Part shown: piece by piece, positions 1 through 64,000 of the stretch
How positions within the stretch are numbered: the stretch's first letter is position 1
Layout: each line of letters begins with the position of its first letter
Assembly (NCBI GenBank): GCA_947450025.1
Contig: CANFTW010000002.1
Location: 186,001-250,000, forward strand
Reading direction: 5' to 3'
DNA: 64,000 nucleotides
Origin: Bacteroidota bacterium
Lineage (GTDB): Bacteria; Bacteroidota; Bacteroidia; B-17B0; Aurantibacillaceae
Notes under the pieces: generated by a model
What the model saw: the letters and a program-made list of their open reading frames with translations, nothing else
Database searches by the model: none
Told to the model about the DNA's origin: nothing
Made by a program: the position numbers and the translations under genes

Positions 1-232
1 GATATGATAATTTGTTTAGATAAAACCCTATTAAACAAATAATAACTAACCCTTCAATTAATAAAGCAGAAAAAAAATCGCTTAACAAATAATTATTAAT
101 TCCACTAAAAAGGAAAATGAAAATTGCAACAGAACTAAATTGATTAGTTAACTTAATGCGCTTTACTAAAATATCATCATACTCAGGCAGTATTCCAATT
201 GAAGAAATATAATTCCATGTTTTTTTAAACAT
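1..232 (-). CDS. N-terminal part of a membrane protein, cut by the window edge
   Basis: An open frame begins with ATG at 232 (minus strand) and stays open to base 1, giving 77 residues of an incomplete protein. It starts MFKKTWNYISSIGILPEYDD, then has a basic stretch (KRIKLTNQF) and two hydrophobic segments, near residues 33-51 and 56-73. This pattern of a short cytoplasmic lead followed by membrane spans resembles the N-terminus of Bacteroidota membrane sensors (histidine kinases or cyclases), but the effector part lies outside the window, so the function is open. It begins 4 bases after the stop of the OmpA-family gene and is probably the last gene seen of that operon. Confidence 0.6.
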   Translation of the reverse strand, partial: MFKKTWNYISSIGILPEYDDILVKRIKLTNQFSSVAIFIFLFSGINNYLLSDFFSALLIEGLVIICLIGFYLNKLSY

Positions 233-236
233 ATCA

Positions 237-2387
237 TTATTTACTCAAAATTTTAAACTCGGTTCTTCGATTTTCCTGACGCCCTAATTCCGTATCATTG
301 GTAGCAACTGGAACATATTCTCCATACCCTTTAGCTATTAATCGATCAGAGGAAATGCCTTTACCAATTAAATAGGTTACGACTGACTGGGACCGGGATT
401 GAGATAATTTTTGATTATAATCATCACTTCCTTTATTATCAGTATGACTTCCTAATTCTATTTTTAACGTTAAATTTTCATTTAATAATTTAATTAATCG
501 ATCTAACTCATTAGCAGACTCTGAGCGAATTGTTGCTTTATCAAAATCAAAGAATATATTTTTTAAAACAATAGATTGACCTACGTCTATTTGCTTTAAA
601 GCTACATTTTTTTCAATTTCTTGAAATTCTTCAGATGCTTTTAAATCAAAATTTTCGGAGTGAAATAAATAACCATCTTTTTTAACAGCAATCCCATAAT
701 TTTTTCCAGAAGGCAAGGACACTAAATACTTTCCAGTTGTACTGTTTGATTTAAAGGTGGCGATTACTTCATTTAATGAATTATCAATTAATTCAATTGA
801 TGCCTCTAATAAATTATGAGTTTTGGCATCAGAAATAACCCCTTTTAATATTGTCATTTTAGGCCCAGAACTAACAATTTTATCAGCTTTAAATTCACTA
901 ATAGGAGCGGTTACACTTGCTAATAAATTATCTTCATTCATTAATATGGGAGGTTTTTCTGGTCCTAAAAATGTGATTTTATAAATATCTTTATCTCCGT
1001 ATCCTCCTTGTTTTGAAGAGGCAAAATACCCGTGATTTCCACTTCCACTAATCACAAAAAACACGTCATCATCTGGGCCATTAATTGGGTATCCTAAATT
1101 TTGAGGGGTACTCCATTTGCCGTTTTCAAAAGTAGATTTAAAAACATCATAGCCTCCCATTGAACCATATCCCTTAGAACTAAAATAAATTGTTTTACCA
1201 TCTGGATGAATAAAAACTCCTTCTTCACCATATTTAGTATTTAATGCAGATCCAATATTTACTGAAGGCCCCCACTCTCCTTTTACATCTTTATCTGAAT
1301 AATAAATATCTCTGTCTCCTATGCCACCAACTTTATCACTAATAAAGTAAAGTCTCTTCGCGTCATACGATAAACTAACTGACGATTCATGATCTTTTGA
1401 GTTAATATTTTTATTTAAATGCTCTGGCTTTGTCCATGAATTTCCAACGAGATTACTAACATATAAATCTCCACCGTCTTTTTCCTTAAATTTATAAATA
1501 AATAAAATAGTTCCATCTGAAGATAATCCCGCAGTCGCATCATGTTCATCTGTATTTACAATTGATCCAAAATTTTGAGCTAACACCCAGTCTTTACCGT
1601 TTTTTTGAGAGACATATAAGTCTTCCATATACCCACTACTATGTTCGTCTAATTTACCTCCCGTGGTAGTATTTCTACATGCGGTAAATGCCAACATAGA
1701 TTCATCGGCTGAAATAAAAGCACTATACTCAGGATATGATGTATTAATATTTGGTCCTAAATTATCCACGAATACTCTTTGAGGATTTGCTGTTTCAATT
1801 TTCCCTACTTTACATTCACTAATTTTCTTGTATAGATCTTCAATTGATAAAGCATTTAATTTAGGATCTGTATTTAAAAAAGATAAATGTTTTTGGTAAT
1901 ACTTAATCGCATCATCCCATTTTAATTGAAATTGAAATGACCATGCAATAAAATAATTAACATCATCTGGAATTTTGGCATTTAAGGAAATTGCCTTCTC
2001 TAAATATCGAGATGCTGCATCAGACTGTGGATTTAAATTAAAGGAGATGACTCCTAACATATAATTTAAATAGGCATTGTTTGGATTGAATTCTTGTGCT
2101 TTAGTTAAATAAGGTTGAGCTTGTTTAAAATAAATATCACCCGCATGTCTATAATCATTTCTACTAACTGGATAAACCTTATAGATTTCAATATAATTTT
2201 CCATGATAATATCATATTCCTTTTTACCTAATTCAAAAGCGTCTTTTCCATCCTCTAGATTTCTTTTGGCTTCTTTTAATAAATCTTTTTTGTCCGGAAA
2301 ATTAGCTTTTTCAAATTCAACGTTTTGAGCAAAAGCAATTGACGACATCAAAATAAGAAGTGTCAATATTTTTATAAATGAATTCAT
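237..2387 (-). CDS. OmpA-family protein with TPR, PD40 propeller and carboxypeptidase-regulatory domains (PorE-like)
   Basis: A 716-residue exported protein with a type I signal peptide (cleavage expected after AFA, residue 20). Domains in order: TPR-like helices (about 40-195), a WD40/PD40-type beta propeller (about 205-475, with repeated SxDGKxIYFSS-like blades), a carboxypeptidase regulatory-like domain (about 515-590) and an OmpA C-terminal peptidoglycan-binding domain (about 605-716, FFDFDKATI, GSHTDNKGSDDYNQKLSQSR, RRTEF). This is the architecture of PorE (PG1058), a periplasmic protein linked to type IX secretion, but PorE is a lipoprotein and no lipobox is visible here. The architecture is seen; the type IX role is inference, because related OmpA proteins occur in several copies per genome. 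It follows a TPR gene by 39 bases in an apparent operon. Confidence 0.88.
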   Translation of the reverse strand: MNSFIKILTLLILMSSIAFAQNVEFEKANFPDKKDLLKEAKRNLEDGKDAFELGKKEYDIIMENYIEIYKVYPVSRNDYRHAGDIYFKQAQPYLTKAQEFNPNNAYLNYMLGVISFNLNPQSDAASRYLEKAISLNAKIPDDVNYFIAWSFQFQLKWDDAIKYYQKHLSFLNTDPKLNALSIEDLYKKISECKVGKIETANPQRVFVDNLGPNINTSYPEYSAFISADESMLAFTACRNTTTGGKLDEHSSGYMEDLYVSQKNGKDWVLAQNFGSIVNTDEHDATAGLSSDGTILFIYKFKEKDGGDLYVSNLVGNSWTKPEHLNKNINSKDHESSVSLSYDAKRLYFISDKVGGIGDRDIYYSDKDVKGEWGPSVNIGSALNTKYGEEGVFIHPDGKTIYFSSKGYGSMGGYDVFKSTFENGKWSTPQNLGYPINGPDDDVFFVISGSGNHGYFASSKQGGYGDKDIYKITFLGPEKPPILMNEDNLLASVTAPISEFKADKIVSSGPKMTILKGVISDAKTHNLLEASIELIDNSLNEVIATFKSNSTTGKYLVSLPSGKNYGIAVKKDGYLFHSENFDLKASEEFQEIEKNVALKQIDVGQSIVLKNIFFDFDKATIRSESANELDRLIKLLNENLTLKIELGSHTDNKGSDDYNQKLSQSRSQSVVTYLIGKGISSDRLIAKGYGEYVPVATNDTELGRQENRRTEFKILSK

Positions 2388-2426
2388 ATCTTATACTGTA
2401 AAATTTATAAACTTTTTAATTTGAAA

Positions 2427-3476
2427 TTAGTCGCAGAAACCAGAGGAATAGTGCTTGCCCTCAGAAGTGCCTAATTCAGAGGCTTTTTTCCAATCAGCGC
2501 AAGCACCATCCTCATCTTTCAACATCTGTTTTGCAATCCCTCTATTTAAATATGCTGCTCCTAATTTAGCATCGACTTGCAAAGCTTTATTCGCCCATTC
2601 TATGGCTGATTTATAATCCTTCTTTTTAATATAAGCAGATGCAATATTATTCATTGCTAACGTATAATTAGGTTTTTGTTTTAAAGCGGCATCAAAATCT
2701 GCAATTGCACCAGGAATATCATTTAAATTTAATTTAGCAGTTCCTCGATTATTATAGGCAATGTAATAATCTGGCTTTATATTAATAGCCTTAGAATAAG
2801 CATCTATCGCACCTTTATTATCAGCTTTATTTCGTTTACAAGACCCTAAACTATTATATGTAAAATATAATTTCGAATCAATAGCTAATGCTTTTTCATA
2901 ATCACTGATGGCACCAGCGTCATCTCCTAATTGTTTTTTAGCTGAAGCTCTATCATTATAGGCATAAGCATAATCTTTTTTAGCTGCAATAGCTTTGTCA
3001 TACTCTGAAATAGCATACTTATAATCCCCTGCTTCAAAGCTAATTTGACCACTTAAATAAAATGCCTTACTATAATTTTCATCGATAAACGTAGTTTTAC
3101 TGAGATAGGAAATACTTGAATCTCTTTTATTAATTGTATAATAACTTTGTGCCTTGCCAAACAAGGCGTCTGTATTAATAGGGTTTATAGCTAAAGCGTT
3201 ATTATAGTCCACTATGGAAGCATCAATAGATTTAGACTCGAATTTAGCAAACCCCCTACTAGCGAAAGCCTTATCAAAATTAGGTTTAAAAGAAATGGCT
3301 TTTGTAAATTGTTCAATCGCCATGCTATAATCTTTTTTATCGATTAGTTCTAAACCAACGTTATAGGCATTTTCGGCTTCCTGATCTGAAGTCAAAGCAG
3401 TTTTTACTTTTACAGTATCTTGAGCAAATGAATTTAAACACACAAAGCCAAGACACACTAATACAATTTTTTGCAT
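2427..3476 (-). CDS. Secreted tetratricopeptide repeat protein
   Basis: The frame could start at 3536, but the ATG at 3476 gives a clean signal peptide (MQKIVLVCLGFVCLNSFAQ), so the mature protein of about 330 residues should be periplasmic. The rest is an array of about eight TPR units with the usual pattern (AIxxYxKAIxxxPxxxxAYxNRG), ending in a Sel1-like tail (DEDGACADWKKASELG). TPR arrays bind other proteins. Its position between trmN6 and the PorE-like OmpA gene suggests a role in an envelope complex, which is inference. The upstream ATG at 3536 overlaps the trmN6 stop (TAATG), so a longer product translated by coupling, with 20 extra residues, cannot be excluded. Confidence 0.85.
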   Translation of the reverse strand: MQKIVLVCLGFVCLNSFAQDTVKVKTALTSDQEAENAYNVGLELIDKKDYSMAIEQFTKAISFKPNFDKAFASRGFAKFESKSIDASIVDYNNALAINPINTDALFGKAQSYYTINKRDSSISYLSKTTFIDENYSKAFYLSGQISFEAGDYKYAISEYDKAIAAKKDYAYAYNDRASAKKQLGDDAGAISDYEKALAIDSKLYFTYNSLGSCKRNKADNKGAIDAYSKAINIKPDYYIAYNNRGTAKLNLNDIPGAIADFDAALKQKPNYTLAMNNIASAYIKKKDYKSAIEWANKALQVDAKLGAAYLNRGIAKQMLKDEDGACADWKKASELGTSEGKHYSSGFCD

Positions 3477-3535
3477 AGATGGGTTTATTAGGTTCTTAAA
3501 GATAGAAAAAGAATAGAAAAAAAGAAATTTTTTCA

Positions 3536-4252
3536 TTAAATATTCAGATAATAGTCCTTTGTTAAGGCTTTGTATTCATCTGTATAATGGTGTCTTTCTT
3601 CTAATTCTATGGCAATCGTTTGTTCAGAAAATTCAGAAGGGGTAAATTCAAATTGCATTAAATGTCGTTTATCAAGCTCTTTGTTAATTTTTGACTTTAC
3701 CCTTAACAATTTAGATAAAAAAAGACCTTTCTTTTTAGCTAAGTCCTTAAATTTTTCGGCCTCTAATGTTGGAAGGATTAAACAAAATTTGCCTTTATCA
3801 TCTAATAATTTAATCACTCCATCAATCAACTCTTCAAAAGGCAATACATCAGCATGTCGAGCAAATGAGCGTTGTTCATCACTAGATTTTAATGATTGTT
3901 CAAAGTATGGAGGATTAGTGACTATCAAATTATATTTTTTAGTATTAACTTTTGAAAACTCCTGCCAAGAAGAATGTATTACTTGTAATTGACCACTAAA
4001 TTTACTTTCAAATATATTTTGTTGGGCTTGCAGGCAGGCATTTTCATCAATATCTATAGCATCAATTTTAGCTAACGTTTTTTGAGCCAACATTAATGCT
4101 ACCACCCCAGTTCCTGTTCCAATATCTAATATTTCCCTGCTTCCGTTTGGCAAAACCCATGAACCTAATAATACAGCATCGGTGCCAACTTTCATCGCAC
4201 ACTTATCCTGATGTATAATAAACTGTTTAAAAGCGAAAGACGTACTTGGCAT
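3536..4252 (-). CDS. trmN6: tRNA1(Val) (adenine(37)-N6)-methyltransferase
   Basis: A 238-residue SAM-dependent methyltransferase of the YfiC/TrmN6 family, which makes N6-methyladenosine next to the anticodon of tRNA-Val. The N-terminal FKQFIIHQDKCAMKVGTDAVLLGSW block is typical of the family. The SAM-binding motif I is ILDIGTGTGVVALMLAQ (41-57), and the catalytic NPPYF of N6-adenine methyltransferases is at 113-117. The length is normal. The stop codon overlaps the first possible ATG of the downstream TPR gene. It is the first gene of the minus-strand run ending at the left edge and diverges from dacB. Confidence 0.92.
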   Translation of the reverse strand: MPSTSFAFKQFIIHQDKCAMKVGTDAVLLGSWVLPNGSREILDIGTGTGVVALMLAQKTLAKIDAIDIDENACLQAQQNIFESKFSGQLQVIHSSWQEFSKVNTKKYNLIVTNPPYFEQSLKSSDEQRSFARHADVLPFEELIDGVIKLLDDKGKFCLILPTLEAEKFKDLAKKKGLFLSKLLRVKSKINKELDKRHLMQFEFTPSEFSEQTIAIELEERHHYTDEYKALTKDYYLNI

Positions 4253-4357
4253 AAACCATGTTTAGCGTTTTGAGTGATCTAAAGTTAAAAACAAAAATAA
4301 ATGTATAAAGGTTTATTAACTTTAGAAATTAATTTTATAGAAAATTAACCAAAAAAT

Positions 4358-5812
4358 ATGATAAAAGCTATCTTATTCTTTTTATTGACAGTTTTATTGA
4401 ACAATATAATTGCTCAACCTACTATTGAATCGATAATGGATTCATATAAAAAAGATAAGGATTTACAGCATGCCTCTTACAGTTTTTGTATTATGGAGGC
4501 GCAATCAGGCAAAATCATTAAAGAACTTAATTCAGAGTTATCTCTTGTTCCTGCTAGTACAATGAAAATTGTAACTACCTCAGCAGCTCTAGGTATTTTA
4601 GGAAAAGAGTATACATATAAAACAAAATTTTATAATTCGCTTTTCATTGACACTATAAAACAAAAAACATTAAGTATACTTTATGTCAAGGGTAGCGGAG
4701 ATCCTTCGCTCAATTCAGCATATTTTAATAATAACGATTCTTCATTTATAAATTACATAGTGCAAAAACTAAAAATAGGGGGATTAAAAAAAGTAACGGG
4801 AAATGTGGTGGTTAATAATACTTGTTTTGACAACAAAATTCCTGATACATGGATTTGGAGCGATATAGGAAATTATTTCGGAGCTGGCGCAAATGGGTTA
4901 TCATATAGAGACAACAAATTTTCAATTTATTTAAACAGTAGTGCTCAAAATTTGGATGTAGAATTGGCTGATGTCAAACCGATATTCTATAAAAATTTAT
5001 TAAAAATAAACACCTTTGTAAAATCTTCAGGCACCGAAGACGATGCCTTTGTTTATGGAGATCCCTATAGTTACACTCCACGAAAGATAACAGGGACAAT
5101 CCCTCCAAACAAACATAATTATGAAATAGAAGCCGAAGCACCACTTCCACATTTATATTTTGCAAGCGAGCTATCACAAGCCTTACAAAAAAACAACTTA
5201 CAAGACCCTTTTCATTATTTTAACGATATAGATCACAAAGAAGATGTTATTTCAAATGACAAATTAATATATACTCATGTATCACCGAGCTTAGAAAAAA
5301 TAGTATATTATACAAACATCAAGAGTAATAATCATTATGCTGAAAGTTTATTAAAAACATTAGGTGCTGTTAAATCTGGGGGACAAGGCACCACAAATAA
5401 TGGTGTTTTAGCTGTAGAAAATTATTGGAAAGAAAGAGGCATTGATGTTAGTGGCTTGCATATGGTAGATGGAAGTGGCCTATCAAGAGCTAATACAATT
5501 ACCACAAAAATCCAAGCTACCATATTATCAAAAATTTACAGAGATAGTTTAATGTATCCCGCATTTAATGCTTCTTTACCCGTTGCTGGAAAAAATGGTA
5601 GTATGTCAAGTTTATGCAAAGGAACTTTTGCAGAAGGTAATATGCGTGCTAAAACTGGTTATATTAATAGAGCAAGAGGATATTGTGGTTATGTAAAAAC
5701 AAAAACAGGAAAAGAATTAGCGTTCTCTATACTGTTTAATAATTACAATTGCTCAGCTAAAGAAATGAAATTAAAAATTGAGAAACTACTTATTGCAATA
5801 GCCGATTTATAA
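4358..5812 (+). CDS. dacB: D-alanyl-D-alanine carboxypeptidase/endopeptidase (PBP4, peptidase S13)
   Basis: A 484-residue exported penicillin-binding protein of the S13/DacB class, which trims peptidoglycan peptides in the periplasm. The signal peptide is residues 1-19 (NNIIAQ). All three catalytic motifs are visible: SxxK as STMK with Ser67 and Lys70, SxN as SNN at 323-325, and KTG at 432-434. The substrate pocket block DGSGLSRAN precedes the last motif. It is a single-gene unit: divergent from trmN6 and 5 bases from the convergent small secreted protein gene. No hairpin terminator lies between those two genes. Confidence 0.93.
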   Translation: MIKAILFFLLTVLLNNIIAQPTIESIMDSYKKDKDLQHASYSFCIMEAQSGKIIKELNSELSLVPASTMKIVTTSAALGILGKEYTYKTKFYNSLFIDTIKQKTLSILYVKGSGDPSLNSAYFNNNDSSFINYIVQKLKIGGLKKVTGNVVVNNTCFDNKIPDTWIWSDIGNYFGAGANGLSYRDNKFSIYLNSSAQNLDVELADVKPIFYKNLLKINTFVKSSGTEDDAFVYGDPYSYTPRKITGTIPPNKHNYEIEAEAPLPHLYFASELSQALQKNNLQDPFHYFNDIDHKEDVISNDKLIYTHVSPSLEKIVYYTNIKSNNHYAESLLKTLGAVKSGGQGTTNNGVLAVENYWKERGIDVSGLHMVDGSGLSRANTITTKIQATILSKIYRDSLMYPAFNASLPVAGKNGSMSSLCKGTFAEGNMRAKTGYINRARGYCGYVKTKTGKELAFSILFNNYNCSAKEMKLKIEKLLIAIADL

Positions 5813-5817
5813 AAAAA

Positions 5818-6273
5818 TTATTTGTAGGTAGAAACATCTGGTGCTTCTTGCAAACCTGGGCCTTTAGGTTTTAAAAAATCAATAAAAAACAAATTAATAA
5901 CATGTTTATCTTGCGTTAAAAAATTGGAAGACATCCCGTCAACCACTTTTAAATTAAGTTTCAAGGTTGATTCTTCCTTAGTATAGTTTTCATGCAATTC
6001 TTTTTTATGAGGAACATAATTTCCTTTACTATTTTTTAAAAATAACTTACTGTTAATCTGTCCATCTTCCGTAGAAATTTTACCCATCACACTATAACAA
6101 GCATTATCTTTTAAATCCCTGATAGTTACTACAACATTATGTTCGCCATCAGTTAAAGCAAAAGTTTTTCTAGCTTTAAATAACTTTAAATAATCCTCGT
6201 AACAATTTGCCTTAGTTTGGGCATAATTTGAACTAAAAAATATAAGGCCCACTAAAATTAAAATGTATTTCAT
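5818..6273 (-). CDS. Small exported protein of unknown function
   Basis: 151 residues with a clear signal peptide (MKYILILVGLIFFSSNYAQ). The mature part of about 132 residues has a beta-rich pattern with alternating hydrophobics (HNVVVTIRDL, STLKLNLKVV), two cysteines, and a Pro/Gly-rich end. I recognise no family. It lies 94 bases downstream of the class III aminotransferase gene on the same strand and could be a distal member of that transcript or a separate unit. Confidence 0.7.
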   Translation of the reverse strand: MKYILILVGLIFFSSNYAQTKANCYEDYLKLFKARKTFALTDGEHNVVVTIRDLKDNACYSVMGKISTEDGQINSKLFLKNSKGNYVPHKKELHENYTKEESTLKLNLKVVDGMSSNFLTQDKHVINLFFIDFLKPKGPGLQEAPDVSTYK

Positions 6274-6367
6274 AATAAAATATTTAAAAAAAATATATAC
6301 TTACCAAGTAAAACAAAATAACACAATTTTTAAAAAAATCAACTAATCTTAAAAAAATGAACTAAAT

Positions 6368-7570
6368 CTATGTTTTAGAAACGGACTCGTTAATTGATTT
6401 TAAAATAATAGCACAAGCCTTTTTAATTTCTTCATCCGTGATAATTAATGGAGGCGCAATTCTCATGCTATGTGTGTTGAATAAAAACCAATCAACGATT
6501 AAGCCATTTTTAACACATGTTTCTATAATTTTAAAATTTAAATCCGTGTCATCAAAATCGATAGACAACATAAAGCCTTTACCTTTAATATTTTTAATAG
6601 CAGGATGAACTAATAAAGAACGAATCAAATTAGATTTACGTTCTACATCATCCATTAATTTTTCAGACTGAATAGTTTGTAAACAAGCTAATGAAGCAGC
6701 GCAACAAACGGCATTACCACCAAACGTATTAATATTGCCTAAAACCGGATTATAAGTGAATTCATTTAATAATTTTTGAGAGCTAATAAAACAACCAATG
6801 GGCAAACCGCCCCCCATACCTTTTGCTAATAACAAAATATCTGGCACTACTCCAGTTTGCTCAAAGGCAAAAAAAGTACCGCTACGTCCAAATCCATTTT
6901 GGATTTCATCTAATATCATCAACGCACAATGCTCATCACATTTTTTTCGGATAGCTTGTAAAAACTCATTGCTCGCAACTGTATAACCAGTTTCACTTTG
7001 AACAGGCTCTAAAATAACAGCCGCTGTTTTCGAAGTGATGTATTTATTTACATCTTCAATAGAATTATAATCAATGATTCTCACATCTGGCAATAAAGGC
7101 CGAAATGCCTGTTTAAATTCTTCATTCCCCATCACACTTAAAGAGCCATGGGAACTTCCATGATACGAATCTGTAAAGCAAATGATTTCTGTTTTACCAG
7201 TAACACGTTTTGCTAGTTTCAATGCCCCTTCAGTAGCTTCTGTTCCTGAATTAGTGTAAAAAACAGAATTTAAACTAGCTGGCAATAAATCGGTTAACGC
7301 TTTTGCTAATTTGATTTGTGGAGCTTGCACATACTCACCATATACCATTAAATGCATGTATGTTACGCTTTGTTGCTGAATAGCCTTCACTACATTAGGG
7401 TGGCAATGCCCCACATTACTAACTGAAATTCCTGAAATAAAATCTATATAGGAATTATTATGTGTATCGTATAAATAAACCCCTTGCGCTTTGACTATTT
7501 CCAAATCCATCGGTTTTGGAGACACCTGTGCTACATGATTTAAAAATAATTGTCGGTTAGAAATTTGCAT
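6368..7570 (-). CDS. Class III PLP-dependent aminotransferase
   Basis: A 400-residue fold-type I aminotransferase of the acetylornithine/ornithine/GABA class. The N-terminal block GVYLYDTHNNSYIDFISGI, the PLP-contact block NSGTEATEGALKLAKR (107-122), the Asp motif ILDEIQNGFGRSG (219-231) and the Schiff-base lysine Lys250 in LLAKGMGGGLPIG are all present, so the enzyme should be active and cytoplasmic. The exact amino donor cannot be told from sequence. The gene is last in the run ribD, EamA, yigZ, aminotransferase and has no arginine-biosynthesis neighbours, so I do not assign argD. Confidence 0.9.
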   Translation of the reverse strand: MQISNRQLFLNHVAQVSPKPMDLEIVKAQGVYLYDTHNNSYIDFISGISVSNVGHCHPNVVKAIQQQSVTYMHLMVYGEYVQAPQIKLAKALTDLLPASLNSVFYTNSGTEATEGALKLAKRVTGKTEIICFTDSYHGSSHGSLSVMGNEEFKQAFRPLLPDVRIIDYNSIEDVNKYITSKTAAVILEPVQSETGYTVASNEFLQAIRKKCDEHCALMILDEIQNGFGRSGTFFAFEQTGVVPDILLLAKGMGGGLPIGCFISSQKLLNEFTYNPVLGNINTFGGNAVCCAASLACLQTIQSEKLMDDVERKSNLIRSLLVHPAIKNIKGKGFMLSIDFDDTDLNFKIIETCVKNGLIVDWFLFNTHSMRIAPPLIITDEEIKKACAIILKSINESVSKT

Positions 7571-7607
7571 TGGTTAAAGATAATAATTTTAATAACCCAA
7601 TAGTCCG

Positions 7608-8213
7608 TTATTTATAATCCAATTTAAGCCCATCTATTTTCTTCAACTTTTCTTCGCATTGCTCACTATTAGCCTTGCGAATGCTAAAATTAATTTCGCA
7701 ATTATTATCAAACTGCTGGCTAGTAATTTTACAATCCAATTGCTTTAATAGTTTCATCACATCATTTACATGTTCGAAATAAAATTGAATATTATAATGA
7801 AACAAAATTTGTTTTTCAATAATTGTAGCTGTTTTAATGACCTCAGCTGCTGAGTTTTTATAAGCATTAATTAAGCCACTCACTCCTAATAAAGTTCCAC
7901 CAAAATAACGCACTACAACGATTAAAATATTCGTTAAATCATTAGATTGAATCTGACCTAATATCGGCTTACCAGCCGTGTTATTAGGCTCGCCATCATC
8001 ATTGGCCCTAAAATTCATCTTATCAGCGCCTAATCGATAAGCGTAGCAATGATGATTGGCGGTGTGATGTTCTTTTTTTAATTGATTTAAAATTTCTTTA
8101 ATCTGCTGATCATTTTCAACTGGATAGGCAAAAGCTAAAAACTTACTGCCTTTATCTTTAAAGATAGCTTCAGTCGGTTTTTCAATAGTTAAATAGGTGT
8201 CAGAAAACAACAT
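7608..8213 (-). CDS. YigZ/IMPACT family protein
   Basis: A 201-residue protein with the UPF0029/IMPACT N-terminal domain, shown by HHTANHHCYAYRLG, the NDDGEPNNTAGKPIL signature (about 74-88) and VVVRYFGGTLLGVSGL. The C-terminal third is the small ferredoxin-like domain (DUF1949) of this family. Members are linked to translation control (eukaryotic IMPACT/Yih1), but the bacterial role is poorly defined. The start lies 3 bases after the EamA gene stop, which implies co-transcription with ribD. Confidence 0.9.
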   Translation of the reverse strand: MLFSDTYLTIEKPTEAIFKDKGSKFLAFAYPVENDQQIKEILNQLKKEHHTANHHCYAYRLGADKMNFRANDDGEPNNTAGKPILGQIQSNDLTNILIVVVRYFGGTLLGVSGLINAYKNSAAEVIKTATIIEKQILFHYNIQFYFEHVNDVMKLLKQLDCKITSQQFDNNCEINFSIRKANSEQCEEKLKKIDGLKLDYK

Positions 8214-8216
8214 AAC

Positions 8217-9098
8217 TTATTTCATTAACTGAGGCAATAATCCTAAAATCAAAATAGCCAATAAACTTAAACCTATTCCAAACCAATTTTTAGACGATAA
8301 TTTTTCTTTAAAAACTATTACTGAAACAATAGTAGATAAAGTTAAAATACTTAAGTTATTGATAGGGAACAATACAGAAGGCTCCATTAAATTGGTATTT
8401 AAAGCCGAAATAATAAAGTACATAGTTCCAAAATTTATGGTCCCCAAAATAATACCTGCTGGTATTGCTTGTACTTGAAATTTTTCTTTCTTAATAATTA
8501 ATTGATACAACAACACGATAAATCCAAATACAAAAGCGGTTGCAAAAATAGTAGATAAAAAAGCGTCAAAATTCAAATCATTTAATAAGTTACGTTGTGC
8601 ATAATTAATAGAAGAATCGATAATCCCACTACATCCAAAAATAATTAAAGGAAACAACCACCATAATTTATCGGATGGCTTACCTTCTGTTTCTTTATGA
8701 GACACTAAATACACCGCTACAATTGCTAAAATAATTCCAATAATTTTAGATACAGAAACGCCATCACCATAAAACATAATCGCAATGCTAATAGGTACTA
8801 CTACAGACATACGATTAGCTACCTGAGCTACCGAAATACCTTGCTTAGCTGTTGTTTCAGCTATAAAAAATAAACTACAAATAAAAATAACACCTAAAAA
8901 AACAGCTGTTAAAAAAAAGGGTTGCTCAATAACATTTGCAGGAGTGACATCCGATTTAGTGGTTAAAAAACCTAAAGAACCAGCAATGATATAATTAATT
9001 ATAATTGCCTGGAAAGCATTGATATTGCTGATAGAAATAATTTTAAAAGAAATTCCAAATAAGGTAGAAACAAAAATAGAAAGTAGTAAAAAAAGCAT
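8217..9098 (-). CDS. EamA-family (DMT superfamily) transporter
   Basis: 293 residues with about ten hydrophobic segments arranged as two EamA-like halves of five helices each. The second half begins around WWLFPLIIFGCSGIID, and the C-terminus ends in a last helix (LSLLAILILGLLP). Such proteins export small metabolites across the inner membrane. The substrate is not predictable. The start is one base after the ribD stop and the end is 3 bases before yigZ, so it sits inside the ribD operon; a link to riboflavin or another metabolite is only a guess. Confidence 0.85.
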   Translation of the reverse strand: MLFLLLSIFVSTLFGISFKIISISNINAFQAIIINYIIAGSLGFLTTKSDVTPANVIEQPFFLTAVFLGVIFICSLFFIAETTAKQGISVAQVANRMSVVVPISIAIMFYGDGVSVSKIIGIILAIVAVYLVSHKETEGKPSDKLWWLFPLIIFGCSGIIDSSINYAQRNLLNDLNFDAFLSTIFATAFVFGFIVLLYQLIIKKEKFQVQAIPAGIILGTINFGTMYFIISALNTNLMEPSVLFPINNLSILTLSTIVSVIVFKEKLSSKNWFGIGLSLLAILILGLLPQLMK

Positions 9099-9099
9099 A

Positions 9100-10143
9100 T
9101 TAAGAATTTATAATAGTATATAACAAATCCTTACCAACATTAACAGGTAAAGTATGATTTAAATTCATCTTAGGTGCATAAATACCATGCTCAAATTTTT
9201 TAGTAGGGTTTACAAATACCTGTGCTTCATCCCAAGCATTGATATTCATGAAATTATAAATTGTATTTGTACCACCTTCAACCATGATGCTTGAGATATT
9301 ATTTTTAAAACAATAGTCTAAAACCTCTTGAGCTTTTTTATTCCAATCTATCTTCACATACTCGATATGATTTTTTATTTCATCTTTCACAGGATTAAAA
9401 ATAATTGTCCTTGCATCCGTATTGAATACATTTAAATCTAAAGAAAAATCAATCGTTCTGGATAACACTAGGCGAATTGGATTTTTACCAGTTGCTAATC
9501 GAGTAGTTAATAATGGATTATCATTCATTAAGGTATTATAACCAATTAAAATAGCTTGTTCTTGCGAACGCCATTGATGAACTAACTCTTTACTTTCTTT
9601 TCCTGTAATCCAATTATCTTCTTTTTTACCAGGTAAAGGCCAACGACTAATAAACCCATCTTGAGTTTGTGCCCATTTTAAAATCACGTAAGGACGTTTT
9701 TTTTCGTGAAAGGTAAAAAAGCGTTTATTCAGAGCCCTGCATTCTTTATCTAAAACGCCATACTCCACTTCAATGCCAGCGTCTTTTAATTTTTGAATCC
9801 CCTTTCCCGAAACAAGTGGATTGGTATCTAAATTTCCAACCACTACTTTTTTTATTCCTTTAATAATAATTAAATCTGCGCATGGTGGAGTTTTGCCGAA
9901 ATGAGAACAAGGCTCCAAGGTAACATATAACGTACTTTTCTTAAGTAATTCATCACTCACTTTTTTGATAGCGTTAGGTTCCGCATGAGAACTGCCATAT
10001 TGCTCGTGATACCCTTCCGATATAATTTGTCCATTATAAACAATCACACATCCAACCATAGGGTTTGGTGCCACTTGGCCTAACCCTTCTGAGGCTAATT
10101 CAAGTGCACGTTTCATGTATGTTTCGTTTGTTGTAATAATCAC
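9100..10143 (-). CDS. ribD: Bifunctional pyrimidine deaminase/reductase of riboflavin synthesis
   Basis: 347 residues. The N-terminal deaminase domain carries the zinc motif HAE (53-55) and PCSHFGKTPPC with Cys79 and Cys88. The C-terminal reductase domain starts near residue 150 (PYVILKWAQTQDGFIS) and includes the MVEGGTNTIYNF block. It converts the GTP cyclohydrolase II product through deamination and reduction. The first codon is GTG at 10143; the first ATG is at 10116 (MKRALELA), but RibD proteins usually have a few residues before that block, so I keep GTG. It is the first gene of a four-gene run and diverges from yicC. Confidence 0.95.
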   Translation of the reverse strand: MIITTNETYMKRALELASEGLGQVAPNPMVGCVIVYNGQIISEGYHEQYGSSHAEPNAIKKVSDELLKKSTLYVTLEPCSHFGKTPPCADLIIIKGIKKVVVGNLDTNPLVSGKGIQKLKDAGIEVEYGVLDKECRALNKRFFTFHEKKRPYVILKWAQTQDGFISRWPLPGKKEDNWITGKESKELVHQWRSQEQAILIGYNTLMNDNPLLTTRLATGKNPIRLVLSRTIDFSLDLNVFNTDARTIIFNPVKDEIKNHIEYVKIDWNKKAQEVLDYCFKNNISSIMVEGGTNTIYNFMNINAWDEAQVFVNPTKKFEHGIYAPKMNLNHTLPVNVGKDLLYTIINS

Positions 10144-10221
10144 TGTTTTAAGGGTAATAAAGTTAAAACATTAATTTTAAATAGAGACTAAAATTCGTCT
10201 TTAATTCACTATTTTTATACC

Positions 10222-11091
10222 ATGCTAAAATCAATGACAGGCTTTGGAAAAGCCACAAAAGAATTTGAAAACAAAACTGTTAATGTTGAAATCCGTTCAT
10301 TAAACAGTAAAAACTTAGACTTAAGTTTACGTTTATCATCAACATATAGAGACAAAGAACACGAACTAAAAAGTGAAATCACTAAACTACTAGAACGTGG
10401 TAAAGTGGATTTATCAATTTATGTAGAATCTAAACAAGTAGAAACACCTGTTCAAATCAATACAGATTTAGCTAAGTCATATTACAATCAATTAAAACAA
10501 TTAGCCACCGACTTAAACGAGCCAACAACTAATTTAATGTCGTATGTTTTAAAAATGCCTGATGTGTTAAAATCAGAACGCAAAGAGCCAAACGAACAAG
10601 ATTGGAATGATATTCATAGCGTTGTATTAACTGCTATTGAAGGATTAAATAAATTTAGAACAGACGAAGGTAAATCTATTGAAAAAGATTTTGAAACACG
10701 ATTGGGTATTATTGCTGATTCTTTAGAAAAAATTAAAGAACATGATGCAGCTAGGATTCAAAATATCAGAGACCGCATCAAAAAGAATTTAGAAGAAGTT
10801 GTAGGAAAAGACAAAGTAGATAACAATCGATTTGAACAAGAATTAATCTACTACATCGAAAAATTAGACATAAATGAAGAAAAAGTGCGATTAAAAACAC
10901 ATTTAGATTACTTCATTAAAACCATGAAAGAACCAGCTGGTGGACGTAAATTAAATTTCATAGGTCAGGAAATTGGAAGAGAAGTTAATACGATTGGTTC
11001 GAAAGCAAATGACGCTGAAATGCAGAAATTAGTGGTGTTAATGAAAGACGAATTAGAAAAAATAAAAGAACAAACCAACAACGTTTTATAA
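10222..11091 (+). CDS. yicC: YicC family endoribonuclease-like protein
   Basis: 289 residues, the usual length. The conserved N-terminus MLKSMTGFGKATKEFENKTV and C-terminus EPAGGRKLNFIGQEIGREVN are diagnostic of YicC (YicC_N plus DUF1732). E. coli YicC has been described as an endoribonuclease affecting small RNA turnover; the activity here is by homology. It is the first gene of a plus-strand run, and its TAA is directly followed by the ATG of the next gene. It is more often found next to gmk, which is not here. Confidence 0.94.
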   Translation: MLKSMTGFGKATKEFENKTVNVEIRSLNSKNLDLSLRLSSTYRDKEHELKSEITKLLERGKVDLSIYVESKQVETPVQINTDLAKSYYNQLKQLATDLNEPTTNLMSYVLKMPDVLKSERKEPNEQDWNDIHSVVLTAIEGLNKFRTDEGKSIEKDFETRLGIIADSLEKIKEHDAARIQNIRDRIKKNLEEVVGKDKVDNNRFEQELIYYIEKLDINEEKVRLKTHLDYFIKTMKEPAGGRKLNFIGQEIGREVNTIGSKANDAEMQKLVVLMKDELEKIKEQTNNVL

Positions 11092-11346
11092 ATGAATCTT
11101 TTTAAATTATCAGGCATCATATCTATTATTGCAGGCATTATTTGCTGCACGATGTTATTTTACCCTTCATTACTTCCTTTTTCTTTATTATGTGCCATTG
11201 TTGGCTACACATTTTCTACTATCAACGTGTATTTAAATGCAAAATTTGAAATCACAAAGAATTGGTTTAGCATTGGCTATATTGGAATGCTTTTATCTTC
11301 TATTCCTGTTATTTTTATATTAGTTCTCATTCTAAGAAATCACTAA
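11092..11346 (+). CDS. Small membrane protein of unknown function
   Basis: 84 residues with three hydrophobic stretches (about 5-24, 26-46 and 61-81) and few charged residues, so it is an inner-membrane protein. The ATG follows the yicC stop without a gap and its stop is one base before the prenyltransferase ATG, which makes co-translation likely. No family is recognised; the stray KFEITKNWFSIGYIG loop shows no catalytic motif. Confidence 0.7.
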   Translation: MNLFKLSGIISIIAGIICCTMLFYPSLLPFSLLCAIVGYTFSTINVYLNAKFEITKNWFSIGYIGMLLSSIPVIFILVLILRNH

Positions 11347-11347
11347 C

Positions 11348-12202
11348 ATGTCCAGTATTAAACATTACCTGTCTTTAGTAAAATTTAGTCATACCATATT
11401 TGCTTTACCTTTTGCATTAATTGGATTTACTTTAGCTCTATCTGAAGGCCATTCTTTTTCATTAAAATCATTGTTACTAGTATTAGCTTGCATGGTTACT
11501 GCCCGTAACTCTGCTATGGCATTTAATCGTTTTATTGACAGAAAATTTGACGCTTTAAATCCGCGTACTGCTATACGAGAAATTCCTGCAGGAATTATCA
11601 ATCCAAAAAATGCCTTGCTCTTTATTATCATCAATTGTTTGTTATTTGTTATAGCCACTTATTTTATCAATACCATTTGTTGGTACTTATCCCCTGTAGC
11701 ATTATTTACAGTATTATTTTATAGCTATACCAAACGCTTTACACCATTATGTCATTTAGTATTAGGTTGCGGATTAGCACTTGCTCCTATTGGTGCATAT
11801 TTAGCAGTAACAGGAGTTTTTGCCTGGTTGCCCTTATTATTTTCTTTTACAGTATTTACTTGGGTAAGTGGTTTTGATATTATTTATGCATTGCAAGATG
11901 AAACTTTTGACAGAGAACATCAATTAAATTCGATTCCTGTATTATTAGGAACAAAAGGCGCTCTAAGATTTTCAGAAATATTACATGTATTCTCTATAGC
12001 TTTTGTTGTTTCAGCTGGATTTTTAGGTCACTTTAATTATTTATACTGGATAGGTGTTACTCTATTTTCCAGTTTAGTCATCTATCAACATACAATCGTT
12101 AAACCAAATGATTTATCAAGGGTAAACCTAGCCTTTGGAACTACCAATGGTATTGCTAGTGTAGTTTTTGCTTGTTTTACTATTATATCATTATTTATTT
12201 AA
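11348..12202 (+). CDS. UbiA-like polyprenyltransferase (MqnP-like)
   Basis: 284 residues, multi-spanning. The first Asp-rich motif NRFIDRKFDALNPRTAIREI (60-79) and the second one, DIIYALQDETFDREH (about 176-190), are those of UbiA-superfamily aromatic prenyltransferases. The AIREIPAG block following the first motif fits the 4-hydroxybenzoate/MqnP branch more than MenA. Prenylation of a quinone precursor at the membrane is therefore expected, for menaquinone by the futalosine route if MqnP, but no other mqn gene is in the window. The genes on both sides are packed against it. Confidence 0.88.
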   Translation: MSSIKHYLSLVKFSHTIFALPFALIGFTLALSEGHSFSLKSLLLVLACMVTARNSAMAFNRFIDRKFDALNPRTAIREIPAGIINPKNALLFIIINCLLFVIATYFINTICWYLSPVALFTVLFYSYTKRFTPLCHLVLGCGLALAPIGAYLAVTGVFAWLPLLFSFTVFTWVSGFDIIYALQDETFDREHQLNSIPVLLGTKGALRFSEILHVFSIAFVVSAGFLGHFNYLYWIGVTLFSSLVIYQHTIVKPNDLSRVNLAFGTTNGIASVVFACFTIISLFI

Positions 12203-12203
12203 A

Positions 12204-12860
12204 ATGATTAAGTTTATAAAAGCCCATAAAAAATTCATTAGGTGGAATTTTCTGATTCTATTGCTTTTATTTTTATCCATTGTATCTTGTAATTATTGGA
12301 TTATTAATTCAACTAGAAAACAAGTGTATTCTGATGTTAACTTAATTCCTGCACGAAAAGTTGGTTTAGTATTAGGTGCTAGCAAAAAAACTAGCAGAGG
12401 AACAAATAATTTATATTTTTCCTATCGCATGCAAGCTGCCTATGAATTATTTAAAGCTAAAAAAATACAATACCTTTTATTGAGTGGAGATAATCATGTA
12501 AAAGGTTATGATGAACCATCTGACATGAGGGAAGCATTAATAGAACTTGGTGTGCCAGACTCTTGTATTGTTCTGGATTATGCAGGATTTAGAACATTAG
12601 ACAGCGTGGTGAGGTGTCATGAAGTATTTAGTGAAGATACCATCACAATCATTTCTCAAGAATTTCATAATCAAAGGGCTTTATTTATTTCTAATAAAAA
12701 TAATATCAACGCCATTGGTTTTAATTCTAAGGAAGTCAATAAAAACTATTCATTTAAAACACGATTAAGAGAGTATTTTGCGAGAGTAAAATGCATTTTA
12801 GACATTTATCTATTTTACACCACTCCTAAATTTTTGGGGAGTAAAATAAGCATTGGTTAA
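12204..12860 (+). CDS. SanA/YdcF-like DUF218 envelope protein
   Basis: 218 residues from the ATG at 12204, one base after the prenyltransferase stop; an earlier ATG at 12168 would overlap that gene by 35 bases and is less likely. It has one N-terminal membrane helix (about 15-37) and a DUF218 domain: VGLVLGASK, YLLLSGDNHVKGYDEPSDM, and IVLDYAGFRTLDSV. The pattern matches SanA (vancomycin exclusion at high temperature), which affects envelope permeability in enterobacteria. The biochemical function is unknown; some DUF218 proteins act in undecaprenyl-phosphate or peptidoglycan metabolism. Confidence 0.87.
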   Translation: MIKFIKAHKKFIRWNFLILLLLFLSIVSCNYWIINSTRKQVYSDVNLIPARKVGLVLGASKKTSRGTNNLYFSYRMQAAYELFKAKKIQYLLLSGDNHVKGYDEPSDMREALIELGVPDSCIVLDYAGFRTLDSVVRCHEVFSEDTITIISQEFHNQRALFISNKNNINAIGFNSKEVNKNYSFKTRLREYFARVKCILDIYLFYTTPKFLGSKISIG

Positions 12861-12867
12861 TCGATAG

Positions 12868-13740
12868 ATGATTAAACTTTTATACATATTTATTGGTTTA
12901 ATTAGCATACTTACAATTAAGCAATCTAAAGATTATTACAATTTAAATTCTCCAAATACGGTAGATATTTTACCAAACGTCCTTCAAGAAATATCTGGAC
13001 TGACAATTATTGATTCTTCAACAATAGCATGTGTCCAAGATGAAAACGGTATTCTTTTTTTTTATGATATCAAAAAACACAATATAAAAAAACAAATACG
13101 ATTTGCTCTTAATGGCGATTACGAAGGGATTACAAGAGTAAACAAGACAATATTTGTATTAAGAAGTGATGGCATTTTATATGAAATAAAAGATTTTAGT
13201 GCAACAAAACTGAATGTAAAAGTACATACCACTAAGATTCCTGCTTTAAATAATGAAGGTTTATGCTATGACGCTTCTAAAAACCGATTATTAATTGGAG
13301 CGAAAGGTCAAATCAATAAAAATGCTTCGTTTAAAGATGAACGATTTATTTATGAATTTAACCTAACTACTAAATCATTATCACCTGAAGCTGCATATAC
13401 CATCAATACAGTTGACTTTAATCTCTCTGCAAAACTTAACGGAATTATCTTGCCGCAAAAGAAAAACAAAAAAGGAGAAATCGTAGAAACTGGATTTAAA
13501 CTTAATACCTCTGAAATTGCCATTCATCCTATTAATAAAAAATTATATATCTTATCTGCAATTGACCATTGCTTATTAATATTGAATAAAAATGGAACTA
13601 TTGACCAAGTAGTTGCTTTAAATCCTTTGTTATTTAATAAGGCTGAAGGATTATCGTTTTTTGAAAATGGAGACTTATTAATTTCTAATGAAGGTCAAAA
13701 GGGCAAACCTACTTTATTAAAATTTAATTTAAAACCATAG
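12868..13740 (+). CDS. SdiA-regulated-like beta-propeller protein
   Basis: 290 residues. An N-terminal hydrophobic segment (residues 2-17) serves as signal or anchor, followed by a propeller-like repeat pattern: LQEISGLTIIDSSTIACVQD, GDYEGITRVN, NNEGLCYDASKNRLLIGAKG, KAEGLSFFENGDLLISNEG. The repeated EG(I/L) blades are typical of the SdiA-regulated/esterase-like family (PF06977). The role is unknown; the protein is likely periplasmic. It is the last gene of the yicC run and faces the chaN-like gene convergently, 22 bases apart. Confidence 0.75.
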   Translation: MIKLLYIFIGLISILTIKQSKDYYNLNSPNTVDILPNVLQEISGLTIIDSSTIACVQDENGILFFYDIKKHNIKKQIRFALNGDYEGITRVNKTIFVLRSDGILYEIKDFSATKLNVKVHTTKIPALNNEGLCYDASKNRLLIGAKGQINKNASFKDERFIYEFNLTTKSLSPEAAYTINTVDFNLSAKLNGIILPQKKNKKGEIVETGFKLNTSEIAIHPINKKLYILSAIDHCLLILNKNGTIDQVVALNPLLFNKAEGLSFFENGDLLISNEGQKGKPTLLKFNLKP

Positions 13741-13762
13741 ATAATTTATTTGAATAATTAAA

Positions 13763-14686
13763 TTAATCTTGATAGGTTTTAGGAACATTTGGATCTGTCA
13801 TAATAATATAATCACCAAGATTTTTAAAATTATCCCATTTAATATTTGGAAAAGAATCGTCTGAACCTGAAGATATAATTAGCACTTTCGTTTTCGGACT
13901 ATATTTATTTAATTGCGTAACTACAGCAAATCCTTCATCACTATGAAACCTTCCATTTACTTGGAATATTTTTTTTCCTTTATGATTTTTTAAATAATCT
14001 GATATAGAATAAGCCATCGTTGCATCCCATAATGATTGAGCCATTACTAGATTAAATCCTCCCATACCCATCATAGGAGATGGTGCTTTTTTTGCCGTAT
14101 CTTTTGGATCATGAGATAAACCCATTAATTTATCATAATATTTACCAGAAGCGGTATCATAAGGTAAAGGGGCAAAATATTTTTTTGATTCAATAGGCAA
14201 AGCCATTAAGGCTTTTTGCCCCTTTCGTCCAGCTAAATTCGAATAACGTCCTGCGGCATTGGCACAAACAACATCTAATTTATGTGTTTTACATAGTTCA
14301 ACCATAGGTTTATAATCTCGGTAATTTGACCAAACTCGCGCATCTTTTTTGAAATTTTTTTCTCGAATATCTGATGTTAAATACTCATTCATAACAGGTT
14401 GAGCATCACGTTCAAACATTTCCATGGATAGTGTAACCGTATTTGAATATTTAGCATACAAACTTTCAAAAATTTTATACTCTAAAAAATGAGTGACTGA
14501 ATCATTATGTTCTTCTCCATAAAATAATACATCATATGATTTCATATCCTCAACGATATCATTTATACTAACTTCTTTAGCAAGTTTAACAGAATAAATT
14601 TTATAATTCTTTTCTGTTAGTTGAGATATTGCATTTCCAGCTTTTAATATAAATGCAAAGAATAAAAGATGCGCTATTAATTTCAT
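13763..14686 (-). CDS. ChaN family (haem-binding-like) exported protein
   Basis: 307 residues with an N-terminal signal segment (MKLIAHLLFFAFILKAGNAIS). The core matches ChaN/DUF399: DVLFYGEEHNDSVTHFLEY near 52-70, TLSMEMFERDAQPVMNEYL, and a C-terminal FQVNGRFHSDEGF. Campylobacter ChaN binds haem and is iron regulated, so a role in haem or iron handling in the periplasm is possible, but no iron-uptake genes are adjacent. The homology is clear; the substrate is inference. Confidence 0.85.
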   Translation of the reverse strand: MKLIAHLLFFAFILKAGNAISQLTEKNYKIYSVKLAKEVSINDIVEDMKSYDVLFYGEEHNDSVTHFLEYKIFESLYAKYSNTVTLSMEMFERDAQPVMNEYLTSDIREKNFKKDARVWSNYRDYKPMVELCKTHKLDVVCANAAGRYSNLAGRKGQKALMALPIESKKYFAPLPYDTASGKYYDKLMGLSHDPKDTAKKAPSPMMGMGGFNLVMAQSLWDATMAYSISDYLKNHKGKKIFQVNGRFHSDEGFAVVTQLNKYSPKTKVLIISSGSDDSFPNIKWDNFKNLGDYIIMTDPNVPKTYQD

Positions 14687-14743
14687 GTGTTTGAATTATT
14701 AATTTTTTTAATGGTATTCTAAACTTAAAATTGATTTAAGTGA

Positions 14744-15310
14744 TTATTCAATGTAAATATGGTGCCTCGTAAGAAGTCTAAATAAATCTTGAGATAAAAA
14801 CTTAGCCTTCTTTACCTGATTAATTTCAGGATCAATGGCAAAATTACTACAACTTGTGAAATCAACCCCTGATAAATTAGTTTTAGCAAAAACAGCTTCA
14901 TACAAATCACAATCAACCAATGATGTTTTAGATAAATCGGCATTTGTAAAATTTACTTCATGCATTTTACATGATTTAAACTCGCTTTTATTCAATTTCT
15001 TACTATCAAAAGATGCATAATCCAAAAGACACTTATCAAAATACACTTCAAAAGCAAAATCCTTTGCTTGAAAAAAATTAAGGCCTAATAGTTTGCAATC
15101 TAAAAAAGCAACGCCTTGGAGTTTAGAGTTATTCATTTTACAACTACTTAAGTTGCAATTTTTAAAAACACAATTAATAAAATTTAAATTAGAGATATCA
15201 GTAAATGAACAATTTACGAATTCACATTTTTCATAATCTTCTCTTTCTGAAGGTTTAGAAAGCATGGTGAGATTAGATAGCGTTTCAGAAGGCTTTATTA
15301 AGTTGGACAT
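14744..15310 (-). CDS. Pentapeptide repeat protein
   Basis: 188 residues built almost wholly of pentapeptide repeats of the A(D/N)LXX type, for example CEFVNCSFTDISNLNFINCV, CKLLGLNF, VDCDLYEAVFAKTNLSGVDF. It should form a right-handed quadrilateral beta helix. Size and short C-terminal cap (QVKKAKFLSQDLFRLL) resemble Qnr-like proteins that mimic DNA, but many unrelated families share the fold, so resistance is not claimed. It lacks a signal peptide and should be cytoplasmic. It is transcribed separately from chaN (57 bases away). Confidence 0.85.
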   Translation of the reverse strand: MSNLIKPSETLSNLTMLSKPSEREDYEKCEFVNCSFTDISNLNFINCVFKNCNLSSCKMNNSKLQGVAFLDCKLLGLNFFQAKDFAFEVYFDKCLLDYASFDSKKLNKSEFKSCKMHEVNFTNADLSKTSLVDCDLYEAVFAKTNLSGVDFTSCSNFAIDPEINQVKKAKFLSQDLFRLLTRHHIYIE

Positions 15311-15368
15311 AATATTTTAATCAATGAATCCTTAAATTTTGATTAAACTAAAGATAAACATATTTTAT

Positions 15369-16439
15369 TTAAAACAAACTTAATTGGTTATCCCCTGCCT
15401 TATAATTAAAACTTACTGTATTAAATACAAACTTTGATTCAACTGGCATAAACTTCTCTTTTGAAACTTGAAATAATTGCATAATAGATTCTGCAATTTT
15501 TCCCTCCCCTTTCATTCTGATACTTTTTCGTGAATCACTTACTTTACCTCCATGGCAATCCATAATTTGATTCCATACTTTATCAGCTCTATCTGGAAAA
15601 TTTTTCATTAACCAATCTTTAAAAATATGTTCTACAGAACCATTTAATCTCACTATGGTAATACCAGCCGATGATGCACCAGCAGCTGCGGCTTGCTCAA
15701 TCACATTAGACACTTCATGATTATTAATACCAGGAATAATAGGTGCTACCATCACACCGCATGGGATGCCATGTTTAGATAACATTTCTAGTACAGCCAT
15801 TCTGTTTTTATAAGTAGCTGTTCGTGGCTCTAATAACTGCCTTACTTTTTCATCTGTTCCTGTAATCGAAATCATGACATGTACTAAATTATGCTCCGCT
15901 AATTCAGTCAAAATATCAATATCTCTTGTAATTAATGAATTCTTAGTAATAATAGCAATAGGATGTTTATACTTTAAACAGGTTTTTAAAATATTTCTTG
16001 TGAGTTCCATTTCACGCTCAACAGGTTGATAACAATCTGTATTCCCAGACAGCAAAATGGGCTTTACTTTCCAGTTTTTTTGACTAAATACTTTCTCTAA
16101 TAATTCAACCGTGTTTTTTTTTACGATAATTTTTCGTTCGAAATCTAATCCCGCACTATACCCCCAGAATTCATGTGAATTACGAGCATAACAATAAATA
16201 CAGCCATGTTCACAACCTTGATATGGATTTAAAGAATAACCTAAACCAATATCCGTGCTTTCAACTTTATTGATAATCGTTTTTGGATAGGTATAAATAA
16301 TTTCCGTTTTTTCTTTTTGCAAAAACTCTTCATCTAAACCTTCAATATGATCTTGCACATATTGTTTTTGGTTAAATCTACTGTGAGGATTAAACTGAGC
16401 GCCACGTCCTTTAAAATAATTAACAATACTGTTTTCCAT
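15369..16439 (-). CDS. PA0069-family radical SAM protein
   Basis: 356 residues from the ATG at 16439 (MENSIVNYFKGRGAQFNP); a longer frame to 16517 adds 26 residues without family resemblance. The radical SAM cluster motif GCEHGCIYCYAR is near residues 70-81, preceded by LGYSLNPYQ and followed by HEFWGYSAGLDFE, a combination specific to the PA0069/Rv2578c family related to spore photoproduct lyase. Cytoplasmic iron-sulfur enzyme; the reaction is unknown. It stands alone, divergent from the M4 peptidase gene. Confidence 0.9.
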   Translation of the reverse strand: MENSIVNYFKGRGAQFNPHSRFNQKQYVQDHIEGLDEEFLQKEKTEIIYTYPKTIINKVESTDIGLGYSLNPYQGCEHGCIYCYARNSHEFWGYSAGLDFERKIIVKKNTVELLEKVFSQKNWKVKPILLSGNTDCYQPVEREMELTRNILKTCLKYKHPIAIITKNSLITRDIDILTELAEHNLVHVMISITGTDEKVRQLLEPRTATYKNRMAVLEMLSKHGIPCGVMVAPIIPGINNHEVSNVIEQAAAAGASSAGITIVRLNGSVEHIFKDWLMKNFPDRADKVWNQIMDCHGGKVSDSRKSIRMKGEGKIAESIMQLFQVSKEKFMPVESKFVFNTVSFNYKAGDNQLSLF

Positions 16440-16668
16440 GATTATTTTTCTTAAAGTAAAGTTACAGTCATTCAATAGCAATTGATTGCTATAAATTGTA
16501 GCAAAATAAAAAACCAAGCTAAATAAATAGTTTTTATGTGTTTTTGATCGGCTTAATTGTTATATTTTGGAGTTATTTTGTAGAATTAAAAATAAATACG
16601 TTAAATAAGGAAATTGACTTGATTTTAAAATTTGATTTCAATAGTTTAGAAGAACTAAACGTTTTTAA

Positions 16669-19500
16669 ATGAAAAATATATACTACTCTATTTTCACTTT
16701 TTTATTATGTTCAATGACTATAGCGCAAAATACCCTTCAAAAAATTGAAGGGGCTAGCATTGATTATTATTCAAGTCACACCCAATTACCTCTTCAAGTA
16801 ACTTTTAATGCAGGTAAGCATGTATCAGAAATTCACTTTTTTGACTGGATGCAAAAAGAGTTCATTAAAGATCCACTCATTTCTTTTTCTCCTTCAAAAT
16901 CTTCTACAGATTTATTAGGTCAAAGCCATCATCGATACCAACAATTCTACAAAGGCTATAAAATTGAAAATTCAATGATTATATTACATACTAAACATAA
17001 TGAAGTGATTTCTTTTAATGGCGATTGGTTTAATAATATTAAACTATCTAATAGTATCTCCATTTCCGAATCGTCGGCATTAGAATTTGCCTTAAAAAAA
17101 ATAGGCGCTAAAAAATATAAATGGGAGAATAAGGAGGAAGAAATTCATATGCAAACCGTATTAAATAATCCTAATTTTAGCTATAAGCCTGTTGGAGAAT
17201 TGGTAGTTGTTGCCAGCAACGATATAAATACAAAAAAAACAACATTTCAATATGCCTATAAATTTAATATATATGCAGAGGAACCATTATACAGAGCAAA
17301 CATTTACATTGATGCGGCATCAGGCGCTATTATTAGAGAGCAAAATTTAATATGCACGATTGATGCTGTTGGAAGTGCGAATACGAAATATAGTGGTACT
17401 CAAACAATCACAACAGATAATTATACAGGCGGCTATCGATTAAGAGAATCAGGAAGAGGTTTAGGTATTGAAACATACAATATGAACAATACGCAAACAT
17501 ATGGAACTACTGATTTCACAAATACAACCAACACATGGACGGTAACGACATCCAACCAAGCAGCGACTGATGCCCACTTTGGCGCTGAAGCTACTTACGA
17601 CTATTATTTTCAAACATTTAATAGAAACAGTATTGATGATAATGGATATAAATTATTAAGCTACGTCCACTATAGTACAAACTATGTAAATGCCTTTTGG
17701 GATGGACAACGCATGACATATGGAGATGGACAAGTATCTCAAGGGTTTAATATTATGACAGCCTTAGATGTTTGTGGACACGAAATTACACATGGTGTAG
17801 TAGAAAACACAGCTGGATTAAATGGAGGTGAAGCAGATGCTTTAAACGAAGCGTTTGCTGATATTTTTGGAACATCAGTAGAATGGTTTGCACGACCATC
17901 GCAACATGATTGGTTAATGGGCTTAGATATTTCAACTAATGGAACTGCTATCAGAAACATGGCTAATCCAAATAGCTTGCAACAACCTGATACCTATCAG
18001 GGAACAAATTGGTCTGCTACCGGAGAACCCCACAAAAATGATGGGCCTTGTATTTATTGGTTCTATTTATTATCCGTAGGAGGCAGTGGAACAAATGATA
18101 ATGGTCAAGCTTATAATGTCTCTTCAATTACCATGGCAAAAGCAGAAGCTATTGCTTATCGTGCAATGACAGTTTATATGACTCCAAGCACAGACTATGC
18201 CGCCGTTAGAAATTACTGTATTCAAGCTGCAAAAGATTTATATGGTGCTTGCTCAAATGAAGTGATTCAAACAACAAATGCGTGGTATGCAGTTGGTGTT
18301 GGGGCACAATATGTCATAGGGACAATTGGAACAAATTTTACAGCAAATCAAAATACCTCCTGCAGTTTACCTAGTGTCATTAATTTTAATAATACCACCG
18401 CGGCTGGGCAAACTTATATTTGGGATTTTGGTGATGGAACAACAAGCAGCTCATTAAACCCATCACATTCTTATACTATTAATGGATCTTACACTGTAAA
18501 ATTAATAGCAACAGGTTGTACTGCAGGATCAAAAGATTCAATTATAAAAACAAATTATATCACTATCAATGCCCCTTCTTCTCCAATTTCTAATAATGTT
18601 AGTATTTGTGCTAACACAACTGGTACATTAAATGCAAGTGGAAATGGCGCTATTAAATGGTACTCTTCGGCAACTAGCGGAACGCTTATAAGCACAGGAA
18701 ATACGCTAATTACGCCTACTTTAACAAATACAACAACATACTATGCTGTCAATAGCGTTTCACAAACCCCAATATTCGGAGGCCCATCTAACAATACCGT
18801 ATTTGGAGGAGGGTCTAATTTTAATGGAAATACAGTTCATTACCAGATATTTGATGTTATACAACCTTGTACTTTAAAAACTGTGAATGTCGTTGCCAAT
18901 TCAGCCGGAAACAGAACTATTGAATTAAGAGATGCTTCGGGTAGCGTGCTTCAATCAACCGTTGTGAATATTCCTGCTGGTTCTCAAACCGTAACCTTAA
19001 ATTTTTCATTAACACCTGGAAGCAATTATCAGTTAGGATTAAGTGGCACATTAGCGGATATGTGGAGAAATAATACAGGCTCTGGGTACCCATATAATAT
19101 TGGCAGTTTAGTAAACATTACAACTTGTGATGTTGGAGCAAATTATTTTTATTTCTTTTATAACTGGCAGCTTCAACAAAATGATTGCGAAAGCCAGGCA
19201 ACAGCAGTAACAGCGAGTGTTAGTATATGTACTGGATTAAATGAAGTTACTTCTGAAAATAGCATTCAATTATATCCAAATCCAGCAACTGATTTATTAA
19301 CCCTGAGTCTAACTGAAGATTTAGCGAATACAACTAAAAGTATAGAATTATATGATGCCCTAGGAAAGCTTATAAAAACAATTCCAATGTCATCTCAAAA
19401 TTTACACGTTAAGATTGATGACTTAGCAAGAGGAGTGTATACTATTAGATTGATTCATTCGTCTGATCAAACTATTATAAAACGTTTTGTGAAAGAGTAA
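16669..19500 (+). CDS. Secreted M4 (thermolysin-family) metallopeptidase, type IX secretion substrate
   Basis: 943 residues: signal peptide (1-19, TIAQ), FTP/PepSY propeptide (about 45-225), M4 catalytic domain (about 235-545), PKD domain (about 555-635; FGDGTTSS), an Ig-like domain (about 640-700; IKWYSSATSGT), a jelly-roll-like domain (about 705-845), and a type A sorting domain (about 865-943; LYPNPATD to IIKRFVKE). Zinc ligands His371 and His375 are in HEITH with Glu372 catalytic, and Glu394 in NEAFAD is the third ligand. The late histidine of GEPHKNDG matches the thermolysin transition-state histidine. It should be exported by Sec, carried over the outer membrane by the type IX system, and digest extracellular protein. 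Confidence 0.94.
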   Translation: MKNIYYSIFTFLLCSMTIAQNTLQKIEGASIDYYSSHTQLPLQVTFNAGKHVSEIHFFDWMQKEFIKDPLISFSPSKSSTDLLGQSHHRYQQFYKGYKIENSMIILHTKHNEVISFNGDWFNNIKLSNSISISESSALEFALKKIGAKKYKWENKEEEIHMQTVLNNPNFSYKPVGELVVVASNDINTKKTTFQYAYKFNIYAEEPLYRANIYIDAASGAIIREQNLICTIDAVGSANTKYSGTQTITTDNYTGGYRLRESGRGLGIETYNMNNTQTYGTTDFTNTTNTWTVTTSNQAATDAHFGAEATYDYYFQTFNRNSIDDNGYKLLSYVHYSTNYVNAFWDGQRMTYGDGQVSQGFNIMTALDVCGHEITHGVVENTAGLNGGEADALNEAFADIFGTSVEWFARPSQHDWLMGLDISTNGTAIRNMANPNSLQQPDTYQGTNWSATGEPHKNDGPCIYWFYLLSVGGSGTNDNGQAYNVSSITMAKAEAIAYRAMTVYMTPSTDYAAVRNYCIQAAKDLYGACSNEVIQTTNAWYAVGVGAQYVIGTIGTNFTANQNTSCSLPSVINFNNTTAAGQTYIWDFGDGTTSSSLNPSHSYTINGSYTVKLIATGCTAGSKDSIIKTNYITINAPSSPISNNVSICANTTGTLNASGNGAIKWYSSATSGTLISTGNTLITPTLTNTTTYYAVNSVSQTPIFGGPSNNTVFGGGSNFNGNTVHYQIFDVIQPCTLKTVNVVANSAGNRTIELRDASGSVLQSTVVNIPAGSQTVTLNFSLTPGSNYQLGLSGTLADMWRNNTGSGYPYNIGSLVNITTCDVGANYFYFFYNWQLQQNDCESQATAVTASVSICTGLNEVTSENSIQLYPNPATDLLTLSLTEDLANTTKSIELYDALGKLIKTIPMSSQNLHVKIDDLARGVYTIRLIHSSDQTIIKRFVKE

Positions 19501-19513
19501 TTTTTTTAAATTG

Positions 19514-19546
19514 AAAAGCCCTTACAAAATTGTAAGGGCTTTTTTT
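19514..19546 (+). terminator. Intrinsic terminator after the M4 peptidase
   Basis: An inverted repeat, AAGCCCTTACAA and TTGTAAGGGCTT, encloses a very short loop and is followed by seven T. It lies 14 bases past the peptidase stop and overlaps the last codon of the convergent radical SAM gene, so the stem can serve both directions. Confidence 0.9.
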
Positions 19547-21191
19547 ATGAAACTACTTCAGCTTTTTCAGTACCATTATATTGTATAATGATATTCTTTG
19601 GCTCAGTTACGATTATTTGTTGAGTAGAAAACGCTTTAAAATCAAAATCTAAAGGCAATACCACATAACGGTATTTGTGATGGTTTAATTTTAATTGGTC
19701 AATTAATTTATTTTTAGTAGTAAATTCTATTTCTTCTAAAAATAAACTTTTGGGCTTTACTTTAAAATGCAAATAATAATCTATCGCTATTAATTGTTGA
19801 AGTACATGATCGTTGGGGTAAGTTATTTTTGAATAAGCTGTTATAATCTCAAACACATCTGTTAAAGAATATTTATGAAAGTCTCTTTGAGTTCCAAAAT
19901 AATGACCTAGGCCTAATAAGAAATCGAAAATACTATACTGTTTAGTGATATACTTTAGAGAATGGATGGCTTTTTTACCATTCCAATAAATCTCTAAAGC
20001 ATGCTCCAACTCTACTATTTGATGTAACTGCTCTTTTGATAAATAATGACTCTCAATAATTTGATAAGGAGGGTTAGGGTCAAACACAAATCCATGTTCT
20101 TGGTACTTTTGACGAACCGGTGTACCTTTCAAGAATTTCAAGAACCCCAACTGCATTTCGGGGGCAAATAATTTAAAGACTTCTTCTATGCTGTATTTAA
20201 TATCTTCCCAATAATCCAAAGCCATTCCAACAATTAAATCTAAATGCATTTCTACTTTATAATCTAATTGTTTAATAATACTAGTTGTTTTTTCGAAACT
20301 TTGTTTTCGCTTAACCTCCAAATTAGCTTTTTGATTAACCGTCTGAATACCTATTTCAAAACGAAATAAATTATCGGGTACCTTATCATGAATAAACTGA
20401 ATAATATCAGGATGCAAAATATCAGCTGTAATCTCAAACTGAAACACATTTCCTGGACGATAATTATCTAATATAAATTGAAAAATATCAAGTGTAAAGT
20501 CTTTTTTGATATTAAAAGTCCTATCTAAAAACTTTATCACTTTACCATGTTGCATCATATACAACAAGGTGTTTTTAATAGTTTGATTTGGTAAATAACG
20601 GACTTTATTATCTAAACTCGCTAAACAAAACTCGCACTTATATGGACAACCACGAGATGTTTCTATATACAATACTTTGTTTGACAAATCTTCAGGTTTA
20701 TCAAATTGGTAAGGCATTGAGTTTTCATATTTTGTTAAGTCAAACATTGGAGCCAATTTATTCTCCTTAATCTCCTTGCCGTTTTTCCAAACCAAACTTG
20801 ACACCAATTCTGGGTTAGGATAATAGTCTAAAAACTCTTGGAATGCAATTTCTCCTTCTCCAACAATAATATAGTCAATATAATCTAGATCTATAATATC
20901 TTCATATTCATAGCTTACTTCTGGGCCACCGAGTAAAATTATAATATCAGAATTTAATACTTTGATTTTTTTACAAACTTCAAGTGTTTGTGTAATATTC
21001 CATATATAACAACTAAAAGCGACTGTATCAAATTGCTTGCAATATTCGGCAATCTCATCTCGATCTTCTTTAATGTTAAATTCTTTCCAACCTAGTCCTT
21101 GGTGTTTTACTTGGTTCAATTCATACAATAAACGAATTGCTAAATTAGTATGAATGTATTTGGCGTTAAGAGTTGCTAATAGGACTTTCAT
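19545..21191 (-). CDS. B12-binding-domain radical SAM protein (DUF4080 family)
   Basis: 548 residues. The N-terminal cobalamin-binding-like domain (1-140) contains IILLGGPEVSYEY and IIVGEGEIAFQEF. The radical SAM core follows, with the cluster cysteines 182, 186 and 189 in RGCPYKCEFC. The C-terminal part from about 400 fits DUF4080. Enzymes of this group are of unknown substrate and are widespread in anaerobes and Bacteroidota. The classical DxHxxG cobalamin motif is absent, as in many members, so B12 binding is not certain. Single-gene unit. Confidence 0.88.
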   Translation of the reverse strand: MKVLLATLNAKYIHTNLAIRLLYELNQVKHQGLGWKEFNIKEDRDEIAEYCKQFDTVAFSCYIWNITQTLEVCKKIKVLNSDIIILLGGPEVSYEYEDIIDLDYIDYIIVGEGEIAFQEFLDYYPNPELVSSLVWKNGKEIKENKLAPMFDLTKYENSMPYQFDKPEDLSNKVLYIETSRGCPYKCEFCLASLDNKVRYLPNQTIKNTLLYMMQHGKVIKFLDRTFNIKKDFTLDIFQFILDNYRPGNVFQFEITADILHPDIIQFIHDKVPDNLFRFEIGIQTVNQKANLEVKRKQSFEKTTSIIKQLDYKVEMHLDLIVGMALDYWEDIKYSIEEVFKLFAPEMQLGFLKFLKGTPVRQKYQEHGFVFDPNPPYQIIESHYLSKEQLHQIVELEHALEIYWNGKKAIHSLKYITKQYSIFDFLLGLGHYFGTQRDFHKYSLTDVFEIITAYSKITYPNDHVLQQLIAIDYYLHFKVKPKSLFLEEIEFTTKNKLIDQLKLNHHKYRYVVLPLDFDFKAFSTQQIIVTEPKNIIIQYNGTEKAEVVS

Positions 21192-21255
21192 TATGGTAAA
21201 GATACAATTTTGAAAGAATTACCCTCAACTTATAAATATTTTTTATAATAGTTAT

Positions 21256-21291
21256 TTAAAACAAAACCGCCTGGTAGTTTTATACCCAGCG
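21256..21291 (-). terminator. Possible hairpin terminator, minus strand
   Basis: Read on the minus strand, CGCTGGGTA and TACCAGGCG form an imperfect stem around a short loop, followed by GTTTTGTTTT. It is G+C-rich in a very AT-rich spacer and lies 184 bases past the exported-protein gene. It could be a second terminator for that transcript or a conserved hairpin of another kind. Confidence 0.4.
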
Positions 21292-21414
21292 TCTTATTTA
21301 ACAAACAAAATGGGAATTACCAGATAATGTATTTTTTTGAGCGTTTTATCTTTCGTTTTTTTTGTTTGCGCTACAATTGTCAATGAGTTCAAACACTAAA
21401 CAACCAAATTAGTT

Positions 21415-21472
21415 GAAAAAAAACGCATAAGTTGTTATTAAAATAATTAAAAGTATTAATTAATAACAACTT
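21415..21472 (-). terminator. Terminator-like 13-bp inverted repeat after the exported-protein gene
   Basis: The arms AAGTTGTTATTAA (21429-21441) and TTAATAACAACTT (21460-21472) are perfect over 13 bases with an 18-base loop. On the minus strand the stem is followed within five bases by eight T. It begins 2 bases past the stop of the 217-residue protein. The stem is AT-rich but long, so termination of the minus-strand transcript is the simplest reading. Confidence 0.7.
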
Positions 21473-21474
21473 TA

Positions 21475-22128
21475 TTATAATCCTTTCGAATAAATATTAT
21501 CTACGTATTCTTTAATAAAAAACATACAAGATTGGCCCCAAAATGCAGTAAGTCCTTTACCCTCAGCGCATAAATTAGTTACAACTCTTTCTGATAAAAT
21601 GATATCCCCATTTGAAATGTCAAAGAAAATAATATATGCCGCAGCTTCTTTTGGTTTTTTTTGAAAATATTCTACACTAATAACCATGCCTATTTTAGTG
21701 TTTGCACTGCTAGGTTTTTCGTAAGTAGAAATAGTATTTTGTATATCATTTATATCACTTTTAAAAGGTAATCTGGCTACAACTTCTTTTTCAGATACTT
21801 TACTATTTGAGACAGTAACAGCAACGGGGTTATAGATAACTTTTGTTTTTTTAAACCACTTGGCCATTTTATTCATGCTTATTTCATTTAATAAGTATGA
21901 ATTCCATGATGGAAATTGTATATTTTTAATTTCAGCACCATCATTAATTCTATCAGGTTCTACTAATCTAAAATTTGAAAAATCCAAACCATAGTAAATA
22001 AATTCTGTTGAATTATAAACATCATCAATAGTTAACTGCGTATTGGAGTTTTTAGTTTTATTTTGCGCTATACTAATTTTAAAAAATAAACTAAAAAATA
22101 CGAGTATTAAAGTAATTCTGTAAGCCAT
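21475..22128 (-). CDS. Exported protein of unknown function with a truncated paralogue upstream
   Basis: 217 residues with a signal peptide (LFFKISIAQ). The mature start, QLTIDDVYNSTEFIYYGLDF, is repeated in a shorter form in the 58-residue gene just upstream, which shows a family of at least two copies. A later segment (SFEMSNG-like FFDISNGDIILSERV) is beta-rich. I recognise no named domain. The opening IDDVYNS..IYYGLDFS..RLV looks like a conserved envelope family of Bacteroidota, but I have no function to give. Last gene of the minus-strand block that starts with the sensor kinase, possibly a separate transcript. Confidence 0.7.
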   Translation of the reverse strand: MAYRITLILVFFSLFFKISIAQNKTKNSNTQLTIDDVYNSTEFIYYGLDFSNFRLVEPDRINDGAEIKNIQFPSWNSYLLNEISMNKMAKWFKKTKVIYNPVAVTVSNSKVSEKEVVARLPFKSDINDIQNTISTYEKPSSANTKIGMVISVEYFQKKPKEAAAYIIFFDISNGDIILSERVVTNLCAEGKGLTAFWGQSCMFFIKEYVDNIYSKGL

Positions 22129-22268
22129 TTTGATTGTTTTTATTTATTTGATTTATAAATGATTTTGTATTATTTATTAGTATTCAAGTTCAACGTTCTT
22201 TTATAATACATTTCAGTATTATGTTCATTTATTATTTGTTACCACTTTTGAATAACTTCAAGAATACG
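22129..22268. other. Spacer after the truncated paralogue
   Basis: Part of a 324-base gap between recognisable full genes. The upstream half holds the 58-residue truncated copy. These last 140 bases are AT-rich; the only possible relics of the missing C-terminal part are weak and in mixed frames, so I report none. Confidence 0.5.
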
Positions 22269-22445
22269 CTATCCTTGTTTTTTTCGTTTTTCCTCTAAGA
22301 ACTTTAAATGTGAAAAATCATACCCGTAAAATACTATGCTATCTGATTTATAGACATTATCGACTGTTAATTTGGTTGCCTTTATATTGTTTTTTTGTGC
22401 TGAAATATGTAAGGGAAGCAATAGCAGAAAAATAATTACTTTCAT
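22269..22445 (-). pseudogene. Truncated paralogue (58 residues) of the downstream exported protein
   Basis: An ATG at 22445 opens a 58-codon frame ending in TAG. It has a signal peptide (MKVIIFLLLLPLHISAQ), and its mature part TKLTVDNVYKSDSIVFYGYD, followed by FSHLKFLEEKRKKQG, aligns along its length with residues from TQLTIDDVYNSTEFIYYGLD of the 217-residue neighbour. About half of the positions are identical or similar. The remaining 150 residues of the family are missing, and the 140 bases after the stop show no clear relic. It is either a decayed copy or a short secreted peptide kept for its N-terminal segment. It starts 7 bases after the stop of the preceding lipoprotein gene. Confidence 0.75.
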
Positions 22446-22452
22446 ACTCCTA

Positions 22453-23070
22453 TCACAAAGTTGCTAAAGTCACAATAACATAAAGCAAGATAAATGTGAT
22501 AGAAATTATGTATCCAACTAAAGCAAGTTTTCTTTGTTCACTTTTGAGACCAATTAAACAAAACCATATTGCTACAAAAGGGATAAAAAACGACAAGATA
22601 AAACCTAAAACTGCTGCCCAGTTTTTTTTCGGATTTCCCTCAGGTTTGTTACCTTTTAAGAAACTTTGAGTAAGATATTTTTTTGAATGCTTTATTAAAT
22701 TAATAGGAGTTATTTTATTTTTTTCATTAGCTATTTCATTTCTCTCAAAATAATCTTTAATAGATTTATTTGTTTTATTTATTATAGTTGGTTTTTTTTC
22801 GATCGAGGCTGTAAGATTTTTTGTTTCTTTTTTTTCGAGACTATTAGTTACAATCAAATCTTTTATAAAGTTATTGTCTACCTCTATATTAACTAAGCCA
22901 TTAATCTCTACTTTTCCTTTTTTGTTTTTATTTGCAATACTATAGCCAGACATATATCTGCGTTTGCTTATTGTACAAGAGCTAGTTATTAAAACTATAG
23001 ATAAAACCAATAGTAGCATTAATTTAATTGGGGCAAAAACCTTTGCTGTTATTTTGATTGTTTTTCTCAT
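22453..23070 (-). CDS. Lipoprotein with two C-terminal membrane helices (DUF4190-like)
   Basis: 205 residues. The N-terminal segment has a lipobox (LITSSC, Cys at residue 32) followed by TISKRRYMSGY, a start common in Bacteroidota lipoproteins. A long lysine-rich polar stretch (about 45-145) leads to two C-terminal helices, with NWAAVLGFILSFFIPFVAIW and a second from LALVGYIISITF. The pair looks like a DUF4190 membrane hairpin. An internal ATG at 23019 would give a shorter N-region before the lipobox. The function is unknown; the protein may be lipid-anchored and membrane-embedded at both ends. Confidence 0.7.
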   Translation of the reverse strand: MRKTIKITAKVFAPIKLMLLLVLSIVLITSSCTISKRRYMSGYSIANKNKKGKVEINGLVNIEVDNNFIKDLIVTNSLEKKETKNLTASIEKKPTIINKTNKSIKDYFERNEIANEKNKITPINLIKHSKKYLTQSFLKGNKPEGNPKKNWAAVLGFILSFFIPFVAIWFCLIGLKSEQRKLALVGYIISITFILLYVIVTLATL

Positions 23071-23242
23071 GGTTTTGATTTATAATTTTTTAATAAAGTA
23101 GTTATATCTAATCTATTGGTTTTGGATAACCTATTTATATTTAATATTTTTAATAAAACCACTAGATAAAAATTACCCCGCGGTTTATTTAATATAAAAA
23201 AAATAACTTAATATTAAAATAATTCTATCATAGAGGACAGAA

Positions 23243-23524
23243 CTATTTTAATGTACAAGTTGATTTAATATCATAATAAGTACCTGTAGGGTCAGCATTT
23301 AAATCATCATTAACATAATTCATTTGAGTCTCAGATTCTTTACACGAAGCAGTTGCTTGTTTTTCCTTCATTTTCTCATCAATTGATTTAACTTGTGTTA
23401 ACGTGATTTGATCAAAATTACCGTCAGTGTATGTGGTTTTACATTCACAAGAATATGATTTCTTACAAGACGTGACAACAAAAACACTTGTTACTAATAA
23501 AGCGCTTAATACAATTTTTTTCAT
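23243..23524 (-). CDS. Small lipoprotein
   Basis: 93 residues with a signal peptide and lipobox (FVVTSC, Cys20). The mature part has five more cysteines (SCECKTTYTDG, TASCKE, KSTCTLK), which may form disulfide bonds in the periplasm or on the surface. Small cysteine-rich lipoproteins of this shape are common in Bacteroidota and have no known role. It is followed on the minus strand by a 172-base spacer with a weak hairpin. Confidence 0.72.
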   Translation of the reverse strand: MKKIVLSALLVTSVFVVTSCKKSYSCECKTTYTDGNFDQITLTQVKSIDEKMKEKQATASCKESETQMNYVNDDLNADPTGTYYDIKSTCTLK

Positions 23525-23644
23525 TTTTTTATTTTTTTATTGATTTACATCACAATTATAGCCAATATCCTATTAGGGCAAATAATGGTTTATTTATCGA
23601 GGCTTTTATTAAATAAAATGGGTGTTTGGTTTATTTACTGCGTT

Positions 23645-24403
23645 TTACAGTTCTTCAAAACCAACGAGTTTATTTAAAAACTCTTTTCGTTTACGCTCAG
23701 ATACTTCGAGCGTTATTTTGTTTTTCATAGTAACATAATTACCATCGTTGCGATGATAAGTATCTATTAAATTAATATTTATTAAATATGATTTATGGAT
23801 ACGATAAAATGTTTTAACAGGCAATATTTCATCAAAATATTTTAAGGTTTTGCTTGATAATAATTGCTCGCCATTTAGTAAAAATAGTTTGGTATAGTTA
23901 CCATCGCCCTCGCAATAAATAATATCGCTAATGTTTATTAGTTTAAATCCCGAAAGGTTTGGTATGGCAATGCGGTTAAATTGCTGTGGGTTGTTGTTAA
24001 TGTTTTCGAGTAAAAGCTCAAGGCGTTGTTGTTTTAATTCAATTTTTTGTTTGGTTTTAAATTTATTAATGGCTTCTATTAATAATCTGTAATCAATAGG
24101 TTTTGTAATATAATCAATAGCCGAATAACGAAAGGCTTTCAATGCGAAGCCCTCGTGAGCTGTTACAAATATTACCGAAAAATTAATGGTTTTTAACTGA
24201 TTTAAAAGTTCAAAGCCACTGTTTTTAGGCATTTCCACATCCAAAAAAACCAAATCGGGCTGTAGTTTTAAAATACAATCTTTTGCTGTAGTAATATCTT
24301 CGGCTTTGGCAACAATAGTTACTTCGGGGCAATGTTTTACTAATAATTTTGATAAGGCTTCTCTGCTTCTTTCCTCGTCGTCAACAATAATACAATTAAT
24401 CAT
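23645..24403 (-). CDS. LytTR-family response regulator
   Basis: 252 residues: receiver domain (1-120) with acidic pair Asp8-Asp9, phosphoacceptor Asp55 in LVFLDVEMP, conserved Thr (VTAH) and Lys (ITKP); LytTR DNA-binding domain (about 145-248) with RIAIPNLSGFKLI, IIYCEGDGNYTKLFL and FYRIHKSYLINI. It should bind DNA once phosphorylated. The start lies 5 bases after the sensor kinase stop, so the two form a cognate pair in one operon. Targets cannot be read from the sequence; the adjacent lipoprotein genes are candidates. Confidence 0.94.
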   Translation of the reverse strand: MINCIIVDDEERSREALSKLLVKHCPEVTIVAKAEDITTAKDCILKLQPDLVFLDVEMPKNSGFELLNQLKTINFSVIFVTAHEGFALKAFRYSAIDYITKPIDYRLLIEAINKFKTKQKIELKQQRLELLLENINNNPQQFNRIAIPNLSGFKLINISDIIYCEGDGNYTKLFLLNGEQLLSSKTLKYFDEILPVKTFYRIHKSYLININLIDTYHRNDGNYVTMKNKITLEVSERKRKEFLNKLVGFEEL

Positions 24404-24408
24404 ATAAA

Positions 24409-27339
24409 TCAGTTGTTTGGTAATATTAAAGTTACTTGTGTACCATTTGGTAAACTATTTTTGGTTAAATCGGTAATTGTAAAATGGTATGTCATATCAT
24501 TATTAATGCTGTTTAATATTTCTAGTCTTTCGGTTATTAATGCAATAGCCATAGATATGTGTTGTTTTTTTTGTTTTGATAATTCGGCCGCTTTACGCCC
24601 TATACCATTATCTATAATTTTTATTTGAATACTGTTTTGCATTACTTCAAAAGAAATTTCCAAATGACCTTTTTCGGGTTTTGGCGCCAAACCATAGTTA
24701 ATGGCGTTTTCAATAAATGGTTGTAATAGCATTGGTGGTATAAATGTATCTTCTATATCTATATCATTGGTAACCTTTATGGTATAATCAAATCGATTAC
24801 CTAAACGCATTTTTTCGAGCTCAATGTATTTTTTAATAAATTCAATTTCTTCCGACAATGGTATTTCTTTTTTTGCAGAGTTTTGAAGCAGTTCTCGCAT
24901 TAACGATGCAAACTGCACAATGAATAACTGTGCCTTTTCTTCATTTTTCTCTAAGTACACATCTTGTATGGTATTCAACACATTAAACATAAAGTGAGGG
25001 TTTAATTGTGAGCGTATAGCTTTTAATTCTGATTCGGCAATTTTTCGTAATTGATTTATTTTTTCGTTTTGTTGTTTTTTTATGGCGTTAATTTTCAACT
25101 TATAGAATAAAAAGCCTATGGTTAAAATTGTTATAGTGCATAAAACATAAAACCACCATGTATTATAAAATGCCGGCTTAATTGTAAATGTATAGGTTAA
25201 AGGCTTAGAAGACCAACTATCATCAGTATTAGAGGCTATTAACTTAAATGTATAAGTACCACTTGCCAAGTTTGAATAGGTGGCCACTTTGTTTTTAGTT
25301 GCAGGATTCCATTTACTATCAAATCCTTCTAGTATATATTTATACTTAACATTTTCTGAAGCATCTAAATTTATTCCCACAAAATCAAACGTAATATGGT
25401 TTTTATGATATGGTAAAACTAAATTTACCGGCATGTTATTCCAGGTTAAAACGCTATCACAAAAATTTGTCAAATCTTGTTTTTCATAGTTTAAACGCAA
25501 ACCCGCGAAATTTAATTTAGGCGCAGATGATATATGATTATTTAATTTAGAATTATATTCAAATAAACCATTTTCAGTACCAATTAATATATTATTATTT
25601 GGTAATTGGTATATGGCATTTTGATTGCATCCCAAGCACTCCAGGCCTTGATCTTGTTTAAAATTTTTAATTTCTTTTACATTGCCTAAGTCATCCAGTA
25701 AAATGTTTGATACGCCATTACTTGTTCCAAGCCACAAAGCATTTGATTTTTTATCGTAAAAACTTGAAGATATATAGTTACTCACCAAATTTTCATTTAT
25801 GGTTATTTGAGTGTAATTTTTACCATCGTATTTAATAAGACCGTATCCAAATGTTCCAATCCAGATATTTAGATTTTTATCTTCGGCAAGTGTTACTGAT
25901 TCTTTAAAGTGATATCCTTGTGTTTTATCTATTGCTTTAAATGCATTATTTTCAAAAAGCATCAAAGCCCCGGTATTGGCAAACCATATTCTGTTTTTAC
26001 TGTCGACTAATGCACTTTGTGTATACCCCAGTGTTGTAAATGTATGAACCGTGTAAATATTATTTTTATAATTAACGATGTTAGAACCTTTACAAAACCA
26101 AAGCTCTTTTTTATAAGGCAAAATTTGATAAATAGGATTTGCAGTTAAATAATCTTTATTACCAAATGGCAAAAATTTTGAATTGATAAATTTATAGGCT
26201 TGTCCACTATAACTACCAACCATTAAACCGGAATCTGATGGTAACAGAGATATCATAAATTGATCATCGGGATTGTTACTAATATTATATTTAAAAAGTT
26301 TGTTTTGTAGCTGTTTATATAAACCTGTTGTAGTAGCTAAATATAAATTATTTAACTTATCCATTGCTATATTCATAACAGGGCTTTTAATACTGTCTGA
26401 AAAAGCATATTTAGCAAAAGGTTTTGAATACATTTTAATTAAACCTACGGCAGACGCAATCCATATATTATCTCTATCATCTTGTGTTAATCTGATAAAG
26501 CTTGCCCTACCAACTATATTTGTTGCATCAATTAATTTAAACTTACCGTTTTCATAAATCCTAATTATAGGACAATCCGCGGTAAAAATAATTTTCCCAT
26601 CAGATGCAAATAAAATGTCTAAAATTCTGTTTTCTGAACTGATTGATTCAAAATGTTTTTCAAAAACCTTACCATCATATTTAATAATACCGGCCGATGT
26701 GCCTATCCAAATTATTCCTTTTTTATCAATATTAATGCAGGTGAGACTGTTATTTGCGACGTTTGCATTTACCTCAATATAATTAAACGCTTTATTCTTA
26801 TAGGTGTATAATCCTTTGTCAGAAACCATCCACAATACACCGTATTTATCTTCAATGATTTCTCTAATATTAACATCTAAACCTTGTATTTTATCAAAAC
26901 AATTTTTGTTTTTATTTAATACAAATAATCCTTTTAATGAAGCTGCATAAATATTACCATCTCTTGTTTCAATGATATCTAAAAAATAAAAATTTTTAAC
27001 CGTTGTGTCTTTAATTTGATAGTCTTTAAATGTTTTTCCATCAAAAGATTGCACTCCTACTTTAGAACCAAACCATAAGTTTTTATTTTTATCCTCTTTT
27101 ATACTATATATTGTATTATCAATGTTTCCATTTAATAAACTGTAGTTTGTAAACGTATTACCATCATATTTGAATAATCCATTTACTGAACCAATCCATA
27201 AATATCCTCTTGAATCTTGTTTAACACTCAATAGTTCAGGCGACTCAAGGCCTTCGTTGGATGAAATTTTTTTAAAAGAAAAAGTTTGCCCAAAGCTTTG
27301 AAGAGTAAATAAAAAAATAAAAAGAGTAAGCTTACTCAT
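24409..27339 (-). CDS. LytS-type sensor histidine kinase with two-component-regulator propeller
   Basis: 976 residues: signal peptide (1-17), a large periplasmic sensor made of repeated propeller blades (about 20-640; motifs such as DSRGYLWIGSVNGLFKYDG and DKKGIIWIGTSAGIIKYDG), a Y_Y_Y domain (about 650-715; KYKYILEGFDSKWNP, YTFKLIASN), one membrane helix (about 723-745), and a cytoplasmic His_kinase domain with SQLNPHFMFNVLN (phospho-His about 782), the N-box PFIENAIN and DNGIG. This resembles hybrid two-component sensors of Bacteroidota, but lacks a fused receiver. The ligand is unknown; in relatives it is often a polysaccharide fragment. Confidence 0.94.
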   Translation of the reverse strand: MSKLTLFIFLFTLQSFGQTFSFKKISSNEGLESPELLSVKQDSRGYLWIGSVNGLFKYDGNTFTNYSLLNGNIDNTIYSIKEDKNKNLWFGSKVGVQSFDGKTFKDYQIKDTTVKNFYFLDIIETRDGNIYAASLKGLFVLNKNKNCFDKIQGLDVNIREIIEDKYGVLWMVSDKGLYTYKNKAFNYIEVNANVANNSLTCINIDKKGIIWIGTSAGIIKYDGKVFEKHFESISSENRILDILFASDGKIIFTADCPIIRIYENGKFKLIDATNIVGRASFIRLTQDDRDNIWIASAVGLIKMYSKPFAKYAFSDSIKSPVMNIAMDKLNNLYLATTTGLYKQLQNKLFKYNISNNPDDQFMISLLPSDSGLMVGSYSGQAYKFINSKFLPFGNKDYLTANPIYQILPYKKELWFCKGSNIVNYKNNIYTVHTFTTLGYTQSALVDSKNRIWFANTGALMLFENNAFKAIDKTQGYHFKESVTLAEDKNLNIWIGTFGYGLIKYDGKNYTQITINENLVSNYISSSFYDKKSNALWLGTSNGVSNILLDDLGNVKEIKNFKQDQGLECLGCNQNAIYQLPNNNILIGTENGLFEYNSKLNNHISSAPKLNFAGLRLNYEKQDLTNFCDSVLTWNNMPVNLVLPYHKNHITFDFVGINLDASENVKYKYILEGFDSKWNPATKNKVATYSNLASGTYTFKLIASNTDDSWSSKPLTYTFTIKPAFYNTWWFYVLCTITILTIGFLFYKLKINAIKKQQNEKINQLRKIAESELKAIRSQLNPHFMFNVLNTIQDVYLEKNEEKAQLFIVQFASLMRELLQNSAKKEIPLSEEIEFIKKYIELEKMRLGNRFDYTIKVTNDIDIEDTFIPPMLLQPFIENAINYGLAPKPEKGHLEISFEVMQNSIQIKIIDNGIGRKAAELSKQKKQHISMAIALITERLEILNSINNDMTYHFTITDLTKNSLPNGTQVTLILPNN

Positions 27340-27487
27340 AAAGAATGTAAATTTTTAAATATAAAATAAATTATTGATACTTTTAATTCGAATTATTTAA
27401 AGCATTAAAATTTAAATGAAATAGGCACATCAAATATTTATCGCTATAAAAACTTAATAATTTACGAGAACGTCTTAAATAATTTAA

Positions 27488-28081
27488 TTATTTTTTAATA
27501 TAAAATTTCAATAGGCCTGTTTCGTTCTTATCAATAAATTGATAGGAAGAAGGGATTTTATTTTTAAATGTATAATAAGTAACGAGTTTAGTTCCAGATT
27601 CACATTCATTCAGTTTTTGGATTAAATCTTCATGGTATTTTTTATATTCATTTAGTGAAACTTTTGAAGACTCATCCAGAACACATGTCTCATCTAGCTG
27701 CTCATGAAAAGAATTAAAAAAATAAATTCCATTAAACTTTTTAAAATCTAAAGCCGTAAAGTCATTATTGATGAAATGAGCATTTTTCAATTTATAGTTA
27801 CGTTTAATTTTATTAGAAAGATTTATTAAGGTCTTTCTTTTTTCAACACCATAAAAATGCGCTTCAGTTACTGTTGAACCAATACAGCAAAACTTACCCA
27901 CACCAGATCCAATATCTAAGATTTTGTCAGTTGGCTTATCCACTAATAATTTAGCCGCTTTAATTGCAATGTTTACAGGAGTGAAATGTCTAGCAGAATG
28001 TTCTTGATACAGTTTAGGATAAATTTTATCAAAAGCAGAATTCGTGGGATATTTCTTTTGTTTTAATTGATCAAACACCAT
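27488..28081 (-). CDS. Class I SAM-dependent methyltransferase
   Basis: 197 residues. SAM-binding motif I is KILDIGSGVGKFCCIGS, the acidic end of strand 2 is GVEKRK, and the post-motif region is NNDFTALDFKKFNGIYFFNS. The N-terminal HSARHFTPVNIAIKAAKLLV precedes it. The Rossmann fold is clear, but the substrate is not; the CPLxR-type substrate motifs of well-known families are absent. Divergent from the 129-residue protein gene; 148 bases from the sensor kinase gene. Confidence 0.8.
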   Translation of the reverse strand: MVFDQLKQKKYPTNSAFDKIYPKLYQEHSARHFTPVNIAIKAAKLLVDKPTDKILDIGSGVGKFCCIGSTVTEAHFYGVEKRKTLINLSNKIKRNYKLKNAHFINNDFTALDFKKFNGIYFFNSFHEQLDETCVLDESSKVSLNEYKKYHEDLIQKLNECESGTKLVTYYTFKNKIPSSYQFIDKNETGLLKFYIKK

Positions 28082-28203
28082 GATGTAAAAGTAATTGAAT
28101 TATAAAAAGCTCATCTGTAAATAAAATAATAATATACACGATATATTAACCATATTTATTCAATTCATTCTATTTCTTATTATTTTATCAATACCTTAGT
28201 GAA

Positions 28204-28593
28204 ATGAACAATCGCTCAGAATTATTAAAAAGCATCAGACCTATTATTGAAATAGACAATTCTAAATCAACTGATTTAGAATTATTTCAAAGTGTAACCT
28301 TGCGTCCAATATTAAAACTTCAAAATGATTTAATTCTTTCTCTTGTAAACAACCACTTAGCTGAGAATAAAATAGTGGTCAAAAATTTAACGGATCATAA
28401 AAAAGCTGAGCGTATTCATGAAATTGTAAAAGGGAACTTACAATTAAAACAATTATTTACAGGAATCACCATTGCTTTGTTTACGGAAGAGGAAATGGCA
28501 TTTTATCTTGAAAATAAAAAAGAAGTGGTAAAACGAACCATAACGATGCTATTAGAAAGAGCTTGTTCTCAATTAGAAAAATTAGAATTTTAA
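28204..28593 (+). CDS. Conserved-looking helical protein of unknown function
   Basis: 129 residues, no signal peptide, mostly helical by pattern: MNNRSELLKSIRPIIEID, LRPILKLQNDLILSLVNNHL, and a C-terminal KRTITMLLERACSQLEKLEF. The pattern looks like a small family of Bacteroidota, but I cannot name it. Its 3' end overlaps the 3' end of the convergent LRR-kinase gene by 12 bases, so the two transcripts are antisense at their ends. Confidence 0.65.
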   Translation: MNNRSELLKSIRPIIEIDNSKSTDLELFQSVTLRPILKLQNDLILSLVNNHLAENKIVVKNLTDHKKAERIHEIVKGNLQLKQLFTGITIALFTEEEMAFYLENKKEVVKRTITMLLERACSQLEKLEF

Positions 28594-29880
28594 CAATTGT
28601 AACCTGTTATAGATTTCCTTAAAGAGAGGCCTATCTGAAACAACTTCATTAAAACACATTGTTCTTATGTCAGAAAGTTGATGCCATAATAACGAATCCA
28701 TTTTCTTCGTATGATTTAATAAATCATCTATCAAGCAAGCAAAAGCTCTTACATCTATTTGCTCATGTAATAAGGCATTTTCTGAGTTCAAATCATAAAG
28801 GGTGGCTGCACCAAAGTCTCCTAATAAAACATTTGCATGTTCATCAATCATCAAATTATGCGCATAAAAATCCCCATGCATGATTCCTTTACCATGAAGT
28901 TGAACTAACACTGAAGCTGTATTTAACAAAACATGAAACACTTCATCCTCTGAAAATTGAGTTCCGTTATCAAATACATCCCTAGTACATGACACAAAAC
29001 TAGGTGGTTTACCTAAATTTTTAAATGTCTTTGGAATTAATTCAAATACTAACCCATTTTTTTGTTCTGAATGATTTATAATTTTGCCAAGTAATGTCAC
29101 TAAACTTTGATGATTACCTGCTAGAGAGCATGCATTCATTTCACTTAATGGCAAACCATCACTAGTGACTTCTCCCTTAAATATTTTAACAGCCACTTCT
29201 TTTTTTTGAGATTTTAAAATGGCTTTAGAAATGATTCCTGAAGCACCTTCACCTAATTGTTCTTTTAACTCAATATCATCCCATGATACATGATGAATGT
29301 TTTGTATTATGTGTTGGCCAACACTAAATGGATTATCCGAATAAGCCAACCATGATAATTTCGGCAATGTCAATAACCAATGTGGTAATATTTTTATATT
29401 ATTAGCTGAAATCCTTAGTAATTCAATACTCTTACAGTTAGCCATTTCATCTGGCAATTCAGATAATTGATTACCAGCTAATGCAACCTTTTGCAATCGA
29501 TAACAATGACCTATAGATTTAGGTAATTGCTGTATTTGATTATTAGTTAAAATCAACCAACGAATATTTTTGGAAATTGCTTTTTCCGAAATACAATTAA
29601 TGCGATTAGCTTTAAAGCCAACCATTTCTAACAACGGACAATCCGCTAAAACTTCTGGATATTCAGTAAATGAATTATCTGAGAAAAAGGCAATTTTTAA
29701 TTTAGTAAATCTTCCGAAATCATTTGGTAAAACAGACAGTTGATTACCTGACAAATCAAGTAATTCTAAACTATCTACCAAATCAAATAACGCTTCTGGA
29801 AATTCCTTTAAGCCACAAGATAATTTGATGGAAGTGCAACCTTGTAATTGACCAGATTGCAATTGCTCCAATGTTTGCAT
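28582..29880 (-). CDS. Leucine-rich repeat protein with C-terminal protein kinase domain
   Basis: 432 residues from the ATG at 29880 (a TTG precedes it in frame). Residues 1-195 hold about seven leucine-rich repeats (LELLDLSGNQLSVLPNDF, IRWLILTNNQIQQLPKSI). From about 205 a eukaryote-like kinase domain follows: glycine loop LGEGASGIISKA, lysine in VAVKIF, catalytic loop HGDFYAHNLM (Gly replaces Arg of HRD), and metal-binding DFG in LLGDFGAATL. Key residues for activity are therefore present. No signal peptide or membrane helix, so cytoplasmic. It probably phosphorylates a partner recognised by the repeats; the partner is unknown. It starts 4 bases after the pepD stop, suggesting co-transcription with pepD. 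Confidence 0.9.
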   Translation of the reverse strand: MQTLEQLQSGQLQGCTSIKLSCGLKEFPEALFDLVDSLELLDLSGNQLSVLPNDFGRFTKLKIAFFSDNSFTEYPEVLADCPLLEMVGFKANRINCISEKAISKNIRWLILTNNQIQQLPKSIGHCYRLQKVALAGNQLSELPDEMANCKSIELLRISANNIKILPHWLLTLPKLSWLAYSDNPFSVGQHIIQNIHHVSWDDIELKEQLGEGASGIISKAILKSQKKEVAVKIFKGEVTSDGLPLSEMNACSLAGNHQSLVTLLGKIINHSEQKNGLVFELIPKTFKNLGKPPSFVSCTRDVFDNGTQFSEDEVFHVLLNTASVLVQLHGKGIMHGDFYAHNLMIDEHANVLLGDFGAATLYDLNSENALLHEQIDVRAFACLIDDLLNHTKKMDSLLWHQLSDIRTMCFNEVVSDRPLFKEIYNRLQLLKF

Positions 29881-29883
29881 CAA

Positions 29884-31335
29884 TTATTTCGTTGGTATTC
29901 TTACTAAGGTTTCTAATAAAAAGCCCCAATACTTTTGAACTGAACTAATTTGAACTCTTTCGTCTGGCGAGTGAGCACCCTTGATATTCGGTCCAAATGA
30001 AATCATTTGCATATCGGGATAATTAGTGCCTAAAATACCGCATTCTAACCCTGCATGGCATGCGCTTACTTTAGCTTCAGTATTATAACGCTCTTTATAT
30101 AAATCACTCATTAATTTCACAATAGGTGCAGACGGCTTAGGTGTCCAACCTGGATAAGAACCTGCTACCGTAATTTGCGCCCCTAATAATTCAAAGGCAG
30201 ATGTAATAGCATGTTGTAAATCAATTTTTTCTGAATCAACCGAACTACGAGTTAAACATTGTATTTGATACGTTCCGTCTTTCACAATCACTCGAGCAAC
30301 GTTATTGGATGTTTGCACCAATCCTGCAATATCTGGACTCATACGATAAATACCATATGGACAAGCATAAATACTACGCAACAATTTATATTGAAAATCT
30401 TTATTAAATACTTGAGCAGGTGATTCCGCGTCTTCTATAGTCACCACTAAATTTGGATCAGTTGTGTTATGCTCCACTTTTACTACTTTCTCAAATTCTT
30501 GAATTTGTTTTTTTAATGCATTTGTATCAGCAACTGTAATTATCGCAACTGATTCGCGAGGTATTGCATTTCTTAAACTTCCACCATCAACACTTGAAAT
30601 TTCAATTTGTAAATCGTTGCTTAAGTTTAACAATAAACGGTTCATGATTTTATTCGCATTGCCTCTTCCACGATGAATATCCATTCCTGAATGTCCACCT
30701 GTTAATCCTTTTACCGAAATTTTAAACGCTGCCTTATTTTTAGTTGTTTCAGATACATAACTACCTGTTGCGGTAACATCAACACCTCCCGCACAACCAA
30801 TGGTTAACTCATCATCATCTTCTGTATCTAAATTCAACATTATACTTCCGTCTAACAAGCCACCTTTTAATGCTAATGCGCCAGTCATACCCGTTTCTTC
30901 ATCAATCGTAAATAAGGCTTCTAAAGCAGGGTGAGGTATATCTTTAGATTCTAATAAAGCCATTATAGAAGCTACGCCAATACCGTTATCAGCACCGAGG
31001 GTTGTTCCATTAGCTTTTACCCAATCTCCTTCCACAAACATTTCGATTCCTTGTGTATTAAAATCAAAATTAGTGGCTGCATTTTTTTGATGAACCATAT
31101 CCAAGTGACTTTGTAAAACCACTGTTACTCTGTCTTCCATACCTTTAGTAGCAGATTTTTTAATAATCACATTTCCCACCTCATCAACAATAGTTGGTAA
31201 GCCTAATTTTTCTCCAAATGCTTTTGCAAAAGCAATAACGCGTTCTTCTTTTTTTGAAGGGCGTGGTACAGCATTTAAATCTGCAAAATTATTCCACATA
31301 GCTGTGGGTTCTAGTTTTCTGATAGTATCGTTCAT
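29884..31335 (-). CDS. pepD: Aminoacyl-histidine dipeptidase (PepD, M20C)
   Basis: 483 residues, the usual length. Metal-binding motifs of the M20 family are seen: LQSHLDMVHQ, GADNGIGVAS, the catalytic FTIDEETGMTG, and CHAGLECG and KGAHSPDE near the C-terminus. It is a cytosolic non-specific dipeptidase that uses two divalent metal ions and recycles peptides. Separated from nrdA by a strong terminator, so its promoter lies in the spacer downstream of it, not in the nrd transcript. Confidence 0.94.
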   Translation of the reverse strand: MNDTIRKLEPTAMWNNFADLNAVPRPSKKEERVIAFAKAFGEKLGLPTIVDEVGNVIIKKSATKGMEDRVTVVLQSHLDMVHQKNAATNFDFNTQGIEMFVEGDWVKANGTTLGADNGIGVASIMALLESKDIPHPALEALFTIDEETGMTGALALKGGLLDGSIMLNLDTEDDDELTIGCAGGVDVTATGSYVSETTKNKAAFKISVKGLTGGHSGMDIHRGRGNANKIMNRLLLNLSNDLQIEISSVDGGSLRNAIPRESVAIITVADTNALKKQIQEFEKVVKVEHNTTDPNLVVTIEDAESPAQVFNKDFQYKLLRSIYACPYGIYRMSPDIAGLVQTSNNVARVIVKDGTYQIQCLTRSSVDSEKIDLQHAITSAFELLGAQITVAGSYPGWTPKPSAPIVKLMSDLYKERYNTEAKVSACHAGLECGILGTNYPDMQMISFGPNIKGAHSPDERVQISSVQKYWGFLLETLVRIPTK

Positions 31336-31416
31336 GGTAGTAGTTTAAATTTTGAGGTATAAATATATAGTTTCTTTTTCTATTTTTTTATTGATATTCT
31401 TATGCTATTCTCTTAA

Positions 31417-31454
31417 AACAAAAAAAGCCTCTCTAAAAATTTCAGAGAGGCTTT
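31417..31454 (-). terminator. Intrinsic terminator after nrdA
   Basis: On the minus strand, AAGCCTCTCTGAAA and TAGAGAGGCTT form a stem with a short loop followed by a run of T (TTTTTTTGTTTT). It lies 26 bases past the nrdA stop. Confidence 0.9.
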
Positions 31455-31479
31455 TCTTCAGGGTTAAACTTATTTTTTT

Positions 31480-33891
31480 TTAAGATCCACAAGCTTCGCA
31501 AGCATCTGGATTATCTAATGAACAAGATAATTGTGCTTGCTGCTCTTCATAGCTTAATACATGAGCTTGTCCGCGCTCTACTAGTAATTGATCTTCGTTA
31601 CCTAATACTGGTACAGATAAAGCTGCTTGATCTACAGTAAACTTAATTGCATCTGCTGCTGCTTTTGTACGTAAGTAGTACATACCTGTTTTTAATCCTT
31701 TTTTCCAAGCGTAGAAATGCGCTGAAGATAATTTAGCAAAGTTTGCGTCTTGGATAAACAAGTTTAATGATTGAGATTGACAGATAAACGCTCCACGGTC
31801 AGCCGCCATATCAATAATTGTACGTTGTTTAATTTCCCAAACGGTTTTGTAGATATCTTTAATATTTTGAGGAATCTCAGGAATGTTTTGTACTGAACCA
31901 TTTGCTGCAATGATTTTATTTTTCAATGCATCATTCCACATGCCTAATTTCACTAAGTCACGTAATAAGTGTTTGTTTACTACAGCAAACTCACCTGATA
32001 ATACACGGCGGCTATAAATGTTTGAAGTATATGGCTCAAAACACTCATTATTTCCTAAAATTTGAGATGTTGAGGCTGTTGGCATTGGCGCTAATAACAA
32101 TGAGTTACGCACACCATGTTTCTTCACTTCTTCTTTTAATACATCCCATTCCCAACGTGAACTTGGTGTTACACCCCACATATCAAATTGCATAATACCT
32201 TTTGATAATGGAGAACCTGGATAAGATTCGTAATATCCTTCTTTGATTGCTAAATCTTTTGAAGCAGTCATTGAAGCGTAATAAATCGTTTCAAAAATCT
32301 CTGCATTTAATTTTTTTGCTTCTTCACTTTCAAAAGGGAAACGCATTAAAATAAATGCATCTGCTAAACCTTGTACTCCTAATCCGATAGGGCGGTGACG
32401 CATGTTTGAATTACGTGCCTCAGGAACTGGATAGTAATTACGATCAATAACTTTATTTAAGTTTTTAGTAATCGTATAGGTTACATCAAATAATTTTTGG
32501 TGATCAAATGTACCTTCTTTCTCATCTACAAAACGAGGTAATGCAATAGATGCTAAGTTACAAACAGCAACCTCGTCAGGGCTAGTATACTCAACAATCT
32601 CCGTACATAAGTTAGATGATTGAATAGTTCCTAAGTGAGATTGATTTGATTTTAAATTACAAGCATCTTTGTATAGCATGTATGGATTACCAGTTTCAAT
32701 TTGAGAATCGATGATGGCTGCCCATAATTCACGTGCTGGAATTTGCTTACGGAATTTACCTTCAGCTTCGTATTTAGTATATAATGCTTCGAATTCTGCT
32801 CCATGAGAAGTATATAATCCTGGGCACTCATTAGGACACATTAAACTCCAAGTACCTTCTGATTCTACGCGCTTCATAAATAAATCTGGAATCCATAATG
32901 CTGTAAACAAATCACGCGCGCGCATTTCTTCTTTACCATGATTTTTACGAATATCTAAGAACTCATAAATATCGGCATGCCAAGGCTCTAAGTAAATAGC
33001 AATTGAACCTTTTCGTTTTCCACCACCTTGATCAACGTAACGAGCTGTTTCGTTGAATACTTTTAACATTGGTAAAATCCCGTTTGATGTACCATTAGTT
33101 CCTTTAATATAAGAACCAGTAGCGCGTACTTTATGAATAGCTAAACCAATACCTCCAGCAGACTGTGATATACGTGCACATTGTTTTAATGTATCGTAAA
33201 TCCCATCAATACTATCTTCTTTAGTTTGTAATAAGAAACAAGAACTCATTTGAGGCTTTGGCGTACCTGCGTTAAATAAAGTTGGTGTTGCATGTGTAAA
33301 CCAACGCTCACTCATTAAGTTATAAGTTTCGATAGCTGCTGCAATATCATCTTTGTGTATACCAATTGATACACGCATTAACATATGTTGAGGACGCTCA
33401 GTCACTTTACCGTGGGTTCTTAATAAATAAGAACGCTCTAATGTTTTAAAACCAAAATAATCGTATCCAAAATCTCTATCATAAATAATAGAAGAATCAA
33501 GTAATTGTGCGTGTTTCATCACAATTTCATATACGTCATCGGCAATTAATGACGCTTTTTGATTTGTTTTAGGGTCAACATAATTATATAATATCTCAAT
33601 TGTTTTTGAGAAAGACTTAATGGTGTTTTTGTGCAAATTACTTACCGCGATACGAGAAGCTAACAACGCATAATCAGGATGCTTAGTTGTTAACGACGCA
33701 GCTGTTTCAGCTGCTAAGTTGTCTAAATCTACAGTGTGTACGCCGTCGTATACACCATCGATTACTTTTTTAGCTACTTGAATCGGATCTACGTGGTTTG
33801 CATCTAAGCCGTAGCTAAGCTTTTGAACGCGTGCTGTGATTTTATCAAATTTCACAGACTCTTGAGTGCCATCTCTTTTTATTACAAACAT
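31480..33891 (-). CDS. nrdA: Class I ribonucleoside-diphosphate reductase, alpha subunit
   Basis: 803 residues: N-terminal ATP-cone (1-95; [16 protein letters not shown]), the catalytic ten-stranded barrel with [20 protein letters not shown], the [19 protein letters not shown] block and a C-terminal redox pair Cys798/Cys801 (ACEACGS). Makes deoxyribonucleotides from NDPs with the beta subunit. It follows nrdB, with 283 bases between them, and ends at its own terminator. Effector control is expected through the ATP-cone. Confidence 0.96.
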
Positions 33892-34096
33892 TGCCTTTGG
33901 TTTTAATTAATTTTACTTAGTTTTTGAGTATCGTTTTCGTTACAACAAGTTATAACTATAATTGCCTTTTTTTTATGCCGCCACAACTTGATATTAACAA
34001 ATTAGTGGTTAATTATTTTTTCTCTTTGTTAGCAAGCCTTTAAGGGCTTTTTCTAAAATTTAACATTTAATGAACTTTCGTTTAGAGGCTAGAATT

Positions 34097-34127
34097 CCCA
34101 TACAAGAAATGACTCTTGTTGAATGGG
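34097..34127. repeat. Interrupted hairpin between nrdB and nrdA
   Basis: CCCAT-A-CAAGA and TCTTG-TTGA-ATGGG pair as two short stems separated by small bulges. It lies 47 bases past the nrdB stop and is not followed by a T run on the minus strand, so it is not a classical terminator. It could be a processing or stability signal between the nrdB and nrdA parts of one transcript. The rest of this 283-base spacer holds no gene. Confidence 0.4.
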
Positions 34128-34174
34128 TTTAAAATAGCGTACTAATTGAAAAATTTAATCGGCGAATTTTTTTA

Positions 34175-35146
34175 CTAAAAATCTTCGTCAAGATTAAACA
34201 CATTATTTTCTTCTTTATTGTTCATCACACCAGATTTTTGGTATTCTGCAACACGTTTTTCGAAGAAATTTGTTTTGCCTTGTAACGAAATCATTTCCAT
34301 AAAATCAAATGGATTTGAAGCGTTATAGAATTTATCGCAACCTAATGCCAATAATAATCTATCTGCGCAAAACTCAATATATTGACACATTAAATCAGAA
34401 TTCATTCCAATTAAACGAACAGGAATTGCATCTGACACAAATTCTTTTTCAATAACAACAGCGTCGGTAATGATTTTAGTTACTTGTTCTTTTGGTAATT
34501 TATTTTTTACGTGGTTAGTATATAATAAACAAGCAAAATCACAGTGTAAGCCTTCGTCACGAGAAATTAACTCATTACTAAAGCTTAAGCCTGGCATTAA
34601 ACCACGTTTCTTTAACCAGAAAATTGAACAGAAAGAACCAGAGAAGAAAATTCCTTCAACTGCTGCAAACGCAATTAAACGTTCCGCAAAACTTCCATTA
34701 CCAATCCAACGTAAAGCCCAATCCGCTTTTTTACCTACACATGGCACAGTATCAACTGCGTGTAATAATTTATCTTTTTCAACTGGATCTTTAATATAAG
34801 TATCAATTAATAAAGAATACGTTTCTGAATGAATGTTTTCCATCATAATTTGGAAACCATAAAAGCAACGTGCCTCAGGATACTGAACTTCATTTAAGAA
34901 GTTAATTGCTAAATTTTCATTTACGATACCATCACTAGCCGCAAAGAATGCTAACACATGTTTTACAAAGTGACGTTCATTATCGTTTAACTTATTATTC
35001 CAATCACTTACGTCATTAGATAAGTCAATTTCTTCAGCTGTCCAAAAACTTGCTTCTGACTTTTTATAGAACTCCCAAATATCATTGTATTTGATTGGGA
35101 ATAAAACAAAGCGATCTTTGTTTTCTGCTAGTATCGGTTCATTCAT
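34175..35146 (-). CDS. nrdB: Class I ribonucleoside-diphosphate reductase, beta subunit
   Basis: 323 residues, with the diiron and radical residues intact: Asp72 in AASDGI, Glu103, His106 and the radical Tyr110 in MENIHSETY, followed later by [12 protein letters not shown] and RDEGLHCDF (remaining Glu and His ligands). The EARCFYGFQ and DTYIKD blocks are closer to the eukaryote-type R2 than to E. coli NrdB. The C-terminus ([10 protein letters not shown]) is the acidic tail that docks on the alpha subunit. Upstream of nrdA in the same direction. Confidence 0.96.
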
Positions 35147-35654
35147 AGTTATTTCTTTATATATTAAATCTCTTTAAAAAAATAAGAGAGTCATTGTTGT
35201 ATAGTTCGTTCTACAAATCTGCTTAAAAATGATTGGATTTTTTAAAAATGAAATTAACATTAAGGCTGTTTTTTTAACATTATGAAATAACAGCCCACGT
35301 TAATAACCGAGTGATTTACTTATGTATCAAGCATTTAAATAAATTATAAAAAAAAGTGAAAAATAATTGTGTCATGTATTTATTTTTTTGTTAAGAGAGT
35401 GAAAAAATCATTCTAAAAACTTCATTAAATCACTTGTTAAATCAATAAAATATGGCATTTACGATAAAAAAAGAGTTTTATTGATGTTCGTTTTATAAAA
35501 ATAGCTAAACAGTTAATTTCAATATTGATGTAAAATCCTTAACTACTATACAAGGAATTGAGTGAAAAATAGCTAAGTCACTTTTTTGGCAATAAAAGGT
35601 GGTAAATAGTAAAAAAATACTATTTTTGTTACCTAAATTTTTTAAAATAGATAA
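35147..35654. other. 508-base divergent spacer with several repeats
   Basis: Lies between nrdB (minus) and the DUF5606 gene (plus); no gene is seen. It contains a hairpin with arms GGCTGTT (35264-35270) and AACAGCC (35289-35295), a TTGTA-N10-TACAA inverted repeat (35197-35216), a 12-base direct repeat AAAAATAGCTAA (35497-35508 and 35565-35576), and an isolated -7 promoter element close to the plus-strand gene. It is unusually long for this genome and is the likely control region of both genes. I found no match to the NrdR box. Confidence 0.6.
35621..35628 (+). promoter_or_regulatory. Putative -7 promoter element of the DUF5606 gene
   Basis: TATTTTTG fits the Bacteroidetes -7 consensus TAnnTTTG and ends 26 bases before the ATG. 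No good TTTG/TTG is seen 19 to 21 bases upstream, so only half of the promoter is supported. Confidence 0.4.
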
Positions 35655-36203
35655 ATGATTGATTTAACAGGAATTATTGCCATTAGTGGACAACCAGGAT
35701 TATATAAAGTGGTTGCTCAATCTAAAAACGGAATTATTGTAGAAGGATTAGCAGATAAAAAACGTACTTCTATCAGTTCAACAGCTAAAGTTAGCTCGTT
35801 AGAAGATATTAGTATGTTTACTACAGGTGAAGATAAGCCGGTAAGCGAAATCATGAAATCTATTTTTGATAAAGAAAAAGGCGGTGCTTGTATTGATGCA
35901 AAAGCTGATGATAAATCAGTTGTTGCTTATTTCGCATCAGTTTTACCAGATTATGACAAAGAACGTGTTTACACAAGTAATATGCGTAAATTATTTACTT
36001 GGTATAATGGATTACAGACTTCTGGTAGCTTAAAAATAAAAGAAGCTGAAACAACTGAGGAATCAGCTGAAAAGAAAATTGTAAAAGCAGCCACTGAGAA
36101 AAAAGCAGCCGTTAAAAAAACTGCAACTAAGGATACTACTAAAGCTAAAACAAGCACAGGTGTTAAAAAAACAGCTGGAGTTAGAAAAACTGGTGTAGCA
36201 TAA
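35655..36203 (+). CDS. DUF5606 domain protein with a lysine/alanine-rich tail
   Basis: 182 residues. The N-terminal MIDLTGIIAISGQPGLYKVV to about 130 is the DUF5606 domain (SH3-like start plus helical end, SNMRKLFTWYNGLQ), seen in most Bacteroidota and of unknown role. The C-terminal 50 residues are basic and repetitive (KKTATKDTTKAKTSTGVKKT), like histone H1-type tails that contact nucleic acid. A DNA- or RNA-linked role is therefore possible but not shown. Confidence 0.88.
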   Translation: MIDLTGIIAISGQPGLYKVVAQSKNGIIVEGLADKKRTSISSTAKVSSLEDISMFTTGEDKPVSEIMKSIFDKEKGGACIDAKADDKSVVAYFASVLPDYDKERVYTSNMRKLFTWYNGLQTSGSLKIKEAETTEESAEKKIVKAATEKKAAVKKTATKDTTKAKTSTGVKKTAGVRKTGVA

Positions 36204-36224
36204 TTAGTTATTACGAAAATATAA

Positions 36225-36260
36225 TAAAAAAAGCTTGTTGAATATCAACAAGCTTTTTTT
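36225..36260. terminator. Bidirectional terminator between DUF5606 gene and cphA
   Basis: AAAAGCTTGTTG and CAACAAGCTTTT form a perfect 12-base stem around a 5-base loop, with A and T runs on both sides. It sits between convergent genes and can stop both. Confidence 0.9.
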
Positions 36261-36283
36261 GTACGATTATATCTTAAAAGATA

Positions 36284-38902
36284 TTATTTCCCTTCTCGTT
36301 CCTTATCTAAATAAGAATGCACTACTTCAATCGCATTATCAATCACATCACTTAAGGCTACTATAAAAGAACCTGGTTTTGCTATACTGAATGCATGATT
36401 TAAGGCTTCAATTTCTTTAGGTACGTATTCGTATGAAGTCATAGGGTTTACTTGTTGAATTCCTTCTACTAATAATTTCACAATTTCCTCTGCTTGTCGT
36501 CCACGTAAAAATTTATCCTGACGAATAATAATGTGGTCAAACATCTCGGCAGAAATGCGTCCCATATCTCTAATATCATCGTCGCGTCTATCTCCAGTGC
36601 CGGTAATGATGCCTATTTTAGAAGTCGACTCTATCGTTGATAAAAACTCTTTAATCCCTCTAAATCCATCGGCGTTATGCGCAAAGTCAATCATCACTTT
36701 ATATTCTTTGAAATCAAAAATATTCATACGGCCAGGTGTTTGCGCTGCCGAAGGAATAAACGTTTCTAAACTCGTTGCAATATCTTCTGTTGCAAAACCA
36801 TATACGTAAGTTGCTAAAGTTGCCGCTAATACATTTTGAATCATAAACGACACTCGTCCGCCAAAAGTTAAAGGAACATTGGTTACTTTTTGAACTCGAA
36901 ATTTCCAATCACCTTTTTTAATAGTAATAAATCCATTTTCATAAATAGCAGCAATACCACCTTTTTTACAATGATCAATAATCACTTTATTGTTTTCATC
37001 CATACTAAAGTATGCCACATTACAATTGACTTCTTTAGAAATACCTGCGCAATATTCGTTATCAGCATTTAAAACTGCATAACCATCACGTTTCACACTC
37101 TCAGCCACAACACCTTTTACACGAGCCATGTCTTTCAATGTATTAATATCCGAAAGTCCCATATGATCTTCCTGAATGTTTGTAACAACAGCCACATCAC
37201 ATCTGCTAAATCCTAAACCCGAGCGTAAAATGCCGCCACGTGCAGTTTCTAATACAGCAAATTCAACGGTAGGATCTTTTAAAATAAACTCCGCACTAAC
37301 CGGTCCGGTTGTATCTCCTTTAGTTAACATGGAATTCCCAACATAAATACCATCACTGGTTGTAAAACCAACTTTGAATCCGTTATTTTTGACGATGTGA
37401 GAAATTAAACGAGTTGTTGTTGTTTTTCCATTCGTACCTGTAATCGCAATGATAGGAATACGACATGTTTTACCTGTTGGATATAACATATCGATTACTG
37501 GTGCTGCCACATTACGAGGTAAGCCTTTTGCTGGAGCTAAATGCATACGGAAACCTGGCGCCGCATTCACTTCTAACACAACGCCTCCCGTTATTTCTAA
37601 AGGCTCACTTAAATTAGAAGCCATAATATCAATGCCACAAATATCTAATCCAATCACACGAGAAATACGTTCACAAATAAAAATATTGTGAGGATGTACG
37701 ATATCAGTGACATCGGTAGAAGTTCCACCAGTACTTAAATTAGCGGTGCCTTTTAAATAACAATGTTCATCTTTCTTTAAAACCGTTTCTAAATTATATT
37801 CTTTCTTTGCGAGCTGCTCCAGTGTTTCTCTATCAACAGAAATTTCTGTTAATACATTTTCATGTCCGTAACCACGACGAGGATCTAAATTCTCTTTATC
37901 AATTAATTGTTGTATGGTTGATTTGCCATCACCAATCACATGGGCTGGCTCACGCAATGCCGCGGCAATAAAACGATTATTAATCACTAATACTCTAAAA
38001 TCATAACCTGTAATAAATTTTTCAATAATAATTTTACGAGAGTATTTCTTCGCATGTGCAAAAGCTTCAATCGCTTCTTCCATGGTTTTAACATTAATCG
38101 AAGCACCTTTTCCATGATTTCCATCTAGGGGTTTAAACACTAAAGGAAATCCAACACTCTTCACTGCATCTTCTAAATCATCAGGATTAGAAATACAAAC
38201 ACCTTTGGCTACAGGAATGGCAGCATCTTTTAACATGCGTTTCGTTTCATCTTTATTACTCGCTAAATCAACCGCAATAGAGCTTGTACGGTCTGTCATG
38301 GTTGCTCTAAAACGCACTTGATTTTTTCCGTAACCTAATTGAACTAAAGATTCGGAATTAATTCGAATAAAAGGAATGTCACGAGCAATTGCTTCATCTA
38401 CAATAGAACCAGTGCTTGGCCCGAAACGAACATTCTCACGTAACTCACGCATGTGACGGACATCTGCATCTATATCATAAGCTTCGCCACTAATTAAATG
38501 TTCTGCTATCTTTACAGAGGCTTTTGCTGCGTATAACCCAACGGCTTCTTCCATATAAGAAAATACAACATTATATACTCCCTTTGTACCAGTGCCTCTT
38601 GTTCTTCCATAACCACACTCCATCCCAGCTAAAGTTTGTAATTCTAAAGCAATATGTTCAATCACATGACCCATCCAAGTACCTTCTTTTATACGAGAAA
38701 ATAAGCCGCCTTCTTTACCTTCCGAACATCGGTGATGCATTAAGCTTGGCATTAAAGCTTCAATTCGAGCACCAAAGCCTTCAATTTTATTTGTTGGAAG
38801 TTCTTCCAAATCTTCCAAATCCATCTTCATCACAATTAATTTTTTTCTTTTGATTGACCAATAGTTTGGTCCGCGCATGACTTTAGTTTCGATGATCTTC
38901 AT
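36284..38902 (-). CDS. cphA: Cyanophycin synthetase
   Basis: 872 residues, full length for CphA1. The N-terminal CphA domain (1-160; GHVIEHIALELQ, GYGRTRGTGTKG) is followed by an ATP-grasp domain (about 215-470; PLVFKPLDGNHGKGASI, 254-270; VVLEVNAAPGFRMH) and a Mur-ligase domain (about 485-870) with P-loop GTGTNGKTTTTR at about 488-497, EFAVLETARGGILRSGLGF and NIQEDHMGL. It builds cyanophycin, a poly-aspartate with arginine side chains, a nitrogen and carbon reserve. It diverges from cyanophycinase; the isoaspartyl peptidase gene is nearby. Cytoplasmic, ATP-dependent. Confidence 0.96.
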   Translation of the reverse strand: MKIIETKVMRGPNYWSIKRKKLIVMKMDLEDLEELPTNKIEGFGARIEALMPSLMHHRCSEGKEGGLFSRIKEGTWMGHVIEHIALELQTLAGMECGYGRTRGTGTKGVYNVVFSYMEEAVGLYAAKASVKIAEHLISGEAYDIDADVRHMRELRENVRFGPSTGSIVDEAIARDIPFIRINSESLVQLGYGKNQVRFRATMTDRTSSIAVDLASNKDETKRMLKDAAIPVAKGVCISNPDDLEDAVKSVGFPLVFKPLDGNHGKGASINVKTMEEAIEAFAHAKKYSRKIIIEKFITGYDFRVLVINNRFIAAALREPAHVIGDGKSTIQQLIDKENLDPRRGYGHENVLTEISVDRETLEQLAKKEYNLETVLKKDEHCYLKGTANLSTGGTSTDVTDIVHPHNIFICERISRVIGLDICGIDIMASNLSEPLEITGGVVLEVNAAPGFRMHLAPAKGLPRNVAAPVIDMLYPTGKTCRIPIIAITGTNGKTTTTRLISHIVKNNGFKVGFTTSDGIYVGNSMLTKGDTTGPVSAEFILKDPTVEFAVLETARGGILRSGLGFSRCDVAVVTNIQEDHMGLSDINTLKDMARVKGVVAESVKRDGYAVLNADNEYCAGISKEVNCNVAYFSMDENNKVIIDHCKKGGIAAIYENGFITIKKGDWKFRVQKVTNVPLTFGGRVSFMIQNVLAATLATYVYGFATEDIATSLETFIPSAAQTPGRMNIFDFKEYKVMIDFAHNADGFRGIKEFLSTIESTSKIGIITGTGDRRDDDIRDMGRISAEMFDHIIIRQDKFLRGRQAEEIVKLLVEGIQQVNPMTSYEYVPKEIEALNHAFSIAKPGSFIVALSDVIDNAIEVVHSYLDKEREGK

Positions 38903-38963
38903 AGGGGAATGCTATTAATTGTGAATAGGTATGTCTTTTGACTAATATAAGCCTAGTTTTTTA

Positions 38964-39001
38964 TATAAACTATTATTGTTCAAAATAATGGTATAAACTA
39001 T
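38964..39001. promoter_or_regulatory. Pair of direct repeats between cphA and cphB
   Basis: TATAAACTAT occurs at 38964-38973 and 38992-39001, 28 bases apart, with an inverted repeat ATTATT/AATAAT between them. The block lies in the 156-base divergent spacer, so a regulator bound here could control both directions. Function is inference. Confidence 0.4.
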
Positions 39002-39058
39002 CTGTAAATTCAGTTAATTATCAATCTTTTTACAATAGTTTTACATGAAAATAAATTT

Positions 39059-39931
39059 ATGCATCCAAAAGGAAAATTAGTCATCATTGGTGGCTCTGTA
39101 GATAGAGGTAGTTTTTCGGAAAGTGAAACCGACTTAAAGAGAAGTTTAAAATTTTTTGAAAAAGGGATTTTAAAACGTATTACAACCGAATCCGTTAAAA
39201 ATAGTGATTCAAGAATTGAGATTATTACTACCGCTTCTAGCATTCCAGAAGAAGTTGGCGAAGAATACGTGAAAGCATTTGCTCAATTACAAGTTTCAAA
39301 CGTTGGCGTTTTAAATATTAAAACTCGCGAAGAAGCTAACTCTGAAGAATACTTAGAACGCTTACGTAACGCTCATGTGGTGATGTTTACTGGAGGCGAT
39401 CAATTACGATTAACGGCTATTTTTGGTGGCACTACTTTTCATCATTTACTATTAGACAAATATCAAAACGAAGAGTTTTTAATTTCAGGTACTTCGGCAG
39501 GAGCTGCTGCAAGTTCAAATAATATGATTTACCAAGGTAGCAGCAGCGAAGCATTGCATAAAGGTGAAGTAAAAATTACTGGGGGTTTAGGATTCATTAA
39601 TAATGTGATTATTGACACACACTTTGTGCAACGTGGCCGTATTGGACGTTTGTTATATGCTTGCGCAAGTAACCCCATAAATTTAGGTGTTGGTTTAGGT
39701 GAAGATGCAGGCTTACTAATTACTGACGGAAACAATATGGAAGCTGTTGGTTCAGGATTAATTATGTTAGTGGATGCGACTCAAATGCGTCACACAAGCA
39801 TGAGTGATGTAGAAATGGGGGCACCTGTATCTATTGATAATTTAATAGTACATGTAATGGCATTAGGAGATCACTATGATTTAAAAAATAAAAAATTAAC
39901 GATTCAAAAACCTAGTGATTTTGCTATTTAA
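39059..39931 (+). CDS. cphB: Cyanophycinase (peptidase S51)
   Basis: 290 residues. The nucleophile Ser146 lies in the SGTSAGAAA elbow typical of cyanophycinase, preceded by VVMFTGGDQLRL and followed by GGLGFINNVIIDTHFVQRGR with a histidine of the active site. It has no signal peptide and is thus an intracellular (CphB-type) rather than secreted enzyme. It releases beta-Asp-Arg dipeptides from cyanophycin. Divergent from cphA and convergent with the isoaspartyl peptidase gene. Confidence 0.95.
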   Translation: MHPKGKLVIIGGSVDRGSFSESETDLKRSLKFFEKGILKRITTESVKNSDSRIEIITTASSIPEEVGEEYVKAFAQLQVSNVGVLNIKTREEANSEEYLERLRNAHVVMFTGGDQLRLTAIFGGTTFHHLLLDKYQNEEFLISGTSAGAAASSNNMIYQGSSSEALHKGEVKITGGLGFINNVIIDTHFVQRGRIGRLLYACASNPINLGVGLGEDAGLLITDGNNMEAVGSGLIMLVDATQMRHTSMSDVEMGAPVSIDNLIVHVMALGDHYDLKNKKLTIQKPSDFAI

Positions 39932-39952
39932 TTAAATAATATATATCAAACT

Positions 39953-39987
39953 AAAAACGGCTATCAAAATTTGATAGCCGTTTTTTA
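39953..39987. terminator. Bidirectional terminator between cphB and the isoaspartyl peptidase
   Basis: AAAACGGCTATCAAA and TTTGATAGCCGTTTT form a perfect stem with a minimal loop and flanking A/T runs. Confidence 0.9.
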
Positions 39988-40005
39988 TATATTACTGAGT
40001 GAGGT

Positions 40006-40947
40006 TTATTTATAAATCCCAATAAAAATCACTTCATTTTGCTTTTTACAAGCGCGATACATACCTTCTGAATTAAAAGGTAAAACAATATTTCCTCTTG
40101 CATCTAAAGCAATTAAACCTCCTTCGCCACCAATTTTCACTAACTTGTCCATTACTACAATATCACACGCTTCTTTCAAGGATAAATTTTTATATTCCAT
40201 TAAACAAGAAATATCGTACGCAACTACAGAGCGAATAAATAATTCGCCGTGACCTGTACAAGAAATAGCACATGTATTATTATTAGCATAAGTACCAGCT
40301 CCAATAATAGAACTATCACCTACTCTACCAAATTTTTTATTTGTCATGCCACCTGTTGATGTACCTGCTGCAAGATTACCCTGCAAATCCAATGCTACGC
40401 AACCAACTGTACCAAATTTTTTTTCACCATGCTCTATTTTGTCCTCTGTATGATCTAAAATCATACTATTCGATTGTTTAGCCTGTTGTAGTTGATCGTA
40501 ACGTAATTGCACAAAAAAGTAATCTTCGTTTTCAATGGGCGCATTTACTTTTTTAGCAAAATCCATTGCTCCATTACCAGTCAGCAAAACATGTTCAGAT
40601 TGCTCCATCACAGCTCTTGCCAATGAAATTGGATTTTTAACACCTTCCACTCCTGCTACTGATCCAGCCATTAAATCTTTTCCGTTCATAATAGACGCAT
40701 CCATTTCATGTTTTCCTGTATTAGTAAATACAGCGCCTTTACCTGCATTAAATAAAGGATTATTTTCTAATTGAATAATTGCAGATTCAACCGCATCAAA
40801 AGCAGAACCTCCACTTTTTAAAATACTTTCGCCTGCTTCAATAGCATCTTGTAATCCATTTTTATAGGCTATTTCTTTTTCTGGAGTCATTGTGCTTTGC
40901 AAAATGGTGCCAGCCCCACCATGTATAGCGATTGCATATTGTTTCAT
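40006..40947 (-). CDS. iaaA: Isoaspartyl peptidase/plant-type L-asparaginase
   Basis: 313 residues, an Ntn hydrolase precursor. Self-cleavage would occur before Thr180 in KKFGTVGCVALDLQGNLAAG, making two chains. Substrate-binding blocks GTSTGGMTNKKFGRVGDSSI and GTYANNNTCAISCTGHGE are present, as is the N-terminal IAIHGGAGTI. No signal peptide. The enzyme cleaves beta-aspartyl dipeptides; next to cphA and cphB it probably splits beta-Asp-Arg from cyanophycin into Asp and Arg, completing degradation. Confidence 0.93.
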   Translation of the reverse strand: MKQYAIAIHGGAGTILQSTMTPEKEIAYKNGLQDAIEAGESILKSGGSAFDAVESAIIQLENNPLFNAGKGAVFTNTGKHEMDASIMNGKDLMAGSVAGVEGVKNPISLARAVMEQSEHVLLTGNGAMDFAKKVNAPIENEDYFFVQLRYDQLQQAKQSNSMILDHTEDKIEHGEKKFGTVGCVALDLQGNLAAGTSTGGMTNKKFGRVGDSSIIGAGTYANNNTCAISCTGHGELFIRSVVAYDISCLMEYKNLSLKEACDIVVMDKLVKIGGEGGLIALDARGNIVLPFNSEGMYRACKKQNEVIFIGIYK

Positions 40948-40997
40948 GTCTTTTGTAAATTAGAAAAATAAATGTAAGAAATAATAGGCTAAACTAA

Positions 40998-43559
40998 TTA
41001 AAAATCATCATCCTCTTCTTCTTTCTTTTTAGGTTGAAGAGGTTTGTCAGCTTTAGGTTTTTCAGCGCCAACTTGTATTTGAAACTTTTGATTAGCTTTT
41101 TCTGTTTCCTTTACTTTAATACTATCTTTTTTAAAGAAGCCAAACTCCTCTTTTAATAATTGCTTCAAATTTTGTTTTTCTTGTTTGATATCCTCTTTTA
41201 TTTTTTCTTTAGCGCCTTTTCTATCATATTTAATCGTCGGATTATCAATTGGGCCAGTCATTAATATAAATACCGAACGTCTGTTTTCTCGATCATTTTC
41301 AACGAGCGATAATTCCTCATCAAAATCTTTATTAGCTCTAGGTTTCTTAGATAATAATTCACTTAACAGTAATTGAATATGATAATCAATCATATTATCG
41401 AATGTATGCTTACCCCACAACTCCAAATTAATAGCATTTGATTTAATAGAAGTTTTAGGAATAGTAATCACTCTGTTTTTAATGTCTACTGCGCTTTGTA
41501 AGGTCGAAAATTTAATATGTTTCAGTTCATTCACATCTATATATTTTGCTAAACTTTCTAACGGTTTAAAGCCAATCAACTCGCCGCGCTCAATTAAAAC
41601 ATTACTCGTCACATTAATGCTATTTAAATCCACATTTAATTTTTTATCCCAAGTTCCCGAAAAATCAACATTAGCTGTCGCAAAACCTTTTAAATTATCA
41701 TCTTTAATGGTTGTTTGTCCAAAGTTATTTAATTGAATAAATAATTTCTGAATATTTAATTTATCTAAATCACAATCTGCTGAAACTTTAATGTTTTCTC
41801 CACTTGCATCTGCAAAAGCATTCAGTTTTACATCTCCATCTGTGACATGTAAACTAAGATCTTTTAATGCTATTTTTTGATTTTTCAGGAGCATATTGCC
41901 TTTGATGTTGTCTGCAATAAATTTTGAAAAGGTTAAATGCTTCACATCCACCGATACATTAAAATCTAAATTAGATGGTATATTGATAGATGCTGTTTCG
42001 CTTGATTTTCCAGCTCCAAATAAGAAATCTTCCAATTCTATTTTATCACTTGATACTTGTGCAACAATCGTTAAGGGTTCCTTTGAATTAAATAAATAAC
42101 CTAAAAAATTAGGTAATTCCCCAACTAAAGTCACATCCGAATTACCTCTAATTAATTTTAAATCGTATACATTTAAATGTCTATTATTTAATTCTAATTT
42201 TCCTTCAGGAATATTTATATGCTTATCTGTTTGTTTAAATGTTGCTTTTAAATCAGAAATAGTAGCATTTCCATTAGCTTTTATACTTGGGCTATAGGCA
42301 TTAGACTTCATTTCGCTAACTAAGCCTTCAATTTCAGCATTCAAATTAATAGTTCCGCTTAAATTCTCTAAAGTATCCATTGGGTAAAAAGAAATCAACT
42401 CTTCTAATTTAGTATTCGTCGAAAATTTTAGTTTTAAATAAGGGTCTTTAAAATTGGTGAGCTCCATGTCTCCAGTAAATGTGTTGCTATTTAAATTAGC
42501 AGAGATGTTTTTTAATGAGAGCATACTTATACTTTCATTAATAATGACATTGCCTAATAGGTTTACATGATTTAGAGTAGCATTTTGCTCTTTATGAGTA
42601 ATGGTGGCATTTTTTATACCAAAATCAGATTTTAAAATAAATGGGTGTCCAATTTTATAATGGCATTCTCCGGATGCATAAAATTCACCATCACTTTCAT
42701 AATCATTAATTTGGTTTTGAAATTTTTCTGGAAGAAGTGATAACGTTGTTGAAATGTCTAGATTTTTTCCATTAAACATGACGTCTAAAGATTGAAGATT
42801 ATCTTGAATAACGAAGGAGCCTTGACTAATCAATTGTGTATTATTAATCGAAGTTTCTGATTTCTTAATTGTATAGGTTTGACCAGATACATCAAGTTCG
42901 ATATTAAATTTCAAATTTTTATGCTGTAAATATTTCACTTTTTCAACTTGAAACAAATCCACATAAGTAATTCCATCAGAAATTAATCGGTAATTATCCT
43001 CATTAAAATTTCCTTTAAAATGAAGTTCTTTGATGGTTGTATGTAATTTTATCCTATGCTTAGAATCTTTATAAATTAAATTTACTGAACTTAAACTTAT
43101 TTTTTGTAAAGCGAATTTTAAACTATCGTTTCCAGAACTAAGCGTGTCTGATTTCCAAACATAATAATTGGCTAATCCGTATTTATTAATTTTTAAATAA
43201 CATCTCGCTTCATTTAATTCGATTTTTTTAATCGTATAATTTTTATGAAATAAATCTTTAATATTAAACGCTAACGCTAACCGTTTAGCATACAATAATG
43301 TGTCTTTGGATTCAAATTCCTTTGAATCCATAGCTGTTAATTCTTTAAACTCAATCGCACAATCAGGAAATGATTTAATGATTGTTAAATCGATATTTTT
43401 AGGATCAATTCGAACTTCAGTATTGAGATGCTTATTTAATTCTTTAATAATTATTTTAACAACTTCTTCTTCATAGATAAATACTAATGAAATACAAATC
43501 GTGATTACAGATATAACTGAAATCAATAACGTAAAAAACAAACGTTTTATAAATCTCAA
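40998..43559 (-). CDS. AsmA-family envelope protein without an ATG start
   Basis: About 853 residues from a TTG at 43559. A membrane helix (about 8-30) is followed by a long beta-rich periplasmic region with the AsmA-like start (LNKHLNTEVRIDPKNIDLTI) and a C-terminal AsmA_2-like section (about 530-760), ending in a highly charged tail (QPKKKEEEDDDF). Such proteins bridge the envelope and are linked to lipid transport or assembly of outer-membrane proteins. No ATG lies in frame before the helix. The frame is open for another 45 codons upstream and reads protein-like (NPEHIIIPPTENKK), so the true start could lie further up at a rare codon. Confidence 0.85.
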   Translation of the reverse strand: MRFIKRLFFTLLISVISVITICISLVFIYEEEVVKIIIKELNKHLNTEVRIDPKNIDLTIIKSFPDCAIEFKELTAMDSKEFESKDTLLYAKRLALAFNIKDLFHKNYTIKKIELNEARCYLKINKYGLANYYVWKSDTLSSGNDSLKFALQKISLSSVNLIYKDSKHRIKLHTTIKELHFKGNFNEDNYRLISDGITYVDLFQVEKVKYLQHKNLKFNIELDVSGQTYTIKKSETSINNTQLISQGSFVIQDNLQSLDVMFNGKNLDISTTLSLLPEKFQNQINDYESDGEFYASGECHYKIGHPFILKSDFGIKNATITHKEQNATLNHVNLLGNVIINESISMLSLKNISANLNSNTFTGDMELTNFKDPYLKLKFSTNTKLEELISFYPMDTLENLSGTINLNAEIEGLVSEMKSNAYSPSIKANGNATISDLKATFKQTDKHINIPEGKLELNNRHLNVYDLKLIRGNSDVTLVGELPNFLGYLFNSKEPLTIVAQVSSDKIELEDFLFGAGKSSETASINIPSNLDFNVSVDVKHLTFSKFIADNIKGNMLLKNQKIALKDLSLHVTDGDVKLNAFADASGENIKVSADCDLDKLNIQKLFIQLNNFGQTTIKDDNLKGFATANVDFSGTWDKKLNVDLNSINVTSNVLIERGELIGFKPLESLAKYIDVNELKHIKFSTLQSAVDIKNRVITIPKTSIKSNAINLELWGKHTFDNMIDYHIQLLLSELLSKKPRANKDFDEELSLVENDRENRRSVFILMTGPIDNPTIKYDRKGAKEKIKEDIKQEKQNLKQLLKEEFGFFKKDSIKVKETEKANQKFQIQVGAEKPKADKPLQPKKKEEEDDDF

Positions 43560-43757
43560 AACCGACTTTTTGTTTTCGGTAGGAGGAATAATGATATGTT
43601 CTGGATTTGTTTCGATGATATAAATTTCTAATTTATTGTTTGTTAATTTTTGCCAATTCGCATCTATGTTTAAACAACAGAGTATTAATAATTATTGATA
43701 TAACTCCCCAAAATAACAAAAAGCACAAGTATTTTTATAGTTCACAAAAGATAACGC

Positions 43758-44333
43758 ATGGAATTCGATTACTTTAGTTGGATTGTTTTACCACTCTTGA
43801 TTTTTTTATCTCGTTTAGGTGATGTGACGATGGCAACTCTTAGACATATATTTATCTCAAAAGGATTCCGCAAAATTGTTCCAATTCTGGGTTTTTTCGA
43901 AGTATTGATTTGGCTGGTTGCTATGCGACAAGTATTTAGTCATTTAGATAATATTGCCTGTTTTATTGCCTGGGCAGCAGGCTTTAGTGCTGGTACCTAT
44001 TTAGGAATGTATATTGAAGAACGTTTAGCTATGGGTTCTCAATTAATACTTATTATCAGTAACGAAAATATTACGCCATTAATCGAGGCATTAAAGATAA
44101 GACATCAAGGGATCACTATTGTAGATGGACATGGAGCCGTTGGTCCTGTAAAATTAGTCTTTACAGTTGTGAAACGAACCAATAAAGAAGAGGTTATTAA
44201 TTTAATAAACACTCTTACACCTCATTCTTTTTATTCTATTGAAGATGTAAAAGGCTCGGAACATGTTGTATTTAAAGACAATGGAAAAACGTCTGCTATC
44301 AAAAGACTATTTTCCTTGAATGCTCAGAAATAA
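43758..44333 (+). CDS. DUF2179 (UPF0316) membrane protein
   Basis: 191 residues: three N-terminal membrane helices (about 8-26, 37-55, 62-83; SRLGDVTMATLRHIFISKG between the first two) and a C-terminal cytoplasmic domain (about 95-175) with the GITIVDGHGAVGPVKLVFTV and KRTNKEEVI pattern of DUF2179. The family (for example B. subtilis YebE) has no fixed function; the small domain resembles ligand-sensing modules. Convergent with the TauE gene, 2 bases apart. Confidence 0.88.
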   Translation: MEFDYFSWIVLPLLIFLSRLGDVTMATLRHIFISKGFRKIVPILGFFEVLIWLVAMRQVFSHLDNIACFIAWAAGFSAGTYLGMYIEERLAMGSQLILIISNENITPLIEALKIRHQGITIVDGHGAVGPVKLVFTVVKRTNKEEVINLINTLTPHSFYSIEDVKGSEHVVFKDNGKTSAIKRLFSLNAQK

Positions 44334-44335
44334 AA

Positions 44336-44722
44336 TTATTTTCCTAAAAGCATTTTAATGCCTAATAACATAATAATAGCTCCAAATATTTGCTTGATTG
44401 TTTTTTGATCTAATGAAATAGATAATTTACTGCCAAAATAACTACCAAATATAAAGGTTGTACAAATAATTAAAGCAGTCTTATAATCAACGTATCCTTG
44501 TTTGTGGTAATTCATCACACCTAAAATCCCAATTGGCAATAAAAACATAAAGAGCGTTGTGCCTTGAGCTTGATGCTGAGTAAATCCAAGGAAATAAACC
44601 AATACAGGCACAATGATGATTCCTCCACCAATACCAACCATTCCACTTAAAAATCCAGCTGCTAACCCAACAGCCAATAAAACTAAAAGTATACTTAATG
44701 TCATTGGTTTTTTATTTTCCAT
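44336..44722 (-). CDS. TauE/SafE-type transporter, half size
   Basis: 128 residues with four helices. The GLAAGFLSGMVGIGGGIIIVP block (about 18-38), the hallmark of TauE/SafE proteins, and the QAQGTTL motif are present. Full-length members have eight helices, so this is a half-size form that would need to dimerise; such short forms recur in Bacteroidota. The substrate is likely a small anion, not predictable. The gene starts 7 bases after the stop of the TolB/Omp85-like gene, suggesting co-transcription. Confidence 0.82.
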   Translation of the reverse strand: MENKKPMTLSILLVLLAVGLAAGFLSGMVGIGGGIIIVPVLVYFLGFTQHQAQGTTLFMFLLPIGILGVMNYHKQGYVDYKTALIICTTFIFGSYFGSKLSISLDQKTIKQIFGAIIMLLGIKMLLGK

Positions 44723-44729
44723 TATTATT

Positions 44730-47700
44730 TTAGAAATCGGTTGTGAAAGATAAATAAGTCATTCTTTTTTGAACTTTTCGATCATCCACGCCCCAAGCAA
44801 AATCAACACGAATAAAATATCCTAATAAACGTGAACGAAGGCCAAATCCATATCCACCAACGATTGGCTCTTTTTGATTGTAAATAATAATAGTTACTGG
44901 ATTTCCAACGTACACATTTTTGTTTAATACGTTTTCATCACTATATGGATTTTTATCATACCAAGCCATACCTAAATCACCAAATCCGATGACTTGAAAA
45001 TTTTGAATAAAATCAGAACGAATTGGTCTATTTAAAAGGTATTTAAATATAGGCCAACGAATTTCACTATTCCATGTCACAAAATTATTTCCATTACGAA
45101 TATTTTGTTTGAACCCACGCATATTGGTGGCTAAAGTTTGAAATTGATATTGCTCAGGTTTTACAATATTAATGGTTCTATCAAATTGAGGATTTAACCA
45201 ATTATCCACTCCTCCTAAATAATATATCAAACGATCTTTTCCTAAAGAAGTTGCTCCTGCTACTCGATTAGCCCAGATTAAATCTCTATGAATTTTTTTG
45301 TAATTACGGAAGTCAAAGCCAAACGTAAACAAATCGTGCTGTTCTTCTTTCACTAGTCTCCAATACTCTGCCCACATTTTAAAACGAGTTCCGTTATATA
45401 AATTCAATCCGCGTTTTCTTGTATTATCAAAAATGTACTCAATTTTAGCGCCTCCATAATTATCATAGGCATGAGCTTTAGCTAAACTCGCATCACTCAC
45501 TGATGCATAAACCATTCTATCATTTCGATACATCAATGAAATTTTAGCGGCCGCAACTTCATTAAACGGAATTTTCCATGAGTAACGGGCATCATGCGTT
45601 TGAATTTTAGTGACACCAGAAGATCCATTAACCTTTAAAAAAGATTGTCGATGCAGCACGAGTTGCCTATCCACTCTTTTAATCCTATTCTCCCAACTTA
45701 ATAAATATTCGTTATCTAAAGTTCCAGCAATACGAAATCCAGCTACAATCCTCTTATCTTCAAACAAATCACTTAAGCCAATTTTAAACAATACATTTAG
45801 TCCTGGATTTAAATACACTGGACTTCCTCCTCCAGCAAATCTCTGATAATTAGTTCCTAAAAATGAATTATCTAACTGAGAAACAACTTGATCTGTTTTA
45901 AAACTTGTGTAATAGTTTTGTTGAATTGGAAAGCGTAATTCTCCTTTTGAATTACCTTCCATCTCTTGCGGATTGCTTACTGCCACTTTAGGTGGATTTG
46001 TAGTTTCAATAGGCTTTAAATCCTTTGGAGCCTCGCCTGCTTCAACTTTTTTTAGCTCATAGGTTTCAAAATCAATGCCATCACTTTTTTTAGCTGTAGT
46101 ATCAGCTTTCTTTGAGCCTAAATCTTCATCTCTTCGGATAGGATTATTAATGATGATTTTATCAGGATCAGATAAATTCGTTCTTGGCGTTGCTTTAAAC
46201 CAAGTATTATTTAATTGAATTGGTTTTAAATCATTAGGTAATATTAACGGAGAAACGATTAATTTTTCTTTAAAATTATCGATGATTACTTCTGCATAAG
46301 CTGTATAACGTGCGTTAATATGATGCTCTTGTATATTTTTTTGATAATTGGTAATAGCTTTTGAATTATAAAAATATCGATAATGTTCTGTTGTATCTAC
46401 AAATGCAATGGAACTATCTAAAACACCAATATATCTGTTATAAATTCCGTTTGCTTCACTTAAATAAGCAATAACTCCTTTGCTATATTCTTGAGGATTT
46501 GTTTCATTTATATCAGGCGTGTTGGTTACACGATATAAAATAGATGATTTAGTAGCAGCATTATAATAAAACACATCATTGTTCTTAGAGAACTTAACAT
46601 ACATTTTAGCATCTTCATTTGCCTTAATTGTATCATGTGGCCTATTAGATTCAAACAAAACTCCTTTCGAATTATCTATAAAAACAGGGTTATTGTCATC
46701 CCAACTATCATTTGTAATTTGTTCAACTCCTCCAGAGTTTAATGTGAAAATAAATATATCAGACTGCCCTTTTCCTTTTTTTACAGCACTAAACACTATA
46801 CGTTTACCATCATGTGAAAACGAATAACTGTTTACTTTTTCAAAACCTGTTACATTTCGTTTATTGACTTCTTTCGTTTCCGTATCATACGTGCGAAGTA
46901 ATAATACATTTTTACGTTCATAAATCATGGCTATCACCGTATTATTAGGATGCCAAGCTATTAATGGATAAGTGTTGTCTTCTATACGTTCGAGTTTTGG
47001 ATTTAATTTAAGTAAGCGTTTCGTTTTTTTCTCGCCTAAAGTATTAACCCAAACTTTGTATTGACCCAATTCATTTGTAGCATAGCTAATTTTTTGCCCA
47101 TCCGGACTCACATGTAACTGGTAATAATGTCGGTATTTTTTTTGTTTTCGAATTACAGATTCGGTTACTGGATTTTTTCGTGTACTATCTCTATAATCAA
47201 AATAACGTTTCGCCATTTTATTAGTAAACTCATAAGTCATATTCTGAACAGATAATCCTAAAACATATAAAAATGCATTATTAGGATTACGTGTCACCTT
47301 AGTCATGTATAATAAATTTGGAATAACAGCCTCTCCATACTCCTCAGCAACATAATACCACATGGCATGGCCTGCCATCGTAGCTTCCTTACCTGTTAAT
47401 TGATTAAACTTATTCAATCGATCATTTTGTATAGCATCCATCACTCGATTATCAATGGAAGAATTCCATCCTTCGGATATATAGGCAATCAATCCATTTT
47501 TAAACCAATCTGGCAAGGACAATAAGGTGGAGTTACGAACCACATCTCTTGTTCGTCCACCATACATCATTTGATCAACCATTAACTCTGCTAATGCTGC
47601 TCTAATTTGCTTATCTAAATCGGCATGTGAACCTGTGAAATAAATAAATATTTTATCCCCAATAATTCGAGTTACACCACCTATATTTCCATTATCTTCA

Positions 47701-48020
47701 GAGGCTAAGCCAATATTACTTTGTTTGAAATCATTTTGGTTATTATAAACAATTACATCTATTTTATCGTCTAATTGAAAATCCAAACGTTTCTCCATGA
47801 TTGGTAATTGACGATCAACAGAAGTTGCCGCATATCTGGCTATTTCTTGCCCGCCTTCATATAAATAAACTCTGAAACGTTCAAAATCGAAATAAGTCCA
47901 ATTAAACGACTGATATTGGATTCGGTTTTTTCCAAACTCTAACTGAGAGCCATAATAAAATTGCGCACTCACTATTCTGACGCAAAACACTATGAAAAAT
48001 AAAGAAAATAACCGCTTCAT
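44730..48020 (-). CDS. TolB-like propeller protein with C-terminal Omp85-type barrel
   Basis: 1,096 residues from the ATG at 48020 (MKRLFSLFFIVFCVRIVSAQ, a signal peptide); an ATG at 48083 would add 21 residues and overlap the divergent gene. The N-terminal 250 mature residues look like a peptidase-MA-type fold (VAEEYGEAVIPNLLY) without a full HExxH. A TolB/PD40 propeller follows (about 320-560; FSHDGKRIVFSAV, WDDNNPVFIDNSKGVLFESN). The last 300 residues are an outer-membrane barrel (YYLGGVDNWLNPQFDR, MRGF). Such proteins are conserved in Bacteroidota and thought to act in the outer membrane; the cargo is unknown. Confidence 0.87.
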   Translation of the reverse strand: MKRLFSLFFIVFCVRIVSAQFYYGSQLEFGKNRIQYQSFNWTYFDFERFRVYLYEGGQEIARYAATSVDRQLPIMEKRLDFQLDDKIDVIVYNNQNDFKQSNIGLASEDNGNIGGVTRIIGDKIFIYFTGSHADLDKQIRAALAELMVDQMMYGGRTRDVVRNSTLLSLPDWFKNGLIAYISEGWNSSIDNRVMDAIQNDRLNKFNQLTGKEATMAGHAMWYYVAEEYGEAVIPNLLYMTKVTRNPNNAFLYVLGLSVQNMTYEFTNKMAKRYFDYRDSTRKNPVTESVIRKQKKYRHYYQLHVSPDGQKISYATNELGQYKVWVNTLGEKKTKRLLKLNPKLERIEDNTYPLIAWHPNNTVIAMIYERKNVLLLRTYDTETKEVNKRNVTGFEKVNSYSFSHDGKRIVFSAVKKGKGQSDIFIFTLNSGGVEQITNDSWDDNNPVFIDNSKGVLFESNRPHDTIKANEDAKMYVKFSKNNDVFYYNAATKSSILYRVTNTPDINETNPQEYSKGVIAYLSEANGIYNRYIGVLDSSIAFVDTTEHYRYFYNSKAITNYQKNIQEHHINARYTAYAEVIIDNFKEKLIVSPLILPNDLKPIQLNNTWFKATPRTNLSDPDKIIINNPIRRDEDLGSKKADTTAKKSDGIDFETYELKKVEAGEAPKDLKPIETTNPPKVAVSNPQEMEGNSKGELRFPIQQNYYTSFKTDQVVSQLDNSFLGTNYQRFAGGGSPVYLNPGLNVLFKIGLSDLFEDKRIVAGFRIAGTLDNEYLLSWENRIKRVDRQLVLHRQSFLKVNGSSGVTKIQTHDARYSWKIPFNEVAAAKISLMYRNDRMVYASVSDASLAKAHAYDNYGGAKIEYIFDNTRKRGLNLYNGTRFKMWAEYWRLVKEEQHDLFTFGFDFRNYKKIHRDLIWANRVAGATSLGKDRLIYYLGGVDNWLNPQFDRTINIVKPEQYQFQTLATNMRGFKQNIRNGNNFVTWNSEIRWPIFKYLLNRPIRSDFIQNFQVIGFGDLGMAWYDKNPYSDENVLNKNVYVGNPVTIIIYNQKEPIVGGYGFGLRSRLLGYFIRVDFAWGVDDRKVQKRMTYLSFTTDF

Positions 48021-48068
48021 TAAATTGATAATAAGCCCTAAATTTAGCAAATATTTATTTAAGAAACT

Positions 48069-48707
48069 ATGATAAGCGTACACTATTTTGCCTTTGGTCC
48101 CTTTCAGGAAAACACCTACATTTTGTGGGATGAAACTAAAGAATGTATTGTTTTAGACCCTGGAAATAGTAATGCTTCCGAAAATAAAAAACTAACTGAT
48201 TTTATCACTCAAAATAATTTAACCTTAAAACGGTTAATTTTAACACATGCCCATCTTGACCATATTAGTGGTAACAAATATATATTTGATACCTATGGAC
48301 TATTACCAGAAGTTCATAAAGACGATCTTTATTTTATAGAAAAACAATTAGCTACTGCAAATATGTATGGCATTACAGTAGAACAAAGTCCTATGCCAAA
48401 TAAATATATTAACGAGGGAGATATCGTATCTTTCGGAAACTCATCTCTGAAAACACTTCATACACCTGGCCATTCTCCGGGAAGTATTTCTTATTATAAT
48501 TTGGAAGATAAATTTATTATTGGCGGTGATGTATTGTTTTATGGCAGCATAGGAAGAACTGATTTACCACTTGGCCATCATGATACATTAATTAAATCTA
48601 TAAAAGATAAACTATTTCCATTAGGTGATGACATGAAAGTATACAGTGGTCATGGAATGCCTACAAGTATTGGCTTTGAACGAACTCATAATCCTTTTTT
48701 AATTTAA
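48069..48707 (+). CDS. MBL-fold metallo-hydrolase (glyoxalase II-like)
   Basis: 212 residues. The metal motif [10 protein letters not shown] (His60, His62, Asp64, His65) is followed by [13 protein letters not shown], the [17 protein letters not shown] block and a C-terminal GHGMPT. The SIGRTDLP segment is typical of the YcbL/glyoxalase II-like group. It probably hydrolyses a thioester, but the substrate is not known. The start lies only 48 bases from the divergent envelope gene; the stop is two bases before the DUF255 gene. Confidence 0.92.
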
Positions 48708-48709
48708 AA

Positions 48710-50722
48710 ATGGCTAACCACCTTATTTCAGAAAGTAGTCCGTATTTACTACAACATGCAAATAATCCAGTTAACTGGTATGCTTGGAATGACGAAACAT
48801 TAGCTTTAGCAAAAAAAGAGAATAAACTTATTTTAGTAAGCATTGGCTACAGTGCTTGTCATTGGTGCCACGTGATGGAACATGAAAGTTTTGAAGATGA
48901 GCAAGTAGCTAGTATCATGAATGAAAATTTTATCAATATAAAAGTTGATAGAGAAGAGCGTCCAGATATTGATATGGTATACATGGGAGCTGTTCAACTA
49001 ATGACTGGACAAGGAGGGTGGCCTCTAAACTGTTTTGCGTTACCAGATGGAAGACCAATTTACGGAGGCACTTATTTTCCTAAAAAACAATGGGTGAATG
49101 TATTAGCCAATTTAGCGGATTTATTTACTGCGAATCCAAATAAAGCTTACGAATACGCTGCCCAATTAACTGATGGTTTAGAAAAATTAGAGATTCCTAA
49201 ACCTATAAATCACCTCCAATTTGAATTGTCAACTTTAGACAACTCCATTCATAAGTGGAAACAATCTTTTGACAGTCAGCATGGCGGCCCAAATCGTGCA
49301 CCTAAATTTCCTTTGCCTAACAATTATCTTTTTTTACTTAGCTATAATTATTTTAAGCATGATGTTTTGTTGCAAAAACACATTGACCTCACACTTACTA
49401 AAATGGCATGGGGTGGTTTATACGATCAACTAGGCGGTGGATTTGCAAGATATAGTACTGATGTTTTATGGAAAGTGCCCCATTTTGAAAAGATGTTATA
49501 TGATAACGCGCAGCTAATCAGTTTATATGCTCAAGCCTATAAACAGTCTCGGAATGAACTCTACAAAAAAGTCGTGTACGAAACCATCGAATTTATTGAG
49601 AAAGAATTAATGAATACTGAATTTGGATTTTACTCAGCATTAGACGCTGATAGTGAAGGAGTAGAAGGCAAATATTATGTATGGCAAAAGGAAGAGTTAC
49701 ACCGCATATTAAAGGAAGATTTTGAAATTTTTTCTGATTATTATTGTGTTAATGAGATTGGATATTGGGAAGACGAAAATTATGTTTTACTAAGAGATAC
49801 GGAAGAATCGGTAATTGCATTAAAACACAACTTAACACTGACAGAACTTCAACAAAAAATAAAAAACTGTAAATACAGGTTATTAGAAATCAGAAATAAA
49901 AGGACTAAACCAGGCCTAGATAATAAGGTTATAGCGTCATGGAATGGATTAATGTGTAAAGCTTTAACTGAAGCATATTTGGTATTTGAAGAAAATAGAT
50001 TTAAAGAATTAGCTATAAAAAATGCTCAATTTTTAATAAATAACTATTATCAACATAATGGTCAATTATATAGAGTCATCAATAATAATAAGCCTATTTC
50101 AGGGTTTTTAGAAGATTATGTCTTTGTAATCGATGCCTTTTTATCAATATACCTTGTCACTGCAAACGAAGATTGGTTGTTGAAAGCTAAAAACTTAACA
50201 GACTATTCCATACAGCATTTTTATGATGAAAAACAACATACTTTTTTCTTTACTGACAGCTCTCAAGAAAAATTAGTAGTTCGTAAAGCTGAATGGAGTG
50301 ATAATGTGATTCCCGCTTCAAGTTCTCAAATGGCAATTAATTTGAATACTTTGTCCGTTTATTTTGATGAAGAAAATTATCGTCAAGTTTCCGAAAATTT
50401 ATTAAAATCAGTGATTAAAGAAATAGAGAACTACGGACCAGGTTATAGTAATTGGGCCATGCTTTTATTACAGAAACTAAAACCTCAAACCGAAGTGGTA
50501 ATTGTTGGTAAAACTGTTAATGAAAAATTATTAGAACTATATAAACAAAGCTCTCCAAATGTGATATTTGCTTTAAGTGATAAAAAATCAGATTTATCGC
50601 TTGTAAAAAACAGATATGTTGAGAATCAAACATTAATATATGTTTGCAAAAACAAAAGCTGCTTATTACCAACTGAATCTTCTGAAGAAGCATTAAAACA
50701 AATTGAAGAAACAAGACAATAA
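48710..50722 (+). CDS. Thioredoxin-domain protein of the DUF255/YyaL family
   Basis: 670 residues, usual length. The thioredoxin-like domain (1-170) carries CHWCH with Cys50 and Cys53 and the flanking [17 protein letters not shown] and [15 protein letters not shown]-like blocks. From about 220 an alpha/alpha barrel of glycosidase type follows ([25 protein letters not shown]). The family (YyaL, SPATA20) has no settled function; a redox or epimerase-like role is proposed for different members. No signal peptide, so cytoplasmic. Likely co-transcribed with the MBL gene. Confidence 0.93.
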
Positions 50723-51707
50723 TTTTTTTAAAAAAACAAGGCTATTACTTTACCTACTAGTAACATCTCCGTATTTACCTATATTTTCTCAAACATTGAT
50801 GCCAACCGCAGAATCAGCTTTTGAGAATCAATTACCTTTTAATAGTGCTTATATTAAATCGCAAAACATAAAATCCATTACCTTTGATATTATTGATAAA
50901 AAAGATTTACAAATAGCAGAAGATAAAGGACTACTTACCTATTATGAATTCAATAACAATGGCTTATTGTCAAGATTTTATAACACGTCCATTGTCAAAA
51001 CAATACAAAAAGAATATCATTCTGGCCCAGTTTATAAACATCGAAAAAAAATAAGTAATGGCAATACTTACACCAAAAACGAGTATGTATATGATACAGT
51101 TTCTACAACTTATTTTTATACAAATAACAATCTACTAAAATTAAAACGTTATAATGACGGTCCATTTTATGAAAGTTATTACTACGATTATTCTTCGGGA
51201 GGGCAATTAATCCAAGAAAAACGATATAAAGAAACCAATGTTTCGGAAAATAAATCAGAATTTAAATTAGGTGGACAATTCACTATTAGTGAAGAAAGTT
51301 TCGAATACATAAATACTGGGAAAAATCAATTTAAGAAAATTTGTAAAAATGACGAAGGAAGGGTATATAAAGAAATTATTTATCACACTAATGAAGCAAA
51401 TCAAATCATCAATATTAACGAACAATACACCGTAACATGGCTAGTTCAAGTGAGTAATTTTGAATACAATACTAAGGGGCAGTTGATAAAAGCTTCTTAC
51501 AAAAGCAACAGCAATGGTGATTTGGAACTTACACGAACCTATGAATACGATACAAATGATTGTTTACTGACCGAGAAACAATACAAGAACAATGTCCTTC
51601 TGAAAGAAATTAGCTACGTAACCGATGCTTCAAAAAAATTGAATTCATATATTATCAGAGAACCAAACAGTAAGACCTTACGAATTGTAAAATTGCTGTA
51701 TCAGTAA
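50703..51707 (+). CDS. Exported protein with YD-like repeats, TTG start
   Basis: 334 residues. A TTG at 50703 is the only start that keeps the signal peptide ([21 protein letters not shown]); a stop lies three codons upstream and the next ATG is past the signal peptide. The first 20 bases overlap the DUF255 gene. The mature protein has spaced blocks of the pattern [20 protein letters not shown] and [18 protein letters not shown], reminiscent of YD/MORN-like beta repeats. No toxin or Rhs core is visible. The function is unknown; periplasmic or surface location is expected. Confidence 0.7.
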
Positions 51708-51710
51708 TAA

Positions 51711-52250
51711 TTATTTGTCTCTGTAAATAAATAAATTAATAATACCCATATTTGGCGAACTATTATCCGTTAAAGAAACTACGAAAGGTTTACGTTGTCC
51801 CTCAAAACAATTATACACCACAAAGCCTTTGTCTTCAGTTGGGTTAGGAAGCTTTTTCTCGTAATACATTTTTAAATCGGTAAATAAACGAGAGCTTAAA
51901 TCTAAGTCGTTACAATTAATTTGAACTTCTACTTCATCTAAACTATCCTTTTGCAAATTATACGTTACCGAATAATTTGTTGTACTATCAATCGCATATT
52001 CAAAATACAAATAATCATGAGCAACCTCAGATGGTTCTTTTGTTTCGGTTTTCGTAATTAAAATAGCCTTACTATTTAAATCGATGCCTCTAATCACACC
52101 TTCCTTACTACGAATAATTTCATCTAGAGCTTCGCTATATTCTGGAAATATGCGTTCTTTTTTTTCCTGATTAGCTTTTGGATTTTGCTGACAAGAAGAA
52201 AATACTATGGTTATAAAAAGGAGGCTTAAATATATTATTTGACGCATCAT
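51711..52250 (-). CDS. Lipoprotein of unknown function
   Basis: 179 residues with a lipobox (TIVFSSC, Cys20) and a short polar lead (QQNPKANQEKKER). The mature domain of about 150 residues alternates strands (AILITKTE, YLYFEYAID, VEVQINCNDLD) and has one helix. No family recognised. Convergent with the YD-like gene by 3 bases and 31 bases after lysS on the same strand, so it may be co-transcribed with lysS. Confidence 0.7.
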   Translation of the reverse strand: MMRQIIYLSLLFITIVFSSCQQNPKANQEKKERIFPEYSEALDEIIRSKEGVIRGIDLNSKAILITKTETKEPSEVAHDYLYFEYAIDSTTNYSVTYNLQKDSLDEVEVQINCNDLDLSSRLFTDLKMYYEKKLPNPTEDKGFVVYNCFEGQRKPFVVSLTDNSSPNMGIINLFIYRDK

Positions 52251-52281
52251 ATTTTTTTTATTTCAATTATACTATTTATCC

Positions 52282-53823
52282 CTAAGCAATAGTGTCATCT
52301 TCTTCAACGTTACGTTCAGGACGCATTTGAGGAAATAGCAACACATCTTGAATAGAAGGCTGATTTGTTAACAACATGCACAAACGATCAATTCCAAATC
52401 CAATACCAGCAGTTGGTGGCATTCCATATTCTAAAGCACGAAGAAAATCATAATCAATAAACATCGCTTCATCATCCCCGCGTTCCATTAATTTCACTTG
52501 ATCTTCAAAACGTTCACGTTGGTCAATTGGGTCATTTAATTCAGAATACGCATTGGCAATTTCTTTACCGTTTATCATTAATTCAAAACGTTCTACCAAT
52601 CCTTCTTCTGTTCTGTGTTTTTTAGTTAACGGACTCATTTCAACAGGGTAATCTGTAATAAATGTAGGTTGAATGTAATGGCCTTCACATTTTTCTCCAA
52701 ATAAAGTGTCAATTAATTTTGCCTTACCCATTGATTCATCTATCTCTAAGTGTAAGGTTTTACAAACTTCTCTTAATTGAGCTTCATCCATTTTACTAAC
52801 ATCATAACCTGTATGCTCTTTTATCGCATCATAAATCGTAACACGTTTAAATGGTGGAGCAAAATTAATTGTTTTATCTCCAACAGTTAACTCGGTAGTT
52901 CCATGTAAATCCACGGCAATTTTTTCTAATAATTTTTCTGTGGTATTCATCATCCAGAAATAATCTCTGTATGCTGCATAGAATTCTAACACCGTAAATT
53001 CTGGGTTGTGTGTTCTGTCCATTCCTTCGTTACGGAAGTTACGACTGAACTCATATACCCAATCAAAACCACCAACGATTAAACGCTTTAAATATAATTC
53101 GTTAGCAATACGCAAATACAATGGAATATCTAAAGCATTATGATGCGTTAAAAATGGACGCGCTGCTGCTCCACCAGGAATAGATTGTAATACCGGTGTA
53201 TCAACTTCTAATGCGCCATGATCATTTAAAAAATTACGGATAGAAGAAATTATTTTGGTGCGTTGCTCAAACGTTTTTTTAACTTTTGGATTGATAATTA
53301 AATCCACATAACGTTGACGGTAACGGAATTCAGGATCGGATACCTCATCAAAAGCATTTCCATCAGCATCTGTTTTTACAACAGGTAATGGTTTTAAAGA
53401 TTTACTTAATAATTTTAATGAAGTCACATGAATGGATGTTTCGCCTGTTTTAGTTGTAAAAACATATCCTTCTACTCCAATAATATCGCCCAAATCAATT
53501 AGTTTTTTCCAGACAACATCATATAACACTTTATCATCTTCATTAGGACAAATGTCATCCCGACGAACATAAATTTGAATACGGTCAGTACTATCTTGTA
53601 TTAAAGCAAAGGCAGCTTTACCCATATCACGAACGCTCATGATACGGCCAGCAATCTTAATATCTTTATAATTTAATTTATCTCGCTCGTAATTTTCCTT
53701 AATGTCTTGAGCAGTGACATTTATCTTAAATTCCTCTGCAGGATATGGATCTATTCCTAACTTTTTTAATTCAGCTAATTTCCCTCTTCTTAATTCTTCT
53801 TGTTCACTTAATTCTTGATACAT
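52282..53823 (-). CDS. lysS: Lysyl-tRNA synthetase, class II
   Basis: 513 residues: OB-fold anticodon-binding domain (about 50-150; AGRIMSVRDMGKAAF), class II catalytic core with motif 2 FRNEGMDRTHNPEFTVLEFY and motif 3 PTAGIGFGIDRLCMLLT near the C-terminus. Charges tRNA-Lys in the cytoplasm. The next gene downstream is the lipoprotein gene; upstream is the 331-base control region of the divergent sigma factor. Confidence 0.97.
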   Translation of the reverse strand: MYQELSEQEELRRGKLAELKKLGIDPYPAEEFKINVTAQDIKENYERDKLNYKDIKIAGRIMSVRDMGKAAFALIQDSTDRIQIYVRRDDICPNEDDKVLYDVVWKKLIDLGDIIGVEGYVFTTKTGETSIHVTSLKLLSKSLKPLPVVKTDADGNAFDEVSDPEFRYRQRYVDLIINPKVKKTFEQRTKIISSIRNFLNDHGALEVDTPVLQSIPGGAAARPFLTHHNALDIPLYLRIANELYLKRLIVGGFDWVYEFSRNFRNEGMDRTHNPEFTVLEFYAAYRDYFWMMNTTEKLLEKIAVDLHGTTELTVGDKTINFAPPFKRVTIYDAIKEHTGYDVSKMDEAQLREVCKTLHLEIDESMGKAKLIDTLFGEKCEGHYIQPTFITDYPVEMSPLTKKHRTEEGLVERFELMINGKEIANAYSELNDPIDQRERFEDQVKLMERGDDEAMFIDYDFLRALEYGMPPTAGIGFGIDRLCMLLTNQPSIQDVLLFPQMRPERNVEEDDTIA

Positions 53824-54063
53824 GTTTTCGTAATTTTTGCTCGAAGTTAACTAAATACATGTGGTTATAGACGAATCAAAGAGTCTATCTATTCACAATT
53901 TATTAAATAAAATATCTTTAAAGTAAAATGATTTTTAAATTCATTGGGAGTGAAAAATTTATAAAAACATTGGCATTTAGTTCTAATAATCTCAAATTAA
54001 GCATGTATTTGAAATTTATTTAAATTATTGATTTTCAATTAGTTAATTTATAAGTATGCTATT

Positions 54064-54095
54064 TTGTTTAATATTAATTGTATTTTATTAAACAA
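54064..54095. repeat. Inverted repeat 1 upstream of the sigma factor gene
   Basis: TTGTTTAATA (54064-54073) and TATTAAACAA (54086-54095) are perfect 10-base arms around 12 bases. The centre lies over the putative -33 element. It is the first of two nearly identical units 41 bases apart. Confidence 0.7.
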
Positions 54096-54107
54096 TATGT
54101 ATATTTG
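54077..54107 (+). promoter_or_regulatory. Promoter of the ECF sigma factor gene
   Basis: ATTG (54077-54080), then 19 bases, then TATATTTG (54100-54107), matching the Bacteroidetes TTTG-N19-TAnnTTTG arrangement with one mismatch in the -33 part. Predicted transcription start is some 40 bases before the ATG at 54155. The element is embedded in the inverted repeats. Confidence 0.6.
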
Positions 54108-54137
54108 TTTAACAATTAATAATAAAGGTTAAACAAA
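54104..54137. repeat. Inverted repeat 2 in the leader of the sigma factor gene
   Basis: TTTGTTTAAC (54104-54113) and GTTAAACAAA (54128-54137) are perfect 10-base arms around 14 bases. The left arm overlaps the -7 element and the right arm ends 17 bases before the start codon, so it can act as operator DNA or as an RNA hairpin near the ribosome site. Confidence 0.7.
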
Positions 54138-54154
54138 ATTATATATTTACTAAT

Positions 54155-54661
54155 ATGACAGCAATAGAATTTAACACTCGAATTTTAAGCGAAAAACAAT
54201 CTCTGAAAAACTTTGCTTTAAGCTTAACCCATAACAATGATGATGCTTTAGATTTGTTACAAGATACTTACGTTAAGGCTATTACGTATCGTGAAAAATT
54301 TGAAGACAGTACCAATTTAAAGGCATGGTTATTTACAATCATGAAAAACACTTTCATCAACTCATACAGACGTGCCGTGAAAACAAGACAAATTATACAG
54401 ACTAATGCGGATGTTGCAATGGCAAGAGCATTTAAAAACAATCACCAAGACATTACTGAATCAAGATTGGCCGCTAAAGATATTTTAAATAAAATAGAGA
54501 ATTTAGAGGATCAATATAAAATTCCATTTACGAGATATTATAATGGCTTTAAGTACGAAGAAATTGCTCAAGAAATGCAGTTACCATTAGGTACAGTAAA
54601 AAGCAGAATATTTTTAGCAAGAAAACAATTAATGGTGGCCATTGAAAACTCGATGAATTAA
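54155..54661 (+). CDS. ECF-family RNA polymerase sigma factor
   Basis: 168 residues: region 2 (about 12-80; LKNFALSLTHNNDDALDLLQ, LKAWLFTIMKNTFINSYRR) and region 4 (about 105-165; IENLEDQYKIPFTRYYNGF, EIAQEMQLPLGTVKSRIFLA). It directs RNA polymerase to a set of promoters. No anti-sigma factor gene is next to it; the upstream gene is lysS and the downstream gene an outer-membrane barrel after a terminator. Its own promoter region has an elaborate inverted-repeat array, so tight transcriptional control is likely. Confidence 0.94.
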   Translation: MTAIEFNTRILSEKQSLKNFALSLTHNNDDALDLLQDTYVKAITYREKFEDSTNLKAWLFTIMKNTFINSYRRAVKTRQIIQTNADVAMARAFKNNHQDITESRLAAKDILNKIENLEDQYKIPFTRYYNGFKYEEIAQEMQLPLGTVKSRIFLARKQLMVAIENSMN

Positions 54662-54682
54662 ACCAAACAATCTGATTAATAT

Positions 54683-54717
54683 AAAAAAGGATTTACAAAA
54701 TTGTAAATCCTTTTTTT
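54683..54717 (+). terminator. Intrinsic terminator after the sigma factor gene
   Basis: AAGGATTTACAA and TTGTAAATCCTT form a 12-base stem with almost no loop and are followed by seven T. It separates the sigma gene from the barrel gene. Confidence 0.9.
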
Positions 54718-54746
54718 ATGATTCCAAAATAACATTACTTTTGAAT

Positions 54747-55703
54747 ATGATTATTAAAAAAGCAATTATTAAAACAATCGTATTATGCATGTTTTTCAGC
54801 ATTCCATCTATAGCGCAAGATGATAGCGAAGAACGAGACACTACAACTTATGTTCCAGCCAAACAAAAAGGATTTCATGCAGGTTTATATGTAGGTGCAT
54901 TTTGGGCTAATAAAAATACAGCATATATCTATGATGGCTATGGATTTGATATCAATGGACAACGTAATACGTTTTCAAATAGTATTTTATACAATCAAAT
55001 TGTAAATGTATATGGAGGAGCTAATGGCGGCATAGATTATATTGCTCAGCTACTAAATGTTAATCACAGTGATTGGTCTTTTAACGAGCAGGATATGCCT
55101 TTTAATTTGAGGTACACAACGACCTACTTAGTTGGTTTAAACACAAGGTATCAAATAAATAAAAAAGCGAGCATCACTCTAAACATTAACGGATCAAAAT
55201 TAATTGTAAATGGTAAATTTACCATTCGCTCTAACCCATCTGCAAACGGAACTAATAACGGCGTTTCAAGTCAAAGTAAATTAAATCAATTCACAATCGT
55301 TGGAGCTGAACAACGATTAATGTTTCAGCTAGGCTACCAAAGAATCATTGGCAATCATGACAAACTAAATTTTATGGTTGAAGGTGGATTGAATATTATA
55401 TTATCAAAAGCACAAAAAAATCAAGCGATATTAAATAGTGATGTAAACAGTGGGCAAAATAATATCACAATTGATTTAATGACTTTATACAACCAAGCGC
55501 CTTATAATTATTACAGTGCAAAATACCTAATAGGTGGCGGCATTGGTGTATTTGGAGGTGTTGGATTACATTTAACTATTAATCCAAAATACACCATTCA
55601 ATTACTTTACAATCCTTCTTTTGACAGAATTAGTTTAGGATACAGTCCAACATTTAAATTGCAACATGGCGTTGGATTAAGAATATACTATAATTTGAGT
55701 TAA
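54747..55703 (+). CDS. Outer-membrane beta-barrel-like protein
   Basis: 318 residues from the ATG at 54747 (an in-frame TTG lies two codons up). Signal peptide with SIPSIAQ, a short acidic linker (DDSEERD), then alternating strands rich in Gly and aromatic residues (GFHAGLYVGAFWANK, YLIGGGIGVFGGVGLHLTI) and a C-terminal strand VGLRIYYNLS, typical of an outer-membrane barrel. No TonB box or plug. Ligand unknown. Convergent with corA, one base apart. Confidence 0.8.
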   Translation: MIIKKAIIKTIVLCMFFSIPSIAQDDSEERDTTTYVPAKQKGFHAGLYVGAFWANKNTAYIYDGYGFDINGQRNTFSNSILYNQIVNVYGGANGGIDYIAQLLNVNHSDWSFNEQDMPFNLRYTTTYLVGLNTRYQINKKASITLNINGSKLIVNGKFTIRSNPSANGTNNGVSSQSKLNQFTIVGAEQRLMFQLGYQRIIGNHDKLNFMVEGGLNIILSKAQKNQAILNSDVNSGQNNITIDLMTLYNQAPYNYYSAKYLIGGGIGVFGGVGLHLTINPKYTIQLLYNPSFDRISLGYSPTFKLQHGVGLRIYYNLS

Positions 55704-55704
55704 A

Positions 55705-56745
55705 TTACATCCATTTCTTTCTTCTAAAATAGATTAGTAATCCAATGATAATAAAGAGCATTACTCCCCAAGTCATGAAATAGCCATTTTGTGATTTTAA
55801 TTCTGGCATATTATCAAAATTCATCCCATAAACTCCTACAATGAACGTCACGGGAATAAAAATAGAAGACATGATTGTTAAAACCTTCATCACTTCATTC
55901 ATTTTATTCGCATTGGTACTCAAATAAATATCCATAATACCCGATAACAAATCACGATACGTTTCAACCGTATCAATGATACGAGTAACATGATCACTTA
56001 AATCTCTCAAATAAATATCACTCGAATCATTAATTAATTTAGTTTCAGAGCGAATCATATTATTAATCATATCACGCATAGGCCATACTTGCTTTCGCAA
56101 ATAAATCATTTCTCTTTTTAAATGATATAATTGTAGCAGTGACTTCTTATCTGAATCCGAAATAATTTCTTCTTCAATCTCCTCAATGCGATCACCAATT
56201 TTTTCAATAGCTGTAAAATAACAATCTACAACAGCATCCATTAATGCATATGCTAAATAGTCAGCACCCAATTTACGAACCCTACCTTTACTTTGTCTTA
56301 ATCGGGTTCTAATAATATCAAAAGCATCTCCACTATGAGGTTCTTGAAATGACAAGACAGTACTATCACATAAAACAATAGCTAACTGTTCTGAAATCAC
56401 TTCATTTGAATAACTAATCATTTTCATGATGGATACCACATAATGATCGTAGTCCTCAAATTTCGGGCGTTGATCAATGTGAACAATATCTTCTAATGTT
56501 AAAGGATGGATATTATAAAACTTACCAATCGCTTCAATCAATTCTGTTTTATGCAAGCCCTCAACGTTTATCCATTTAACCATATCTGGTTTAACATGAG
56601 ATAAACATTCTGATAAATCAAAATATTCTTCTTCAATATACTCAGAGTCATTATATTCAATTAAGGTAATCTTAATTCTATCAGTCCTCTTTTCTCCATT
56701 ATAAAATAAAGTTCCTGGAGGTGCACCTATGTTTTCTGTTGCCAT
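55705..56745 (-). CDS. corA: CorA-family divalent cation channel
   Basis: 346 residues. A large N-terminal cytoplasmic domain (1-285) with LEDIVHIDQRPKFEDYDHYV is followed by two C-terminal membrane helices; the first ends in the YGMNFDNMPE signature (GMN, about 305-307) that forms the pore entrance. Mg2+ (or Co2+/Ni2+) uptake at the inner membrane. The gene starts 38 bases after the aspartate kinase stop, in the same direction. Confidence 0.95.
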   Translation of the reverse strand: MATENIGAPPGTLFYNGEKRTDRIKITLIEYNDSEYIEEEYFDLSECLSHVKPDMVKWINVEGLHKTELIEAIGKFYNIHPLTLEDIVHIDQRPKFEDYDHYVVSIMKMISYSNEVISEQLAIVLCDSTVLSFQEPHSGDAFDIIRTRLRQSKGRVRKLGADYLAYALMDAVVDCYFTAIEKIGDRIEEIEEEIISDSDKKSLLQLYHLKREMIYLRKQVWPMRDMINNMIRSETKLINDSSDIYLRDLSDHVTRIIDTVETYRDLLSGIMDIYLSTNANKMNEVMKVLTIMSSIFIPVTFIVGVYGMNFDNMPELKSQNGYFMTWGVMLFIIIGLLIYFRRKKWM

Positions 56746-56783
56746 GTAAATAGAATAAATTATACCATTAAATATAACAAAAA

Positions 56784-58058
56784 TTATTCTGCTATTTCAT
56801 TTTTCATCACCATTTGAACCGTAAATCGACTTCTTTGCTCTAATAAAATAATTTTATTTACAGTTAAGGTGTCAATCGTGTCTTGCGTATAGTAGCGAAC
56901 AGTCATTAGTTCTAAACCTGAATTATAAAGCACTTTGAATTGTTGTTGCAAATCAGATACCAGTGCTTTTATTTTTACGGAATGGTCGTCACAACAAACA
57001 GAAAAACTAATCGCAGACAGCTGCATTAAATTAATCTTCACGCCATGTTTTGAGAATACCTCGAAGATATCACTCAAATTATCCTCAGCAATAAATGAAA
57101 AATCCTTAGGTTGAATTGAAATTAATACTTGATCAATCTTAAAAATATACGAGGGAATATTTAAACGTTTTTCTCCATCTTTAATCACAGTGCCATTATC
57201 TTTTGGTTTTAAAAAAGATTTGACATGTAATGGAATATTTTTGTTTTGTAATGGTTTAATTGTTTTTGGATGAATAACCGTTGCTCCATAATACGTTAAT
57301 TCGATAGCATCATGATAAGACAATTCATCAATTTTTTTGGTGTGCGAAAACCATTTTGGATCTGCGTTTAATACACCTGGCACATCTTTCCATATAGTCA
57401 CATTTTCTGCATTTAAGCAGTATGCTAATATAGATGCCGTGTAATCTGAGCCTTCGCGACCTAAAGTAGTTGTGAAATTTTCTGAAGTACCGCCAATAAA
57501 ACCTTGAGTGACTACAATATCTGATAATTTAAAAACTAATTGCAAGTCTCTTTTTACCAACGATTCAGTTAATTCAAAATCAACTTTTCCTTCACGATAG
57601 GTATTATCAGTTTGAATCAAACCCCTTACATCTATCCATTTATTTATTAATCCTATTTCATTTAAATATGCTGAAATAATTTTTGTAGAAATAATTTCGC
57701 CCATACTCACAATTTGATCATACTCAAAATCAAAACCTTGTGTTGGCTCATCTTCAATAGCCCAATACAATTCCACAAAAGTATTTTCGAGTTCAATAAA
57801 AATGGGATGAGATGAATTTGCAAATAAGTGATGGCAAATATCTACATGGTATTTTTTTACTTCTTCTAATATAATTTCAGCGCTTTCTGTTTTATAAAAA
57901 AAAGCTTTCGCTAATCGTTCTAACGAGTTAGTTGTTTTTCCCATAGCAGAAACGACCACTGCTATTTTTTGGTTAGGAAATTGTTTTAAAACTTCTGCTA
58001 CATTTTTTACTCCTTCTGAATCTTTTACAGAGGCGCCACCAAACTTAAATACTTGCAT
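56784..58058 (-). CDS. lysC: Aspartate kinase
   Basis: 424 residues, monofunctional. N-terminal VFKFGGASVKDSEGVKNVA (substrate Lys), central TTLGREGSDYTASILAYCL, and VTIWKDVPGVLNADPK. The C-terminal 130 residues form ACT-like regulatory domains (VLISIQPKDFSF, VKINLMQLSA), so feedback control by lysine or threonine is likely. First step of the aspartate family. It is divergent from gldM, and no asd, dapA or thrB gene is adjacent. Confidence 0.9.
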   Translation of the reverse strand: MQVFKFGGASVKDSEGVKNVAEVLKQFPNQKIAVVVSAMGKTTNSLERLAKAFFYKTESAEIILEEVKKYHVDICHHLFANSSHPIFIELENTFVELYWAIEDEPTQGFDFEYDQIVSMGEIISTKIISAYLNEIGLINKWIDVRGLIQTDNTYREGKVDFELTESLVKRDLQLVFKLSDIVVTQGFIGGTSENFTTTLGREGSDYTASILAYCLNAENVTIWKDVPGVLNADPKWFSHTKKIDELSYHDAIELTYYGATVIHPKTIKPLQNKNIPLHVKSFLKPKDNGTVIKDGEKRLNIPSYIFKIDQVLISIQPKDFSFIAEDNLSDIFEVFSKHGVKINLMQLSAISFSVCCDDHSVKIKALVSDLQQQFKVLYNSGLELMTVRYYTQDTIDTLTVNKIILLEQRSRFTVQMVMKNEIAE

Positions 58059-58197
58059 AATTTATTGTTTAAACAAAGATAAGGATGCAAACTAAATTAT
58101 AAAGGGCCTAAAATATTTTTTATAAACCATTGTTACTTTTTTTTCATTCATTGTTATAAGAGAAACTAACAAAACTAAACTATTAAATACTAATACT

Positions 58198-59862
58198 ATG
58201 AGCGCAGGTAAAGAAACACCCCGACAAAAAATGATAGGCATGATGTATCTAGTACTCACTGCCCTTTTAGCACTGAATGTATCGAAAGAGATTTTACAGG
58301 GTTTTGTGATGGTTGATGAGAGTATAGGAAAATCAAAAGTAATTTTAGATGAAAACAACAGTCGTGTTCAAAAAGCATTTGAAGACTATGTAAAAGATGG
58401 AAACTTTGAAGCAAAACCTTATCTTTTAAAATCCATTGAAACGCAAAAAAGTATTCGGATAGTGGATGCTTATATTGACAGTATGAAAGTGATTATCGCC
58501 AGAAAAACAGAAGGAATCTCAAAAAGTGATACATCTCAATTACGGTTTATGGAAAAGTTGGATGATTATGATACGCCTACCTATCTGTTAATTGGATCTA
58601 ACGAATCGAAGCCTATTGACTCGAAATACTCTGCAAAAGACTTACGATTGCAACTTACAAGCCTTCATCAGAATTTGTTAGGATTAATTGATAATATGCA
58701 GAAAAACACAAAAACAAAATTAGATGATGAAACCATCCGTACTCTAAAACAAAAACTATCAACTATTAAACCCATAGATAGAAATATAGAAAAGGATGGC
58801 ATTAAACTTAACTGGGAATTAGAAAACTTTTACCACATGCCTTTAGCTGCTGTGATAACGAATCTAGACAAAATACAAGCTGACATGAAAAATTTAGAGT
58901 CGGAATTTTTACACACGTTTGCAGCGGCATCAAGTAAATATGTATTTAAGGCAAACATATTACATGCTGACGTGGTGGCTCCAAGTGCCTATGTATTATC
59001 GGGACAACCATTTAAAGCTAACATCGTATTAGGTGCATCTAGCACAGATTTTACACCTGAGCGAATGGAGATTTTAGTAGGGGGACAATACGACACAACA
59101 TCCAAAAAATTAATTAATCCAGGAACACCATTGCCAATTCTAAATGGCGTGGGGCAATATGAAGCGATGACAAGTGCTATTGGAGAAAAAGAATTAAAAG
59201 GGGTGATTAAGTACAAAAATTCTAGAGGTGAGTTGGAGTATTATCCTTTTGATTATTCTTATATGGTAGCGCCACCATTTAGCGCAGTGGCTGCTGACAA
59301 TATGAATATTTTTTATGCAGGTATTGAAAACCCTGTAAGTGCAACCTGTGCGGGATTTTCTCCAGCAGATTTAAAATTAACCATTAATGGTTGTGGTGCA
59401 GAAGCTAAATTAACCAGTGCAGGAAAATATATTGTGACTGCGAAAAATTCAGGAACCTGCACTGTTACCGTTGCTGCCAAAATCAATGGAACCTATCAGC
59501 AACAAGGCCCAGCAAAAGTGTTTAGAGTAAAAGATATACCACCACCTGTATTGAAAATGGGAGGGAAATTAGCAACCACTAATTTAGAATTTAGTAAGAA
59601 CGAATTAAAACAAGTTGGTGGTTTTGGCGCTGAATCTGTGGGCTTTATGTTCCCTGCTAATTTTGTAGTAAAAAGTTTTGAGGTATTAGTGCAAGGTGGT
59701 GGTTTGTACCCATGTACCAGCAACAATTTATCAGACGATGCTAAAAAAGCTTTAGCCAATATGCGTCCAGGACAAATAGCGTACATAGATAATATTAAAG
59801 TTCAAACGCCTAAGCAAAATATCATCACAATTCCTTCGGTAAAATTTAAAATTAAATCATAA
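58198..59862 (+). CDS. gldM: GldM/PorM-like type IX secretion motor protein
   Basis: 554 residues. The N-terminus ETPRQKMIGMMYLVLTALLA with one membrane helix (about 12-30) is the GldM/PorM signature; after it comes a helical part (about 35-245) and beta-rich periplasmic domains (about 250-554; LSGQPFKANIVLG, QVGGFGAESVGF). GldM with GldL forms the proton-driven motor that powers type IX secretion and gliding. The usual neighbours gldK, gldL and gldN are absent on both sides: lysC is divergent and a terminator closes the gene. It is therefore either a second copy or the only one, detached from the operon. Confidence 0.93.
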   Translation: MSAGKETPRQKMIGMMYLVLTALLALNVSKEILQGFVMVDESIGKSKVILDENNSRVQKAFEDYVKDGNFEAKPYLLKSIETQKSIRIVDAYIDSMKVIIARKTEGISKSDTSQLRFMEKLDDYDTPTYLLIGSNESKPIDSKYSAKDLRLQLTSLHQNLLGLIDNMQKNTKTKLDDETIRTLKQKLSTIKPIDRNIEKDGIKLNWELENFYHMPLAAVITNLDKIQADMKNLESEFLHTFAAASSKYVFKANILHADVVAPSAYVLSGQPFKANIVLGASSTDFTPERMEILVGGQYDTTSKKLINPGTPLPILNGVGQYEAMTSAIGEKELKGVIKYKNSRGELEYYPFDYSYMVAPPFSAVAADNMNIFYAGIENPVSATCAGFSPADLKLTINGCGAEAKLTSAGKYIVTAKNSGTCTVTVAAKINGTYQQQGPAKVFRVKDIPPPVLKMGGKLATTNLEFSKNELKQVGGFGAESVGFMFPANFVVKSFEVLVQGGGLYPCTSNNLSDDAKKALANMRPGQIAYIDNIKVQTPKQNIITIPSVKFKIKS

Positions 59863-59898
59863 AAACAAAAAAAGCTCCTTCATAATTTGAAGGAGCTT
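59863..59898 (-). terminator. Intrinsic terminator after mrp
   Basis: AAGCTCCTTCA and TGAAGGAGCTT form a stem; on the minus strand it is followed by seven T and more (TTTTTTTGTTTTT). It lies 20 bases past the mrp stop. The plus-strand side has a poor T run, so it serves mrp chiefly. Confidence 0.88.
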
Positions 59899-59918
59899 AT
59901 TACTATTTATTATTGATT

Positions 59919-61013
59919 TTATACTGTTGCTGACGTTTCTTTAATTTTATTTGCATTTAATATCGCTACTTGTTGTGCCACATTTTGTGCCATTTCTCTA
60001 AAAGCTAAAGCTTGTGGAGTTGTTTCTTGTAAAATAGCTGGGCGTCCTGCATCACCAGCTTCGCGAATACTTTGTACTAAAGGTATTTGTCCTAATAATG
60101 GTAAATTCATTTCTGCTGCTAAGTTTTTTGCGCCATCTCTACCAAAAATATAATATTTATTCTCTGGCAATTCTTCTGGTGTAAAATAAGCCATGTTCTC
60201 AACGATTCCTAAAACAGGTACGTTTAAGGCAGGTAATTTAAATAACGCAATTCCTTTACGTGCGTCTGCTAAAGCTACTTGTTGGGGTGTACTGACAATT
60301 ACTGCACCAGTAATTGGCACTGTACTACATAAGGTAATTTGTATGTCGCCAGTTCCTGGAGGTAAATCAACAATTAAGTAATCCAATTCTCCCCAGGCAG
60401 TATCTGTAAATAATTGCGTCAATGCTTTTGATGCCATTGGCCCACGTAAAGCAATCACTTGATCTGGGCCTGCTAAAAACCCAACCGAGTTTAATTTCAC
60501 TCCATAGCTTTCTACAGGTTTCATTTTAGGTTTCCCTTCGTATTCGCCTTTACCAGGCATATCATTTTGCACATCAAACATAATTGTTTGAGATGGACCA
60601 TAAATATCTGCATCTACTAAGCCAACCTTAGCGCCTTGTTTAGCTAAAGCTACTGCTAAGTTTGCAGAAATAGTAGACTTACCTACTCCACCTTTACCAG
60701 ATGCTACGGCAATGATATTTTTCACTTGTGATAAAGTCCCTAAATCTTTGTCGCGAGTAGAGGTCACATTAGCCGTCATGTTCACATTCACAATTGCTTC
60801 TTTATCCACATAATGTTTAATGGCATTCACACAGGCATTATGAATCATGTCCTTCATTGGACAGGCAGGTGTTGTTAACACCACTGTAAACGAAACATTT
60901 TTTTCGTCTACTACTACATCCTTAATCATTCCCAAAGTCACTAAATCTTTTTTAAGATCTGGATCATCTACATATTTTAATGCGTCGATAACGCTATCTA
61001 TTGTAATTGCCAT
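59919..61013 (-). CDS. mrp: Mrp/NBP35-type iron-sulfur carrier ATPase
   Basis: 364 residues. An N-terminal MIP18 (DUF59) domain (1-85; TTPACPMKDMI) is fused to a P-loop ATPase with SGKGGVGKST (105-114), LVDADIYGPSQ and VDLPPGTGDIQ. It carries or assembles Fe-S clusters. The CxxC pair near the C-terminus of many ApbC proteins is not seen after ENMAYF (TPEELPENKYYIFG follows), a difference I believe common in Bacteroidota. It begins 4 bases after the hydrolase gene stop, last in the gatA run. Confidence 0.93.
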   Translation of the reverse strand: MAITIDSVIDALKYVDDPDLKKDLVTLGMIKDVVVDEKNVSFTVVLTTPACPMKDMIHNACVNAIKHYVDKEAIVNVNMTANVTSTRDKDLGTLSQVKNIIAVASGKGGVGKSTISANLAVALAKQGAKVGLVDADIYGPSQTIMFDVQNDMPGKGEYEGKPKMKPVESYGVKLNSVGFLAGPDQVIALRGPMASKALTQLFTDTAWGELDYLIVDLPPGTGDIQITLCSTVPITGAVIVSTPQQVALADARKGIALFKLPALNVPVLGIVENMAYFTPEELPENKYYIFGRDGAKNLAAEMNLPLLGQIPLVQSIREAGDAGRPAILQETTPQALAFREMAQNVAQQVAILNANKIKETSATV

Positions 61014-61016
61014 TTT

Positions 61017-61907
61017 CTATTTTTTTATAAAGGTACTCAATGTATTTAAATAATTATCGAATCCCATTTTCACAGGTATTTCGCCATGATCAGCGCCGGG
61101 TATTCTATGAGCTTCCTGATAAATTCCATGATAATTTTTATACACTACTTCGCCATGCGAATTGATATTTAAAAAATTATCATTGGTTCCGTGTATCCAA
61201 CAAAAAGGTTGGTTAATTGTTTTAATTTCCTCAGCGTTATCAATTTTTAAATTTGTGAAAAAAGAACCTGGCATATTTAATCCACTTCCATCATTGGCCA
61301 TCACATCAGCTGAGGCAAAAGGTGCTTCTAAAATAAATTTAGAAGGAATCATACTTCTAGATTTGTTTGTTAACTCACAAACAGGGGCTGTTCCCATACT
61401 AAAACCATACATCATCAATCTATTATCTGACAATCCTTTTAATTTTAACCACTGTAAAGCAGCATCTGCATCAGCATACAAGCCATCTTCTGAAGGACTA
61501 CCTTCACTCAACCCATACCCTCTATAATCAATCATCAATACTCCATATTTATTTTTTCCTGAAGTATGCGCTAATAATTTTGCACGTTGCCAGTAAAAAT
61601 CCATATGCCATTTATTACCATGACAATACATAATTACTGTATCGGTTTGTATCCTCGAAATTTGTCCAATATAAATGGCATAAATAGTTTTAGCAGAAGA
61701 TTCATTAACTGTTTTTGATGATAATGTAAAAACATGAATTAAACTATCTGGAATATGATAGGAATTATCTAAGATAAAATCTTGTTCTCCAGTATAATTA
61801 TCTAATTTATATTCTGTGATTTTATCCGTCAAGTTATACAAATTATCATCTAGCCTTAAACAAGATGATAAAAACATGATTGTAACTATAACTATTAAAT
61901 ATTTCAT
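61017..61907 (-). CDS. Alpha/beta hydrolase lipoprotein
   Basis: 296 residues with a lipobox (FLSSC, Cys16). Catalytic serine Ser170 lies in YGFSMGT (GxSxG), the acid is in HGTNDNFL and the histidine in GADHGEI near the C-terminus; the oxyanion block VIMYCHGNKWHMDFY is present. An intact serine hydrolase at the periplasmic face, resembling the YqkD/FrsA-like peptidase or esterase group. Its ATG shares the TAATG overlap with the preceding gene, so translational coupling is likely. Confidence 0.88.
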   Translation of the reverse strand: MKYLIVIVTIMFLSSCLRLDDNLYNLTDKITEYKLDNYTGEQDFILDNSYHIPDSLIHVFTLSSKTVNESSAKTIYAIYIGQISRIQTDTVIMYCHGNKWHMDFYWQRAKLLAHTSGKNKYGVLMIDYRGYGLSEGSPSEDGLYADADAALQWLKLKGLSDNRLMMYGFSMGTAPVCELTNKSRSMIPSKFILEAPFASADVMANDGSGLNMPGSFFTNLKIDNAEEIKTINQPFCWIHGTNDNFLNINSHGEVVYKNYHGIYQEAHRIPGADHGEIPVKMGFDNYLNTLSTFIKK

Positions 61908-62572
61908 TAAAATCTTCTACAAAAATTTAAATAAATGCCTACTGCTCCTTTTTTCTGTATACCAACATAATCAACTACATTAGGTTTGTTTTTTGAATTC
62001 ATTTGTAAAAACTTACATTCTAAAGTATAACCCCACTTTTTAGTATTATATGTTAAACCAATATGTGGATTAATTAATGCATGATTTTTTTGAACTTCAT
62101 TGTGAGCTTTTTTAGATGACAATTCAAACCAATTGGTTAAACCGATATATACAAATGCCTTGTCTTTTAAAATGTCTTTATAAACATTTACATCTAGTTG
62201 TGGCCATGCTCTGAAATTGTTATTCCACTTATCATACACCATATTTACAGCTGGATTTAAGGTAATACCAAATTTCAAACTATCATGTTTATATAGTCTC
62301 TGACAAACGCCAATATCTGTTTGGAAATTACCATATAACATAGCCGTTGTATGAACAGATGCGAAAGCGGTAGTAGAATTAGTAAGCCCTCTTCCATACA
62401 TAAATGATGTAAAAGGGATTGGAATAACAGGTTTCCCGAAATGGATTAATGGTCCACCTAAATTGGCTGAAATAGCATTTTGGTTTTTAGCTAGAGGTTT
62501 TACAAATCGTGTTGGAGCACAATTTTGAAACATAATTCCAATAAAACTAACTAATGCTATAAGACGCAACAT
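61907..62572 (-). CDS. Probable outer-membrane lipoprotein of unknown function
   Basis: 221 residues. A short hydrophobic start (LIALVSFIGIMFQNC) ends in a relaxed lipobox with Cys18 followed by APTRFVKPLAKNQNAISANL, a start I associate with Bacteroidota lipoproteins. The rest shows alternating strands (MLYGNFQTDIGVCQRL, VAFVYIGLTNWFELS-like) that would fit a small barrel. Its ATG overlaps the gatA stop (TAATG), and its own stop overlaps the next ATG, so it is part of the gatA run. No known function. Confidence 0.78.
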   Translation of the reverse strand: MLRLIALVSFIGIMFQNCAPTRFVKPLAKNQNAISANLGGPLIHFGKPVIPIPFTSFMYGRGLTNSTTAFASVHTTAMLYGNFQTDIGVCQRLYKHDSLKFGITLNPAVNMVYDKWNNNFRAWPQLDVNVYKDILKDKAFVYIGLTNWFELSSKKAHNEVQKNHALINPHIGLTYNTKKWGYTLECKFLQMNSKNKPNVVDYVGIQKKGAVGIYLNFCRRF

Positions 62573-63984
62573 TAAATTTGATTTGCTAAATTCAATAAAT
62601 TTCCTTCTTCAAAATCACGTCCCATAATTTGCAAGCCAATTGGCAAACCATTGCTATGTGTTCCATTAGGAACAGAAATCGCAGGACATCCAACAATATT
62701 AGCTTGCACTGTAAAAATGTCTTCTAAATACATTTTTATTGGATCTGTACTATTTTTCCCAAATTCAAATGCCGTACCAGGTGTTGATGGCGTGACAATA
62801 AAATCATGTTGAGCTAAAATCTCTCGTGTTTTTTGTCGGATTTTATTTCTTACTTTTTGAGCTTTACTATAATATGCATCATAATATCCTGCACTTAATA
62901 CGAATGTCCCAAGCATAATACGACGCTTCACTTCCTTACCAAAACCTTCACTACGTGATTTTTTATATGTACTTTCTAAATCAGTTGCGTTTGGGCTTCT
63001 ATATCCAAAATGAACGCCATCAAAACGCGATAAATTAGAAGAAGCCTCTGCTGTAGTTAATACATAATAAGTAGGCACTAAAAAATCTAAGAATGGAAAA
63101 TCAACCGCTGTCACTGTATGGCCATCATTTTTCAATTTATCTAATGCTACTAAAGTTTGTTTTTTTACTTCAGCATCTAAACCGTTAGACTCCACACATT
63201 CTTTTAAATAAGCAATTTTATATTTTTTATTGTCAGATAAAGCATTCACGTATTGTTCAACTGATTTTTGAGAAGCCGTTGTATCAAACTCATCTTTACC
63301 AGCCATGATTTCTAACAACAAAGCAGCATCTTCAACTGTTTTAGTAATAGGCCCTATTTGATCGAATGAAGAGGCGTAAGCAATTAAACCCCAACGAGAA
63401 ATTCTTCCGTAAGTAGGCTTTAAACCAACTGTTCCGGTAAATGAAGCTGGTTGACGAATAGAACCACCTGTATCAGAACCCAAAGTTACATGACATAAGC
63501 TTGCGGCTACTGCTGCTGCAGATCCGCCTGATGACCCACCAGGCACTGTTTTTTCATTTATTGGGTTTAAAACATTTCCATAAGCAGAATTTTCGTTACT
63601 ACTTCCCATGGCAAATTCATCACAGTTTAACCGTCCTATAATAATGGCATCTTCAGCCATTAAACGTTCAACAACCGTTGATGAATATAAAGATTCAAAG
63701 CCTTCTAATATTTTTGAGGAACAAGAAACTTTATGACCCTTGTAACAAATATTATCTTTTAATCCGATAACTACACCTGCTAATTTACCTGCAGATTTTG
63801 TCGCAATTTTTTCGTCAACTAATTTTGCCTGAGCTAAAGCAGTTTCATTAAAAACTTCTAAAAAAGCATTCAATCGTTTTTTTTCTTCAATCGCCTGAAT
63901 AGATTCTTCTACTAATTGAACGCAAGAAACTTTACCTGAATTTAAATCCGTATGAAGATTTTTAATTGTTGTAAATGTATACAC
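62572..63984 (-). CDS. gatA: Asp-tRNA(Asn)/Glu-tRNA(Gln) amidotransferase subunit A
   Basis: 470 residues. The amidase triad is visible: Lys76 in VVIGLKDNI, cis-Ser151 in PGGSSGGSAAA and nucleophile Ser175 in LGSDTGGSIRQPAS. It makes Gln-tRNA or Asn-tRNA with GatB and GatC, which are not in the window. The start is GTG at 63984: an in-frame TAA lies two codons upstream and no ATG occurs near the conserved N-terminus (YTFTTIKNLHTDLNSG). It heads a four-gene run ending in mrp, with stop/start overlaps. Confidence 0.96.
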   Translation of the reverse strand: MYTFTTIKNLHTDLNSGKVSCVQLVEESIQAIEEKKRLNAFLEVFNETALAQAKLVDEKIATKSAGKLAGVVIGLKDNICYKGHKVSCSSKILEGFESLYSSTVVERLMAEDAIIIGRLNCDEFAMGSSNENSAYGNVLNPINEKTVPGGSSGGSAAAVAASLCHVTLGSDTGGSIRQPASFTGTVGLKPTYGRISRWGLIAYASSFDQIGPITKTVEDAALLLEIMAGKDEFDTTASQKSVEQYVNALSDNKKYKIAYLKECVESNGLDAEVKKQTLVALDKLKNDGHTVTAVDFPFLDFLVPTYYVLTTAEASSNLSRFDGVHFGYRSPNATDLESTYKKSRSEGFGKEVKRRIMLGTFVLSAGYYDAYYSKAQKVRNKIRQKTREILAQHDFIVTPSTPGTAFEFGKNSTDPIKMYLEDIFTVQANIVGCPAISVPNGTHSNGLPIGLQIMGRDFEEGNLLNLANQI

Positions 63985-64000
63985 AGTTTATATATTAAAT

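Follow-up and report, generated by a model that had tools for sequence, protein, structure and literature searches.

Conserved paired inverted repeats over an ECF sigma factor promoter in Bacteroidota: candidate operators of a CarH/LitR-like MerR regulator

Introduction

What does a symmetrical array of four short elements do in front of the gene for an ECF sigma factor? In the window, i.e. the whole stretch of 64,000 nucleotides of Bacteroidota DNA that was analysed, such an array occupies positions 54064-54137 in the 331-bp gap between lysS, on the minus strand, and the gene for a 168-aa ECF sigma factor. An earlier note on this DNA had proposed that the symmetry is hard to obtain by chance and that it reflects either two bound dimers or an operator combined with a leader hairpin, in both cases controlling the sigma gene. 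Here, we address how rare and how conserved the array is, which protein would read it and what that protein would do to the sigma promoter.

Results

The sequence TTGTTTAA occurs exactly at 54064 and 54105 on the plus strand and TTAAACAA occurs exactly at 54088 and 54129, with gaps of 16, 9 and 16 bases between the four successive arms, and the array consists of two 32-bp TTGTTTAA-N16-TTAAACAA sites that are 41 bp apart from start to start (Table 1). The four alternating 8-base elements that the earlier note had reported are present at exactly these positions, as are its two inverted repeats with 10-base arms (54064-54073/54086-54095 in site 1 and 54104-54113/54128-54137 in site 2). In the search of the 3.2-Mb genome that it had proposed as a check, TTGTTTAA-N14..18-TTAAACAA is found in exactly two places, which are the two N16 sites of the array, and the backwards control pattern has zero matches in the same 3.2 Mb. 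Among 3000 simulated intergenic regions with matched base and neighbour composition (18% GC), neither a four-arm array nor an N16 inverted repeat appeared (0/3000 in each case), and a single inverted repeat with any gap of 3-40 appeared in two, in agreement with the claim that the symmetry is hard to get by chance. The single 8-mer is not rare in the window (20 observed vs 15.4 expected); what stands out is the array as a whole.

Table 1. Positions of the array, promoter elements and sigma factor gene in the window
Feature	Position	Strand	Remarks
Operator site 1 (candidate)	54064..54095	.	Exact TTGTTTAA-N16-TTAAACAA; kept upstream of sigma orthologues
Operator site 2 (candidate)	54105..54136	.	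Exact TTGTTTAA-N16-TTAAACAA, 41 bp downstream of site 1; conserved
-33-like TTG	54078..54080	+	19 bases upstream of -7, within N16 of site 1; sequence reading
-7 element TATATTTG	54100..54107	+	Bacteroidota TAnnTTTG; shares TTG with left arm of site 2
ECF sigma factor gene, 168 aa	54155..54661	+	Pfam and NCBIfam
Probable terminator AAGGATTTACAAAATTGTAAATCCTTTTTTT	54684..54721	+	After sigma gene; sequence reading

The product of the downstream gene contains sigma-70 regions 2 and 4 only (Pfam Sigma70_r2, PF04542, E = 9e-15; Sigma70_r4_2, PF08281, E = 2e-13), scores above the cut-off of NCBIfam TIGR02937 and has a length in accordance with the approximately 170-200 aa of ECF sigma factors. The promoter described in the earlier note fared unevenly. 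Its -7 element shares bases with the left arm of the second repeat, as described, and a TAnnTTTG in this position is found in every member of the genus tested, i.e. the candidate operator lies over a primary-sigma promoter; the -33-like TTG is present in the first loop and is not conserved in relatives. The transcript start, which is assumed from the -7 element, would lie near 54111-54114. The next gene after the sigma gene (window 54741-55703) codes for a 318-aa protein that matches no Pfam or NCBIfam family and is probably an outer-membrane barrel. In three genomes (G077, G125 and G147) the sigma orthologue carries one in-frame stop, which may be decay or a sequencing error. A further genome has two sigma paralogues approximately 8 kb apart (G037:C7, 8864-9355 and 17083-17574), the first of which adjoins the CarH/LitR-like MerR gene.

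In orthologues from the same genus, the site pair is kept upstream of the sigma gene while the remaining region has diverged freely. Across 77 related sigma loci, comprising those from named assemblies with enough upstream sequence and deriving mostly from metagenome-assembled genomes, a site with at most 2 mismatches is found within 300 bp upstream in 65, compared to 2.2% of shuffled sequences. Because of this difference we conclude that the array is not a product of chance, and neither of the two outcomes by which, according to the earlier note, the idea would have fallen (missing conservation or equally good shuffled arrays) was observed. The spacing of neighbouring sites is 41-44 bp in 31/42 pairs, most commonly 41 bp (18 pairs) and 42 bp (9 pairs), and 41-42 bp corresponds to about four helical turns. 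In 95 distinct exact sites, the arms lengthen to TTTTGTTTAAYNWW, and positions three to five within the arm almost never carry G or C. Conservation of the arms, of N16 and of the pair spacing upstream of sigma orthologues supports the proposal that the repeats are protein-binding sites that would control the sigma gene.

The distribution of the site across genomes bears on the protein that reads it. In a set of 41 genomes, a gene for a CarH/LitR-like MerR protein is present in all 27 that have a sigma orthologue, and the sigma gene is absent from all 12 that lack the MerR gene. Of 158 genomes belonging to the class, 57 contain both the MerR gene and the exact site, two the site alone, 38 the MerR gene alone and 61 neither (Fisher p = 8e-15, a value that overstates independence given the relatedness of the genomes), and this pattern recurs across many families. 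Thus, 57 of the 59 site-bearing genomes have the MerR gene; in the two others, one site is within a coding region and the other is before a folE operon. Of the 95 MerR-bearing genomes, 38 have no exact site, and variants or other layouts must take its place in them. Among the 73 exact sites listed, 23 lie at most 400 bp from the MerR gene. The site is present in 12/14 genomes that have the MerR gene without the sigma gene and in 0/19 that have the sigma gene without the MerR gene, and the occurrence of the site therefore goes with that of the MerR gene rather than with that of the sigma gene. In total, the data point to the CarH/LitR-like MerR protein as the predicted reader of the site rather than the sigma factor's own holoenzyme.

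In the genome under study, the MerR gene is on another contig (C9, 133076-133936). Its product has MerR and B12-binding_2 domains, the B12-binding region being C-terminal, and its best solved relative over most of the length is CarH of T. thermophilus (PDB 5c8d, E = 2.8e-21). MerR_1 and B12-binding_2 score above cut-off at L213:5068-5985. The Wx9EH motif is found in the protein under study (WQVGLVNPAQEH) and in all 24 orthologues read, and the axial-ligand motif ExHxxG is present in this protein and kept in nearly all of the 24. The later parts of the classic B12 motif ExHxxG-x41-SxT/V-x22-27-GG are altered: the SxT/V part reads mostly T-F-T and the GG part SG, the protein under study has T-F-T and SG, and its match to PF02310 is not significant. 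Moreover, His132, which follows the Trp of Wx9EH and caps the cobalt in CarH exposed to light, is absent and is replaced by Gln in 21/24, Thr in 2/24 and Gly in 1/24 of the orthologues. Gln at this position occurs in SasPcob, which has been studied with the cobalamin photoreceptors, among which the position varies (PMC11796333). We consider that the MerR protein is likely to sense light via B12 by homology to CarH; this is not certain because of the Gln at the His132 position and the altered later parts of the B12 motif.

In relatives, exact sites precede photoprotection genes, and they do so in either orientation. The genes under the site include photolyase operons (SRPBCC, DUF2805, SDR, flavin reductase and photolyase), folE with a pyruvoyl-tetrahydropterin-synthase-like gene, crtI/crtB and crtZ, a rhodopsin gene with a lycopene cyclase/carotene dioxygenase gene (crtY-blh), genes for secreted DUF4397 and fasciclin-domain proteins, and the CarH/LitR-like MerR gene itself. 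Several families of the class other than that of the organism have the MerR gene, the site pair, the sigma gene, crtI, crtB and idi in a row, and in many named loci a photolyase gene follows the sigma gene or the MerR gene precedes it. In the genus of the organism, the sigma gene stands alone with the operator pair still present.

Three of these targets deserve separate mention. In L079 (2438-5396) an exact site precedes a rhodopsin gene, after which comes a gene for a lycopene cyclase/carotene dioxygenase fusion, and therefore a light-driven pump may share the control. Exact sites also precede genes for secreted fasciclin-domain proteins (L071, L282, L285 and L298); because the algal fasciclin protein AstaP binds carotenoids (PMC10147662), these proteins may carry carotenoids and be induced by light. 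A DUF4397 repeat protein, likewise secreted, recurs as a target (L075, L076, L086, L089, L274 and L276) and in L075 bears a type 9 secretion tail.

In the genome under study, the promoters of the photolyase operon and of crtI have no exact site. Sites with 2-3 mismatches are no richer there than control matches (276 vs 260). A 1-mismatch site at C1:321602 was rejected as a further operator as it sits inside a gene, and a 2-mismatch site before crtI (C8:118763) was not counted as relatives keep only CCGTAAGTTTAAACA and not the left arm. Throughout the genus, this CCGTAAGTTTAAACA block shows strong conservation in front of crtI, with no left operator arm (C8 around 118780-118800, corresponding to L239, and L240-L247), and it may be a promoter read by the sigma factor. 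At the start of the photolyase operon (L233 about 5740-5790, and L234), TGTAAACTTA-N3-GAATATTT resembles the reverse of the crtI block. When TAAACTTA-N3-GAATAWTT, taken from the photolyase block, was used to look for sigma-target promoters, a single exact match and no excess over control resulted.

Discussion

Combining the conservation and co-occurrence data with the position of site 2 over the -7 element, we suggest that the array most probably represents paired operators of a CarH/LitR-family MerR regulator, which would repress the sigma promoter and be released by light acting on B12, with the sigma factor relaying the signal. The proposed sequence of events is modelled by homology on CarH biology. 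The MerR regulator on site 1 would cover the -33 region and on site 2 would cover the -7 element and the start site, and in that way the bound regulator would block primary-sigma RNA polymerase from the promoter. The regulator would be freed by light striking a B12 chromophore (a different signal is less likely); primary-sigma polymerase would then make the ECF sigma factor, which would hand the signal on to the photoprotection genes. Repression is suggested because of the operator position and the precedents of CarH and class II LitR (PMC8156234, PMC9304148, PMC9758184), and the sigma relay because the photolyase operon and crtI of this genome have no exact site, such that these outputs would depend on the relay or on degenerate sites. 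As exact sites in this genome occur before the sigma gene and nowhere else, the light response would use one promoter. Whether the wider system amounts to a CarH-family light regulon of Bacteroidota with an operator grammar of its own (inverted TTGTTTAA-N16-TTAAACAA sites in pairs four helical turns apart) and an ECF sigma relay is, in our view, evenly balanced.

Four other readings have to be weighed. It is conceivable, and we think rather unlikely, that the regulator works independently of B12 or senses another signal, such as that of a partner photoreceptor or oxidative or membrane stress, and that there is no direct control by light. The partial alteration of the B12 motif and the Gln in place of the His of the light-state bis-His link are in line with this, as is the dependence of class II LitR on a LOV partner (PMC9758184); however, Wx9EH and ExHxxG are retained in nearly all of the proteins, the same Gln is found in SasPcob (PMC11796333) and the targets are photoprotection genes. 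We regard it as improbable that the same MerR protein activates the sigma promoter from these sites, as classical MerR and some LitR proteins do. A poorly conserved -33 element, as found at activator-dependent promoters, and a site 1 upstream of the -7 element would fit activation, whereas site 2 takes a repressor position over the -7 element and the start site in every member of the genus, and the characterised CarH (PMC8156234) and PmlR2 (PMC9758184) proteins repress. Autoregulation, in which the sigma factor's own holoenzyme would read sites on its own promoter, is very improbable and was rejected: the sites do lie on that promoter, but they are symmetric, unlike a promoter, and go with the MerR gene and not with sigma. 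Finally, inverted repeats acting as RNA hairpins of a leader attenuator are scarcely credible. The full repeats do fold as RNA better than shuffles (z -2.5 and -3.8), but a transcript starting from the conserved -7 element would begin within site 2, in its left arm, and lose that arm, the shortened leader folds no better than shuffles, and the arms are fixed in sequence, do not co-vary and occur before genes in either orientation. Of the two options in the earlier note, we therefore retain the paired sites, as predicted protein-binding sites, and dismiss the leader hairpin on the basis of the start position and the folding of the remaining leader.

Searches of the open-access literature yielded no account of this site and none of a CarH regulon in Bacteroidota. 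The preferred reading of the array as operators of the MerR regulator brings genes for photolyase, pterins, carotenoids and rhodopsin together under one site. It also supplies an operator, a regulator and a set of targets with which light sensing can be put to a direct test throughout a major bacterial phylum. An unusual inverted operator of the CarH family would also be of use for structural work and optogenetics.

By sequence, the regulator belongs to the CarH/LitR family, and the operator is predicted to work like a CarH/LitR operator. The operators described for CarH consist of 11-bp direct repeats in tandem, nAnnTnnACAn (PMC8156234, PMC9304148), with a reported half-site core TnnACA (PMC9304148). 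Each arm of the array holds TnnACA, and the cores face outward as the inverted repeat TGTTTA-N18-TAAACA; the T. thermophilus-type direct-repeat layout was tested on the array and is absent from it, only the TnnACA core being shared. The system described here resembles CarH of Thermus thermophilus, Bacillus megaterium and Myxococcus in having a homologous MerR protein with B12-binding_2, Wx9EH and ExHxxG, the same half-site core, a candidate operator over a primary-sigma promoter and carotenoid gene targets. It differs from CarH in having inverted half-sites with N16 in 32-bp units 41 bp apart, Gln in place of His132 and a wider target set that includes an ECF sigma gene.

Class II LitR proteins of Pseudomonas (PplR1 and PmlR2) are likewise MerR regulators of photolyase, folE, SDR and related light genes and have two hexamers near the promoter. 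Their site, TGTACA-N12-TGTACA, is 6 bp narrower than TGTTTA-N18-TAAACA. Unlike class II LitR, the Bacteroidota protein retains Wx9EH together with the region of the axial His and has no known LOV partner. The LitR-LitS pair offers the third comparison. In Streptomyces coelicolor, the MerR light regulator LitR adjoins the ECF sigma factor LitS, which drives carotenoid genes. The Bacteroidota system parallels this arrangement of a putative MerR light regulator beside an ECF sigma factor, in another phylum and with another site.
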